From Gymnopus androsaceus JB14 (taxonomy: Eukaryota; Basidiomycota; Agaricomycetes; Agaricales; Omphalotaceae), in assembly GCA_009733575.1 (NCBI GenBank), contig ML769547.1, positions 90,506 through 154,505 of the forward strand: a DNA stretch of 64,000 nt, in the 5' to 3' direction. The notes below the pieces were generated by a model. It searched no databases and was not told the DNA's origin. It worked only from the letters and a program-made list of their open reading frames with translations. Shown here in pieces: positions 1 through 64,000 of the stretch. Within the stretch, counting starts at the first letter, position 1. Each line of letters begins with the position of its first letter. Both the position numbers and the translations under genes were made by a program.

Positions 1-2390
1 GGGAAGTTGCCTGTCGAAAGTGGGCCGGGTCGGATAAACGATTTGTGGATTTGTATCTAGAAAAGAACCCAAAATAAACCCTTGGAAATGGAGAAGCAGG
101 ATAGTCGTCGCTTACCTGTACCCAGTAGTAGTTGGAATGTATCATTACTGTCTGCGCAAAGAGAATCTCATCTGAGCGGTTGGGGTCCCACTTTACTGTA
201 GACTGCGTTAGCAAGAGATAGAAAAGGAAAAGATATCTATTATATTGCTCACAGTGCTCTGGAAGCTCGTCGACCCAGCCGTTCAATGCAGAATCAAGTT
301 CCATGACAATTTTGTTAGTGTTTTCAGGTGAAGAATCCAACCAAGGGGTGGCTTTTCGTGTTGTGAACTGTTCATTGTCAAGATGAGTACAATCGTGTGA
401 GATACGAGTCTAGCCTTCAGACTTACAAGATGGTCCTTCACCAGTCCAGCGATCCGGAGGAGCTTCATAAAATGATGCCAGTAAGACATGTGCGAGGGCT
501 TGCCAATCGGTTGGATGAATTCCATTTGCGGATTCGAGGGAATCTCCCAGTACTCATCGTCGCACTCGGGGGAAACTCGAGGTCGAAACTAATAAATGCA
601 GCAAGGATGGGAAGGATGCTCATAGAGTTGAGAGATGCAACGCAATGACTCACTCATCCTCTCTTGTTGAGCGGGGTCGACCCTACATAATGGAAAAACA
701 AAAAATAGTTGTTCAGGATCGATCTGGAGAACTGTTGGTGAACAGCACACCAAGGCAATGCACGTGTAAAGATCCGTCGATATGATATTCCAGAACGCTC
801 TTTTCCACATTTCTTGCTCTAATCGAGTCTGTGTTGGCTCTTTCGTTACATTCCCTTTCCGATGTGCTCCGACTTCTTGTGCTGCCCGTATACCAAGTCC
901 AGTCAAGAACCAAGCTATATCCGATACTTGAGTCGGGAATAAGAAGATTACAGCCAACTAAGAGATGGATAGTTAATCAATGAGTCTTCAAATCAGTAGA
1001 CGATGATGCGTACAGAGTATAGCTGTATATCGTATAAGGATGATGTCCCTGTAAATCTGACCTTCACTAATTGAATCTGTTCAAAATATCTCCATCCCAG
1101 CGGATCGCAAGTCCTTCGTCCCATCGGCCAAAGTCCTGGGATCATTAGACAATTTCGACCCCAAAGCGCACACGGCTAAAACAACTGCACCGAAACGTTG
1201 GTCGACGAGATGAAGCTGATCAATGTAGACCTGACGTTCGAATGTTTGCCGATATAGAACTGGGTAGATAATCTAAGATAGCTTAGAATAAGCCTGGTAC
1301 CAAGGAGAAGGTTTGCTACCAACATGTTGCTTCTCGAAGTACAAGGTGAGAAGGTCGCGGAGAAGGTCAGGTTCTGGGAACACATAGGTTGGATCTTCAG
1401 GTCCAGGTAGGAAGCGATGCCACTGTGGTAGCTAGATAGATTAGCAGGTAGAATTTAGGAGACAGAAGGTTAACGCACAGGCGCTCGGACCCAAAACTCG
1501 CTCCTCCTTGTCCCTACTGAGATAGTCTTTGCTGGACTTCCGCCATTGACTTCATCTCGGATACTTAAAGCTGTCTCTAGACAACAGATTCAGACATCAG
1601 CAAAGATCAATACGCATTATTAGAAACTCACGAAGAAGCATAAAGTGACTGCTCTTTCCTGTTCAAACCGTCAGAGTACATATCAGACAAGGGAGAATAT
1701 GACTTGCCGACATGTCTGTTAAAATAGTCTTCATCGAGACTGAGACTCTTGACTTGGAGTGTGAGTGACTCTTCTAGGTCGTCAACGTCCTCGGAAGTAT
1801 CAGAACTAGGTTTAGAGGCATGAGGAGGAGGTGAGCAGGATGACCGTTGCTCTAGAGCTTGTTCTAATTTTTTCTCCAAATTTCGACCATACGAAGCCAG
1901 ACTAACGAGCATTTCGCGCATGAGTGATTCATCCTTTGGGATGACGACCGTTTTGGGAGCGGAGAGGATGGTATATATGAGGCTTTTTGCATCGCTTAGT
2001 TTTTCCGCTTGATTTGATCTGTAGACTCGTAGAGTAGTTCAGTGATTATCTCCAGGTCAAGCGACTTGATATATACTTGACTTTTGGGCCTCGTTTCTAC
2101 CAGCAATTCTTCAGAACATCTCTCTCGGAACAGTAGGAGAAAAATCACCTTTTTCTGCACAAGATGAGTACACTCAATCTCAAGACTGAGGCAACTGGAG
2201 CATCTTTCTGGAATTGAGCTTTCTTTGCATCTCACTAAGCAGAGAAAGCACTTCAGCGTGAAGCTATCAAGAGTATGAGGGGGATAATTGTACCCTTCCT
2301 ACGATAGCACTCATCACACGCTTTTGCAGCATGCCGCTTGCGCGCCTTCTTTACTGAGATGGAAGGACCCTCGAAATCAGAATCGGACAT
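1..2390 (-). CDS. Zn2Cys6 fungal transcription factor, copy A (3' end outside window)
   Basis: Nuclear DNA-binding regulator of the GAL4 type with a fungal-specific middle homology region. The start at 2390 opens with a short acidic stretch and basic RKR residues. The binuclear zinc cluster ACDECYRRKVRC then follows, split by an intron inside the V codon, and continues to CSSCLSLEIEC, giving the six cysteines. Downstream exons hold a coiled/Ser-rich linker (near 1630-1920) and the middle homology region, with GLGIRAAQEVGAHRK and EMWKRAFW near 800-950, the usual core of this family. The C-terminal exons lie beyond base 1; by comparison with copy B about 1 kb is missing. This copy keeps the frame through the GIR/QEVGAHR core that copy B loses, so it is the better candidate for the working gene. 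Its target genes cannot be told from the sequence. Confidence 0.8.
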
Positions 2391-3162
2391 GGTGGTTGGG
2401 AATCAAGAAGACCTGAGACATTGTCAGTGAATAACGCTCCATCGTCTGTGTTGAAAGAATGATCATCGGCCCCGATTGACGAATCGCTACGGCAGTTGTT
2501 TGACTAGATCTTTATCCTGACAATGCGCCTCCGACTTTGAGCGCCCATTAGCGCCCTACGCAGTCGGGTTTAAAATTTGAAATCAGCAGGAAACTTCTCT
2601 CACCATGACTGTCGAATACGACTGCCTAGCGTTAGTATCATCTATCTACAGTACATTCATGCAATATAAAATGTACTAAATGAACGTTAGACAGATTCCA
2701 ACTACCCTTCACGATCTTCCGACTACTTACTATGCAGTAAAATGACTGGGCAAAATCCGACTTCCAGCACATACCAATATCTTGTTTCGTCATCTTCGAT
2801 ACGATCTTTTTAATTCCTGCCTATTTTCTACTTGTATGCAGTCTTGATCGTGGGATCGGGCACTTTGGACAGCCCAAGTGGACCGGTTGCCATTATATAT
2901 TAATAATGATTTAAGGCCTTGCCTCGTATTTAACGCTTTGACTGGCTTCTATCGCTATGGTACATAACATCGAGATACACCCATCGTTCCAAATAACGTA
3001 TTATGAAAATTGATTCAAATACGACTGAGGAGAGATATAGATCCAAGTAAATATAGGATGTAATGTAATTCTAGTAGTGATACCAATACAGAATCTGAGT
3101 TGGGATTATGAGATCAGTACAGTGTATAATGAAACTACAATAGATTTTACTTCAGGACATTT

Positions 3163-6100
3163 CTAAAGACCTTCAGGACTAACGAAATTCAGCAATTCAT
3201 CCACTTTTGACATGAATGAAGTCCAATCTTCTTGACTAATATCGATAACAAAAGGGTCAATAAAAAATATGCACACAACTTGAAATATTACTCACTTTGG
3301 TTCACCCCAAGTGGAAGCCCCAGCCCCAGGCCCCGCAGAAAACGCAACAGGGTAATCCAAACCAGACAAGGGATCCGCACCACTAGATGAAGATCCGAAC
3401 CCGTACGATTGTGGGTTTTGGGGTTGATGTACGTCAAAAGACTGCTGCTGAACCGGCGCAGCCACGTTAATGGCATAGAAAGGATCAAACAAAGAGCCGG
3501 GAGCAGTTGGCTGATGGAAAGCGCCAGCTCCAGTGTTTGAAGCTATCTGGTCGAGACCAGAGAAAGTAGGACTTTGCAAAGCGTTAAAAGCTCGCTGAGA
3601 GCCGGCGTATTGACGTTTAAAATCTTCTTCCATGGGGTGCGGTTGGGAGGTTTGGAAGTCGCGTGTGCGCTTCAACGAATCTTTCTGTGGAGGCGGAGGC
3701 ATTTGGCTGACTGATATAACGGCTTCAAGAATGTCGCTGAAGGGGAGGAGCAGGTTTTTTGTTAGACGAAACGATGGCAAATAATCCTTGACATACAATA
3801 AACGTCCCGCATATTCATATCTAGAGAGAAAAGCCTCTGTGAGTACGATAATTCAGTGCGAAGTGCTCGATGCTAACCTTGTTTCATATTTGGCCAAATG
3901 CTTCAAGCAGTTGGACACATCGTTCATATCATTCCTAGGATCGTAAGAAGATTTGACGCGTATACTGGTCCATAAATTAATGAGAAGCATTGTTGCCGCG
4001 ACAAATGTTGGTGCCTACACAGAGCAAATTTCAGTACAGGCGACATCAACCATGAAAAACCTACCATATAGTTCGGTAGCAGGGGCATCTCAGGCCGAGC
4101 CATGTAAACGTCGAGCATATGTCTGTGAATGTGAAGATGATCAGGGACAGTGCGAAGGATGTTCATACTTGACGCACATAAAGGCTCGTGAAGCGTTGGT
4201 ACAGATAGCTAAAGATGGAAAGTTGCCTGTTGAAAGTGGGCCGGGTCGGATAAACAATTTGTGGATTTGTATCTAGAAAAGCACCCATGGTAAATTCTCG
4301 AAGATAGAGAAGCAAGATAGTCGCCGCTTACCTGTACCCAGTAATAATTGGAATGCATCATCACTGTTTGCGCAAAGAGAATCTCATCTGAGCGGTTGGG
4401 GTCCCACTTTACTGTAGACTGTGTAAGCAAGAGATAGAAAAGAAAAATATATCTATCATGCTGCTCACAGTGCTCTGGAAGCTCGTCGACCCAGCTATTC
4501 AGTGCAGAATCAAGTTCCATGACAATTTTGTTAGTGTTTTCAGGTGAAGAATCCAACCAAGGGGCGGCTTTTCGTGTTGTGAACTGTTCATTGTCAAGAT
4601 TAGTACAAACGTGTGAGATACGAGACTGGCTTTCAGACTTACAAGATGGTCCTTCACCAGCCCAGCGATCCGGAGGAGCTTCATGAAATGATGCCAGTAA
4701 GACATGTGCGAGGGCTTGCCAATCGGTTGTGTAAATTCCATCTGCGGATTCGAGGGAATCTCCCAGTACTCGTCGTCACACTCGGGGGGAAACTCGAGGT
4801 CGAAACTAACAAAGGGAGGAAGGGTGAGAAGGATGCTCATACAATCGAAATATGCAACGCAGTGACTCACTCATCCTCTCTTGTTGAGCGGGGACGACCC
4901 TACAGAATGGAAAAACAAAAAAAGGATTCTTTAGGGCCAATCCGGAGAACCATATGTGAACAACATACCAGAGCAATGCACATGTAAAGATCTGTCGATA
5001 TAATGCTCCAGAACGCTCTTTTCCACATTTCTTGCTCTAATCGAGTCTGTGCTGGCTTTTTCGTTACATTCCCTTTCCGATGTGCTCCGACTTCTTGTGC
5101 TGCCGTATACCAAGTCCAGTCAAGAACCAAGCTATATCGGATACTGGAGTCGGGAATAAGAAGATTACGGCCAACTGTAAGATGGGATGGTTAATTGATG
5201 AGCCTTCAAATCAGTAGACGATGATACGTACAGAGTATAGCTGTATATCGTATAAAGACGACGCTCCTGTAAATCTGGTCTTCATCAATCGAATCTGTTC
5301 AAAATATCTCCACCCCGCAGATCGCAAGTCCTTCGTCCCATCGGCCAAAGTCCTGGGATCATTAGACACTTTCGAACCCAAAGCGCACACGGCTAAAACA
5401 ACTGCACCGAAACGTCGGTCGGTGAGATGAAGTTGATCAACGTAGACCTGGCGTTCGAATGTTTGCCGATGTAGAACTGGGTAGACAATCTAAGATAGCT
5501 TGGATGTTAGCCTGGTACCAAGGAGAAGGTTTTGCTACCAACATGTTGCTTCTCGAAGTACAAAGTGAGAAGGTCGCGGAAAAGGTCAGGTTGTGGGAAC
5601 ACGTAGGTTGGATCCTCAGGTTCGGGTAGGAAGCGATGCCACTGCGATAGATAGATTAGGAGGTAGAATTTGGGAAACAGAAGGTTAACGCACAGGCGCT
5701 CGGACCCAAAACTCGCTCCTCCTTGTCCCTACTGAGATAGTCTTTGCTGAGCTCCCACCATTTGCTTCATCTCGGATACTTAAAGCTGTCTCTTGAAAAC
5801 GGATTTAGACATCAGTAAGGATCAATGCCCATTATTAGAAACTCACGAAGAAGCATAAGATGACTGCTCTTTCCTGTTCAGAGACCGTATCAGAGAGTAC
5901 ATATCAGGGAAGAGAGAATATAACTTGCCGACATGTCTGTTATAAAATTCGTCGTCGAGACTGAGACTCTTGACTTGGAGTGTGAGTGACTCTTCTGGGT
6001 CGTCGACATCCTCGGAAGTATCGGAAAAGGGACTTGGTTTAGAGACAGGAGGAGGAGGAGGTGAGGAGGATGACCGTTGCTCTAAAGCTTGTTCTAATTG

Positions 6101-6619
6101 TTTCTCCAAATTTCGACCATACGAGGCCAGACTAACGAGCATCTCGCGCATGAGCGATTCATCCTTTGGGATGACGACCGTTTTGGGAGCAGAAAGGATC
6201 GTAGATATGAGGCTTTTTATATCGCTCGGCTGTTCCGCTTGATTCAATCTGTAGACTCGTATAGTTCAGTGATTATCTCCAGGTCAAGCGACTTGATATA
6301 TACTTGGTTTTTGGGCCTCGTTTCTACCAGTAATACTTCAGAATATCTCTTTCGAGATAGTAGGAGAAAACTCACCTTTTTCTGTACGAAATGAGTACAC
6401 TCAATCCCAAGGCCGAGACAGTTTGAGCATATTTCTGGAATTGAGCTTTCTTCGCATTTCACTAAGCAGAGAAAGAACTTCAGCGTGAAGCTATCACGAA
6501 CATAAGGGGATAACTGTACCCTTCCTACGATGGCACTCATCACACGCTTTTATAGCGCGTCGCTTGCGCGCCTTGTTTACTGAGATTGAAGGACCGTCGG
6601 AATCCTCAGAGTCGGACAT
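3163..6619 (-). pseudogene. Zn2Cys6 fungal transcription factor, copy B, one-base frameshift
   Basis: Full-length tandem paralog of the regulator at 1-2390. The start at 6619 leads into ACDECHRRKVKC and CSNCLGLGIEC, again with an intron inside the zinc cluster. The tail is complete: FPSLAICTNASRAF near 4200, APTFVAATMLLINLW near 4000, AGRLLYVKDYLPS near 3790, a Gln/Pro-rich activation-like tail, and a last exon with EDWTSFMSKVDELL ending at 3163. At about 5102-5104 it has one C fewer than copy A. As a result GLGIR no longer joins AAQEVGAHRK in frame. Unless this is a sequencing error, the product would stop inside the middle homology region after keeping its DNA-binding domain. A truncated DNA-binding competitor of copy A is conceivable but unproven. 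Confidence 0.7.
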
Positions 6620-7146
6620 GGTGGTTAGGAGCAAAGAAGCAATGAGACATTATGCACTATCATCTGTGTTGAAAGAATCATCATCGGCCCCGATCGACGA
6701 ATGGCTACGGCAGTCGTTTGACTCGTTTTGGCTACGTAGATCTATCTGATGACGAGACTCGTCTTTGAACGCCCATTAGCGCCTACGGCTGTTCATTCAA
6801 CCACACGCTCAAGTCGTTGGGCAGCCACTTAAAACTTTTTCAAAATAATTATAATTTGCTTTCATACCACGAGGGTAGAGTGATCATCTATGTACAGTAA
6901 ATTCAAGCAAGATATATACACTAATTCGATGTTAGATAGATTCCAAATACACAGAAATACACCTTATGCGTCATGATCTTCCCATACTGTAAAATAACTT
7001 GGCTGAATCCTCAGCACTTCCAGCACATACCAATACCTTGTTTCGCCATTACCCTCTCCCTTGATCGCGCCTTCAATACGATCCGACGCACGTAAAAGCT
7101 GTGCCCAAGTTCCTGTAACTCTCCAGTAAGCGACAGTTGACCACGG

Positions 7147-8846
7147 TCAATAAATCGATGTACCTCCTAATCCCATCCCAGTCTGCAAGCACTTGCTTGC
7201 CTCTTCTTCCAAAAATATCGTGATCTCGTCGACAAGGCACTTGTGAGGAATGACATTGCCAACATCCAGATCATTTACAGCACCTTCTTCCACAACAATC
7301 TGGTCCGAGTCTGTAGTAGCCACGTTCCCATTAGAACAGGACAAAATCTGAGGTGCATCGGCAGTAGTCGATTTCATCGGCCACGGCTCAAGGACTGCCA
7401 TCCAATGATCCTGCGTCAGTTCCCTCTCAAGCTCCATAGCATCGAATACATGATCGTCTTCACGCTTGACTCTCGATACCGTCTGATCCATTGGCGGTAT
7501 GATGGCTTTTACGCGACGCACTGAATGCTCGACCACCCCGCGAAAATGAGTTATCGGAAGTGCCTTGACGATATGAGCTGGGACAAAGGATGACGCGGGA
7601 GGAGAGATTTTGAAATTTCCCCATCCATCGTCTTCAACAGATGCCGCGATAGAAGTATCAGCAACGACGGTATCCCAAGCTTTACCTCCGGCAGAACCAC
7701 TCCCCCAGCCGCCTGAAGAAGCATCTGCTCCCCAAGAGCCGACGGATCCCCACCCACCAGTATCCACAATTTCTTCGCATTCAATGGCCCGGGGAACCAA
7801 GGAATCAGATGTGGTGTTGTCCTGTGCTGGTTTTACAGGGGATTTTTTCGCTTTAGATTTTCGATTCCCTTTCTTCTTCTTTCGATTCGAGGCTTCCAGC
7901 GCCATCGGGACTTCAACACTATCCACATTTTCTGTCTCCTCTGGAGCAATACTTTCCTGTGCCAACACCATCGCCGTGCCTGTGGTGTCACCCAAAAGCT
8001 CTTTACACGTTAGATTGAAATGATCGGGACAACTTTGGCCTATCCGAGAAAATAGTCCCAACTCGGTTTTTGCTTTTTCGATAACAAGAAGGGCGCGGTG
8101 AAGGTCGTCTTCTTTATCAGGGAGGACGCGATTGACGAGAAGAAAATTGATGTAAAAGAATAATAGTTTCGGTATGATATCGCAATTATGTTTTGAGCTG
8201 TTCAACATCAAGTCACTAGTAGACGATTGTTGGTTGAAGCAATACTTACAAATGTAAACCTTTTTCGATAAAATAGCTGGAAAGATAGATTTGAATGACG
8301 AGACCGGGATTGTGCGCTAATCTCGTGAGTCTGGGTAGTTCGTCACCGGCAGCGTTTTCGAGGAGACCAGCGTAGACTTGGAACTGGAAATGACCGTAAG
8401 TGCATTCTCCTCGAGCCCCAAAAGAATCAAAGATAGTGCTAACCTGATCCCATCGATTGCGAACTTGAGTTTGAGATATTGGCCAGACACGATTCTTATT
8501 AAAGGCCTGAGTGGCTTCAGTCAACCTCTGGAACGTCGTCATATCTCTGTCCATGGTAAGTAAAAAACCAATATGTCAGACGAATGATCTTAAAGTGGAG
8601 TGGCAATGAAAAAGTAAATGATTCTTACTGGTCATAGAATAGCGAGCGAATTGAGCAATTCTCCTGCCACGCCTCCCACCAGGTCTTTTCTGGAACGGAC
8701 GCACTCAAGCTAGCGGCGGCGCGAGGTGCGAGTGCCCAGTCTGAATCACCAAGCTCCAGCTTTACAAATTTAGTCTTCTTCTTCTTCCGGGTATTTGTGT
8801 TACTATCAGCGACGCGATCATCACTTGAGTATTTTTCTTTGGGCAT
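7147..8846 (-). CDS. Arb1-like Argonaute siRNA chaperone candidate with WG motifs
   Basis: Spliced from the start at 8846 through exons near 8625-8846, 8450-8550, 8245-8375 and 7147-8211, ending GGTSIY. The N-terminus is Lys-rich. A middle exon reads NRWDQ then FQVYAGLLENA and NPGLVIQIYLSSYFIEKG. The next exon carries INFLLVNRVLPDKEDDL, a run like KTELGLF, then CPDHFNLTCKELLGD. That order of blocks resembles my memory of fungal Arb1, a subunit of the ARC complex that holds duplex siRNA on Argonaute. After an NLS-like Lys/Arg stretch comes a Gly/Trp patch (GGWGSVGSWG, GGWGS, DDGWGNF) of the kind that binds Argonaute hook pockets. The family call rests on remembered pattern, not on an alignment; the WG patch is directly visible. 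Confidence 0.5.
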
Positions 8847-9335
8847 CTTCTGCTAGTCCCGTAGTTGCTGAGGTCTGGCTATTACTTTGGGGATGATGAA
8901 ACTTTAGGAATTGTATGCATACACTCGCCGCTAAGGCGGCGCGCTGTTCGAAGCTTCAGGACACTTATATGAGCTTTAGATGGAAAGGGGGAATACTGGA
9001 TTTAGTACAGCAAAAAAGCCAGTCCTGACTGTACGTACCAATATTGAGAGCGAGCGTAGTTTCTGAGGTCAACACAAGAAGCCATGATGAAATTCAATCT
9101 CCGAATTAATATTGGGGGCACGTGGCCGTATCGACTCAGACTAAACATTCATGAACGCGCGACCTAGCGTCATATTATGCTTTTCCTGGTGCTTTTTGTG
9201 CTTGGAAACCTCTTCATGAAAGTAGGTGAGAAAAATGACTCGAATTCACCCGAGAAAGATGTTAATTTTATTCAAGGTCGTGCTAAGGTCTACCAGTTCC
9301 ACCATTAGGTTTCCGATATCTGCTTGATCAAGCAC
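8847..9335. other. Intergenic; short promoter region of the Arb1-like gene
   Basis: About 490 bp between the start of the Arb1-like gene and the stop of the acetyltransferase, both on minus. I see no conserved coding frame. It must contain the promoter of the Arb1-like gene and the 3' end of the acetyltransferase. Confidence 0.6.
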
Positions 9336-10338
9336 TCAAGGCTTAGAGAACATGTGGACCGTAAAGTCCCCAGTAGGAGAAGGCATTGCGCCGTTCGCGC
9401 GCTCTCGGAAGCCCATTGCCAGATATTTTTGCACCTGATACCAGTTAATCACCACCACGATCAAGCAAAAGATGTCCAGATATCACATACGTTCACTTCT
9501 GGAACCGTAGCCAAGCCAAGGGTACATCCATTCGCTTTTGCCTGTAACTCGTCAACTTCCACAGAAAACCCATATGGCGGAAGAACGAACATCTTTCTCT
9601 ACCCTTTCGACAATACCCGTTGCGTACCCTCGTCCTTGATACTCGGGATCTGTCGCTAGATTTACGCACCACCATCTGTGAGCCTTATCCTAGATTTCAT
9701 TTAGCAGTATGTCACGGTACTGATTCGTTAAACCGAGTACTTCTTTAGTCCAAGCCTTTTTCGATACATCTCCCATGACTTTTCCGCACTTAAGGACTCC
9801 TTGGCGATCAAGAATGCAACGTTTAGAAGGAGCTCCATACCTCGTTCCACCATTCTTGTGTCTCTGGGGTCAATTTGGCAAAGAAATCGTTGAACCCAAG
9901 TGCGCGTTGTGCATCTCTGTACTTCATACGTCAGCATATCCGAATGAGGGACCCAAAGACGATGATTTCGGACGTTTGAAACAGATCATTGCCTGCCTCG
10001 TACCAGACTCCGATGGAAACGATCTCGTTCTTCTCGTTCTTCACCACGTATACTCTTCCTTCCAACAGCCCGGCGCGAATCAAAGATCTCCAATAGTCCG
10101 CTTGGATATCCCAATTTCCTCCTACCAATGCTTTGATAGCAATGTCTGGGAGGAACTCTTTTCGTCAACGCCTCGGTACTGAATGTCGCCCTCCACTCAC
10201 CACCGTAATAACATTGATCACACATCTTCGTCGCGACCTCGATCTGCTTCTCTATGCGAGCTCAGCGGGACTTCTCCTATGAATGTTCAATGGCTTACCA
10301 GTGAGGGTTTTTACGTGCTCCACGAATAGGTCAGCCAT
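9336..10338 (-). CDS. GNAT-family acyl-CoA N-acyltransferase
   Basis: Predicted soluble acetyl-CoA-dependent N-acetyltransferase. Splicing gives a continuous protein starting MADLFVEHVKTLTEKQ at 10338. It continues through DIAIKALVGGNWD, GRVYVVKNEKNEIVSIGVWY, AQRALGFNDFFAKL and EWWNE, then the signature WWCVNLATDPEYQGRGYAT. Within this, QGRGYA is the acetyl-CoA pyrophosphate-binding loop. The protein ends AKANGCTLGLATVPEVN, VQKYLAMGFRER and TVHMFSKP. At least seven introns of about 45-60 bp are needed; one donor is weak (gtccga after the LFQT codons). Length is about 230 residues, normal for these fungal single-domain GNATs. The substrate is unknown. The start was chosen because the next upstream Met lies across a likely splice acceptor. 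Confidence 0.75.
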
Positions 10339-10668
10339 CGCCTGAGATGAAGAACGAGGGTTAGTGGCAACCATGCGTGGTACAAGGGCGGTAATACTGA
10401 TGATAACGGAACAGATGTGCTCTTGCGAAAAATGCAAAACTCATCATCTCAACAACCATTGATACGACTTGGATACGTGAACCAACAACAATGTGGCAGC
10501 TTCTATTCGACTTGATTATCAACGAACGCTTCTGTAATGATACATCTGCTGATCCCAGGTTTTCCGGTACCGGTGCTTCATGGAGTTTACATTCCATTCT
10601 CCGTTTTATCCGTTTGTCTCCGGGTACTCTGACGAGCCTAGAAACACTATCGTTTGTCCTTCCCCGTC

Positions 10669-11638
10669 ATGTATTCCTCCCAGAAGTACGAATCCATCCC
10701 TCAGAGCGATGATGTCATTTCGAATGCTACACTTTACGGAGGTGAGTGTTCATGTTAAAACCCGCAATCAATCGACTTACTGTATCTCAGGGTTCTATGA
10801 ACGGGTTTCTGAGCTCTTCAACCATTATGCTACAACTCTTTTATGGCTTTTCTCTGCCGTGAACCTTTCCATCGGGCTACTCATCGTGGCGCGTCTATAT
10901 AACGACTCACCCCTCCTTTACAATGTCCACAAGCTCGAATCTCGTAGACCTTACATTGGCTTCGACTCGATCTACAGCAACCGCTCTTTTTTGACTACGA
11001 CGTACCCACCTATCCACAACCAACCCCGTGTTCTGGCGCCCGTATACGCCAATGAACCTGACAAGGTCGCACCAGTATGGGCAAACCGACATCTCACTGC
11101 CGATGGCTACGTTCCAATCGCTGAACGCCGCCTTTTTGTCACTCCCGAGGTAAGTTCCTTCCGATGGATGTAAAGAGCTTCGATTAACTTGGGCTGTAGG
11201 TGTCTACAATCGTGCAATTCCACATTCAAGACTATGGAATGGAGAAATGCAGTGTCACCCTTGAAGTTCCGGCTTTCAATGCTAGTGACCGATACGCTGC
11301 TATCTGGGGCAAGGATGTCGCTCTCGATATATGGGCACTCGAAGGCGAGAGTAAAGTCGATTTTCAAAAACTATCATGGCACACCAAGCCCAAGCGAAAG
11401 AATCATATTGGCAAAATCACCTCTCCTTCATACAATTCAACGCAGGAGCTGCCTACCTTTCCGTGTGTTTCGGGCACGTATCTAACCTTTGAGGTCACTT
11501 GTGCTTCACTGGATTGCCATGTGGATGTTATGCGTGCAAAGTGGCCAGAAGGCTGTAAGTTTTTTCTCAATTGATTGCATTGAGCGCAGCTGATATTCTC
11601 TCGCAGCATTTTATATTGTGCAACAGCAGTCCATTTAG
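10669..11638 (+). CDS. Single-pass membrane protein with But2-like extracellular domain
   Basis: Four exons (10669-10741, 10791-11149, 11200-11554, 11607-11638) give about 272 residues with no frame problem. A short cytoplasmic N-terminus precedes one hydrophobic helix (TTLLWLFSAVNLSIGLLIVA). The luminal or extracellular part begins with RRPYIGFDSIY and contains STIVQFHIQDYGMEKC, TFPCVSGTYLTFEV and paired cysteines (CASLDCHV). This layout matches basidiomycete proteins annotated as But2 C-terminal-domain proteins, whose role is not known. The topology is seen in the sequence; the family name is from memory. It is the first gene of a group that continues with UstYa-like proteins on the same strand. 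Confidence 0.6.
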
Positions 11639-12029
11639 CGGCAGCGCCGAGGAAAAAAACACTCTATCTGTACTAAACGTCAAATCTATTATTTTGGTTA
11701 TCTCCGACTTATCCTTGCGATGTAGATGCCATGTAGATGCATTTTTACAAGATCTTTAGATTCTACCACAGCAATATACATTGTGCGGTCTTTGACAATC
11801 TCTAACGATGATTGTGCTCATGCTACATCCTCATGCCTTCCTCAAGTTTCCAGAGTGCCAGCGGAACTTTCCGTTCATGAAAAGGAGCATGCTTCGCGGG
11901 TACTTGAAACTGGATACAATAAAGCATATAATTTCGCGTATCCGGATCTTTGACGAATCAACAGATGCGCAGAAAAATAATCGCGATTTTTTCCGTTCAA
12001 GTTTTACTTCTTGCTTCCCTCCAGCTACG

Positions 12030-12755
12030 ATGTCGACCAGCCGAACTTCCCCTTGGTCTTCGACACTTTTACTGAGTTTCTTAATCATCTTTAATGTTGC
12101 GCTGACGGTGCTTATCAGAATGAGCCCGTTCTTCAAATTTGACGAAGTGGAGATAATCCAAAGTGCCAGTAAGTCTCTTGTTGCTCGAGCACGATTTGTT
12201 CTCACTAATTGGCGCTGTTAGATTTGCATGGAGAGGACTATGCCAGACTATGGCCGGTGAATTTTGGTGAACCTGTAAAACTGTTTATCGAGGACACAGT
12301 GCACTATCAGCTCGAGGGCACGACAGACAACGACAACGAATGGGAAGCTCTTACTCCTGGGGATGGAATAGTATACCTGGGCGACGATCATGAGCCTCAC
12401 AGCATCACTATGTTCCACTCCCTCCGCTGCTTGAATGTACTGCGCCAAGATCTCTCCTCGAAACCCGTCCCCATTGCATCCGACTTAAGCCGGCACTGTA
12501 TGAACTATCTTCGTCAAATTGTATGTCCTTTACTATTGCTCAGAGGTTGAAGAGCCTGCTGTTAATTTGTTCGGCATTCAGATTACCTGCAATTCCGACT
12601 TACATCTCGCACCTTTAGTCGGATATCGACGGAACGCTCACCCTGATGTGTATATGTGTCGTGATTGGTCTGCCGTATATCAGAAGTATGAAGAAAACCA
12701 AAAAGAACACCTGCGGTGGCTATTAGAAAACGCGCCTAAATTACCACGAAAGTGA
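12030..12755 (+). CDS. UstYa-like (DUF3328) oxidase family protein 1
   Basis: Three exons: 12030-12168, 12222-12520 and 12582-12755. An N-terminal signal anchor (LLLSFLIIFNVALTVLI) is followed by the DUF3328 core. The core has DEVEII, a WxxLxPGDG-type block (EWEALTPGDGIVYLGDD), MFHSLRCL, then HCMNYLRQ, ITCNSDLHLAP and CRDW. UstYa relatives carry two HxxHC-type motifs and are copper-dependent oxidases or cyclases that modify secreted ribosomal peptides or other metabolites in the secretory pathway. Here the first motif is HSLRC instead of HQLHC, so one presumed metal ligand is replaced by Arg. About 203 residues. It lies next to a tiny secreted-peptide gene and faces a second UstYa-like gene. 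Confidence 0.8.
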
Positions 12756-12775
12756 GAATAATAGAGCTCGTTGTA

Positions 12776-12802
12776 CATATGGTTTTACATTAAAACCATA
12801 TG
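12776..12802. terminator. Perfect 11-bp stem hairpin after UstYa-like gene 1
   Basis: Bases 12776-12786 (catatggtttt) pair perfectly with 12792-12802 across a five-base loop, 21 bp after the stop codon. It may be a 3'-end or RNA processing element, or merely a chance or MITE-derived palindrome; position is the only support for a role. Confidence 0.4.
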
Positions 12803-13093
12803 GTAGTACTAGAGACCTTGAACAAAGAGCTCCAACGGTGACAGATTGTTCGATCCGTTACCTCCAAAATGCTTCAACGTGGGCTATTTTCAGCCCATCG
12901 ATCTAGGAATCATGATGAACAGGAATGCATCTCGCTGAGGATACTTTGATCGTAAAGGAAGCAGTGCGGGAACGTCGTGATAGCAAAACTGAAAAAAAAC
13001 ACATATACATTCGGCGACTTCCTTCTCAAACCGATATTAAAAGCACAAACTAGAAAATCACTGCGAAGAATACCTGGCATCTATTTGCCCATC

Positions 13094-13288
13094 ATGAGAA
13101 ATATCTCTTTAGCCCTCTTTTTCCTGGCCTTTGTCTTCGTATCGAGGGCGGTAATCATTCCTTCAGATAGTGTAGAAGGTAAGTTCCAGCTATAAGGCCC
13201 TTGTTGCAAGAACTGATTCAATGCAGCCGAGGCTATGGAACGGGGTCCTCAGCCAGCGGAGTCGCTGAATGACAGTGATGACTTCTAA
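13094..13288 (+). CDS. 48-residue secreted peptide between two UstYa-like genes
   Basis: Two exons, 13094-13178 and 13227-13288, joined by a clean GT-AG intron that splits an Ala codon. The start at 13094 gives an obvious signal peptide (MRNISLALFFLAFVFVSRA). A short mature part follows, beginning VIIPSDSVEAEAMERG and ending LNDSDDF. There is no Cys, Tyr or Trp, and no dibasic Kex2 site or core repeat like those of known dikaritin precursors. The mature part does hold an EAEA-like stretch and an acidic C-terminus ending in Phe. An in-frame Met exists upstream at 12977, but it would bury the signal peptide. Placement between two UstYa-like genes makes it a candidate precursor peptide; it could equally be a small secreted effector or a chance ORF. 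Confidence 0.5.
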
Positions 13289-13729
13289 CCTTTCGTAAGT
13301 CAATATCGGCTCTTTTTCTTTTGGAAAAAACCAAATACCTGTTTCCAGGGAATATGACCTTTGACCACTCCTACGGTGTATATTCGGATCTTGCATATGA
13401 ATAGTGTCATCCTGTAGAGAATTACCCATCGATTTATCTCGATCTCGTACAGGCTGCATTGTGTAGAGTCATCCCAGCCTAGTAGAAAATTTAAACATTC
13501 AAGTATCTGAAAGCGTGGGTTTATAATCTTACTACTCAAGAAGCATTTGAAACCAAACTTCAAAAAATACTTAGTGCAATTCTATATTGCATTATGGGCT
13601 GTACTATAGAGCCGACAACCGGGGACTCGGCAGTGCCATGATTCAACGCAACTCATCCATGGCTCGGTATTATGATTTCTCGACATTAGGTACTAATGTC
13701 CGCCGCTATAGAGATCGTTCAGTAAGGCG

Positions 13730-14503
13730 TCAAATTTCAACAATTGAAGACTGACCAGTGATGTTGTGCTCCTTTGTATAACGATACCACTGAAGCCAGT
13801 TATGGCCGATCTTGTCATAGATGTACTCCCAATCTCTACAGACATGAGTAGAACCAGAGCGCTGTACGGTGAAGTTCTGCTTCATAAAGTCGCCTCGCTC
13901 GAGCGTGGTGTCTGCTTGACAGAGGCTCTAATAGGAGAGGAATGATTAACGAAAAAAGGAAACTGTCGAGCAGTCCATACCGTGGATCTCAAAAACGAGA
14001 GACAGTGTTGTACATGACCAGGTCCTTCGGGGTCTTCAGAGGTGAAATATGCCCTCATACGCCGCAAGCAATGGAGCTGGTGGAACATGACAACAAAGAA
14101 GCCTCGATTCGTACTGTCTGATTCAAGACGATAGCTTCCAGCACCCCAAGGAGAGTTGTATAACCACTCTTTTTCTGCTTCAGGATCGGTGAGCGAGTAA
14201 TGTACAGTTTCCTCGACGGACATGAGGACGGCCGGAGGCAGCTCAACGGGAAGAAAATGGGGAAAGTCGTCGCCTTCCAAACCTATTGAAGATGGTGAAA
14301 CCGATCTTTCACCGATGAAAAATCTCTCACTTACTGTAATGAGCAGTACTAGTCGAATGAGCCGCAAGGAAGTCGAGTGAACGGGTAGATTTTGAGGACG
14401 ATGTTTTTGACAGAAGTTCATAAAGAGTTTCCGTCAAAAACAACGAGGACAAGCAAGCCCCAATGAGCAACACTGTCTGAGATTTGCTGAGAACATCGAA
14501 CAT
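13730..14503 (-). CDS. UstYa-like (DUF3328) oxidase family protein 2
   Basis: Three exons from 14503 to 13730. An N-terminal hydrophobic segment (TVLLIGACLSSLFLTETLY) is followed by FPHFLPVELPP, EETVHYSLTDPEAEKEW, then the canonical MFHQLHCLRRM and HVQHCLSFLRS. The protein ends SLCQADTTLE, HVCRDWEYIYDKIG. Both HxxHC-type motifs are present, unlike gene 1, so this copy has the expected copper ligands. About 223 residues. It runs toward the secreted-peptide gene and toward UstYa-like gene 1, so the three genes form a convergent group. In ascomycetes paired UstYa proteins often act on one substrate; extension to this locus is inference. Confidence 0.82.
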
Positions 14504-14571
14504 ACTGCAGATACAAGAAGACTGTACAGTCTGGAGTTAAGAAACGGCGTGTGGCCCGGCACCCGGCACCG

Positions 14572-14594
14572 CTAGTCCATCATAGATGGACTAG
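14572..14594. repeat. Perfect 10-bp palindrome upstream of UstYa-like gene 2
   Basis: ctagtccatc at 14572-14581 is exactly repeated inverted at 14585-14594 with a three-base spacer. It lies about 70 bp upstream of the minus-strand start at 14503 and about 320 bp from the plus-strand start at 14917. This is a divergent promoter region, so the palindrome could be an operator-like site for both genes. Confidence 0.4.
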
Positions 14595-14916
14595 GCTGGT
14601 GATTTTAGCTCCATGAGGGAATCCCGGCAATGCTAACGTGGTCTTCACCAAAGGAATCATCCAACTACAACTACTTCATGCATATTCGAACCTCCGAACG
14701 AGCGATGAACCAGGCCTTCGATCGTATTCTGCAGCTGGTATTTATGCGCTCAATTATGCGATGTTCGGGATCAATCCTACCCACCAGAAATCACCTCACC
14801 TTTATCATTGACAGCTGATTCAATTGCAACTAAGTAGAAGGCACATGCTTGTAATAATGTCTCAGTATTGGGATTCAAAAAGAGCAGCGTTCGTTTGGAG
14901 CTCACCATAAACGGTC

Positions 14917-16125
14917 ATGTCGACAGCTGCAGACCCAATAGTTTTGCCTCTCGAAAGGTCGTTTTACATTGGAAATGTCTTCGGGAACATCTTCTATGGC
15001 AAGTCCCGCTTCAGTGACTTTTTCCACTTTTGTTTATTGTCCCCGCAGGCGTACAGATATACATTACCTTTCACTCCATATACCTTCTTCTACACTCATC
15101 CAGTGACCGGAGAACGAAGAGCTTCTATGTGGGGTATGGGATTGTGATGTTGCTTTGTATGAGTTTCGCTATGATTGCCAACTCGCTCCTGGGTCAAGAA
15201 ATGTGGATCGAACATCGAAACTATCCTGGTGGTCCGGTCGCATATTGGACTGACAATGGTGCAGTCTGGTATAATGTCTTGGGTTCAGCGGCAGATATGT
15301 TTGGTAATTTCATGGGCGACGCTCTACTTGTGAGTGTTCTTTTGCATATTATTTTTCAGATTAGATAATAGTCTGCGCATAGGTTTACCGACTTTATGTC
15401 ATCTATTCCGGGAAGTGGTATGTTGTCGTTTTCCCTTTCTTAATTTTCTTGGCCTCCACTGGTGAGTCTACCCGCCTTGTGCGCCGCTTCTTTTGGTTAA
15501 TCGTGCTCTGCAGCTCTCGCTATAATGTCTGTCGTTCAGAGCGCCCTTCCGGGATCCAGCTTCTTCGAAGGAAACGATATTGTATACGCCGTTCCTTGGA
15601 TTTCCTTAACATGTTCACTGAACGCAATTATCACGATCCTAATCGTTGCGAGAATTCTCAGTGCGAGGAGGCGAATTAGGAGCGCCATGCCGGAAGACAT
15701 GGCGACTGTTTATACCGGAGTGATCGCCATTCTTGTCGAGTCCGCCCTCCCGTTCACTTTGCTTGGAATCGTATTTGCTGTTCTTCTGGGAAAGAATTTA
15801 CCTGAGCAGCTGGCACTTTCACTGACCATGGGGATACTATGTTGTAAGCACTGTCAATGCTACTCTGATGTCGCAAATTTGTTTTGCTGATAAATGCTCA
15901 TAGGGTTTGGCCCCACAGCTCATTATTCTCCGGGTAGCTATGGGTCGTGCTTGGTCCAAGAATACGTCGGCTCAAGTCTCTACGGGACTTGATTTTGCGC
16001 ATAGTGATGCTCCCACTAACGATTCCACTCTGAATGTCAATGCTCGTCATGACATGGCTTCCCGTCGCTCGAAGAACTCCAACATTTCTAACGAAAAACT
16101 GGGTGTTGGTGCCTCTGCCGTATGA
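14917..16125 (+). CDS. Seven-helix membrane protein of a basidiomycete family
   Basis: Start MSTAADPIVLPLERSFYIG. Exons are joined by short introns and give about 310 residues. Hydrophobic segments include VQIYITFHSIYLLL, VGYGIVMLLCMSFAMIA, VVVFPFLIFLASTALAIM, WISLTCSLNAIITILIVARI, GVIAILVESALPFTLLGIVF and a last pair near the C-terminus. The cytosolic tail is Ser/Asn-rich (SRRSKNSNISNEK). This arrangement matches large, uncharacterised families of receptor-like proteins in Agaricomycetes; ligand and G-protein coupling are unknown. The first intron uses a GC donor (gcaagt at 14999). The gene is divergent from UstYa-like gene 2 with a shared 410-bp promoter region. Confidence 0.7.
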
Positions 16126-16656
16126 GTCACATATGCGCTCTTGTCAGCCAACCGCCTATCTTTAACTATACTTATACCTACAACTATAAAAGAAAATCGT
16201 TGGGTTTTTCGGTGATATTTAATTTTGCTTGTTGTATATAATTAATTCGTGTAAGAATGATGTTGTTGGAGTACCCTTATCAACGTGCGCCTCTGAACTT
16301 CCTTAGTGCTCGAAGATCATCAGTCTCGATATATACAGCTTTGACCTATGTTTGCGATCATCGATGCGCCACTAGGGTCATGCAATGACAAGATGACAAG
16401 GGACAAGTCCTTACAAGGCTGCCCAGGGTTTAGCTTAGCCTGGTTCAGCTCGGCCTTGGCCACACGGATAGAAATCCTCGCCAACCAGCAATACAAACCG
16501 GAGCGCCAACGTACCACTGGCAGATGTATGGGCATTGGATAAGCACCTAGGTGGGTGTAGGTAAATCGAATTTCAGCGGCGCAAGAGCCCATCTACTACG
16601 TGCAATCGGTCCAGTGAACAAAAGATGAAAGTATAAGTACACCCGAAAGAAAGACA

Positions 16657-19538
16657 CTACGAAGGTCTTCCTTCATACTTCTCTGCCGTCCCTGGCTCCA
16701 TCACATTGATACCCTTCCCTTCAGCTGTGGATAGAGAGTATCAGTTCCACATCTGACCCAAAAGCCACAGTGAAAATTTACCAGCTATCTGTTTCACAGG
16801 ACCAATAAACCATTTCCTGGCGTCGATTATCCAATATCCAAAGCAGTACGTTATGACGATTCCTACGGCAACTATTGCATAATTGAACGTCTGCGAGTCT
16901 TTTTTTTGAGGTTAGTTTGTGTGCATTTCAGCCTGTGAAATGTTGACATTTCCTCACCTACAGGCTATCGATGCGTACGCAACGTCAGCAAAGTTGTTTC
17001 AAGCAGAAAGAGCAAGAGACAAACATTTTCTTGGGGTAGAATAAAAACGATGGCTATGAATGCGATCCAAACCACTGAAGTTATAGCGATGGGGAAGGAG
17101 AACTTCCCCAAGTGGAATGGCCCACGGACAAAGTCCTTGTGATAAACGACTCGCAAAGCGATGGGGATAGCTGTTTACCCTAGCTCAGCAACGGATTGAC
17201 ACGCAAGAAAGTGGAAGTGTACTTACCGTAGGAGATGTAAAGTCCAATAGTAGCGATACTGGTCGCCGCAGAAAAAGCAACGCTGCTGCCTAAAGATGGC
17301 AATCCGAGGCAGAAGCTAAGAGTGCATGCCAGCCAGACTAAGAAGCTCGGTCAGCTATCCAAGTCCTTTAAACAAGGCAACGCGAAAATACCTGTGCGTA
17401 TTGGAGACCTCCACTTTGAATTCACATATGCGAAGAATTTGGATCCTGGGAAACCCCCATCTAAAACCACGAAGGAGTAGTGAAATAGTATTGAAAGCAG
17501 TTAGCGATCGAATGAAGTTGAAGACCGAGCGACATACCACGGGCAAAAGCATACATCATCCGTGAATTAGACGTGACAGAAAATGTCCTTAGCAAAGAGG
17601 ATATCAATCTTGGGAAGATTCTTGCAAAGATAACGATAAGGACGCACCCGCAAAAAAACATAGCGCCAATTACAATGACCTTGAAACAAGTAACGATTTT
17701 GATTTGGCAATTGCTTCACCTTGTCCGAAAAAGCAAAACGCACCATTAAAACTATAGCCCCATTCTCCCCAACACAGTCAAGAAATATCTGAGCAACCGG
17801 TTGTCCGGTTGGTGAGGCCAAGGTATTCTCCAAGTTTTGAATCGAAAAAAGTAGTCCCAAAAGAAGGAACATCCCGAGAACTGCAGACACCCCAATGGCC
17901 ATTATAATACCGATGCTCCCTGACATGGCTGCATTCGTTGTCTCTTCGGTCATCTGGAGAACATTACTACACACGCGATTGACTGAAAAAAAACATAACT
18001 TGCATGCGCGCTAGCGTCAAAGCCTGGCAAATACATGTAATTTAGCTATGGGCTATAAATCATTCGAAGGGACGCGCACCAGTGAGAGTGTACTTTCAAA
18101 GTCGTGGATAAAGTCATTAGCTGTTTTAGACCCAGTGTTATCATGCAGTTATGTACCTGCGCCAGGAGAATCTATGAAGGAACCATTAGTACGTACATGG
18201 GCATCAGCAGGAGAAAACTAACACCGATGACAGAAACATAGGCAGGGCTGGCTCTCTCAGCCCAGCCCCCGGTTCCATCGAAAAATTTTCGAACACAAAA
18301 TGAGCTGACTGGTGTGTGGGGGCCTTGACCAAAATCGCTACGACCAGGGAGAAAGTTCCTATAGCATGCCACCACACCGAAACGTTGTTCAGATAATGGA
18401 GCACTCGGACTCCGAACCTGTTATGTGCGTCAAAGGATATAATTCGTTTTCATGGTAAAGGATCCATACGTATTGATCATTCCTAATTAGATGCGTGAAA
18501 TGAAAAGGCAAACTAGAAAAACTTAAGGACGAACCTTGTACAAAAAGTACCGCCGCATATATACCTATGAACATCCCATGAGCTCGAAAATCAAACGCCG
18601 AAACAGTTGAAATGAGGCCTGCCTATCTGAGTGTTCGCAGTAGGGACAAAGTCGGTTTTGAAGGTGATGACAGTGGATATAAAGCTTGCACAGGCGAAAG
18701 ATATACCTGTCGTCACCGCTACTTGACCCAAAAGATTGAACCAACCTGCGTTCCATGTAAGAAGAGAATCATCTTCATTCCAAAAAGCATTCACCTGTTA
18801 CCCAAGAAGCGAGAGGTGCGTTTTTCGGTTTCGACAGCATAGCGGCCCAGAAATAAGGACCTCCAGAGGTAGGATGGGCAGAACAGACCTCTAAATAAAC
18901 GAAGATTGAGCCAAAAGCGCCTTCTAATGAGCAGGAAACTCACCAGCCATAGCCATTCCAACGAGCATGGTGAAGAACGCTAAACCAACGTTTAACGTTC
19001 ACTGCAAGGTTCCGATCTCAAACTAACGCCTTACAAACAACAATCCAACCGCTAGTATTGTTGTAAACAGACGATATGACGCTCAGCAAAAAGATCAAAC
19101 GAACTATACCATCACCGATGGACCACCTGTGTTCTGCAGAGCTTGTAAGCGAATCTGAGAATAGGTCTCACGTATGCCGATTACTTACCAAGCCATACAA
19201 GAAAAGCGAGGGGATTCCTGTTATCACTGAGATGATAGAGAAAGAAACCTGCCACAGGTAATAATATAAGCTCTTGTTGATTACTTCTCAGTAGAAATCG
19301 TACCCCAAAGTTCTAGATATAAACCATGGTTATTTAGTGCAAAAGAGAAAGAAGAAACGCTTAACGCACCTGCATCAAGCCCAAATCTCGTCTATATTAT
19401 TCTAAGCGCTATTCTCCATCCTTAGATTCGTGGAATCTCACTCACTTGAGTTCCTGCTTGTATGCCCATCTGAGCCAGCTGCTCCTCGTCATAATCCCTT
19501 TGCATGGTCGAACCTGGTGCTTTTTCCTCATCCGACAT
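16657..19538 (-). CDS. Amino acid/GABA-type permease (APC superfamily), probable frameshift near start
   Basis: Plasma-membrane 12-helix transporter. Exons in order give RDLGLMQ, NFG, VSFSIISVITGIPSLFLYGL, NTGGPSVM, GWIVV, FFTMLVGMAMA, NLLGQVAVTTGISFACASF and WWHAIGTFSLVVAILVKAP. Next comes the family signature YTLTGFDASAHMTEETTNAA, then AVLGMFLLLGLLFSIQNLE, NSRMMYAFAR, DARKWFIGPVKQIA and EKYEGRPS. About 14 introns, one of them with a GC donor (near 18003) and one 13-base exon (18080-18092). The start exon reads DEEQLAQMG, then slips. YKQELKRDLG, the expected continuation, is in another frame because of one extra C near 19471. A second junction, after GGPSVM, also needs a non-standard splice. 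So this is either a decaying gene or one with sequence errors. Likely substrates are amino acids, GABA or choline. Confidence 0.65.
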
Positions 19539-20571
19539 GGTGGTTCTGGTCAGGAATTCGCCAAGGAATAATTGAGAGCATATCGTTTTTTAGCGTATGA
19601 TGCAGCAATAGCAAAGATAAGCCCATGTGTCCGTGTTTGCGCGTTTGAATCCTTTTTTTCCCGTTCCTCTCCCACGCACTTCCACCGTATCTATACTGTA
19701 GCTCGCAAAGTTCATTGTTCAAGTTATTCCTGTTCACTCCAGTGCGAATGGTCGTGTTCAACGAAAAAGAAATTATGAAAAACCCAGAAGAAATTTGTAT
19801 CCGAGCCTACCCCAGCTTCAGTAATTGCGAGCGAAGCGAAGCAATAATGGGTTATGGGTGCTTACGGGGTCACATCCACTCTATTTTTGGTAATTTCGGG
19901 TGTTAAATCTCGTCGTACCAACCACTCGCGAGCACCCGTGTAAGACGACTAAGGATCGAGGCCGAAGGCCCGAGCCGGACGAACGAGGCCACATGCGAAT
20001 GCATGTTATAATATTGAGACCAACATACGTATAGTTTGGGGTACTTACCAGTTCAGGATTCAAGGTTCAATCTTGGAGTTTGGTGGAAATATCAATGCAC
20101 AGTCTCAAGTTCCGTCCCAGCAATGAAGTCAAGACGAGGATCTATGTATATATTCTGACTCTACACAGGAAGGATAAACATAAAGACAAGCTTCAGTTTG
20201 AAGTTGACGCGTTGTCGACCTGGACGCAGTACTAGTAGAAGAATCGCGCTCCGAGCTAGAGTTACCAGGTCGAAGATCCGCTAGACAGAAACTTCTTCCG
20301 AAAACTTGGACGGATCTCGTATGTGGTTAGAATGAAGATTTCATATTGATATACTTAATGAAAGCATCTGCATGAATACAGCTAGACAGATTCCCTCCCG
20401 CTTTTGCGAAACTTTTGCTAAACCTTGATGTAAAAAATACAGAAAACCTGGCGAACCTTGTACATAATACACTGGAAAACGTAAAGTAAACGCAGAGCTC
20501 CGTTGTACGCAAAGATACTTTACTCACTTGATTTTTTCCATACGATACTCCACAAACCTCCAAGTAGTACA
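19539..20571. other. Intergenic between permease and F-box gene
   Basis: About 1 kb with no conserved frame. It contains the permease promoter and the 3' flank of the F-box gene. A GC-rich patch near 19950-19990 stands out from AT-richer surroundings but has no feature I can name. Confidence 0.5.
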
Positions 20572-22402
20572 TCATCCGAAGTGGAATATCTCCACATATT
20601 TGATATGTCCATGGACGTCAGTCTGGAGAAGCATTCTCAGGTTTTTTTTTGTTGAAACCGAAGAAGGGAAACACACCTGTAAACCGAGAACCCTATCTTC
20701 ATCCATCAGCACTCCATCCAGACGATACTTTGCGTCCGTAGCGCTGAAATAGAAGAGTGAGTTAACAAGATGACTGGGATTTGTGAAAGGAAAGAACCTT
20801 ACCTAACGACATAAGGAAGATAAGAGACAATGTCCTCCGCAAAAGTCTCTTGCCCTTCCATCTCTTTCCTCCCTCGGCTCACAACCTTCTTCACATCTGG
20901 GTCATCCTTCAGCTCGCGCTCTGCTTTGAGGACATTATGTGGATTAAAGTCAAAGATGACGATGGGAGAAGGTTTTCGTCGAAGGTCATCATCGGGCTGA
21001 TCTGAATCCTCATCATCCGATATTCCAGGTAGGACAACGAAACGTTGTCCACAAGTAGTAGTAATCCATCTTGAAGGTATACTTCCATCGAGGTTAATGC
21101 AAAATGCATTCTGGGGCGCCCAATCAGCCCATGGAACTGGCTTCGCACAATCGACATCGACCTTGGACGGCAGGAGATTAAGAAGCGAGCGCCGATGAAT
21201 GAAGAGGGTGAATAGAGACGATAGATGGATACCATTCACTCGAAGGTGAAGAAGAACTATAGAATCGAGCGGATCATAGTGGAATGGCCGGTCGGAATAC
21301 TTTAAGCTGCTTGAAGCAATAGGATTCGGTTCTGCTCGAGTGGATATAAAGCGAAGTATATTGTGCGGCAAGAGCCGAGGGAGAGCAAGTTGTACAAGCG
21401 GTGCCAAAGGCGGATGCTCATCCGGACCAGGTATTTTCCACAGCTCGAGTGCTCGGGTCTCCGTGTTTGGGAGGAGCAGGATGTCCTCTGAGACAAACAC
21501 GACGCCAGAGTACGACTCTGGATTGCCATCGATTTCCTGCAAACAAAATGTATCAGACGACAACATAGGCGAAGATGATAATAAGAATGTACCATCACTA
21601 ATCTGCCGGTTTGCCATTCGTACACGTTTACAACACAACGCGCGTGAGGGTTCCTCCAAAATGTGGTGACAAGGGTCAGATGTTTTCCAACAATTTCAAG
21701 ATTGATAGACGGGCTTCCCCAACGAAGCTCCGAAACGACGATGGGAATTGATGGGACTTTAGCCAAAGGATGGAAATTGCCCGTGGAGAATTGACGCAAC
21801 GTCAAGCTCGATAGCTAGTGACGATGATGATGATGAGCCGGAATGGACGTGGAGCTCACTAGATTGAATGAGCTTAAAGATTGAATACCGCAAAAGAAGC
21901 CTACTAACGCAGTGACCAATGCAATGAGATCATGCTCTTGCAGGTTTACCCCAAAATCGACAATCGCGGCGGCGCGACGACTGGTATCCGAATGAAAAGT
22001 AAACCATTGGGGGACTTCTTCAGCATTATGAGGGAGTCTGAGGTATTGAAGACGTTGGCGTGTATGGTCCCCAAGCAAATATACATCCCCGGAGAGATCA
22101 TACACACTTCCGGGGCTGAATGAAAGTGGACAAACCCGATGAAAGTTCGGTGTCAAGTTGCACCATGATTCCTCTTTCCGTTTGAGCATCTCCAGCTTTT
22201 CCGAATAACTGAGGACAGAATTCGGGTTGTCCTGAGCGCAGGCCTTGTACAACTCGATCTTGTACTGGAGAAAGATCGCGCTGGATATCACGGCGTAGAA
22301 CGTTTGATTTACAGAGCTGCATGCTGTCAAGTCCCGGGCTGGTAGGTAAGAGAGTATGTGAGCCAAGAGCTCTGGTGGAAGGTCCGGAATTTGGGCAGCC
22401 AT
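20572..22402 (-). CDS. F-box protein
   Basis: Start MAAQIPDLPPELLAHILSYL at 22402 opens an F-box (ARDLTACSSVNQTFYAVISS), the module that binds Skp1 in SCF ubiquitin ligases. The rest is a beta-rich substrate region typical of basidiomycete F-box proteins. It includes PLAKVPSIPIVVSELRWGSP, VNVYEWQTGRLVM, EDILLLPNTETRALELW and AFCINLDGSIPSRW, then an acidic stretch (DDEDSDQPDDD). It ends VHGHIKYVEIFHFG at 20572. Several short introns; the frame appears intact. Length is about 530 residues. The degradation target is unknown. Confidence 0.75.
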
Positions 22403-22638
22403 GATCGTCCTGTTGAAAGAGAGAAAGAACAAGCTGGGCCTTTTCTTCTGGCTCGTGTGAGTATGTACGTCAATATTATGATAAGCGCCCAAAGGTCGTG
22501 TGTTTGCTCCTTCCGCTCAGAACGCGTCCTACTGTATATCCTTGAAGGTTCGCTCTGTCTCTTTACCTTTATCCCCGCCAGACAGGTGCATGTACCGCAT
22601 CCCAAGCCCCTTTAAAGCTTGCGTCAAACCACTCCGTC

Positions 22639-23967
22639 ATGTCATCCACTAGTAGCAGTTACCAGCTGCCCGATCTTCTATCCCTCTTTCAGGGCTACCA
22701 TGAAATGAGCGTGAACAAGCATTGTCGTGCAGCCAGCTCCGCGTCGCAAGAGTGGATACGAGGCCTAGCTCAAGAAGGCTTGGAGTCACCTGCGTTGCCT
22801 CCTGACAACGAGCTGACGAGTATGAAGCTTGGTCTGCTCGGAGCATGCTGCTTTCCAAGCTGCGATCTGACTCAGCTCATCCTCATAATAGGTACAGTCC
22901 AAACACTCGATTCACGAGACGATCCGAAAGACGATTCAAACCAATAGATGTCTGGTCGTTAATTGTTCTCGATACTCGGACTGTTCTGAGGTCAGATCCT
23001 CCTACGAGATGCGACTGGAATCTTGCGAACGAAAATTGTTATCCTGGTTTCCTCGATCTGTTACAGGCGCATCCTCTCTTTGAGCGGTGAGTGACAGCCG
23101 GTCAAAGTATAGTACATGCTTATTTTTATCCCGAATACAGGCTTTCGCCTCGACTTTCCAGGTTCCGAGAGAGCACATCCGAATGGTGGCAACAGCGCTT
23201 CGCGCGTTCCATAGCTACCCATAGAAGTTCCCAACAACGGGCTATAGATTATCGACGAGCAGGAAGTGTACCCAGGGTCGAAATTGACGAGTATATGAAC
23301 TTTCGGCGTGACCTTGGTGGATTAAACATCATACTCGACCTCATCGAAGCTGTCGAAGGGCTTGATCTTGATGTTCCGATACACAACGAAAAATTATGTA
23401 CTATGCGGCGTCTCGCTGGGGATATCATAGTATTGACATGGGTGAAACTTTCCACCCTCCTGAACCAGCCCACGTACTGACCAGCTTACTTTTCAGGATG
23501 TGTTCTCTTACAACATCGACCAGTCTCTTGACAACAAGCTCAATATCGTTTGCGTTCTACAATCAGAACGAGAGGCCGGGCTGGCTAGCTCTATCAATGA
23601 AGCTGGTAACCTCATCCGGCAAAGGCTCGAACAATTTAAAGCACTTGAGGATAGCCTGCTCCTTAACGCCAGTGCCCCTCTTGGTAATGCTACTTCCACT
23701 ACATTTAGTTTATCGTGGCTTTGGAATAATACACCAAAAATAAGAGGCTTGCCAGATTCGACTTTGATTTCCCAAAATCAGGTGCATGATGTGGGGCTTT
23801 ATGTTCGTGAACTCAAAGATTGCATGGTGGGATTCCTGAACTGGGCGTACGAGACGGATATGTTTTTCAAAACAAAGGGAGAGTCTGTGAAGAGTTTTGG
23901 ATGGGTGTTTTTGTCACCGCCGAATCCCAGAGCCAACTCTACAGCTTCTGCCACGGCAGTGGAGTAG
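22639..23967 (+). CDS. Class I terpene synthase-like protein with degenerate metal motifs
   Basis: Five exons give about 340 residues. The fold is recognisable from EYMNFRRDLGGLNIILDLIE, LRRLAGDII-like sequence (MRRLAGDIIVLT), FSYNIDQS and KLNIVCVLQSE. This matches fungal sesquiterpene cyclases of the terpene cyclase-like 2 group, which ionise farnesyl diphosphate using three magnesium ions. The two metal motifs are abnormal. The aspartate-rich site reads LDTRTV where DExxD-type is expected, and the NSE triad reads WDVFSYNID, so Asn is Trp and Glu is Asp. Spacing is normal, so this is not a splicing artefact at the second site. It may be a pseudoenzyme or a divergent cyclase. Confidence 0.72.
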
Positions 23968-26241
23968 GCTAACAAGCGATTTTTTCAGGTGACCTTTCGT
24001 TATGTTTGTTGTACACTTCCTTGTGGTATATTGACTGATGTACTCTTCTTCGTCCTTGGCTCCAGTTTTCCGCTCAATGCACGGCAAGCACTAATAGTCC
24101 CTGTTCGCAGCCCTAGCAGGAGGCTCCTCACCCTCATTTTGATACTTTCAGCCATTTGCTCTTAACCGATTGACCCTGTATTTATTTACTGTCTTTTGCG
24201 TAAAGAGACAAGACGCAGCTGACTCGGCGTATGTCCTACCATGAATGATTGTTCGAACGAAGTAAAAGTGAGTGTACATGCTTATGCCAGAATTATTCAT
24301 GTATCTATCCGTATATCCGTCGTGTAGTAATCTTGCATTGTCAGCCTCATAGAATGCCTCTGGCTCCAACATAACCGCGGTTGAAGCTTTTGAGGTGTAG
24401 TCGGTACGTATCCAGTGCAATCTATTTGGTTGGAACGGATGGGACTGACTATAGCGCAGATACGGCCATGTATCGATCCAGCTATTCTGCTGTTTTGTCG
24501 TGCTATAATTAATCGATGTAACCCAAGCTCAGGTCCACACTAGGAGCTAGTCCCTGGGATCTGGATTAACGATTAACGACAATTACATATCATTCCATCA
24601 AGCATCATCTTCGAGTTATAGCAACTGCATTGCGAATGTTACCGGATTACCCTCGGGTCGGGTTATCGAAAGCCGGGCTCCATCTCCTTTTGTCGTTCGA
24701 CAACAACTACGTAGCCTTCCCGCCGCACCATGCTATGTAGCAAGATTCCAGGATTGTTATGATGCGCTGCCGTTGGAGAGAACCATTGACCTACGTGTTT
24801 AATTTATTTACCTCGTCGTCGACAAACGAATGGCTGATTTTTTCCTCTGGTTATCCCATGTTATCTCTCTTATCTCTATTTTCTTTTTCTAACCTTGGAG
24901 ATCCGATGGCTGGGAAAAAATATCATGATTGCAAAGAAGAAATAGAAGAGAAGACTCAAAACAGGACCTCGGTAACCTTCGGTGTGTCCCTTGGCCAAGC
25001 TACTGGAGTTGGAAGCATCCTTTTTTGGACAACATCTGGCCAGGACTTTGAGTCCGAGCTGAACAGCAGGATCGCTCCAACAAGATTTCTCTAAACAAAG
25101 TGCTTCAGCATCTGCGCCACATCCAGCAGAGAAGAAACCTATAGGAGCTTACTTATCTCGGGCTCGGGACCGAAGCGGATCGACATGGCCACCCTCATAC
25201 TCAGCGAATTTCAGAATATGTTTCAGAAATCTTTCTGACATGGGTACTTGCGAACATTGCGTCTATCCGCATGTTAACTAACAGTTAGGGGTATGTCTAT
25301 TCTTCGAGGCAATAAGTAAGCTAGTACCAATCTGTGAAGCACATCGGCACTCGAGTCCAAAGTTGGCATGAACTGCCCAAGGACGTGGAGAGTCTATAAA
25401 CCGTCCGAACATTCTGTTCAAAACGCCACCTGCTGGGACGAGGAGGCTCTAGATCATCTTCCTCTCATCTAAATATACCAAAATTATGATACAAACGGTT
25501 TACATTCTTTTGATTTTTTGAAAACGAGAGACGAAAAAGTTAAATATTTCTGTAACGTAGTAAATAAAGCTGCAAACCGATATCAACTACAGAAAAACGA
25601 GATAAATAAGGAGTGTGTGTACGAGACTATGAATGTACACCGCGAACACCCAAAGACCGAAATGTAAGGTTTAGTGGAAGATAAAAATAAGTACATTTGG
25701 AGTTTGTTGTTCGAGGAGATACCGCACATCTACGTAGAAGCATGGATAAAGAGTGTAGACCGACCGGCCGTAGTAATAGGGTCCGATAACAAGAGTACAG
25801 TAAGTTATGGGAAGCGGATGTAGGGACACAGCAGCGTGGAAGAGCTGTGAGGGGGGTGATCCGGGATAGAAGGAGGTAGAGTCGTGAAAGGCTTTCGTAA
25901 CGGAGATGAGGAAGGTGGTCTATCCAGCCAGCGGAGGTGCGGAGTGATGTGTAGGGGATGAGGATTGAACAAGTGGGGTGGTCCAAGGACCACCCACACC
26001 CACGACGAAGCAAAAACAATAACCTAGGGTAGGAGGAATTGAGGGGAGAAGAAGAAGGGGGTATATGAACAGGAGATGGATACATCATTGGGAAAGAGAG
26101 CGAACAGGAAGAGCAGATAAACGAGGCCCATCTAAACGGGTCAATAAGATATCAAGGGACGACAAGGATAGCAGATGTAAAAGAAAAGCACAGCAAGAGA
26201 TGGGGTTATTTGAATTTCGACAGGAGGACTTTGAGCGAAGT
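23968..26241. other. Intergenic, no gene recognised
   Basis: About 2.3 kb between the convergent 3' ends of the terpene synthase-like gene and the bHLH gene. I found no conserved frame on either strand. The last 600 bp are purine-rich on the plus strand and most likely 3' UTR of the bHLH gene. Confidence 0.5.
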
Positions 26242-27447
26242 TTACATCATCATCGCAAAAGCCACTCCCGTCGAACCGCCACCTCCGACATTGACCATTC
26301 CCATGTTACTAGCGTGCATTCCCATACCCATGTTCATCCCAGCGTTCATGTTCCCGCCGTTCATCATCCCGTTTCCGTTTCCATTCCATCCAACCTGTTC
26401 ATAGTAGCCCGGGGGACTGGCGCTACCGCTCGACTGACTGCTACTTCTAGATCTCCTGCTGTGACTTGCAAGAGATTTGAGATATGCCTGGTCGTTGACG
26501 TTACCAGGTCCATATCCACCAACTGAGGCCCATTTATCCTGAACGGGGCCGGGGCCATAGGCGGCAGGGTATGCATCACCAGCACCGTAAGGGATCGAGT
26601 CGAAAACCCGGCCAAGAACCGGATTTTCAAACGACATGGCGGTAGGAGATGCAATCATAGGTCCTCCGGCGGAAGACATCGGATGAGGCCGCTGATGAGA
26701 ATGGATAGAGGAAGAGCGCATCATCGGATGTTGCAAGTTGGTGTTGATTGCAGGGACGAAAGGCGCCTGGGCCTGAGATTTCATCATGGCAGCAACCCTG
26801 GCATCTTCATCGCTTTGCATGGAGGTTGCGGTCATTGGTCTATAATCATCCTCCATCTCTTCTCCATAACCGTCCTCGTCTTCTTCCTGAAGACCAGCCC
26901 CTCCGGGCATAGGAATAATCTCTTGTTCTCCACTGAGGACCACACTGAAACCCTCTCCTCGTACGGGTTCATCGATCCGAGGAATGCCAGCTCTATTTCG
27001 CCATTCGTTGAGCTCACGACGAAGAGCATCTGATTCGAGTTTAAGTAAACGAAGCTCGCGAGAAGCAAGAAGGCGATGACGACGGGCTGCGTGGATATGT
27101 GCAATGGAAGAATTCACAATTGCAGATTTGGAAGGACGGCGAAGCTGAGACAGATTAGGGAGAAGACCGGCAAGGTCCTGTAATTTTAAGATGCGTTAGA
27201 ATCGGTCGAGCGAGGGAAAAATGGCTGTACTCACCAAAAACCTTCCATTTAAAGTTTCCCTTCTGGCTCGTTCAACGGCGTTGTGGGTAGCACGTCGCTC
27301 GGCGGTACTAGCCCGACGAGAAGGCTTTCGTTTTCCGGCCGATTTGCCGGAATCTTGCTGTGTAGGCGATACTGGCGAATGAGGTCGGATCGAAGAGTCG
27401 TCAGAGAGAGGAGACGGAACGCCAGAGTTGGGCGAAGAAGTGTTCAT
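26242..27447 (-). CDS. bHLH transcription factor
   Basis: Two exons: start MNTSSPNSGVPSPLSDD at 27447, donor after 27235, second exon to 26242. The basic helix-loop-helix domain is plain: ERRATHNAVERARRETLNGR is the basic region and helix 1. LLPNLSQLRRPSKSAIVNSS follows as loop and helix 2, and the intron falls between helix 1 and the loop. The His/Glu/Arg pattern HNAVERARR predicts E-box binding as a dimer in the nucleus. The C-terminal half is low complexity, acidic then Ser-, Gly-, Asn- and Met-rich (NMGMGMHASNMGM). About 380 residues. Its promoter and first exon were copied, rearranged, to 58788-59312. Confidence 0.85.
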
Positions 27448-28736
27448 GTTTGTAAAGCGGAGGAGAAACGGTTGAAAATTCGAAGTCGTAGGTTTAAGTC
27501 GCGAGCTGAGCTCTAGCGTACTTGTTAGGCGGATTGTGAGGAGCCGGTAAGGGTCGCGAGGGAAGTCCAAGCGGTATCCTAAGTGTTCCCGGCGAGGGCG
27601 AAACGGAAAGAGGGAGGGAGGAAGGGGAGGAGGGGAGCGGTTAGGCTAAGGCTAAGGTGGGCGTTCAGATGAGAAAATCAAAACCGTCGTCACAAATATT
27701 AGTAGTGCAACCTGCGGCATTTGCCGAAATGTCCAAGAATCACAAGCCTGGCTGATTTCGGCTTGGATTCCCAACAACCCCGCAAATTCATCTTTGTTAC
27801 ATCCAGGTTGCATCTCAACTCGGGCTTCTGAAAGCTTCCAAGTTGAGCAAAGCTTCGGTGAGCTTCGATCTCGTGTATCTATTAGGGTATCCCGATTGTG
27901 CCCAGCGCTTTTACCTCTCGCTTTCCCGCCTTCCCCAGGCCCCGTTCCCCGAGCCGAATAGTTTGGCCTAGATAGGAATTTTTTCAGATTCTTCGACTCT
28001 CCGATCCAGTCAGTCATTTGACCTACCTGCAGTAGCTTCACGGACGGACGGATCCTTTCCTAGCTACCGTGAAATTCCTCCGTGAAAGTATCGGGTTGTG
28101 ATACAGTGCAGTAACACTTTGCAAAGAAGATAGTAACACATCGCTTTGCAAAGTCATCCAGGGCTACAGTATCCCAACAGTATCTATGGACGGAAGCACT
28201 GAATAAACTGTAAACTGAAAAAGAAAAAAAAACAAGCACTGGCCTTTTTTGCAGATCAGGAGACGAAGAAGGTGTATCTTCCCGCTGTCATTTCTGGGTT
28301 GCTATTACAATTGCATCGGAGTAGCATCTCTCCAAGTCGTGATTCTTTTGTCGGATAAATCGTCCCAAAAGGTGAGACTCGTCTCTGGCTCTCTCGAATC
28401 GATAAGCCAAAAACTTCGATATCAGCACTAGACTCTGATCTAGGATACACCGTGTCAAAGCGAGTCATAGGACCGACGGTTTCTCACTGCGAGATGAACC
28501 TGAGAGAGGCCATTCCTTTCACACATAAAGATATCCCTCCACCTTGACGTAGACATTGAAGCGCATACCCGTTTATCGACTCGATTTCTTTCGATAAGTG
28601 TTTGCTTTAAGCGGGACTCAACAACGTTCAGAGATTCCAGCTCCGAGATACCCGACTTGTATCTTTGGGAAATCTTCGAAAAATGTTCCCTGGTCATCAG
28701 AAACCAAAAACCATCTTACACCGGGATGATATGTCA
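27448..28736. other. Intergenic; bHLH promoter then unassigned DNA
   Basis: The first about 250 bp (to 27692) are the bHLH promoter, recognisable because they recur near 58.8 kb. The rest has no conserved frame that I can see. Confidence 0.5.
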
Positions 28737-29210
28737 CAGCTGTTTCCAAATTTGTAGCATAGATTTTGCGAAATGCTCTTTAGTGATCTTATTTATAACC
28801 AAACACGCACCGCTCGGCCAGTGTCGGCTATGATGTAATTTTGTCCGATGTCTCCTTCTGTCTCCTCGAACCTTGCTCGAACAACAATGGCAATTTCGCT
28901 ACATTCATCCAGCTGCAAAAGAAAAATCTACCTTCTTTCATTGACCGAAAACCAAGTTACTACAGCTCACAGACTTCACGTCTCCCAATCGACAGTTAGC
29001 AGGGTGAAGCAAATGTGCTCAGAACTGGGAAAGTCTCGGAATTTAGATTGTCTAGCGTCGAGGAGACTGAGGAATATGCAGGTGACCGTGCAGTGGAGCA
29101 TTGGAGCAGAGGCGTCCGGCTCGAGGCTCCGGCATGACGTTTTATTTGGTTGTAAATAAGATCACTAAAGAGCGTTTTGCAAATCTATGCTACAAATTTG
29201 GAAACAGCTG
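28737..29210. mobile_element. 474-bp Tc1/mariner-like deletion derivative
   Basis: The two ends are inverted copies of about 64 bp. The outer cagctgtttccaaatttg at 28737 matches caaatttggaaacagctg ending at 29210, and the match continues inward past the TTTGGTT block. A CA dinucleotide flanks both sides (28735-28736 and 29211-29212), a possible two-base target duplication. Between the ends, on plus, a short frame from 28848 reads LTENQVTTAHRLHVSQSTVS and RVKQ, a helix-turn-helix like the N-terminus of Tc1-like transposases. No catalytic DDE region fits in 474 bp. It looks like a non-autonomous derivative that kept part of the transposase gene. Confidence 0.65.
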
Positions 29211-30969
29211 CAACCTTCAATCTAGAGATACACCACTGAAATTGAATAGTAATGTCATGTTGGATGTCGAAAGGAGATATACATGTAGATGTAGACTCGA
29301 CCAAAAAATCATCATCATTATCATCATATATCATGTGTCCTACTAGGCTCCGGAAGATAGATTTGCGGTAGCGTAGCGCTAACGTGTCCATTGAATAACT
29401 GAATGGTGTCGTTTCTCGTCTCCCAGTCTGTCAATACCAAGTTAGGACTCGAATTGAAGGCTGTTTGATGAAAATAGTTACTTACATGCCTGTTGGAGGA
29501 TAAAAACATCCATATCTCGAGTTAACACAGGAATTGATTAGAAACGTGAAAGAGGTTCATCTACCTAATATCCGTTGAGAGAAATCAAATCACATCTGTA
29601 CTAGTGCGGAAGTTATCTGTCCTTGGGTGGCTGACACGATGAGCTGGGAGCGCTGCGCTAAAGTAAAGTAAAACATCATCATCGACATCACTTGTCAGTC
29701 AGAAAACATCAAGGAATGAAGAGACGGGAGGTGTCGTGATACCATGAATTTACTACGCTTATTTCACCTCAGTCGATACACAGTTCTTCAGTTGCTACGC
29801 GAAGCGTAGTGCGATGAAGACAGTCACTGGAGTTATGCTAAACCTTTGGAAGATACTGGATATCGTGAACAGCATTATTCCTGTTGGTAATTTCAAAGTC
29901 AACGACATGCAAATTATACCAAATTGAGAGAACTAACTTTCAGATTCTACTCAAATGCTATTTTGATGATACAATGGTGTGAAATCGATCGACTGATCAA
30001 GTTGCTGTTGTAAACAGCATCTGATAGATTGAAGTCGGCGGCGCTGTTTCACGACTCTCCTGATAGCTCCCGGCTAATTGCAACGTCTCCAGTACGCATC
30101 AACCTGTGAATTAACCTTGGAGCGATCCCGGAAGTAAGTGGAAAGGCGCGCACTTGATATACATAGTTGGTGGCTGGACGCGACTGGAGATACTAGGTGT
30201 CATTGAGAGCGAAATTGTGGCAAATGATAGCCACGATCTGTCAGATCGAGCACACTCGTTGAGCAATTCATAGATACACATACTTAGACAGGGCACGGAC
30301 TCGGATTACCTGTGTGTAAAGATTCTATGCATTCGACATCCTCAAGACTCGAGCATGCTATCAGATACAATGTCTTCATGCTCCCTACATCTTTGGAACA
30401 AACTTCTTCTCGTTAGAGAATATATTGTTCGGTGGAAGAGAATACTGTAGTAATAGAATTGAAGATTTACGACGCGTTTGAATCCATATGCTCGAGCATA
30501 CTGTAGGCATTAGGGCTGAGTGCTGGATGGGGACTTTAGTTCGTTCACCTATGTGCTTGTGCATATGCAGCAAGGTATAGATAGGGATGAGGTCTGTCAA
30601 GTAGATAAAGGTCGTTCAATTCGATATCTCAGGGAGAATAGCGCAGACACGCACTTTTCGACACGAGCACCCAAGTCACTCCTCCGATTACTCTAGCTCG
30701 CAGGTGATTCCAGTCGAAACTTAAAGGATGATCTTTCGTCCGGATCTGCATACACAAGTCGAAGTTTCGCGATGAGCATGCAGATCCCTCATGTTATAAC
30801 GGTGTTGTCATGACGATGATCCTAGATAAATATTGCGCTAATAGACATATTGGTAGTAGACAACTAACCAAAGTTTGCACGGCTAGTTGACGCGAAAAGA
30901 TCTGTCAGGTCGCGTCAAAAATTATCATTGAAGCAAGGAAACCCGAGTCTTACATTCAAAAAGCATCCA
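29211..30969. other. Unassigned, probably decayed 3' part of the F-box relic
   Basis: Short, interrupted frames only. Some minus-strand pieces read like leucine-rich tail segments of the F-box relic upstream, but I cannot join them in frame. Confidence 0.35.
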
Positions 30970-31679
30970 GAATTTCAGGTCGAATGCATTCCATGGTTAG
31001 AGGCTAACACAAGCCATAAGAAGACAAAACCAAGATGCTGCAGGATCACTGCATAACAGCAAGTGATTGAGATGGATCTCGAAGGAGAGCCAGCACCTTC
31101 CAAACCCGACTCTGACAGTGGGCCAGGAGAAATCAAGGTATTGGGTATATCCCAAATATCGCATGTCAAACTTGCAAATCTCGAGTCGCTTCAGATGATT
31201 CATCCGGCTCAACAGAGATACCAACTGAGGAAATGTCTGGGATGCGAGTCAAGGAAGGAGCTCGAGCATATGAGACAACACCTCCCTCAGGAGATTCTGC
31301 TCAGGATATACGTCGAAGGAAGACGGTGTGCAATTATATAGCCGTTGGACAATTTCAGCTGTAAAACTGTATAATACTTCCCACTAGTCCAGATTTGCCG
31401 CAAATGAGAGTGAGAGCTCTAAATCCAGAAAGCCAACATACGATCCCAGACGCGGATTAGCATCGAGAGATTCTATGAGCCGCTTGTTGGTTGTCAGATA
31501 AGCATTAAAGTCAACAGAGGACTCGGGATGGCCGCGAGATTTGAGAGTAATCGAATGAAAGATGCCACGAGCAGACCCAAGCTCTTCCAGCCAGCGCACA
31601 TTTAAGAAGCGTAGCAGGGTCTGTGTAGAGATGGCTGAGAACGCAGTCTAACAAGTTCATTCGGAAGTGGTTCTATCAT
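30970..31679 (-). pseudogene. Decayed F-box/leucine-rich gene
   Basis: From 31679 the minus strand reads MIEPLPNEL. The F-box then continues in another frame as LLDCVLSHLYTDPATLLKCA and LAGRAW, and then in a third as SARGIFHSITLKSR with NKRLIESLDANPRLGSYVGF. A leucine-rich piece (LLSRMNHLKRLEICKF) follows near 31150-31220 after stop codons. At least two one-base shifts (near 31658 and 31575) and later stops mean it cannot encode a full protein. The pattern matches the large basidiomycete F-box/LRR families. Confidence 0.5.
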
Positions 31680-31900
31680 GGTGGTCAGGACAAAGGAATG
31701 CGGAAGACAAACGCCATGCAAGAAGTTGCTCACGCGTTCCTTGCTCACACATTCCGACTGCTGCTTTTTCTCTCCTTAAATCCGAGCAGCTCGCGCTCGC
31801 GCTAACTAGGAAGTAAGCGCCCAGAGTGCTTTGTAAGCAAACGCCCATCCAAGCGCTCAATTATTCCGACAGTTTCCGCAACTCGCAACTCTCACTCAAC

Positions 31901-32361
31901 ATGCACGCTTCCCTCATTCGTCGCCAGCTCGGCGGTCTGGTGCCTCCCAAAATCGCTACACCTAAATCTGTGGTAAATTTATAGCTTTTCAACGACTTTT
32001 CCCTTCTAAAATACTTCAGTCTGGAGGATCTGGTGACGGTTTAGGTCCTCTCGTTAATTTCTACTCCAAATTGCCCAAAGGCGCTGCGACTGCCCGTGTA
32101 TCTGGCATTAAAGGACGCTTTTTCAACGGCTCCAATGCATCCGGAATGCCTCTTATTGTGCTGATTGCTGGTTTATTCGGTCTCGGGTATACTATTGATT
32201 ATAACAGTGAGTTGGCGTTCAACTTGGTTTTTATTTTTGTTAATTTACATTTCTGCTTTTAGTGCACTTGAGTGAGCTCTTTTGTCGTCTTTTATTGTCG
32301 TCCAGACCCACTTATCAACCTTTGCAAATCCTCAGAGCATCACAAGAACCATGCCCATTAG
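31901..32361 (+). CDS. ATP17: Mitochondrial F1Fo-ATP synthase subunit f
   Basis: Four exons (31901-31972, 32020-32206, 32263-32271, 32336-32361) give 97 residues. The N-terminus MHASLIRRQLGGLVPPK looks like a mitochondrial presequence. The mature part has FYSKLPKG, GIKGRFFNGSNASG, a single membrane helix (MPLIVLIAGLFGLGYTIDY) and the His-rich tail NMHLKHHKNHAH. These are the marks of fungal subunit f in the Fo stalk of ATP synthase in the inner membrane. The third exon is only nine bases and is required to give the conserved NMHLK sequence. Frame is intact; a housekeeping gene within an otherwise accessory stretch. Confidence 0.88.
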
Positions 32362-34383
32362 ATACGCGCTTCGTACGCTCGGTGGAATCAGGAAGAGGAG
32401 CATGGCAGTCGGTTTATAGACAATTGCATTTGTATAAACCTGAAAAGATATATTTTTCTTTTTACTATCTTTGTTCGAGTGATCGAGCGACCTGGAACGT
32501 GTTCGGTCAGAGAGGGATGCAGAGTGTGTACTATAACTTTTTTTCGATTCCGAAAATGTGCTAACCTATCTCTTGTAGCTTTCTTACGCAAGACTGGGTC
32601 TCCGTGAGACTTGAGTGCTCTGAACGGCGTATAAACCATGAGCGCAAAAAGGCCTTCTTTTCTGGATTACCGCTACCTGAACCATTCTACAGATCTCTCA
32701 CGGAGGTGTAACGCATGCCAGCGAGTAGCTTGCATTTCTTAAACAGCGTCTTGCTAGCGAGCGCGAACGAGACCATCACCTTGAACAGGAAAGATTCGCA
32801 GGTTGTTGTGTCGGTCAGGCTCAGAGTCGCTGACTCAACGCAATTTTGTGGACGCTTAACTCATAAGTCATCTCTTGTTTGCTGACCCGGGTTCACTGTT
32901 CCAGCCGACAACACCTAACCTCTCAGCCGATGGTTGCGCGGCAGACCTAGGTTTTCTTGACTGTCTGGTCCTGCTGCTTGTTTCGATTCCCCGTCGCTCG
33001 ATGACGCTTGCATCATTCACTTGAGTCTTTGAAAGTTCTGAAGATCATATCTACAAGTGAATGATCACCTTCACGGTATGTACTACGCTGCTTTTTAGCC
33101 ACCCACTGCAAAATCGCGCGACCTGGAATATTGCCTCGCAGGATACTGTTTTCCTGCAACAGATGCACCGGCTGCCCGTGCACAGTACAATGTGCTAGTA
33201 ATTCTGACCTATGCTCGTAGATCACGCATTCGAACGCTGTAAGTTCTTTCTTGCCTGTGCGATTGGAATCGTCGCATCACACACACTTATTCCGTCTTCC
33301 TTCCAGGATGGCACCATCTCCCGATCTTCAGCTTCTGACCTTGACGATTTTGGTTTTCTCGAGTGTAGCGCTTTCGGCGAGCTTGGATATCTACTCGGGG
33401 CCCACTGCGAAAGCCGCCGCGAATGTTTAATGCAGGGTCTTGTCTGTCTGGGTCTCAAGTGGGACAAGACCGGCGATAAGTAAGTCTATTAAGAAAAGTT
33501 GTGATCGACGCAGATGTTCTGTCAGATATCTGAACTCAGAGCCGCGTCGTCATCTTTTTTTTCGACTGCCTATCAGTATTAGCTGGCTACGATGCTGCAG
33601 AGCGGAAGACTTATGATCTCTCGGAGTCAACCTCTAACAAATACTCTACGTGTACGTTTACGTCTTTTCTTCTCCTATCCTATCCATTTTGTGGAGCGTA
33701 GAACCTTTCGGAGGTCCCGTCCAGCCGTTATGGTGCGCATGGCCTGAGCCGAGCTAGTTTCTTTAAATGAAAACGTTTCGCACTCGGCTAATTGCAGGTA
33801 AGTAAGTATGTAGTAGGACTGATCCAATCTTTTTTAGGAGAACATTGAATCGGATAATTGCAGGACCGCAAATCCCGAACGCGGGTTGGCTCCTCGTCGC
33901 CAAGTGTCTGGCCTCGCTGGAGGCATAAATAATGAAACACTGGTACTGAATCGCAACTCGGATAGATTCAAGAGAAAGCCAATTGAAATTCAAGTATGCT
34001 TATAACTCTGCATGTTTAGTTTTTAACTTGCTCAATGGAAAATTCTTCAACCAGAATGATGTTCTGACGTCGGGTTTCTCCTGCCCAAAACAGTCCCACC
34101 TTGTCCCCGTAAGCGACAGCAGTAGGTCCAAGCCTAATATAGATCACATATACATTTCAATCGATCCTAGCTTCCAATCTTACTTACGACTTTAATTTGT
34201 AGCCATGCTATTTTCAAAAAAAAGCATCTGCGGCGCGCACTCGTGGTCTGAATACAGTAGACCCTTCCAAAAGTTCGTGTAGCTTTTCACGCCTTCATGT
34301 ACATGTGAACCTTATAAGTACTGACCTCTCGTGCGAAACAACCCTCTGTATATTCGTTCTGACTCGTTCTTTCCTTCTGCGAC
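32362..34383. other. Mostly unassigned; one short signal-peptide-like frame
   Basis: About 2 kb. The only suggestive item is a 40-codon plus frame at 33308-33430 starting MAPSPDLQLLTLTILVFSSV, then ALSASLDIYSG, which looks like a signal peptide with a short tail. It ends quickly, no reliable second exon follows, and I do not call it a gene. Confidence 0.35.
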
Positions 34384-37368
34384 ATGGTGGACCTCATAAC
34401 CGATACTACTTCAGGTGCTCATATCCCCGCGTTGGATGACACTGTATGTTGTTTCACGATCATTATATCGTTGTGCCACTTGCATCGATATTTACTTTAC
34501 CTTTTTTCTTAGATGGGGGCCTTGCTTGTTGGGATCCTGTAAGTATCGACTCGGTACCTCCTCGATATGGCTATGCGCTGATACCTTCGACCGTCTAGAT
34601 TTTCCAGCGCGTATGTGCCAAGCTCGTACTGCAACTGCATTCTCTAACCGGTTGGCGATGGCTTCGTTGCAGTTTATGGGGCATCTCGGCTGCTCAAACC
34701 TACATTTACTTTGATGTACGGCTTGCTTTACATCTATCGATCTATATTCTCTTATGCTGGCTATTTCGCAGACTTTCTACAACCAAGATACTCCCCGGCT
34801 CAAACTTCTTGTACGACCTCTCTTCGAATAATACTTGCACTCATTTGACGATATTCCTAATGTTAGGTTGTATTTGTCTTGTGAGCTCCATCCTTCGCAA
34901 TAGCGCCACCACTAACCACGTTTGTTTAGTGGTCTCGACACCGCTCACCAAATTATGCTCTGCCATTTGATATACGTTTATCTGGTATCGAACTTTGGTA
35001 ACCCGAATTACCTTGCATTGGTTGTTTGGTGAGTGTTCTTGCTTCTGTATACGTCGCTTGTTGTATCTACAGCTTGATCTATGTTCTAGGAGCATCCTGG
35101 TAAGCTATTATATACTCTTCATCCGCATGAATACACTGACGCCATTCAAGGTCATGGTAATTTTGTCGGTGAGTATCCGATGGCTTCGACATGGTTTACG
35201 TCCAGTGCTTAACTTTACCTTTCTCTCTTTAGGCAATCATCGCGGCTACGATCCAGCTGTAAGCACCCAGTGCTAGAGGGATTGTTGTCGTCACTCAATT
35301 GCTCATTGTTACATTCTAGCTTTATGTGTTGGCGGATTTGGATATGTATGTCAACTTACGCTCTCCAAGCTGGAATAGTATCCGAAACCAACTACCCCTC
35401 CTAACAGTGAGTAACAAGAGTGTTTTTTGGATTATTCCTCTTGTAAGTGCCGTGCCCTGTTCCTCGTTCGGTCTGACTCTCAACTCTAATGAAATTAAAG
35501 GTCGTGGTCACACCGCCAATGATTATACTTCAGTCAGGCTGAAGTAGTTTGGGAAATGAATTATTTCAGTACATAAGATAAATGTACTTTTTCATACAAG
35601 TAGATAAAATAAATATTTCAATGAACTTACGAAGGAATTACATCCAGACCCTCTGAATTTTAAATTTTAATCAGACATCTGAAAGAACACTTTTCAATTG
35701 AGCTCTGAAAGTGATAGTTTTGATGCAGACTGAATACTTTTATTTCACAATAAGTGTGAAAATAACTATTTCGAAGAACCTTTCAACTGGTTCCCGAAAG
35801 ACAATACTTCGATTCTCGGGCCGGACCGGGCCGCCGCCAAACCGCACAGCGAAAGGCAATCTTTCAGTGAAGGATTGAATTGTTTTTCGAAACAATTACT
35901 TTTACTCTTATTGTGAAAGCAGGGCTTTCAAGTCCTCATTGAAACTATTGTTCTCAGAGTCCAATTGAAAGCTTTCCTTTTGTACATCTGTATAAGGTTC
36001 TAAATTCAGAATGTCGGAATTTAATTTATTCTCTAATCTATTGAAATATACCTCTTCTGCATTTGTCTGAAAAAGTACGCTTCATATAGGGATTGAATTT
36101 ATTTATTTCCCATTATGCTTCAGCTTGACTGAAGCATAATTATTGGCGGTGTGGGTTGTCCTGGCAAGCTTCGTTATTACCGTTGGTATGAATTCTTCTT
36201 TTACTTCTTTGGAATTCTATTGACGTGCACATATTCTAGTCTATTTCGTGAGATCGTATGTGGTTCGCGTATCTACGAAGATCATAATTGTTTTAACACG
36301 GCGCCTCAACAGTTGGTCTCTCCGTACTTGGGTCGAACTTGCGGATCTCAGTGTAAGTGTTCTACTTTGTCGATACCCTCTGAGTGTTGCACGCGCATCA
36401 ACTGATAGAAAATTTCACGAGCGGTCAACGGCCTCAACTTTGGTGGAGATATAGTCATCACGTTCGCCATGGTGTACTTGCTCGGTACCTCAAAGTCGGG
36501 AATTAAAAGGTAAGAAGGACTACTAATGTAAGGTCTTTTCTAAGCTTATTACAATTTAGGACCAACGCGCTCATGAATCGCTTGATGTACTTTTGCCTGG
36601 CAACTGGTCTTTTGACGACGTACGTATTTACATACCTTTTAATATTTGCTTAGTTGATGACTCTTCTCTGTTCTTTAGGGTTTGCGCGATCTGTTCTTTG
36701 GTTTCGGTAAGTTCTTCTCTGACTCGATAATCTCGCGTTCGATACTTACCCTCTTTGGCGCAGATTTCCGTCTGGCCTAATACTTTCGTGTACATTGGCT
36801 TTTATGTCGTTCTTGCCCGCTGTAAGTCAATTCTCGCTCACGCTAGCTGTGCGATTTCTCAATGAATTTCAGTGTATGTAAACTCGTTCTTGGCTACGTG
36901 AGTCGAAGGGTTCTCGCAAAGCATGCGCATTAATTACAACCTTTTTCCAGTCTCAATGCTCGCGAGAAGCTGAGAGCTTCGAACCGTCCTCCCTGGCAGC
37001 TCGTTCCTCTCCAATCTGACCTTCACTGACATTCAGTGGGCTAGAAGTGCGAGCTCCAATAATACGATTCTTACTCCGAACATGCCAAGTCATACGGTTA
37101 GTTCTCCTATCTATTGCCAGTGGCTCTCAATTAAAGTACTTATCGAAAATATGACTTTATGATTATCAAGCAAGAAGTCGAAACCGACACTCACAGAAAT
37201 GATATCGAAATGGAGAGTTTCCTGGTGAGTTTTCTCTGTACATCCGGGATGTTCTGTTCACTGTGATTTATGTAGCAGTCGAAGAAGTTGGCCTTCAGGC
37301 CTGGGGACAGCGACTGCGTCGTTCATGCCCCGGAACCGGCGTTCCTGTCTAGCGACCGTGTCGTGTAA
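34384..37368 (+). pseudogene. DUF6534-like seven-helix gene interrupted by a MITE
   Basis: Start MVDLITDTTSGAHIPALDD at 34384. Many short exons give MGALLVGIL, LWGISAAQTYIYFDTFYNQD, LKLLVVFVLGLDTAHQIM, HLIYVYLVSNFGNP, QLFMCWRIWILSNKSVFW, then IIPLVV. The frame is cut at 35508 by a 645-bp insertion and resumes exactly at 36157 with VLASFVITV. After it come RAVNGLNFGGDIVITFAMVY, FVYIGFYVVLAR and YVNSFLATLNAREKL, the family signature. Near 36990 one extra C throws PGSSFLSNLTFTDIQ out of frame, and the acidic tail ends at 37368. Before the insertion this encoded a seven-helix DUF6534-type membrane protein; as it stands the product is truncated unless the insertion is spliced out. Confidence 0.78.
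35509..36153. mobile_element. 645-bp MITE inside a DUF6534-like exon
   Basis: Terminal inverted repeats of about 50 bp: the left end starts cacaccgccaat at 35509 and the right end closes attggcggtgtg at 36153. A three-base GGT flanks both sides (35506-35508 and 36154-36156). Removing the element and one GGT restores the host reading frame exactly. The interior is AT-rich with many tgaaa-type short repeats and a GC-rich island near 35815-35850, and has no transposase frame. The superfamily is not clear from the ends. Confidence 0.8.
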
Positions 37369-37846
37369 TAAACAAACCCTCCTTTCTGAGCCAGTCTGCG
37401 CCATTTGGTGGCGCCTTGCTTTCTTTCAAATGTCTCGACAATGATATATCATCCATGAACTGCTAGTTGTACATATCGATCTTCGCGTATCGCCGGAGCT
37501 AAAATCTACCTATATTTTGTGTGTGTATAGTTTTTTGGAATAATGTTGTGGTTTGTGACGGACGGTTCTCTTCATTTTTTGACGTTCGACCGTTGTCTGC
37601 TTCAGGCTCCAGGTCACATCTTGGATGCACTGTCGCTCAATACAGCTTATGTGATAGCACATAGCAATGATGCAGTAGCTGCGATACAGAACGTGAGAGA
37701 AGTTCTGAAGTTCCCGCTCAGCGCTGCCACGATTCCGAATCCGGGTATGCGTTTGACAGCAATTTTCTTCCTTACAACCAAATGTTCGAGTTGTAACCCT
37801 CTGAACTCAGGGGGTTCATTTTGAGCTCAGATTCCAATGGGCTGGC

Positions 37847-38716
37847 TTGGTACCAATCGAACGTCGGGCGCTATATCCGGGTCTCCGCGGACAGCCTACG
37901 ATGAGTCGAAATCATCAGAGCAGTTCCATGGCACTTCCTCAACAGCTCGCTCTGTATCTCCTTTTCCTTGGGCTGCTGCACCCGTTAGACATCCTTTTCA
38001 ACTCACTAATACAAGTAATGCGTATTCAACCGCTCCTCCCAGCATTACTTCGGACACTCTTTTACATCCTACCAGTCATCTGGACTTGCTTCCCTACCCC
38101 AGCTGCAGCTGCGATGCCTATAAACTCCTCCCAGAATCCCTCAAACAATGATATTCTTCCAGAACGGCGCCCCCCTACACGGATATCGTATAGGGGAAGG
38201 CCCGTTCGCTCATGGATTGCAGAAAACAGAAAACAGTCTCTCTTTATCGCATCCCCATTTCCTATCACGCTTTCCATCGTCTATATTGTCGTCGGACACG
38301 CCATCCTGCGTGCAGCACAATCCTCTCAATCGCAGTCATCTTACGAACTTGCACCTCTCTCTTCCTCTGCTAAAGCCGGGGCGGTAGGGGGAGCCATTCT
38401 TACACTACCGATCATGCTATTACTCTACGTTGTCCAGCGTATGTGTATGGGCCCGTCTAATACTTCTGGACCGGATGATTTCTTTGATGACGAGTCTGAC
38501 GCAGGAGACCAAGTCTTGTGGCGACGAATTCTTGCATATGCGCTTCTTGATATCACGGCGGTGTTCGTTGGGACTGTAGCAGGTCCAATCGGCGTCTCCA
38601 TCCTAAAAAGCTCATCCTCATCTTCTACACTATCTGCTGCGCAAGGAGCAGCATCTGCTACTATAGGTGGTATGCTATTTCTACCCCTCATCATACTATT
38701 ATGCGTTGTACTGTGA
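37847..38716 (+). CDS. Intronless multi-span membrane protein, unknown function
   Basis: A single open frame of 289 codons, unusual here because neighbours are intron-rich. It starts MVPIERRALYPGLRGQP; a later Met (MALPQQLALYLLFLGLL, near 37928) is an alternative start directly before the first hydrophobic segment. Hydrophobic stretches include LLRTLFYILPVIWTCF, FPITLSIVYIVVGHAIL, GAVGGAILTLPIMLLLYVV, LLDITAVFVGTVAGPIGVSI and GGMLFLPLIILLCVVL. Pro-, Ser- and Asp-rich loops separate them. I do not recognise the family. A retrocopied origin could explain the lack of introns but no poly-A trace is evident. Confidence 0.55.
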   Translation: MVPIERRALYPGLRGQPTMSRNHQSSSMALPQQLALYLLFLGLLHPLDILFNSLIQVMRIQPLLPALLRTLFYILPVIWTCFPTPAAAAMPINSSQNPSNNDILPERRPPTRISYRGRPVRSWIAENRKQSLFIASPFPITLSIVYIVVGHAILRAAQSSQSQSSYELAPLSSSAKAGAVGGAILTLPIMLLLYVVQRMCMGPSNTSGPDDFFDDESDAGDQVLWRRILAYALLDITAVFVGTVAGPIGVSILKSSSSSSTLSAAQGAASATIGGMLFLPLIILLCVVL

Positions 38717-38898
38717 CTGAGCTTGACCGAGAGGACCACGGACATTTTTTGTATTGATTTGTTGCTAGTTTTAATTATTCTGTTGTACATGGTCGTACAG
38801 TTATCTACCCAGGTGAATATTAGTTATTATTATTGTTATCAAAGCTTCGAGGAGTGAAAGATTGGCGCATTGTAGCCGTCCAAGTCCATCTAGGATCT

Positions 38899-40966
38899 TT
38901 ATTCGACGCTGTGCTTTTTCTCTGGATCCTGATCGGTCGTGAATTCGGTTGTTGTATCAATTTTGACGGAGATGGCGGGACTGGGTAGTTGCTGAGGATA
39001 ACAAGTACGATTAGAAGCGCTTTCCGGATTGAATAGAAATGCTCACAAAAACACAGCTGTTATAGCTTTCAAGCGGGAAATATCTCGGACCTCCCGAGGT
39101 CTGGATGTTAGAGCTACGGTCTTTGCGTAATATCGTTCGAATGTTGAGAGTCGCTAAAAGTGAATTGGCGTATACTGTAACCCAGGCATGGCGGGAGAGG
39201 TATAAAGCATCTGGATGCAGAAGGAACTGGTACGCACGTCTACCCATGCAGAAAAAGAAGCTAATGTATATGAAGGTATATATGGGAGCAGAAAGGATCT
39301 GATCTCTTGAGATGAGCTATACGTTTGAAGAGCGTAGAATAATGACTTGCCGATATCATGGAGGCGATGGCGCAGATACTAGTCCAATGAAGGTCAAGAA
39401 GAAGATCAACAAATTCACAAAAGCACACCTGGTTAATGCGCCAATATTCACCGCGAACATGACCAGTTTGTTAATCATCGAATCGGTCCTGAATTAGTGA
39501 AAGATCAATGCAACTTCCATTCGCTTCACGAAGTTGAACAATGTACCTTCGAAAGCCGGTCCTCGAAGTATGTAAAAGCAATGTTAACATACCAGCTATA
39601 TATGTGTCCCCCACAGCCGCCAGTACGTTGACAGTAATGGAAAGATCCTAGGCGTACGTCGATGGGTATTAGCGCTTCCAGAGATGCAAATAAGTGAACT
39701 CGAAGCTTCACCGTCAAGTCATTCGCTAGCTCAACGAACGTTTTGACACGAGCAAGGCTAGTTTGAATGCGTCAGTTCCGGAAATTTCTTTCGGTGCATG
39801 GAATATACCTCATCACAGTGAAAACTATGGGGAACCACTGTTAATCATCTTCGACTGGAAACCTGCCCATACATACTGAAGACACAAACTGAAGCACAGT
39901 TCATTCAGTTAGAACATGCAGGCGGAATATGCAAACCTGAGGCTGGCACGTACCGAATTCACCAATCACCAAAAGCACCTACATAGTAAAATAGTTATTT
40001 TAGTAACGCAGACCAAGACGTCAAATACGGCAAGGTTCGTTACCGCTGGCGTTGTGATCCAGATGTTTTTCTTACTTACTGTCATAGAAAAGAATTAGTT
40101 TCAACTGGCATAAAAAACACCGAGCCACTCACATTGCCATACTCTGTAAGTCAGGAAACTGTCGCAGCAGCAACAGCGTAAGCGTGATGCGGACACATGA
40201 GCAGGTCGAAAGATGAACACGAAGTACCTTTGAACTAAGACAGCTGTGATACCGTTGACTAGGACTTCCGCCTTCGTGAAAGCTGTTTTAGTATAGCTGA
40301 CCCAGATCCAAGTGGTAAAACTGTACACACCAGTAAACTCCTGTTGAACAAGCATCATTAATACTCGTATTTAATTAACTAGCTATGTAGGAGTAATTGT
40401 CCTCATACCATACAACGTTGGCTAGCTTGCTGGTATTTCAAAGTTGTGATGAATCATGAGATACGTGTACACTAGTAGCGATTGAAGGATTCATAAAGAC
40501 TTGGAACACTGTCGAAGGAAAAATACCTGTATGGCAATTAGAGCTTGGTGGAGAGTGTCGGCAAGCATAACAACGGCCACCTGGAGATGAAACATCAGTA
40601 GTTAGGAAAGCTCCTGTGCGAAGCACTAGTAGGAAAGAGATAGTAATACCAGGATTCGCAGAGGCCATCGATCTGTTTGATGCATGCAATAGTACCACGT
40701 CTGGATGCAGGCGGCTAGAAAGAAATGAGACTGAAGTATTTCTGAGGTTTGGAAGTGGCTAAGTCTTCACCTCCATAGAGACTACCACAAAGCTAGGATG
40801 AGAAAGAAAATTGCGTTGACAACTTCTGCTTCATGAACTCACATTGCCGCGACTAGGACACCGACGAACATCGCGCCCATCCTTTCGAGACATTATCAGT
40901 GAGGAAAAACTTCACTAGAGTCGATAAATAGACGCACGTATCATCGATAGTTCCTGCTAGGGTCAT
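38899..40966 (-). CDS. DUF6534-like seven-helix membrane protein
   Basis: Minus-strand relative of the gene at 34384, spliced by eye. The start region MTLAGTIDDT leads to MGAMFVGVLVAAM. TWYYCMHQTDRWPLRILV, VAVVMLADTLHQALIAIQ, GVYSFTTWIWVSYTKTAF and SFLTYRVW follow. The family signature is YANSLLATLNIRTILR, and the tail ISVKIDTTTEFTTDQDPEKK ends at 38899. No frame break was noticed, though several exons in the middle (39400-40000) were not resolved. An additional N-terminal exon upstream of 40966 is possible because SLPSVLPNYKFI precedes the Met in frame. Likely a membrane receptor-like or transport-like protein of unknown role. Its 5' part was copied to 51930-52340 and again near 53.6 kb. Confidence 0.65.
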
Positions 40967-40999
40967 GATGAACTTGTAGTTTGGGAGAACGGACGGGAG

Positions 41000-42157
41000 G
41001 CTTGCTAAAAAATGCAGACTACTATATGTTTTTATTTTTCTAAATGGGATTAATATATGCGTGCTATTGGAAAAATGCGTTAATTAAACGACGCGCGCGA
41101 GACAAACAAGTGGCGGTGGAGCTTGTAAAATGTACATACGGGTTGCGGTTGCAAATCCTTCCGTCAGAGTTGACACCGAACGGATGTGCATACGGTGAAG
41201 ATTGAATACTTGAATAGAGATTGTCAACGAGGACCTTCAAACGGGCAGGGCTCATCAAGCCTGATTTTTCCAAAGGTCCAAAAATTCATAACTGCGCCGA
41301 ACGTGTCTCGATTAAAAGATATGCCAGGACGACCTCATGTTTGATAAAGAAGTTGCTCGTCTGCGATGGCTTCTCGCCTTCTGTCTTATACCCCCCAAAT
41401 AGATCAAATGCTCTGCAATCGACGTGTAGCGAAAATGCTGTTGCTTCAAGAGTTCCCTGTTGATCGATAGTATCCTTAACAACCACTGAGTCATAAAGGG
41501 CACATGGGGAGTTTTAGAATAAGGAAAACATATGCTCATCGGAAGTAGAGGATGAGGAATGACGGCAGTACACGGGCCGTCCGCGCGTCTCGCGCCATGA
41601 AGCCTGCCCTAATGCTCCGAGCACCGATTATCGATAAAACGCCGAACTGTTCAATGTACCACCATGTAAGTATGCAGAGAACAGCCTGGACAGGACTTGC
41701 CCCAAATCGACCCATCTTCAATACTGATGGCCCTTTAACTCTACAATTCTCTTTCGCTTCAAGTGTTACCCCTCGTTGTCCTTAGTTGGTCTAATAACAT
41801 CCGACCTATATATTCGCCTCCATGCATTTTTAATCTCTGTTTTTGGAGTGATACATAGTTTCCTGTTTGATTTGGTCTGCTCGCAGAACTTCATTAGAAA
41901 TTCTCACACAATTCAACAGCTTCAGCTCGCGATATCCGATCCGCGGTAGTCCGTGTTGGTACCTTGTAAGCATTCCCGCGTATGTACATGCTTACTACAG
42001 TTTCTCTGGGGACTTGGCCGCTAAACACTATTAGCCTAGGCTTGATATAATCACGGTGGAACGTCCCGTGTTTTCGAAGTTTAACTCTTACGCCCACAGA
42101 GCCAGCACATTCCTTATAAACGATCGCAGGCGTGGCACAATCTATCTACAACCCTCT
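41000..42157. other. Unassigned between DUF6534-like gene and P450
   Basis: Minus-strand pieces near 41286-41500 (for example GTLEATAFSLHVDCRAF) look protein-like but start and stop abruptly. They may be a relic of a secreted or membrane protein; no model can be supported. The last 150 bp are the P450 promoter. Confidence 0.3.
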
Positions 42158-44481
42158 ATGTTCCACTTGACATATCTCGACGCGTTTCTTGGCACCGTCG
42201 CCCTATACTGTGTGTACCGGCTGACAACGTCTGGAAAAAATGCTTTTCCTCTTCCTCCAGGACCTCCGAAACTCCCCATCATAGGAAATCTCTTTGATAT
42301 GCCAACAGAGAAGGAATGGCTAACCTTTGCTCAGTGGGGAGAGAAATACGGTATGATTCCCCCGAGTTTCATGCTATCGAAGTTTCTTTGATTGTGCTTG
42401 CAGGAAAGCTTTCTTCAGTGACGGGTAAGCGAGCAAGTGCGTTTATTTTACTGGGTTCTTTCTGACATGATCTCCAGTTTTGGGGCAGACTCTGATAATC
42501 GTGAACTCCGCTAATATCGCAAAGGATATGTTGGACAAAAACAGTGCGATATACTCGGATCGACCAGTGATTCCCATGGGAGGCGAGCTATGTGGCTGGA
42601 AGAACACCCTTGTACTTCTCCCCTATGGAAATCGCTTCCGCAACTATCGTCGTTTCGCTCATCAGCTGTTTGGAAATGCCACTACAATGAAGTCCTTCCA
42701 CCCCGTTGAGGAAGTTGAAACCCATCGCTTCCTGAAACGATTACTTTCGCGTCCTGCCGAGTTTTCTGAGCACATTCGCAAGTAAGATATCTTTCTGTGA
42801 CTCTGAGTGGTGGGTCTTGTTTCACTAATGATTCTTTTAAAGGACTGCGGGTGCAATCATTCTCCGAATCTCTCATGGATATCAAGTCGGCGAAGGAACG
42901 GATCTTTTTGTCACACTAGCAGACAAGGTAAGCTTAACTTCTTTGACGAAAATTGGAGCTCATGTCGGGTGACATTTACAGGCCACGGAACAATTCGCCC
43001 TATCTACATCTAACTCGACATTCCTTGTGAACCTTGTGCCTTTTCGTACGTTTTTGGACATCTGCTAAAGACTTTGCGCTTATTATCTGGTCTTGTGAAG
43101 TGCAATACATTCCTGAGTGGGTTCCCGGTGCCTCTTTCCAAAAAACTGCAAAAGAATGGGCCTCGACATTGAACGAAATGGTTGATATGCCTTACAACTT
43201 TGTCAAAAAGCAGATTGTGAGTGGATTGGGTTATCAGGCGATTATCAGCGCTCAAGCTTCTCATGTAAGGCTGCTGGATCAGCTGAACCTTCTTTTGTCT
43301 CGAAACTCGTGGAAGGACAGACTTTGAGTGTCGAACAAGAATTCGAAATTAAGTGGTCCTCGGCTTCTCTCTATTCTGGTAAGCTTGACTACTCGTTCGC
43401 ATCTCATTAGTCCTAACTGTCTATCACACTGAAAGGTGGCGCTGACACTGTAAGTCTCTATTTCATAGTATTGATGCACGTTCTCTGAGTTTCATTCGCT
43501 GTTCAGACGGTTTCGGCTATACACTCATTCTTCAAAGCGTTGGCCCTCTATCCAGAGGTACAGGCTAAAGCTGTAAGTACTATTTTTCATGATATTTATA
43601 TCAATCTGACCTTTATTCTAGCAAGAAGAGATAGATTCTGTGGTAGGAAATGATCGTCTTCCCTCCTTCGAAGACAGAGACCACCTACCATATATTCAAG
43701 CGTTGACAAAGGAATGCTAAGTATTATTGACCTCTAACCTCATGTCTTTTAACGTTGTGACTCTAGGAGGCATTGCGATGGCATTCTGTAGTCCCCAACG
43801 GTAAGCGTTGGCGCCTTTCATTGAAAAAATACTAATCCTACTGAAGGTGTCCCCCATCGCGTCACCGAGGACAATGTGTTTAACGGTTACTTTATTCCCA
43901 AAGGCTCTCTGGTTCTCACTAACCTATGGTGAAGCAGTTTTGCTCCCGATAATAGTTTCGGTGCTGACTTTGGATTATCTAGGCAAATGAACCATGATCC
44001 AGAGGTATACCGTGACCCGATGTCTTTCAGACCTGAACGTTTCATGGGCCCTAAGCCTGAAATGGATCCTGCGGAGGCTTGCTTTGGATTTGGCCGGAGG
44101 CGAGACTAATTCCATATCAACTGTAGCTCTCGGAACTGACTTTGGCGTTGTACTTGCTCTTAGGATATGCCCTGGTACGTTATCAGTTTGTACTACTCGC
44201 GTAGTGTGACTGATGGAATGTTCGTAGGACGGGTGCTGGCTGACGCTTCTATATTCATCTCTTGTGCAATGGTTCTAGCTGTATTCAACGTCTCCAAATA
44301 CTCGGAAGATGGTTTCATTGATACTGACCAAAGTACTGGTACAATCAGGTAAGCGAAACAAATGCGATGTGAATATAAGAAGCTTAATCCTTGCTACAGT
44401 CACCCTAGTGCTTTTAAATGCTCCATCTCACCGCGTTCGGATAGAGCAGTTGCCTTGATTCAGGCAGATGAACGACGTTAA
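42158..44481 (+). CDS. Cytochrome P450, CYP5144-like, one donor site damaged
   Basis: Membrane-anchored heme monooxygenase. Start [20 protein letters not shown] at 42158, then the proline hinge [15 protein letters not shown]. Other marks are the C-helix region [18 protein letters not shown]-helix GGADTT, ExxR motif EALRWH, PERF block FRPERFMGP and heme loop FGFGRRICPG. It ends LIQADERR at 44481, about 510 residues, normal for the family. Fourteen or so introns. Two splice sites are odd. The heme loop is split by an intron with a GC donor (44100), and the intron before EALRWH has gaatgc where gtatgc is expected (43712), which would read into a stop. The family call is from memory of basidiomycete P450s; the substrate is unknown. 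Confidence 0.75.
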
Positions 44482-44902
44482 TTGTTGTTCGGTTCACTTA
44501 CTACAGAAAGGTCATTTCGCTTCATTATGCTATTATTATAGGCCTGTCGTGCCAAAACGCACATGTACATAGCTATCACAGAGCTCTCAGAGTCTCCGCT
44601 CCTCTCCTTTACTATCATCGTTAATAATATATATTTCCTCGGTATTCACAATGAATTTTGATATTTAATTATTATTGCGACAAGAAAGTGCCTGCGCTTC
44701 GAATAGGGGAGGTACAAATGGATAGATCTCCTAATAGTAATACTCAATTTATGGTTTATATTCAAGTTGAAGAGGGCCTTGTGGCGTACGTGCTTACCAT
44801 CGTGCCATCGGCGCTAAATAATGGTGTGGGTAGGTCACTAGTCCTGCGACTCACGGACCGCGCCTTCACCGAATCTTCCGCTGCGCCTTGCGGTTCACTA
44901 GT

Positions 44903-47199
44903 ATGGCGAAGAAGCGCAGCGTGCAACATCTTGCCGCCAAAACAAGTACTAAAAAATCCAGGATTGACCGTTCTCTTCGCAATATGTTCCTCTGGACCTG
45001 TTGTTTGAGGTAACCAGTACCGAAACTTCATGTGCTCTAACATTCATGATTTAGATTTTCACCTTTGTCGAACCGGCAGACCTTATCAGGCTATCACGAA
45101 CCAGCAAACAGCTTGAAGATACCTCGCGTCTGCTTCTCAGCGTTTATATGGAGAGCCTCGCGTATTAATGCTGGAGATATCCCTGCCATGACAGATTGGA
45201 TTCGCCCACCTGCTCTTTGAGACTCTACAGTATACAGCGTCCGTAGTTAACTTTGGAAAGTGAGATGTCGCTACTAACGAATTGGTCTCCAGTTTTTTCG
45301 GTCCGCGAAAGCTTACAATGTCATTTGGAGATTGCTTCGCTCGCTGCTGCAAGGACTGTATATTTAATCAGTACGTTTCTCTTGCATTGATTTTGAATTC
45401 TATGTTTATTATTCCAGGTTTGGCCCTCTGTCCGAGCTGAAATGGAACCGACTTTCAAAACCTTCCCCCTGACGTACTCGCCTTTGTTCTATACCAACGG
45501 CTAAAATCCACGAAACCTAGTGCTCGTTGTAAGCTGAAATACGCTTGGAAATCATCTTTGCATTGACATCGGATGTAGGGAAGCGCGAAAACACTGTGTA
45601 CTTGAAGTCTGCTTTCCTGGAACTGTGTAAAGAATACGCTGAAGCACAGAAAAAGACAGACAGAGGAGGAGCAGGAGCAATGGCTCAGCGGTTGTCAAGA
45701 ACAGCACCAGATAAATTCTCAGGTGCGAATTCTGTACAATACTGTCCATTGTATCAGTTCTGAATCTACTCCAGTACTTCTTTGAGTGTACTTCGTGGGA
45801 TGAAAATCGAGGCGCTTCACTGGAGAAAGAGCCGGCGGATGCTCGAGAACAGCGTTACGAGAGGTATGCCTGGTGCAAACAAATTATCTTCGCATGATGA
45901 ACTATCCTTTTCCAGCATCCGAAAAAAACTCGCCCAAGCAGGCTGGCAGGAAGAGCTTTCAAAACTGAGCTTGTGGAACCGTTTAGAACATAAGCTCGTC
46001 GCACAAAGCAAACCAGTGACCGAATGATTCGTTTCACAAAATCATTCCGTAAAACAAGCTCCTGCTCAGTCTGGATGACTATCCCTCCTACTCTTCAAAC
46101 GGTAATGGAGGGATTCAAAGCGCAGCGTTTGAAACTCGAATGGACCGATATGTGTCGGAAAAGACTAGCAGTTTTGGATGACCTTTATCGCGAGTACGAC
46201 TGCGATACAACTCTGCGATACTCAAACTCGCGGCTACATCGCGCCCCGTGGTGTTGACCTGGCCCTGAAAGATCCTCTTAAATCTATCATCGAAGATGTG
46301 CCCGTTGATCAAGGTGCCCTGAGCGAACACTGACGACGTGCTACCGAATGTACCCTCTATCTGCGATCAATTCTGAGACGAGCAAAAACATACGCTACCC
46401 CAACTTTTTCGTGCGCAATATGGACCAGACGCTGGGGAAAGACATTTACATCTTGCCACCACTACTTTCCGCTGTTCGTGTTCCAGCCGCAATAGTCATT
46501 TCTACCTAGAAGTCTTGGACCACGAATGTCGCAAATATTTTAACGCAGATGGGGTTTCCTCTCCTCCTTGGTCTGAGCGAAAGAGGTCTCTAGTGTTTTA
46601 TAGCGAAAGGTCTTCGCTGATGACCGAACTGCTTGTAATGTATAACCTTGACCAAGACGGCAACCTTTGATGACTTCACAAGGTAGACCCTCTAGTGGAG
46701 TGTCAGACTTGTAGGAGTGACGAGTATGGACGCGTGTTTGTTCGGTGGACTGAGTGGGTATGCTCATCATACTACTTGTGTGTTATTTTACTCATCCAAC
46801 GACGCAGCTTTCAAGTTACATTGACGGCAACACCATGATACATTCATTCACCGCCGCCTTCAGCTCTAAGGATCGGGACCTAGCATTGTCGGAGGAGAAG
46901 CCGAGAAGAATATTCACACCTGCCATGCCACCTCTGCAAACATTGCAATTTTAGGGGACAGCTGGAGAGAGTGAAAGCCCATTTAGGTGGTGATGCGTAA
47001 ATAACAAAACGTGCTAACTTTCTATTCCCATCAGTCATCAAGGTGCTACCGCGGATGACTGGGAATACAGTCTGACGTTCGCGCAACGCGCTCCCTTGTT
47101 CCCAGCTCGCATTGGTGGTACCAGTACTCCGATGGCGGAATTTGTTTTTCGGTACGGTATCTGGAAGATCCTAAATCTGATGTAGAGCAAGATCAATAG
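44903..47199 (+). pseudogene. Degraded F-box gene, copy 1
   Basis: Upstream tandem relative of the gene at 47413-49840. It starts MAKKRSVQHLAAKTS at 44903. It has the F-box piece FTFVEPADLIRLSRTSKQL, a middle piece IRKKLAQAGWQEELSKL, then VWMTIPPTLQTVMEGFKAQR-like sequence and a tail with HIDG(N)-type zinc-finger-like blocks. It carries many stops and short deletions compared with copy 2. For example, the block corresponding to copy 2 AIREHFNDVLPNLPS is shortened and interrupted near 46320-46340. It should not encode a full protein. Confidence 0.65.
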
Positions 47200-47412
47200 A
47201 CGCATCAGGACTGCTCTTTTTTACTAGTAGACTACATTACCTACTTACTACGCCACCATAATTCTGTTGTCTCAATAAATTACATATCTGATGATAGAGC
47301 CTTGCACGAACGACGAAACGACAAGTTCTTCCGGCTCCGGCCCAGGCAACGAAACGACTCACGGGACCGCGCGCTTTCGTCCAACACCACCACCGAGTCC
47401 ATATCCACAAGT

Positions 47413-49840
47413 ATGGGCAAGAAACGCAATGTCCAAAGCCTTGCCCCCAAAACAAGTACTAAACAAACCAGAATCAAACGTTCTCTCCGTAATATTGTCG
47501 AGGTTCCTTTGGATGTACTTTTTGAGGTAAACTGCGCGTACGCCCATCGAAGCAGACTCTGAATGTCCCCTTTTGAATTTCTGTGATTCAGATATTCACT
47601 TTCGTCGAACCAGCAGACCTTATTAGACTATCAAGAACCAACAAACAACTTCGAACATACCTAACCACTCGATCTTCTTCCTGGATTTGGAGAAAATCGC
47701 GTGTCAATGCTGGAGATATTCCAAAAATATACCCTTCCATAACAGAAATTCAATTCGCGTATCTGCTCTTCGAGCCTCTGTGCAGTGTTCGTATCTTATT
47801 TACGAGTGATTCCTTGAGAGTCGCCACTAACAAATCTTCCAGTTTTGCAAATCGGCGAAAGTCTTCAATGTCATTTGGACTTGCTTTGTTCGCTGTTGCC
47901 AGGACTGTATGGTTAAAGAGTGCGTTTCTCCGCCGCATTTTCGAATCTAATATGGATCTCTGAATTCATGATTAATTCCAGATTTAGCACTCTATCCGAA
48001 CTGCGATTTAGTCCGAAATTTCAAAGCCTCCCTGCTGAGGTCTTCGTCTTCGCCCCGTTCCACCGGTTGAGGTCCACGAAACCTTCTCAATGTAAGCTGC
48101 GTTACTGTTCTTGGGCATCATCTTTGTGTGTTGACCTTGGAACGTAGGGAAAGGCGAAGAGGTCGTATACCGCACGTCTATTTTTCTGGAACTATGCAAT
48201 GAATATTCTGAAGCGTATAAGAAAACCGAAGAGGAGCAGGAGCAGTGGCTTAGACGCCGTAAGCAACAGCATAAGGAACATTCTCAGGTGCGTCTTTCTT
48301 GCCCACTATAGTCTATCTATCAGCAGGCATAATTCTGATCCTACCGTGACCGTGTAGTATGTCTTCGAGTGCACTGCGTGGGATGAAAATCGGAGCACTT
48401 CACGATCGCAAGAACTGGTGAATATTCGAGAGGAGCGGCGTAAAAGGTACGCTTACGAATGTCCCTTCCAATGTCAAACAGATATATATATATATTTCAG
48501 TGTTAGGCAAAGATAGCTAAAGCAGGCTGGACGGAAGAGCTTTCGAAGCTGGAGTGGCCGTATTGTGTAGCATTAGACGAACACAAACTAGTGGCACAAA
48601 ACAGACCAATGACTGATCGCAGTGCGTAACGTCTGTAAAGATCCTTCTGAATACTAACCAACTAACTTGTCGTCAGTCTGGATGAACATCGCCCCTACAC
48701 TCGAAAAGATCATGGAGGGTATCAAAGCTCAGCGTATATTACGCGAACGGGACGAAATGCGTCGAAAAAGACTCATAGTCTTGGATGATGTTCTTCGCGA
48801 ATTCGGGTACACTCAACCTCGAGGCTACATCGCGCCTCCCGCTGTGGACCTTGCCCCCATGGCGCCTTTTAAAGCCATCATCTTAGACGTTCCCGTCGAT
48901 CAAGGTGCCATCCGCGAACATTTTAACGACGTGCTACCAAATCTACCTTCCATCTGCGACCAATTCCGAGCCGAACAGAAACGTAGGCTAATCCAACTCG
49001 TTCGTGCGGAATACGGACAAGACGCCGATGAAGATCACTTACATCTGGCTACTAGCATTTTCCGCTGTTCCCAATGCTCCAAGACTCTCATTTACCCGGA
49101 AACGTTGGACCATGAATGTTGCACCTACCCAGGGTGGCTTTCCACTACTCCTTGGTTCAGGTGGGGAGGGGGCTTGGTATTGGATAAAACCAGGTCTTCG
49201 CTGATGACTTCGCTGTTGGATTGTTGTGGCCTTGATCCGAAGACGACTACTTTTGAGAGTTTGCAAGAGCTGAATCCTCTTGTGGAGTGTCAGACTTGTA
49301 AGACTGATGATTATGGGCGTGTGTTTATTCGGTGGCCTGAGCTGGTATGCTTCATGTTATATTCTTACCTTATATGTCATTTCACTGACTAATTCGATTC
49401 GGACGCAGATCTCACGCCACTGCGAGCACATCGACGGCAACATGATACACTCACTCACCGCCACCTTCAGCTCTGAAGAACGGGACCTAGCCTTGTCGAA
49501 TGAGAAGCCGCGAAGGATATACAGGAGCGACCCATTATACCGCTGCAAACATTGCAATTTCGGCCTCAGAATGCTAAAGGAAGTAAAGGTCCATTTGCAG
49601 AGTGATGCGTAAGTTTTTTCAAGAGCTCTCAGCTTATATGCTTCAACTTGAAACTTGGTCTCTTGGCTTATTCCTTTCAGACATCAAGGCGCTTCACCAG
49701 ACGACTGGGAGCTTGTCCTGTCCTTTTTGCTACGCGCTCCCTTGTTCCCAGCTCGTATCCACGGTAGGATGACCCCGCCGGTAGAAGCGATGGTACGGAG
49801 TATGTTGGAATCGGATGAGACTGATTCAGAGCAAGATTGA
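47413..49840 (+). CDS. F-box protein, copy 2 (nearly intact)
   Basis: Start MGKKRNVQSLAPKTSTKQ at 47413, then the F-box (VEVPLDVLFEIFTFVEPADL, IRLSRTNKQLRTYL). Long exons with SEAYKKTEEEQEQWLRRR, ECTAWDENRS and VWMNIAPTLEKIMEGIKAQR follow. A Cys/His segment (FRCSQCSKTLIYPETLDHEC) and the tail YRCKHCNFGLRMLKEVKVH come next, ending at 49840. The F-box suggests a substrate receptor for an SCF ubiquitin ligase, and the cysteine pairs suggest zinc binding in the substrate region. Near 48512, between a short intron and KIAKAGWTEELSKLEW, one base appears to be missing relative to copy 1. This puts a stop in frame, so either this copy is also broken or there is a sequence error. Confidence 0.65.
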
Positions 49841-50458
49841 TTTAGCGGGATGGACGTAGATTGTCACTGTTACATAGGCAAAGTAGCACCTTTTACTTAC
49901 TCGGACTCGGAGCAGATACGTACTGGTACTTACCATATCATTCGATGAACAGTTGTACATAGCAAAATCAATTGCAATAGCAATTATAGCATCTGTTTTA
50001 TATGTTCAACCCGCGTTGGATGAGCCAATCCAAGATAATTCTCGCTGTATTAAGGTCCGTCCGCCATTCGTTCTCTTCCGAACGCGACTTCATATTCCAT
50101 GGCCACTAGATCAAGTAGAGCAATTGCGATAGTCCTTTGCTAAAAGTAGACTGGTCTATACGAATGGTCGTTGTGATCCGAGGTTATAAGTTGAACCATA
50201 GGATCCTTCAAGCTCTGCTCAAACCGAGGAACTGGAAGGGTTATTCTCAGTTGAGAATCAGAAATGCCGTTAAATTTGGATTTCTCTGTACTTGGCCGCT
50301 GGGCGGATGAACCTAGTAAACCGCTCACAAATGACCCCAAATCTCGCTGCGGCGCAGGAAGTGCCTTATTAAGTTATTCAATTGAAGCTTTGAGCGCTCT
50401 ATGAGCGCTTGAGGCCTTCTCTTCCCTACCTCGACTACCATCATCATTGCAATTTTCC
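49841..50458. other. Intergenic
   Basis: About 600 bp after the F-box gene with no convincing frame; AT-rich first half. Likely 3' flank plus promoter of the Ser-rich gene. Confidence 0.45.
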
Positions 50459-51444
50459 ATGGCAGATCTCACTGTACTATCCTCTTCTTCTTCTGTCCCT
50501 CTATATCCTCTCCTCAGCGCCTCTCGCTCCTCTTTTTTCAATAATTATGTTGCAGGCGCCAGCTCCAGCAAAGTAAATCTACGCAACGACCCAGACCTCG
50601 TCACTGGAAGGGCGGAGACCAGAACGACCGACTCGGTTAAATATCCAACGGAATACTAACGCTGAAGCCGAGGCTGAATTAGTAGAAGAAGAAGAGGATA
50701 ATCAGAGACTCTCGCCAACTACAGAGGATGAGGAGGTCGAATCGCCTCAATCCTATATAGCGCCTAATCCGAACGGCGGCGGTTGGAACCGTAACGATAA
50801 TAGCTGGAGGCTAGATGATCCAACATCATCCACCTTAACTCCTACTGCCCGAGGTCGAACAAGAATTCAACAGCACCGGCCAACTAGATCACGCAGTGCT
50901 CCTCCCATCCAAACTACATTTAATACCGAACTTTCCTCCTCCAAGCCATTCACTGCAGCAGCAGACCATACTGCCTTTGACATTAATCGGATACGACGTT
51001 ATACAAGTAGCTCGTCGTACACCGAATCCGAGTCTGGTCATTCTTCTCCCTCCAGTTCATTCTCCAATCCTCCTTCGTACGGGTTCGGATATGGGTATGG
51101 GAATGGAAAATCAAAAAATGGAGACCTGTTGCGTCCTCCGCCCCCTCTACGTATGTTGTATCCCTTGTTATCACCTAAATAATTAACGTTACTGTCCAAC
51201 AACAGACCGTCCAACAACATTCTGGCGACGTACCCCTCGTTCAGGCGTAACTGCCTCTGCCTACTCTCCCTCCTCACATCTGATACGACGATCGACCTTT
51301 GTTGCCGCTGGTTTACCATTTGAGAGACCCATGGCGGATCTCAGTGCGTTGGGAGTGGAAAGTCGTGTTAAAGCTCAGTTTGACGAAGATAATGCACGAG
51401 CCAAGGTCAGCGAGGTATTTTGGGAGGTGGTTGTTCAGCGGTGA
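50459..51444 (+). CDS. Ser/Pro-rich protein of unknown function, 3' end uncertain
   Basis: A long coding-like exon runs from about 50600 to 51161 (LNIQRNTNAEAEAELVEEEE, SPTTEDEEVESPQSYIAP, YTSSSSYTESESGHSSPSSS). After an intron it continues as RPTTFWRRTPRSG, FVAAGLPFERPMADLSALGV and ESRVK, reaching a stop at 51444. The first Met at 50459 (MADLTVLSSSSSVPLYPLL) is in a different frame and would need another intron. A start further inside is possible. The N-terminal half is disordered and acidic. I do not recognise a domain. The gene seems cut short, because gene-like sequence stops soon after and DUF6534 fragments begin near 51930. Confidence 0.4.
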
Positions 51445-51929
51445 CCGGAGTGGGCTTTCGATTCGGTTTGGATAATGATATCCATTTTTTCACGCGTGTC
51501 CGAGTTCATGGATGAGTACGACCATCTCTTCTCTTCTCTTACTACATCTGATGAATTGGCTCAACTAGCCTGCTGTACTCAGCAACATGTACTATCGTCA
51601 ATGGCCACCATTTCTTCAATCAACCCAACCCAACCGCTATGCTGTCTGTGGCATTTGTCTCTCCGCGGCCCAATCGACATTGGCATGGTTACCTGAAATT
51701 CGGAAGTTGCGCCTTTTGCCTCCTCGATCGCAGCCGACGTACTGCTGTATATTTTGTATCCGGTGAGGAGCCAAGAAGAGCTTGGTAAATACCTGTACTG
51801 TTGGAAAAAAATTTCAGAATATACCCGTCGCGTTACTATATCATAATAAACATCTTTCATACCCTAACAAAACTCGTTCCCGAGGAGACTCATCGTCGTG
51901 GTGCAGACTTTGTATGTAATACATGTCGC

Positions 51930-52340
51930 CTAGCAAGCCACAAGTCCGTTTTCCCCAAGCTCCAAGTTCATCCTGACCCTAACAGGAACTATCGATAGTA
52001 CGTGAGTCTTTTATCTCTGGTGATTTTTTTTTCTTGCTGATAATGTCTCGAAAGGATCCGCGCGATTTCGTCAGTGTCCTAGTCGCAGCAATGTGAGTTT
52101 GTGAGGCAGAAGTTAAGAACGTATTTTTTTTCTCGTCCAAGCTTTGGTCATTTTTGAACCTCAGAAATACCTCAGTCTCATTTCTTTCTAGCTGCCTGCA
52201 TCCAGACGTGGTGCTATCACATTCATCAAACAGATCGATGGACCTCTGCGGTATTATCATCTCCTTCGTCGCGTTTGCGATTTTCATCCAGAGATGGGTC
52301 ACTTACATTAGTTCGCAGATGTCAGTGTTCCAACGGTGAT
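51930..52340 (+). pseudogene. 5' fragment of a DUF6534-like gene
   Basis: Sequence closely follows the 5' part of the minus-strand gene at 38899-40966, in plus orientation. It includes TLTGTIDST, VSVLVAAM and the CIQTW-type exon near 52195. The would-be start ATG is CTG (near 51973), the MGAMF exon is altered to DPRDF, and no later exons follow. It is a truncated gene copy rather than a gene. Confidence 0.6.
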
Positions 52341-52503
52341 TAGATTGCCCACTACTAGTCTCGGTTGGGATCATACATTTTTCTTTAATAAACCTTTCCT
52401 TCCGTCCTTCCTCTGAGTCACATTGTATCATTCTAAAAGCGCTTATCTGCTTGATAAATTTAAATGTCTAGATTAACGACAAGAGGCAGAGTTAGGGAAA
52501 TTA

Positions 52504-53201
52504 TCAACAAAGGGTACGTGCGTGCGTACCGTCCACATAATCGATACTCAATGAACCGTCCTCGAAAAAGTCATGTTCCTTGAGAGCTTTCGCAAAGCCC
52601 TCGAATCCGGGACCGGCTAGATGCTCTTTAAATGCAGCATCACCTGGGGATATTGGCGTTCAGAAGAAAATGGAACAATTTGGACAACGGAAGACCCACT
52701 AGCATATTCCTCCTACGTACAAATTTCAGTCAGCAAATACGAATGATCCAAAGCACTGATGGGAAATGACATACAATCACAACAAAAACTGGCGAAAATT
52801 TTCCCTCCGAGTCAAGGCGACGTGTTACGCGGAAAGAGAGCTATGGTCATAAAAAATAACGACAGAACTTCGAAACGAGAATCAGCTGTGCATCTGATAG
52901 AAACTTACAGTTCCAGGCTCCTCGTCACTGTTGGCGCGCTTCCGGTTATTCTTGAGAACCTCTGTAAGGATCTCTTCCTAATATATGATTAATTCCTAGG
53001 TATCTTCAACTACAGTAACAAAGCATACTTTGCCTGCTTTGACACGACCAGTCACGATGATCGAGATCTTTCCGGAAGGTGTGGTTTTACTGAGGGGCAA
53101 TGCAAGCAAGAGGGTCAGAGTACTATTACCGTCCACCTCCACTCGGAGTCGTAAGTGTATTGGACAAGCGATGCTTACGGAGGAGGAGTTACGAAAGACA
53201 T
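52504..53201 (-). CDS. Unrecognised small protein, tandem copy 1
   Basis: Start MSFVTPPP at 53201. A 56-bp intron leads to TLTLLLALPLSKTTPSGK and VTGRVKAGK, then EEILTEVLKNNRKRANSDEE. A long intron follows, after which two readings are possible. One is EEYASGSSVVQIVPFSSERQ, stopping at 52617. The other is a frame holding AAFKEHLAGPGFEGFAKALK and DFFEDGSLSIDYVDG, stopping at 52504, which I cannot join without a shift. About 95-130 residues. No family is recognised. Both tandem copies preserve the start, the splice sites and both downstream readings, which argues for a recent duplication. Confidence 0.5.
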
Positions 53202-53559
53202 CTTGAGCTTTGAGGGTTGTGCGGTGAGCGGTGTGTATTCTGATTTTCTTGAAGTTGTTCTTGAATCCTTTTATAAGACAGCGTACGAGCCACTGATGCC
53301 CACATCGTACCCATTCCGGCAGCAAGGCGTATGCGTTCTTCATTCAGTACACGGGAGCGGGCTTGCATCGGGCTTGCATATCAGCAAAATTTACCAGCAC
53401 CACTTCCAGCTCAAAATTACGAAGCAATGCTATCGAGCTTGTCCTCGGTGTCGGGCTTCATTAGCAAGAACTACCAATATTATATGCGCAATTGAGCGGG
53501 TGCCGGGCTGATTGGACGACTGTGGGAGGGGTTAGTGTTGTGATAGTCTCTACGGAGGT

Positions 53560-53775
53560 GAATACTTAGTCATTTTCGAACCTCAGAAATACCTCAGTCT
53601 CATTTCTTTCTAGCTGCCTGCCTCCAGACGTGGTACTATTACATGCATTAGACAGATCGATGGCCTCCGCGGATCCTGCTATTACTATGTCTTTCGTCGC
53701 GTCTGCGGTTTTCATCCAGAGATGGGTTACTTACATTAGTTCGCAGATGTCAGTGTTCCAACGGTGATTAGATTG
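53560..53775 (+). pseudogene. Second DUF6534-like fragment
   Basis: Copy of the last part of the 51930-52340 fragment carried along by the 1.4-kb tandem repeat. It holds the exon around cctccagacgtggtac and a piece of the next helix. It has no start and no continuation. Confidence 0.6.
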
Positions 53776-53932
53776 TCCACTACTAGTCTCGGTTGGGATC
53801 ATACACTTTTCTTCAATAATCCTTTCCTTTCGTCCTTCCTCTGGGTCACATTCTATCATTCTAACAGCGCTTATCTGCTTGATAAAATTTAAATGTCTAG
53901 ATTAACGACAAGAGGCAGAGTTAGGGAAATTA

Positions 53933-54627
53933 TCAGCGAAGGGTACGTGCGTGCGTACCGTCCATATAATCAATACTGAATGAACCTTCCTCGAAAAAGT
54001 CATGTTCCTTGAGAGCTTTCGCAAAGCTCTCGAATCCGGGACCGGCTAGATGCTCTTTAAATGCAGCATCGCCTGGGGATATTGGCGTTCAGAAGAAAAT
54101 GGAACAATTTGGACAACGGAAGACCCACTAGCATATTCCTCCTACGTACAAATTTCAGTCAGTAAACACGAAGAATCCAAAGCACCGATGGGAAATGACA
54201 TACAATCAAAAAGAAAACTGGCAAAAAGTTTCCCTCCGAGTCAAGACGACGCGTTACGCGGAAAGTGAGCTGTGGAAAAAAAATAAACCGAGATCTTCGA
54301 AACAAGAATCAACTACGCCTCTGATAGAACTTACAGTTCCAGGCTCCTCGTCACTTTCTGCGCGTTTCTGGACATTCTTGAGAACTTCTGCAAGGATCTC
54401 TTCCTAATACATGATTAATTCATAGCCATCTTCAGATACAGTAACAAAGCATACCTTGCCTGCTTTGACACGACCAGTCACGATGGACAAGATCTTTCCG
54501 GAAGGCGTAGTTTTACTGAGGGGCAATGCAAACAAGAGGGTCAGTGTACTATTACTATCCACCTCCACTCGGAGTCGTAAGGGTATTGGACAAGCGATGC
54601 TTACGGGGGAGGAGTTATAAAAGACAT
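53933..54627 (-). CDS. Unrecognised small protein, tandem copy 2
   Basis: Start MSFITPPP at 54627, then TLTLLFALPLSKTTPSGK, ILSIVTGRVKAGK, EEILAEVLKNVQKRAESDEE. The same two downstream readings exist as in copy 1. Most differences between the two copies in the confirmed exons are amino-acid substitutions or silent changes that leave the frame open, so both could be expressed. Function unknown. Confidence 0.5.
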
Positions 54628-55202
54628 CTTTAAGCTTTGAGGGTTGTGAGGTGAGCGGTGTGTATTCTGATTTTCTTGAAGTTGCTCTTGAATCCTTTTA
54701 TAAGACAGCGCACGGGCCACTGATACCCTCATCGTACTCATTCCAGCAGCAAGGCATACGCGTTCTTCATTCAGTACACGGGAGCGGGCTTGCATAGCTT
54801 CATGGAAGGAAGGAAGGAAGAAAGTGTATTACACGGCTTGGGATATCAGCAAACATCACTAGTGCCAGTTCCGCTCAGCTGAAACTTAGAAATTAGTATC
54901 TGTTGACATCAATGCGGGCTTGAATCATCAGCAAGAATTACCAGTATTATATGCGCAATTGAGCGGGTGCCGGCTGATTATAAGTATTTATATGACACTG
55001 CTTTCTTTTTTAGGAAGTAGTACGTACTTAGGACATCTGGAAATTTAGGTAGGGTACAAATCATTCGCCGACGCTTCCTAGCATGTTGAACCAGCTTGAA
55101 GTCTTTCTTAATTTCTGACAGAATCAACATGAAAAGGTCAAGTGCACATCATGTAAAGACCTTGACGATTCGCAAAACTGAATGCCACTTTAGTCTGTGT
55201 TA

Positions 55203-55510
55203 GCTACGACCCCAGTCTCAAGGAAAATTCTTCCAAAGAAGACACTGCAAAGAGGCTCAAAGAGCAGATACGCCATATGAATCTGTCATGGATGGTTATA
55301 TTTCTGGAATATCCTGATACGTGATTTTCATTAGATCCGGGAAAAAGTCGAGTGGTTAGGGATAGAAGTTGTTTATAGGTTCTTGATAGTTTAATAAGGT
55401 CTGCAGGAAGTCGACGAATCACAGAGTTTCAAAAGAGCACATTACGAGATGGAACTGCGCGCAGCTTACCTCGAGCAGCAAATCCAGAAGGAGAGGAGCT
55501 TAGAACTCGG
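55203..55510 (-). pseudogene. F-box gene 5' fragment (third relative)
   Basis: Minus strand shows ADLIKLSRTYKQLLSLTTRL and a shifted continuation like the F-box exon of the 47.4-kb gene, then LLFEPL-like sequence. It ends without later exons. It is fused to the P450 fragment that follows and runs in the same order as P450 and F-box do at 44-45 kb. Confidence 0.6.
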
Positions 55511-55599
55511 TGATAGCTATGTACATGTATAGTTTGGTACGACAGACCTAGTAAAATATCAAAGCGAGATGATCTTGCTGTAGTAAGTGAACTGAAACA

Positions 55600-56335
55600 A
55601 AATTAACGTCGTTCATCTGCCTGAATCAAGGCAACTGCTCTGTCCAAGTGCAGTGAGATGGAGCACTTAAAGACACTAGGGTGACTATAACAAGGATCAA
55701 GCTTCTTCAACTCACATTGCATTTGTTTCGCTTACCTGATTATACCAGTACTTGGATCAGTTACAATAAAACTATCTTCCGGATCCTTAGAGATGTTGAA
55801 TACAGCTAGAACCATTGCACAAGAGATGAATACAGAAGCGTCAGCTAGCACTCGTCCTGTGAACATTCCATCAGTCACACTAAGTGAGCGGTATAAATTG
55901 ATTTCACGTACCAGGGCATATCCTATGAGTAAGTACAATGCCAAAGTCAGTTCCAAGCTACAATTGATATGGAACTAGTCTCACCTCCGGCAAAATCCAA
56001 AGCAAGCCTCTGGAGGATCCATTTCAGGATTAGGATCCATGAAACGTTCAGGTCTGAAAGACATCGGGTCACTGTATACCTCTGGATCATGGTTCATTTG
56101 CCTAGATAATCCCAAGTCAGTGCTGAAACTAGTTAATCAAGAGAAAAACCCTCGCACCATATGTTAGCGAGGACCAAAGAGCCTTTGGGAATAAAGTAAC
56201 CGTTAAACACATTGTCCTTGGTAACGCGATGGGGTGCAGCTTAAGTGCGGTTAATAATCTATTAATGAAAGGTAGGAAAACTTAGTACCGAAGTTGGGGA
56301 CCACGGAATGCCATCGCAATGCCTCCTAGAGTCGC
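55600..56335 (-). pseudogene. P450 3' fragment, inverted copy of the 42-kb gene
   Basis: Reading on minus from 56335: the splice acceptor plus [11 protein letters not shown], then [21 protein letters not shown] and MNHDPEVY exons, then the heme-loop exons and [19 protein letters not shown]. This corresponds to about 43768-44481 of the P450 gene. The heme-loop intron has a normal GT donor (gtgaga) here, where the 42-kb gene has GC. All N-terminal exons are missing, so it cannot make a P450. Confidence 0.75.
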
Positions 56336-56399
56336 AACATTAGAACTTTTCCTCGTCGCGATTTGGTTGTTATCCTTGATGATATTTTAAGTATCTGGA

Positions 56400-56712
56400 C
56401 ATTGGGCTCAGGGTGCCTTAGGGCGTATATGCGATTTTCTCCAAATCCAAGAAGAAGATTGAGCGGTTAGGTATGTTCGAAGTTGTTTGCTGGACCTTGA
56501 TAGTCTAATAAAGACTGCTGGAAGTCAAAGAAAGTGAATATTATATAAATCACAGAAATTCAAAAAAAAAAAAAAAAAAAAAAGGCCTGTTTCGATGCGC
56601 GCGCGAGCACTTTGCCTTGAACAGCACTTCCAGAGGTATCTCCAACGCTTAATTCGGGTTTCCAAGTGCTTTTATTCGGGGCAACCTTTTGGATGTTGCG
56701 TTTCTTCGCCAT
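56400..56712 (-). pseudogene. F-box gene 5' fragment (fourth relative) with expanded T run
   Basis: Begins MAKKRNIQKVAPNKST at 56712 and continues to an F-box exon (LRLSRSSKQLRTYLTAQSSS-like) matching the 47.4-kb gene. Then the sequence stops matching. A homopolymer of about 23 A on plus (56560-56583) sits in the intron position and is absent from the other relatives. Confidence 0.6.
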
Positions 56713-57020
56713 ATTTGTGAATCGCGCGGCGGTGCAGAGTAAGCAGCATTAATAAACGTGGGAAAGGCCGTTCCTACTACTGTGTCATTGGCGTCATGAT
56801 CTGATTCACCGAGTGTTCAAAGAAGAAGATCTCTGAAAACGTTTTGCTTCAAGATATACTTCCAGATCCAAAGGAGAATTCGAAGAATTATGCGGCATTT
56901 AACTTGGTTCGCCTGATAATGGCGCTTCGAGTGTATACATACCGGAATTAAATCTATGGAGGCAGTTGGAGGCGGAGCCGGGAAGGAGGCTAGCAATGGC
57001 CAGTAAGACTCGAAGCGCCA

Positions 57021-57199
57021 CATCAGCAAAACCTGTATTTTCGCTGGAGGTCTCCAGAGATCTCTGGAGCTTGACAGCTGTCAAAAAAACTGTCAATTTT
57101 CTCCAGAGATCTCCAGAGGTCTCTGGAATAGGGTACCTTGCTCCAGAGATGTCCCAAATGAATGGGTTTTCTCCAGCAAAAATACAGGTTTTGCTGATG
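57021..57199. mobile_element. 179-bp MITE, copy 1
   Basis: Terminal inverted repeats of about 29 bp (catcagcaaaacctgtattt at the left, its complement at the right end). The interior has several ctccagagatctctggag-type short palindromes. CA flanks both sides. It is nearly identical to the copy at 58931-59109 and exactly the same length. Confidence 0.85.
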
Positions 57200-58121
57200 C
57201 ATCACACTAAATTAACAAGCCATTACCGGGCAAATAAATGAGTACCACCCCTCTTGTTGAACAGTCATCGGTGGATTCCCCCCTTCCTAGGCTGGAGTTG
57301 ATCCCGCCGACCAACATGCACAATCATATTGTTTTCATTTTTACTTGATTCGGAAGCTCCAGTGAGACTTTGACTCGCAACGCCCGCATCTTCTAGCCTG
57401 TGCCTCTCATACTCTCGTATAAGTAGCACCTTTACTGATCAAAAATTCAACCACCAATCATACTACTTCAAATTGGCAGTAGGTCCTTCCTCACCATATT
57501 CCGCACGGGGTGGGTGTAAGTCCTCGCCATCACTGGCATATACTTACTTATCTCTTTGCCATCGTCCCTATCCTTAAAAAATGGGAATCCGCGCGAGGCT
57601 CTGCTGGACTAAGATCCAAAGGGTGTGTTGGAATCATGGAAATATGATGTATATACTTATACTTCCGATATCGGTGTTCCTTCATAGCTCTCAGGAAACC
57701 CCATGGCACGACGATTTAGGTGCACAAGCTCGCCGGGGAAGGAAGAAAAGGAATGAAACGGGCTATTTGGGGAGGTGGAATATAAAATGCTGTAAATTTT
57801 CGAAGCTACCGCCCTCCTAACCCGTTGATGTATCTTTCCAACAGCCTGTCAAAAGTCCAACACCTTTCAAACCTGGCGTTACCTCGGGGAAATTTTATAA
57901 ATACAAAAATACCACAGCTTATAATCTGGGGCAAACACTTTTATTTCAACTTCAACTTGTCGAGGTGTGCCCAACACACATCTCGAAGATTGTCAGTGTA
58001 TACCAGCAGTCTGCCTAGGAGAGTCTAGGTGTGCCCCAGTGAATCCGACTATATGTAGGTGCCCCTCGATTTCTCGTCACATTGTATCAACTTTGTTGAC
58101 TCCTTCAAGAACTCAAAAAGC
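57200..58121. other. Intergenic
   Basis: About 900 bp with no convincing frame. Confidence 0.4.
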
Positions 58122-58458
58122 ATGCCGAGCAGGAAGCGAAAGAAAAAAAGCGATTCTCCTTTGGAGAGTCCGAGTCCCGCTGGTCCTACAACGGTGAGCG
58201 ACATCATCCTCTTGACTAGATCTTGAGTGTCACTGATTCCCATTTTATTAGATCCTCCCCGAATGTGGTCCTGCAGAAATTATTGACTGCACGTTCAGTG
58301 CGGTCCACGGCTCTCAATATAACACTACCAACCATAATAACCAAACCCACGAAAATCTTCCCGTTCACAATGATGTTCAATATAACTTCAACTTCGCTTT
58401 GAACTTTTCTATCACTCTCACCAAGGAATGTCATTCAATGATGATGTGCGTGTCGTGA
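58122..58458 (+). CDS. Small protein resembling the N-terminal stub of agaricomycete NLR-like proteins
   Basis: Two exons, 58122-58193 and 58252-58458, give 92 residues. The start is very basic (MPSRKRKKKSDSPLESP). The second exon has IIDCTFSAVHGSQYNTTNHN, reminiscent of the G-T-F-N-N-V-x-G-N-Q motif that often precedes NACHT or kinase domains in mushroom NLR-like proteins. Nothing NACHT-like follows, so it is either an orphan N-terminal module, a truncated gene, or a coincidental likeness. The end of the reading frame runs into sequence with no homology I can see. Confidence 0.4.
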
Positions 58459-58787
58459 ACTTCATCGGTTACTCAACTCTGACAATTGTGTGCTTACCAT
58501 GCAGCTCTGGCCTGTTCTTTCTTTTTTTGGAAGAACGGGTATTAGGATGATGAATTTTAGTTTTTGCGTCCCATGCATGCCCCCTCCCCCGGCTCCCCGT
58601 TCCTCACTGACTTCGTATTTATGGGCCAACATCATGGGAGCTTAAAGCTATCTTTCTCTTCTAATACGGGTTTACTCGGCGGGATATTCAAACAATTGAT
58701 GACGAACTTTGGCTTCCCCGGAGGGGCGCTTTCAAGGCCGACTGAGTCGTCTCTCTGGCCCACGCTAGTTTGTGCAAGGTATAGACC

Positions 58788-59312
58788 TTGTTGTGACGGC
58801 GGTTTTGATTTTTCATCTGAACGCCCACTTTAGCCTTAGCCTGATCGCTCCCCTCCTCCCCTCCCTCCTTCTCTCCGCTTGTCTCTTGCCGGAACACTTA
58901 GGATACCGCTTGGACTTCCCTCGCGATCCTCATCAGCAAGACCTGTATCTTCGCTGGAGGACTCCAGAGATCTCTGGAGCTTGACAGCTGTCAAAAAAAC
59001 TGTCAATTTTCTTCAGAGATCTCCAGAGGTCTCTGGAATAGGGTACCTTGCTCCAGAGATGTCCCAAATGAATGGGTTTTCTCCAGCGAAAATACAGGTC
59101 TTGCTGATGCTTAAAGCAAGTACGCTAGAGCTCAGCTCGCGACTTAGACCTACAAGTTCGAATTTTTCAACCGTCACTTCTCCTCCGCTTTACAAACATG
59201 AACACTTCTTCGCCAACTCTAGCGTCCCTTCTGAAGGAAAACTTTGAATGGAAGTTTTCTGGTGAGTACAGCCATTTTTCCCTCACACGAACGGTTCTAA
59301 CGCTTTTACAGG
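58788..59312 (+). pseudogene. Rearranged duplicate of the bHLH promoter and first exon
   Basis: This stretch follows, on the opposite strand, bases 27692 down to about 27185. The match covers about 240 bp upstream of the start, MNTSSP at 59198, and the exon-intron border ttctggtgagtacagccatt. Two changes set it apart from its parent: a 179-bp MITE in the promoter and an internal deletion of about 140 bp that removes the basic region of the bHLH. After the intron acceptor near 59311 the match stops, so helix 2 is lost. It cannot encode a bHLH factor. Confidence 0.8.
58931..59109. mobile_element. 179-bp MITE, copy 2, in the bHLH duplicate
   Basis: Same family as 57021-57199. It is flanked by CT on both sides. 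The parent locus near 27550-27560 shows the uninterrupted site (ccctta on the gene strand), which gives a direct before-and-after comparison and supports a two-base target duplication. Confidence 0.88.
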
Positions 59313-60417
59313 AACCCTGTGTTGTACGAGCGATGCTATTTATCGTACTTTCGATTTGCTATCTATCGATTTGCTATCATTGCTGTCATTTTTCTATCCT
59401 TGCTTTCATTTTCAACATTACTACTAGTATCTGTATGTAAATTTAGGGCAGTATCCATCCACTACTGTATATGAGCAAAATCACTTGTGACTTCAGCGAT
59501 CCTTGGTCTAGGTGTTACATCTGAGAAAGATTCAGTTGGGATTGATTTTCTTCTACAAAAGGAATTATTGATTGAACACATATATACGAAAGGAGCCTGA
59601 TCAATCATGTCCTTGTATTTCACAAGGAGTACGGTTTGCGCAAAGTCTCGCCCCTTCTAAATATATTACATTTCTATATGATGTTCACTGCAACGCGAAA
59701 TCTAGCTGTTACCAAGCGTTTCCCGACTACTTTTCTGGGTAAAAATTTTGGGCTCGGTGCTGCGACGGTGCAGTGTTTAGATCGACGCAATGCAAGTGTA
59801 TACTTACCCAGTCATAAGTATCCACACCGAATTTCCTGAAAAGGTGATTTCCGGTTTCATAAGTTTCCAAGTTCAAACCCCATCGTCATAGAACGATGAT
59901 CCCGGTAGATTTACATATCTACGATATTCCGACGTTGCAAGGTATACTAAGTATTGGATACTACTTTATAATCATCATTTACGCCAGTGTCGACTTTGAC
60001 TTGACTTTGACACTGACGAATCAAATCTATACATTCTCTTCCTTCCTATTAGACTAGATATATGCATACTCATGTCGTCGCTACTTAAGAAGAATGCGTG
60101 TCTTCCGTTTCTGTCCCTCCATGCACACGTACGCGTGCACACTGCACTGACCGCGACCGTCCTAATTAGGATTTATTGCTCGGCAGGAAATTCATGTATA
60201 TGGAGCAGTAATCCATTCTGAGCGTTGTAATCCTCGAGCGCCCACTGCATTTCGCGTCCTGCGCGTACTTTGGCGCGTATCGGCGCTCAGCACGTGGTAC
60301 ACGTGACAACAAAGAAGCCCAAAATTGGATTCAATTCTTTCATCGATTTTTTACACTCACTTTCAGAATCATCGCCGGCGCTGCGCGTTAACATTTTCCT
60401 CCCCTTTTCACGATTTA
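59313..60417. other. Intergenic; STRAP-like gene promoter
   Basis: About 1.1 kb with no conserved frame; AT-rich to about 60050. The last 250 bp are the likely promoter of the WD40 gene. Confidence 0.45.
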
Positions 60418-61639
60418 ATGTCTCTCCATCCCAAATCTACCCCACTCGTCGCTCCGGGCCACACTCGACCCGTCACGCACCTTTCCTTTTCCCAGTTGCA
60501 AGACGACGGGACGTATCTGCTGATCTCAAGTTGTAAAGATGGAAATCCAATGCTCAGGGAATGGACCGGAGATTGGATAGGTACTTTTTTGGGACACAAA
60601 GGTGCTGTTTGGAGTACCAAGCTGTCCTTGGATTCGTCGAGAGCGGCAACTGCTAGCGCAGACTTTACAGCGTATGTCATCGTGTGCTTTTAAAAATCCA
60701 TTTTGGCTTCATTTTTACTTGCTTTGTATAGGAAAGTCTGGGATACATACTCTGGAAATCCCTTGCATTCGTTCCCTCATAATCATATCGTCCGCAGTGT
60801 TGCTTTATCCCCATCAGCTTCCCATCTTCTCACTGGAGGTCAAGAGAAGAAGGTGCGGATTTTTGACATTGGGCGTCCAGATGCCGATCCAGATTTTCTC
60901 AGTGAATCTGGCGGCGGAACGTCTCACGATGCGACTGTGAAAAGTGTAGTTTGGGTCGGTGAACATACTGGTGTCACCGCTGGCGAGGATGGGAAGATAA
61001 AGTCAGTTTTGTTTCTTTAATCTTGTTAGTATCAAGTTAACTGACTTGTCGGTCGATCCCAGATGGTGGGATCTACGAACAAGAGCGCTAGCGACCAGTG
61101 TCACCTTCCCCAACCCCATCACATCGATGGAGCTCTCACGACCAACAGGCCGACTAGTCGTAACGTCCGGTCCAAACAGTTGCATTTATACATGCGTTGC
61201 CGTCGAATAATGGAGTTTCACATACCTTGACCCTACCCTACTCACCATCCTCTGCTTCGATCCATCCTGTCCTCCAAGATAGGTTTGTTACCGGAAACTC
61301 AGGCGACGAGTGGGTGAGGATACATGGAATGGACGGAGAAGAACGAGAGGTGCTAAAAGGCATCATGGTCCGGTGCATTGTGTCGAGTTTAGTCCGGATG
61401 GGGAGATGTATGCTAGTGGAAGTGGTGAGTGGATTTTGGCGAGTGCTTGGGATTTTTGTCGCTGATCTACACAATTCCTTCCCAATATCTAAAGAGGATG
61501 GTAAGTATCAGCACTCTGCTCTCCAAACGTTTCGCTGATCGACCGTTCTCTCTTTCTAGGTACTATTCGTTTGTGGCAAACAACGCCTGGAAAATCTTAC
61601 GGTCTTTGGCAAGGGCAGGGGCAGACGAACGGCGGTTAG
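60418..61639 (+). CDS. WD40-repeat protein, STRAP/unrip ortholog, two compensating frameshifts
   Basis: Start MSLHPKSTPLVAPGHTRPVT at 60418, then TGDWIGTFLGHKGAVWSTKL, ASADFTAKVWDTYSGN, LTGGQEKKVRIFDIGRPDAD, VVWVGEHTGVTAGEDGKIK and WWDLRTRA. It ends EDGTIRLWQTTPGKSYGLWQ at 61639. The order and spacing match STRAP/unrip (unr-interacting protein), a seven-bladed propeller that works with the SMN complex and mRNA-binding factors in other eukaryotes. A six-base exon (61495-61500) is needed to read SEDG. One extra base near 61175 and one missing base near 61358 put VAFIHALPSNNGVS through REVLKG in another frame, with a stop just after the first shift. Since this gene is normally conserved and single-copy, sequence error is a strong alternative to decay. 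Confidence 0.72.
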
Positions 61640-62274
61640 GCCTTGGGTCTATTAGTTTAAAAGACCTAAAGGGGCAAAAACGCTGTTATTGTTACTCAGG
61701 CTGTACTTTTGCAAAGGTGGAGGAAAAACGGTTTTATTATGTGTATGCGCTTGCTTTTGCTTGCTTGTATTCCACTGGGAATTTTATCACTGTTTTTCGC
61801 GAACCGCCGACTGGCATTTTATGTATTAACGGGGAAACGTTTTACTCCTTAAATTTAAAATTTTTAATGAAGGATGGTAATTCTATACACCTCCCAATGC
61901 GTATATTAACAGAGCACCCTGCTCTTTTTTTGCGGGATGAATGAGAGGGAAGAGTGTGACTGAGATGAGTGGGAGGGTAGGATGAGTCGGGATATCAGAG
62001 GCACACAAACACTTTTAACTCAATAGTGCGAGAACATCTTTTAATTATTAGGCAGTGCTTCTACCATCGAATTTTGGACACACAGCGACTCATACTCTCT
62101 ATAGATTATGCGAGAACATCTTTAGTATTAAAAAAGCCTCATGCATCACATCATTACGATTCGACGCTTTGACATGTCTATATCAAGAATAAGTTTCATA
62201 AGTAATATGAATTGCAGAATTCAGTATCAGGCAGTAAATAATTACTATCTCTTGCGCGCAATCCGGCTGGGAGA
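61640..62274. other. Unassigned downstream of STRAP-like gene
   Basis: About 600 bp, AT-rich and unlike coding sequence, holding the 3' end of the WD40 gene. No gene seen. Confidence 0.4.
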
Positions 62275-62329
62275 GGTAGTAGTTAATTACCACATCTCTT
62301 CTGTGCACTGCTGGTAATTAACTACTACC
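62275..62329. repeat. 18-bp perfect inverted repeat (hairpin)
   Basis: ggtagtagttaattacca at 62275-62292 pairs exactly with 62312-62329 across a 19-base spacer. Possibly a MITE remnant or terminal structure. Confidence 0.6.
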
Positions 62330-62435
62330 AGAGGGCGCTAAAGAGAAACGGATCTAACCTAAGCTTGGACCGGTCTCACATGTGGTGTTTCCCACCCTTG
62401 CGGAAAAACTGGTATTGCGCAATAAAATATGTAAG

Positions 62436-62520
62436 GCGTATTAGCCGAACGTCTCAAAATATTATTCGAAAGCAATTCAAAACTTGGCAAAAAAAGTTAC
62501 GAGACGTGTGGCTAATGCGC
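62436..62520. repeat. 20-bp imperfect inverted repeat pair
   Basis: gcgtattagccgaacgtctc at 62436-62455 and gagacgtgtggctaatgcgc at 62501-62520 are inverted copies with two mismatches. With the hairpin at 62275 this suggests a small repeat element of unknown class. Confidence 0.45.
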
Positions 62521-62603
62521 GCTATTGAGCTTGGTGTAGGATAATCGTTGATTAGCCTTTCTGGAAAATCTGAAAATCTCTCTGAATCAAATCCTGAACA
62601 ATA

Positions 62604-63285
62604 TCAGGACGTATTTCGCAATTCTTTATTATCGCGCATATGTTCCAAAACGCCCCAACGTTCGTCCTCTTTATTTTGAGTTCGCTGCCCAGATTCGTAG
62701 GTGGGCAGCGCGTTGCCGACGCTGCGAAACAGGTTTTCCTTTTTCATCACTTTTTCATCAATGGATGACTTCCCTGTATTATTATATTTGGGCTTGATGT
62801 CGCTTGCCGGCCGTGCGCTCAGCATTTATCCGACGATTTTCTTTATCCAATAAATCTGTTTGAACTCACCCCGCAGGTCGATATCGCCCTCCCACACCTT
62901 GGCGAATATATACTGCGTACTCTCGAACTTCGCCTTCGCAATGACCTTAATTGTGGTCAACTTCCGGATAAAGCCATCCGGTCTCCTCGCCTTCATTCCA
63001 TTCCCAGCGAGTCAAATCAGCAACCTCCTTGCCAGCAATCCCCGTACTGGTCTCCAATGCTTTATTGATCAGTTCTGCCTTGACCATGACTTTGAACCGC
63101 ATGACCAGATTTTCCTTCTCATTTCTGGGATGAACACTCTGCGTGAAGTCGACGAGGCTCAGTACAATAACAACATGGATGTTTTGGCTAGCCTCCAGCA
63201 TACCCGTCACACGCAGGAAATCAACCTGGATTATGCTGCCGAAGACGTACTGTATACCAACTTTGAAGTTTTAGGTGTGTTTTAG
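62604..63285 (-). other. Unassigned, open frames of uncertain coding status
   Basis: The minus strand carries protein-like pieces (KLTTIKVIAKAKFESTQYIF, AKVWEGDIDLRGEFKQIYW, RWEWNEGEETGWLYPEVDHN) in more than one frame; the plus strand also has an open stretch from 62860. They could belong with the coiled-coil ORF at the window end or to a retroelement. I could not join them. Confidence 0.3.
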
Positions 63286-63454
63286 ATGATCGCAGGCCTG
63301 CGTTGTCCACTGAAATGCCCCAATTATAGGTCTGTATGGTGACTACCCTAAATGGGCTGCACAAGCGATGTCTGTCGATGTCTACAAACTTCACAATTCG
63401 AATGGCCCTGTGTATAAATAGTCACGCTCATAGTAGGACATCCCGCTTTGTATC

Positions 63455-63976
63455 TCAATAAATATAAATACATTTACTTCCTCTCCGATTTTTTCTTATC
63501 TCCTTTGGCTTTCTGCTTCTCTTCTTCGCTGCCTCCTTCTCTTTCTTCACTGCCTCCTTCTCTTTCTTCGCTGCCTCCTTCTCTTTCTTCGTTGCCTCCT
63601 TCTCTGCATTTCGCTGCTCCCTCTCCTGCCGTTTCCTCTGCTCCTTCGATTCCTTGGTGGTCGCCTTCCTCCCTTCTTCTATGATCGCTTCCAATTCCTC
63701 TCCCAACTTTCGCTCACGTTCCTCTTCATCTGCAGCTACCTCGGTAGCTGCCTGCTTCTCCTTCTCCTGGATCTCCACAAGCCTTTCCGTCTGTCGTTCG
63801 AGCATAGTCCTCAAACGCTCGCTCTCCGGAATAAAAACTGTAAACTCTCCGGTATCATCCGCCTTATAGCACCAAATATTGTCTAAATTCCATAAAGTCT
63901 CCGATTTTATCTGGGTCAAGATTAGCTCCCGTGCACGAGGATGATTCCTCTGGGATCTCCAGTCCTCCGTTTGCAA
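63455..63976 (-). CDS. Coiled-coil protein with Lys/Glu repeats, likely continuing past the window
   Basis: An open frame of 173 codons reading toward 63455. The first about 60 residues look globular (RARELILTQIKSETLWNLDN, IWCYKADDTGEFTVFIPESE). The rest is a highly charged coil (ERQTERLVEIQEKEKQ, EERERKLGEELEAIIEEGRK) ending in a heptad array of KKEKEAA type. The same frame stays open upstream of 63976 to the window edge, so the start is not fixed. No family recognised; it might be a domain of a transposon-borne protein or an ordinary coiled-coil protein. Confidence 0.4.
   Translation of the reverse strand: MQTEDWRSQRNHPRARELILTQIKSETLWNLDNIWCYKADDTGEFTVFIPESERLRTMLERQTERLVEIQEKEKQAATEVAADEEERERKLGEELEAIIEEGRKATTKESKEQRKRQEREQRNAEKEATKKEKEAAKKEKEAVKKEKEAAKKRSRKPKEIRKNRRGSKCIYIY
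63529..63612. repeat. 21-bp minisatellite, four units, inside the coiled-coil ORF
   Basis: Units begin at 63529, 63550, 63571 and 63592 (ctgcctccttctctttcttc plus one variable base). Twenty-one bases equal seven codons, so copy-number changes would add or remove one heptad of the KKEKEAA-type array without shifting the frame. Confidence 0.85.
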
Positions 63977-64000
63977 CTTCGATGGTGACCACAGCCGACC

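Follow-up and report, generated by a model that had tools for sequence, protein, structure and literature searches.

UstYa-family enzymes, known from ascomycetes, carry out difficult C-H chemistry on peptides. In the ascomycete dikaritins (ustiloxin, asperipin-2a and phomopsin; UstYa/UstYb), oxidases of this family are encoded beside the gene for a secreted precursor, and the ustiloxin cluster contains two UstYa genes. The copper site of the family, its position on the lumenal side and its dimeric arrangement are known from CctR, a DUF3328 cyclochlorotine hydroxylase with a binuclear copper centre that forms a homodimer and acts on a non-ribosomal peptide (PMC12435403). According to passages of PMC12048977, an alignment with UstYa and UstYb showed two HXXHC motifs in all signature genes of its lichen clans. 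Secreted precursors of agaricomycetes have been described as Kex2-processed repeat proteins, or KEPs (PMC9769878; PMC7329392, both as excerpts). The KEP peptides detected in PMC9769878 are linear and minimally modified, and the excerpted text of that paper contains neither 'UstY' nor 'DUF3328'; in the excerpt of PMC7329392, of 1680 KEPs from basidiomycetes only 103 (6.1%) had DUF3328 genes nearby.

The locus described here resembles the dikaritin clusters in having two UstYa-family genes beside a gene for a putative secreted precursor, and a sister precursor in the same genome (C191) is repetitive with KR sites, as in dikaritins. It differs from them in that the precursor is single-core, with no repeats, no Kex2 site and no Tyr for cyclisation, and in that one of the two oxidases, ustA, is without two of the four motif histidines; moreover, no tyrosinase or methyltransferase was recognised among the ORFs scanned near the locus (10 in one Pfam scan). 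The second oxidase, ustB, shares with CctR one N-terminal membrane helix, a motif helix pair and the HxxHC...HxxHC signature; in place of the CctR homodimer, the genome here pairs a gene for a canonical member with one for a motif-deficient member. The secreted precursor design is common to the KEPs, as are the dibasic sites between units in the C191, C6, C5 and C13 sister arrays, whereas the peptide of this locus is not itself a KEP.

Gene content of the locus

The window, as used here, is the whole stretch of 64,000 nucleotides of Gymnopus androsaceus JB14 that was analysed. Gene models were rebuilt with GT-AG introns and open frames, the ustB exons being taken from printed donors, acceptors and frames. 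The features are as follows.

9552..10440, minus strand: GNAT acetyltransferase-like gene, several exons, approximate limits; PF00583, matches to C191 DNA
10669-10741, 10791-11149, 11200-11554, 11607-11638, plus strand: But2-like membrane protein, 4 exons, 272 aa; PF09792
12030-12168, 12222-12520, 12582-12755, plus strand: ustA, A-type UstYa, 3 exons, 203 aa; PF11807
13094..13178, plus strand: candidate peptide gene, exon 1, signal (~19 aa, simple rule) and 9-aa pro-segment VIIPSDSVE
13179..13226, plus strand: candidate peptide gene, predicted intron, 48 nt, phase 1, GT-AG (GTAAGT...ATGCAG)
13227..13288, plus strand: candidate peptide gene, exon 2, proposed single core AEAMERGPQPAESLNDSDDF and stop
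14503-14335, 14282-13981, 13927-13730, minus strand: ustB, B-type (canonical) UstYa, 3 exons, 222 aa; PF11807
~14917..16125, plus strand: seven-helix (receptor-like) membrane protein gene, several exons, helices judged by eye only

An earlier note on this DNA had described two UstYa genes converging on a small peptide gene, and the rebuilt models bear this out, with PF11807 above the cut-off in both genes. The intron of the peptide gene, which that note called confirmed, is a predicted GT-AG intron called from sequence. The locus DNA matched only itself in its own genome, so there is no second haplotype copy in which constraint could be tested.

The candidate peptide and its relatives in the same genome

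The candidate gene lies between ustA and ustB and encodes 48 residues, with a signal assigned by simple hydrophobicity and a cleavage rule. The lack of Kex2 sites, core repeats and tyrosines claimed at the outset was borne out: the 48 residues include no dibasic pair and no Tyr, and no repeats were found within positions 12700-13800 of the window. A search of 5.8 billion database proteins yielded no candidate with three shared words, and a search of the peptide's own genome found only the peptide itself, with no second copy at E 10 or better. A signal and an intron alone were rejected as proof of a peptide gene, because 34 two-exon ORF models with a signal-like start occur in the 64-kb window, 15 of them in phase 1; since such ORFs are so frequent by chance, the evidence first offered for the peptide was weak. 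What makes the gene credible is its likely relatives at sister clusters of the same genome, and nothing else. A mating pheromone was rejected, since the peptide does not end in CaaX and, apart from an 'ER' pair, has nothing that fits that family.

The C339 cluster encodes three peptides (p1, p2 and p3; 48, 47 and 48 aa, respectively) of the same two-exon design, in each of which a signal is followed by nine residues, a phase-1 junction and then a short core encoded by exon 2. The window peptide agrees with them in reading frame, signal, 9-residue pro-segment, junction phase and total length; p1 and p2 likewise lie between an A-type and a B-type gene, and the mature parts of p1-p3 contain no Tyr. 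For the post-signal part, the window peptide came out top of 176 candidate models in the comparisons with p1 and with p2, and for exon 2 alone it ranked first against p1 and third against p2; in this ranking, alternative splice models of one ORF were counted separately and the C339 locus itself was left out. The exon-2 search motif was drawn up after the C339 peptides were known, and p3 is without its P-x-P part. The window-peptide score was reached by 85 of 20000 shuffles against p1, by 3 against p2 and by 124 against the C191 unit, and the p2 match is a 19-residue ungapped alignment that spans the splice junction. The first rank on the post-signal part, together with the matching layout, makes a random ORF unlikely, and to judge from these comparisons the 48-residue peptide gene is probably real. 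Estimates of dN/dS for the C339 peptides were 0.35 (p = 0.013), 0.74 and 0.90 (the last two not significant), and the coding DNA of p1 and p2 was exactly as conserved as their 3' flank (83.3% in both).

The C191 precursor is of the Kex2-repeat type and has nine exons, seven of which are units of 69 nt (AAALEVPQPLAVFKRTIDNDPAE or a variant of it); KR is present in six of the seven, and all junctions are in phase 1, as in the window peptide gene. The similarity of p2 to the C191 unit was not significant (1655 of 20000 shuffles). Taken together, the same-design peptides of C339 and the C191 precursor strengthen the earlier note's description of a UstYa-type secreted-peptide locus in a basidiomycete, in which the peptide is a putative substrate. 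Its suggestion to look for conservation of the small ORF and for UstYa genes without one gave a divided answer within this genome: likely relatives exist at two clusters, and no peptide gene was found at C71 (6 kb read; A, B and But2 genes present) or at C531 (10 kb read; A and But2 genes present).

Two kinds of UstYa protein

Both oxidases are PF11807 members, with scores of 49.5 bits for ustA and 54.9 bits for ustB against a Pfam cut-off of 25. BT96DRAFT_998394 is 100% identical to ustA over the length of ustA, and the partial database protein BT96DRAFT_886486 matches ustB at 99% over 63%. The earlier note missed that the two are of different kinds. In ustB (HQLHC...HVQHC), both HxxHC motifs are complete, whereas in ustA (HSLRC...LSRHC) the second and third of the four copper-ligand histidines (H1 to H4) are replaced by Arg and Leu, respectively, with H1, H4 and both Cys kept.

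As far as can be read from sequence, ustA belongs to a clade without H2 and H3, which is new here: the titles, abstracts and passages searched contained no earlier description of such a half-site clade or pair, and one may exist elsewhere. Among 8 database homologues of ustA, not counting ustA and an ORF from this stretch of DNA, 6 have likewise lost H2 and H3 while retaining H1, H4 and both Cys, and H3 is Leu in all five intact A genes that have H4. The C599 A-type gene has lost H4 as well, and the C445 copy contains an in-frame stop. Four of the six A-type genes of this genome share a contig with a canonical partner; the other two, C531 and C599, have none on their own contig. In the UstYa tree, for which the A and B labels were assigned by motif and similarity beforehand, the A clade has support of 97/98. 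The A genes of C339 and C71 are sisters (99/94), and so are their B genes (100/98), which indicates that A was duplicated together with B in the C339/C71 line. The window A and B proteins each group with a Lentinula lateritia homologue (100/99 both); since the longest contig given for the A homologue differs from that for the B homologue (98,215 and 27,874 bases, respectively), the pairing is unproven in that species. H1, H4, both Cys and an Arg are invariant across 27 sequences of both types. Random decay of ustA was rejected, the motif state being common to homologues across genera.

In single-chain models of middling confidence (pLDDT 70.8 and 67.1), both types are predicted to have one membrane helix at the N-terminus and a pair of helices that carry the motifs (residues 8-31, 109-125 and 134-149 in the A-type; 3-33, 120-137 and 142-159 in the B-type, for which the Lentinula orthologue was modelled). 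The antiparallel helix pair would bring H1 together with H4 and H2 with H3. A Foldseek search of the B-type model against the PDB gave 28 matches, none at E 0.001, and a search of solved structures returned no relative, one antibody chain at E 0.85 being a chance match. Among the literature matches listed for UstYa and heterodimer, no title was on the subject.

Companion genes

The But2-like gene that the earlier note placed upstream is a PF09792 member (30.3 bits; Pfam cut-off 24.2), and its recurrent link to UstYa genes had been missed. Homologous exons lie on eight contigs of the genome, all eight with UstYa matches. When C437, an apparent copy of C342, is set aside, 7 of 8 But2 loci have a UstYa gene no more than 7.0 kb away; the chance of this closeness is ~1.5e-15 if the loci, the window included, are treated as independent. 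Single-exon pieces of the But2 paralogues scored 18.3 bits (below the cut-off) at C191 and gave no PF09792 match at C531 or C71.

The seven-helix gene beside the second UstYa gene is also present as described, and again its companionship with UstYa genes had gone unnoticed. The spliced protein had no Pfam match at E 0.1 and no NCBIfam match at E 0.01, to a pheromone or other known receptor family or to any other; a receptor function is thus a guess. Its homologues in this genome (E 1e-8 or better) are solely at C165, C191 and C6, with an adjoining UstYa gene in all three cases, and no seven-helix neighbour was present in the stretches read at C339 and C71. The But2-like and seven-helix genes are therefore recurrent companions of UstYa genes. 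The acetyltransferase-like ORF at 9552-9689 matched PF00583 (Acetyltransf_1; 25.1 bits, cut-off 20.7), and pieces of the gene matched C191 DNA at 45% over 60 aa (E 5e-12) and 44% over 25 aa; the C191 ORF itself had no Pfam match.

Discussion

We consider it fairly probable that the locus is a UstYa-type ribosomal-peptide cassette in which a canonical and a half-site oxidase act on a single-core precursor. If expressed, as we infer, the 48-residue protein would enter the secretory pathway via its signal and retain the acidic 9-residue pro-segment. Its one core would end at the C-terminus of the protein, so that no Kex2 cut would be needed there. The adjoining ustA and ustB, for which the peptide would be the substrate, would be single-pass membrane oxidases on the lumen side of the ER/Golgi. 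With its complete copper site, ustB is the likely catalyst, and its chemistry could be hydroxylation, desaturation, cross-linking or similar on side chains such as Pro, Leu and Met; ustA would most likely be its heterodimer partner, a half-site or non-catalytic subunit with the task of holding the substrate. As for the accessory genes, the product may be acetylated, trafficked and sensed or tolerated with the help of the acetyltransferase-like, But2-like and seven-helix proteins.

The small ORF might instead be the remnant, spurious or on its way to loss, of a Kex2-repeat precursor gene, with the UstYa pair acting in trans on the C339 and C191 precursors or on another metabolite. Having neither the KR sites of C191 nor the FIG ending of C339, the window peptide could be a decayed unit, and the 34 chance models and the lack of a database homologue or second genome copy fit such an origin; however, the layout that it has in common with the C339 peptides, its A-type/B-type flanking and its first rank among 176 models speak against it, and we regard a remnant as unlikely, if worth serious thought. 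Decay might also have overtaken ustA alone, as a paralogue of ustB with no part in the reaction. It is without two of four copper ligands, alanine mutants of the CctR motif are inactive (PMC12435403), and the C599 and C445 genes have deteriorated further; identical losses in most homologues, the constant Leu at H3 and the duplication of A together with B at C339 and C71 nevertheless make this very improbable.

A different function for the whole cassette would be signalling in self-recognition or development rather than toxicity, with the seven-helix protein as receptor for a ligand finished by the UstYa pair and the acetyltransferase-like protein. A UstYa gene stands beside each of the three seven-helix places, two of which (C191 and C6) have repeat precursors; an excerpt of PMC6339444 speculates on receptors for Ste13-marked basidiomycete peptides, and 6 of 16 UstYa-like genes of Pleurotus are developmentally expressed according to an excerpt of PMC8893723. 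The seven-helix protein could equally be a transporter or tolerance protein, and C339 and C71 have no such neighbour in the stretches read, so we think a signalling role unlikely. A broader scheme for mushroom-forming fungi, in which an obligate two-gene UstYa oxidase of one complete and one half-site subunit, Kex2-free single cores and a seven-helix sensor constitute basidiomycete RiPP signalling, and in which duplication of the same unit, with one core to each exon, gave rise to the repeat precursors of sister loci, appears rather unlikely. We continue to favour the two-oxidase, single-core cassette.

In the excerpt of PMC7329392, it was argued that cyclisation might hardly occur in basidiomycetes, given how seldom DUF3328 genes lie near repeat precursors there. 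In this one genome, 9 of the 24 UstYa neighbourhoods read contain a precursor-like gene or array, the window included and C342, C437 and C159 outside the set; arrays other than that of C191 were recognised by script and by eye, with leaders seen solely for the three C5 loci. The control without other UstYa genes, which was the rest of the 64-kb window only, contained no repeat array. Annotation can miss such precursors because several spread their cores over separate exons, one to each, and some are very small. An A-type protein with exactly two of four copper histidines, mostly beside a complete partner, offers a test of the binuclear site and of heterodimer action. The repeated gene set in the horsehair mushroom gives a hint of modified mushroom peptides that form a class little explored so far.

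Organization of the locus

All of the genes named in the earlier note were present at the locus, as judged from gene models and profile matches. With an acetyltransferase-like gene to their left, the order is as follows:

about 9552-10440, minus strand, acetyltransferase-like gene, leftmost in the cassette
10669-11638, plus strand, But2-like membrane protein gene
12030-12755, plus strand, ustA
13094-13288, plus strand, peptide gene of 48 residues (exons 13094-13178 and 13227-13288)
13730-14503, minus strand, ustB
14917-16125, plus strand, seven-helix gene

The window forms the end of contig C165 in an assembly of 83.3 Mb. The database protein BT96DRAFT_998394 of Gymnopus androsaceus JB14 matches ustA from end to end with 100% identity; for ustB, the match from that strain is BT96DRAFT_886486, which covers 63% of ustB at 99% identity. 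Elsewhere in the window lie an Arb1-like ORF (7150-8316, minus strand; PF09692, 32 bits against a cut-off of 25), whose family is a subunit of the Argonaute chaperone, and a weak terpene-synthase-like ORF (23464-23964, plus strand; PF19086, 19.3 bits, under the cut-off).

Two kinds of UstYa protein

The copper motifs of the UstYa family, HxxHC...HxxHC, contain four histidines (H1 to H4). ustB carries HQLHC...HVQHC and ustA carries HSLRC...LSRHC; thus, ustA has kept H1, H4, and both cysteines and has lost H2 and H3. Not counting ustA and one ORF from the same DNA, there are eight database homologues of ustA: six show both losses, one, from Irpex, lacks H3 alone, and one is canonical. Within the genome, this state (A type) was found in the window gene and on contigs C339 (HQLRC...LTQHC), C71 (HQLGC...LADHC), C191 (HQLQC...LAHHC), and C531 (HQLEC...LARHC), and in the A-type gene of C599 H4 is missing too (HQLEC...PAQFC). 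Both motifs are complete in all seven ustB relatives that were read, or B-type genes (window, C191, two in C339, C71, C371, and C699). In the five A genes that keep H4, the residue at H2 varies (R, R, G, Q, and E) and that at H3 is always Leu, a uniformity that would fit a dispensed catalytic position better than a new ligand. Across 27 aligned proteins of the two types, the only invariant positions were H1, C, H4, C, and an Arg. A partial loss unlike the A type was seen in UstYa genes of C64 (L016 5766-6137 and 7571-7921, minus strand), in which the second motif is FPDHC or TVDHC and a complete first motif lies nearby. Close to retroelement-like sequence on C445 (L038, about 2690-4000) lie a But2-like fragment and a duplicate of the C531 A-type gene interrupted by an in-frame stop.

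Four of the six A-type genes have ustB relatives on the same contig (window, C71, C339, and C191), and no other UstYa matches were found on the contigs of the remaining two, C531 and C599. A and B genes are separated by about 1 kb in the window and by less than 1 kb in C71, and the A gene of C339 is flanked by two B genes. In C191 the two are 15 kb apart, and a Helitron-like ORF (L029 6368-10000; PF14214 and PF20209) lying between them may explain this distance. When 32 proteins were placed in a tree, one side of a branch (support 97/98) consisted of the A genes. C339 and C71 came out as sisters twice, among the A genes (99/94) and again among the B genes (100/98), and Lentinula lateritia was the partner of both window proteins, A and B (100/99 each). 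Joint duplication of A and B would be expected to give such matching groupings; the longest contigs listed for the Lentinula lateritia A and B homologues are not the same.

The window peptide and its likely relatives

Because the window holds 34 two-exon, signal-bearing models of like kind, the signal and intron alone make a weak case for the peptide gene. Short two-exon peptides (p1 to p3) were found on C339, p1 and p2 in the stretch that separates the A gene from a B gene (/, likely signal cleavage; ^, exon junction):

window peptide, MRNISLALFFLAFVFVSRA / VIIPSDSVE ^ AEAMERGPQPAESLNDSDDF
p1, MKLTLASSIILAFFTIFQFANG / TVTPDDEAD ^ AAILDAEPAPAAFIGLA
p2, MKFILAPSYILAFFTIFQFANG / AVAPKDEVD ^ AAILDAAPAPAIFIGE
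p3, 28 kb beyond p1 and p2, ending AAVLDATPAAAAFIGHQ

The window and C339 peptides match in length, signal, nine-residue segment, and phase-1 junction, and the best local alignment of the window peptide with p2 spans 19 residues without gaps, with the junctions in register. Among 176 candidate models taken from outside the p1/p2 locus, the window peptide ranked top against both p1 and p2 for the post-signal part and, for exon 2 alone, first against p1 and third against p2. In shuffling trials, the score of the window peptide was reached in 85 (p1), 3 (p2), and 124 (C191 unit) of 20000. These comparisons indicate that p1 to p3 and the C191 unit are likely relatives of the window peptide. The dN/dS values among p1 to p3 were 0.35 (Fisher p 0.013), 0.74, and 0.90, the last two not significant, and p1 and p2 share 83.3% DNA identity in the coding sequence, 77.8% in the intron, and 80.1 and 83.3% in the flanks; the selection data lend weak support to a functional frame.

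The C191 precursor is encoded by nine exons (L028 1728-2865). Besides a signal and an acidic segment, it has seven AAALEVPQPLAVFKRTIDNDPAE-type units; every unit occupies its own 69-nt exon, bounded by phase-1 junctions, and six of the seven contain KR. In a likely history, the short genes would carry a single unit, at which they stop, and the C191 gene would have multiplied the exon and acquired Kex2 sites. Counting against this history, the likeness between p2 and the C191 unit was not significant (1655 of 20000 shuffles).

Of the 24 UstYa neighbourhoods read, 7 contained a tandem array that has dibasic residues and a period of 57-139 bases. C5 has three such neighbourhoods (L013, L014, and L015; units including ARTVPEPDNVFAAKYTTLDKREEA), and C6 (L018; including DSSSAASATTTPLTPPPLIFAKEAWEAEKR), C13 (L021; including EEDTIAFSAGPDGTWLKKR), C14 (L019; including GNNAAYAYTNPNVNDDA), and C191 have one each. 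The C5, C6, and C14 arrays resemble one core per exon with short introns, and the C13 array resembles repeats within a single exon. No such array was found in the 64 kb window, and no precursor was found in the 6 kb read of C71 or the 10 kb read of C531. With C339 and the window included, precursor-like genes or arrays are present in 9 of the 24 neighbourhoods.

Companion genes

Homologues of the But2-like gene gave 15 exon matches at E 0.01 in the whole genome, on eight contigs, all of which bear UstYa matches. Seven of the eight loci (C437, which resembles a copy of C342, is left out) lie 0.6-7.0 kb from a UstYa gene; the eighth, in C339, is 31 kb from a UstYa gene and 3.7 kb from p3. Finding seven of eight within 8 kb has a chance of about 1.5e-15 if the loci are independent. 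Among the homologues scanned, the window protein alone exceeded the cut-off for the Pfam But2 domain. In the whole genome, seven-helix homologues at E 1e-8 or better occur in three places (window, C191, and C6), never more than 4.4 kb from a UstYa gene. C191 also holds a relative of the acetyltransferase-like gene (45% over 60 residues).

Other neighbours were also observed. In C699 (L041), a But2-like and a UstYa gene are flanked by identical inverted-repeat arms (171-899, minus strand; 4990-5718, plus strand), each containing a small signal-bearing ORF (MQQLIFLIAILSIPAMVQG...). An alpha/beta hydrolase gene (Abhydrolase_1; L030 2348-3415, minus strand), proline iminopeptidase-like by eye, lies near the C531 A-type gene, and an ORF that is methyltransferase-like by eye (L040 3650-4790, minus strand) lies near p3.

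A possible heterodimer

In ascomycetes, UstYa proteins accompanied by peptide precursors are already known. For basidiomycetes, co-location is reported for 103 of 1680 repeat precursors (PMC7329392), and the mushroom peptides studied are described as linear and minimally modified (PMC9769878). Neither the A/B split nor single-core precursors were described in the titles, abstracts, and passages searched. The best-studied family member, CctR, is a lumenal homodimer that depends on copper and oxygen; its two coppers are held by four histidines, and alanine mutants of the motifs are inactive (PMC12435403). In the structures predicted for the A and B types alike, a membrane helix is accompanied by a pair of helices that bear the motifs. 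An antiparallel pair would place H1 beside H4 and H2 beside H3, so that the A type would be missing exactly one of the two histidine pairs. For this reason, we propose a heterodimer in which the chemistry would be performed by ustB and ustA would serve as a half-site or structural partner.
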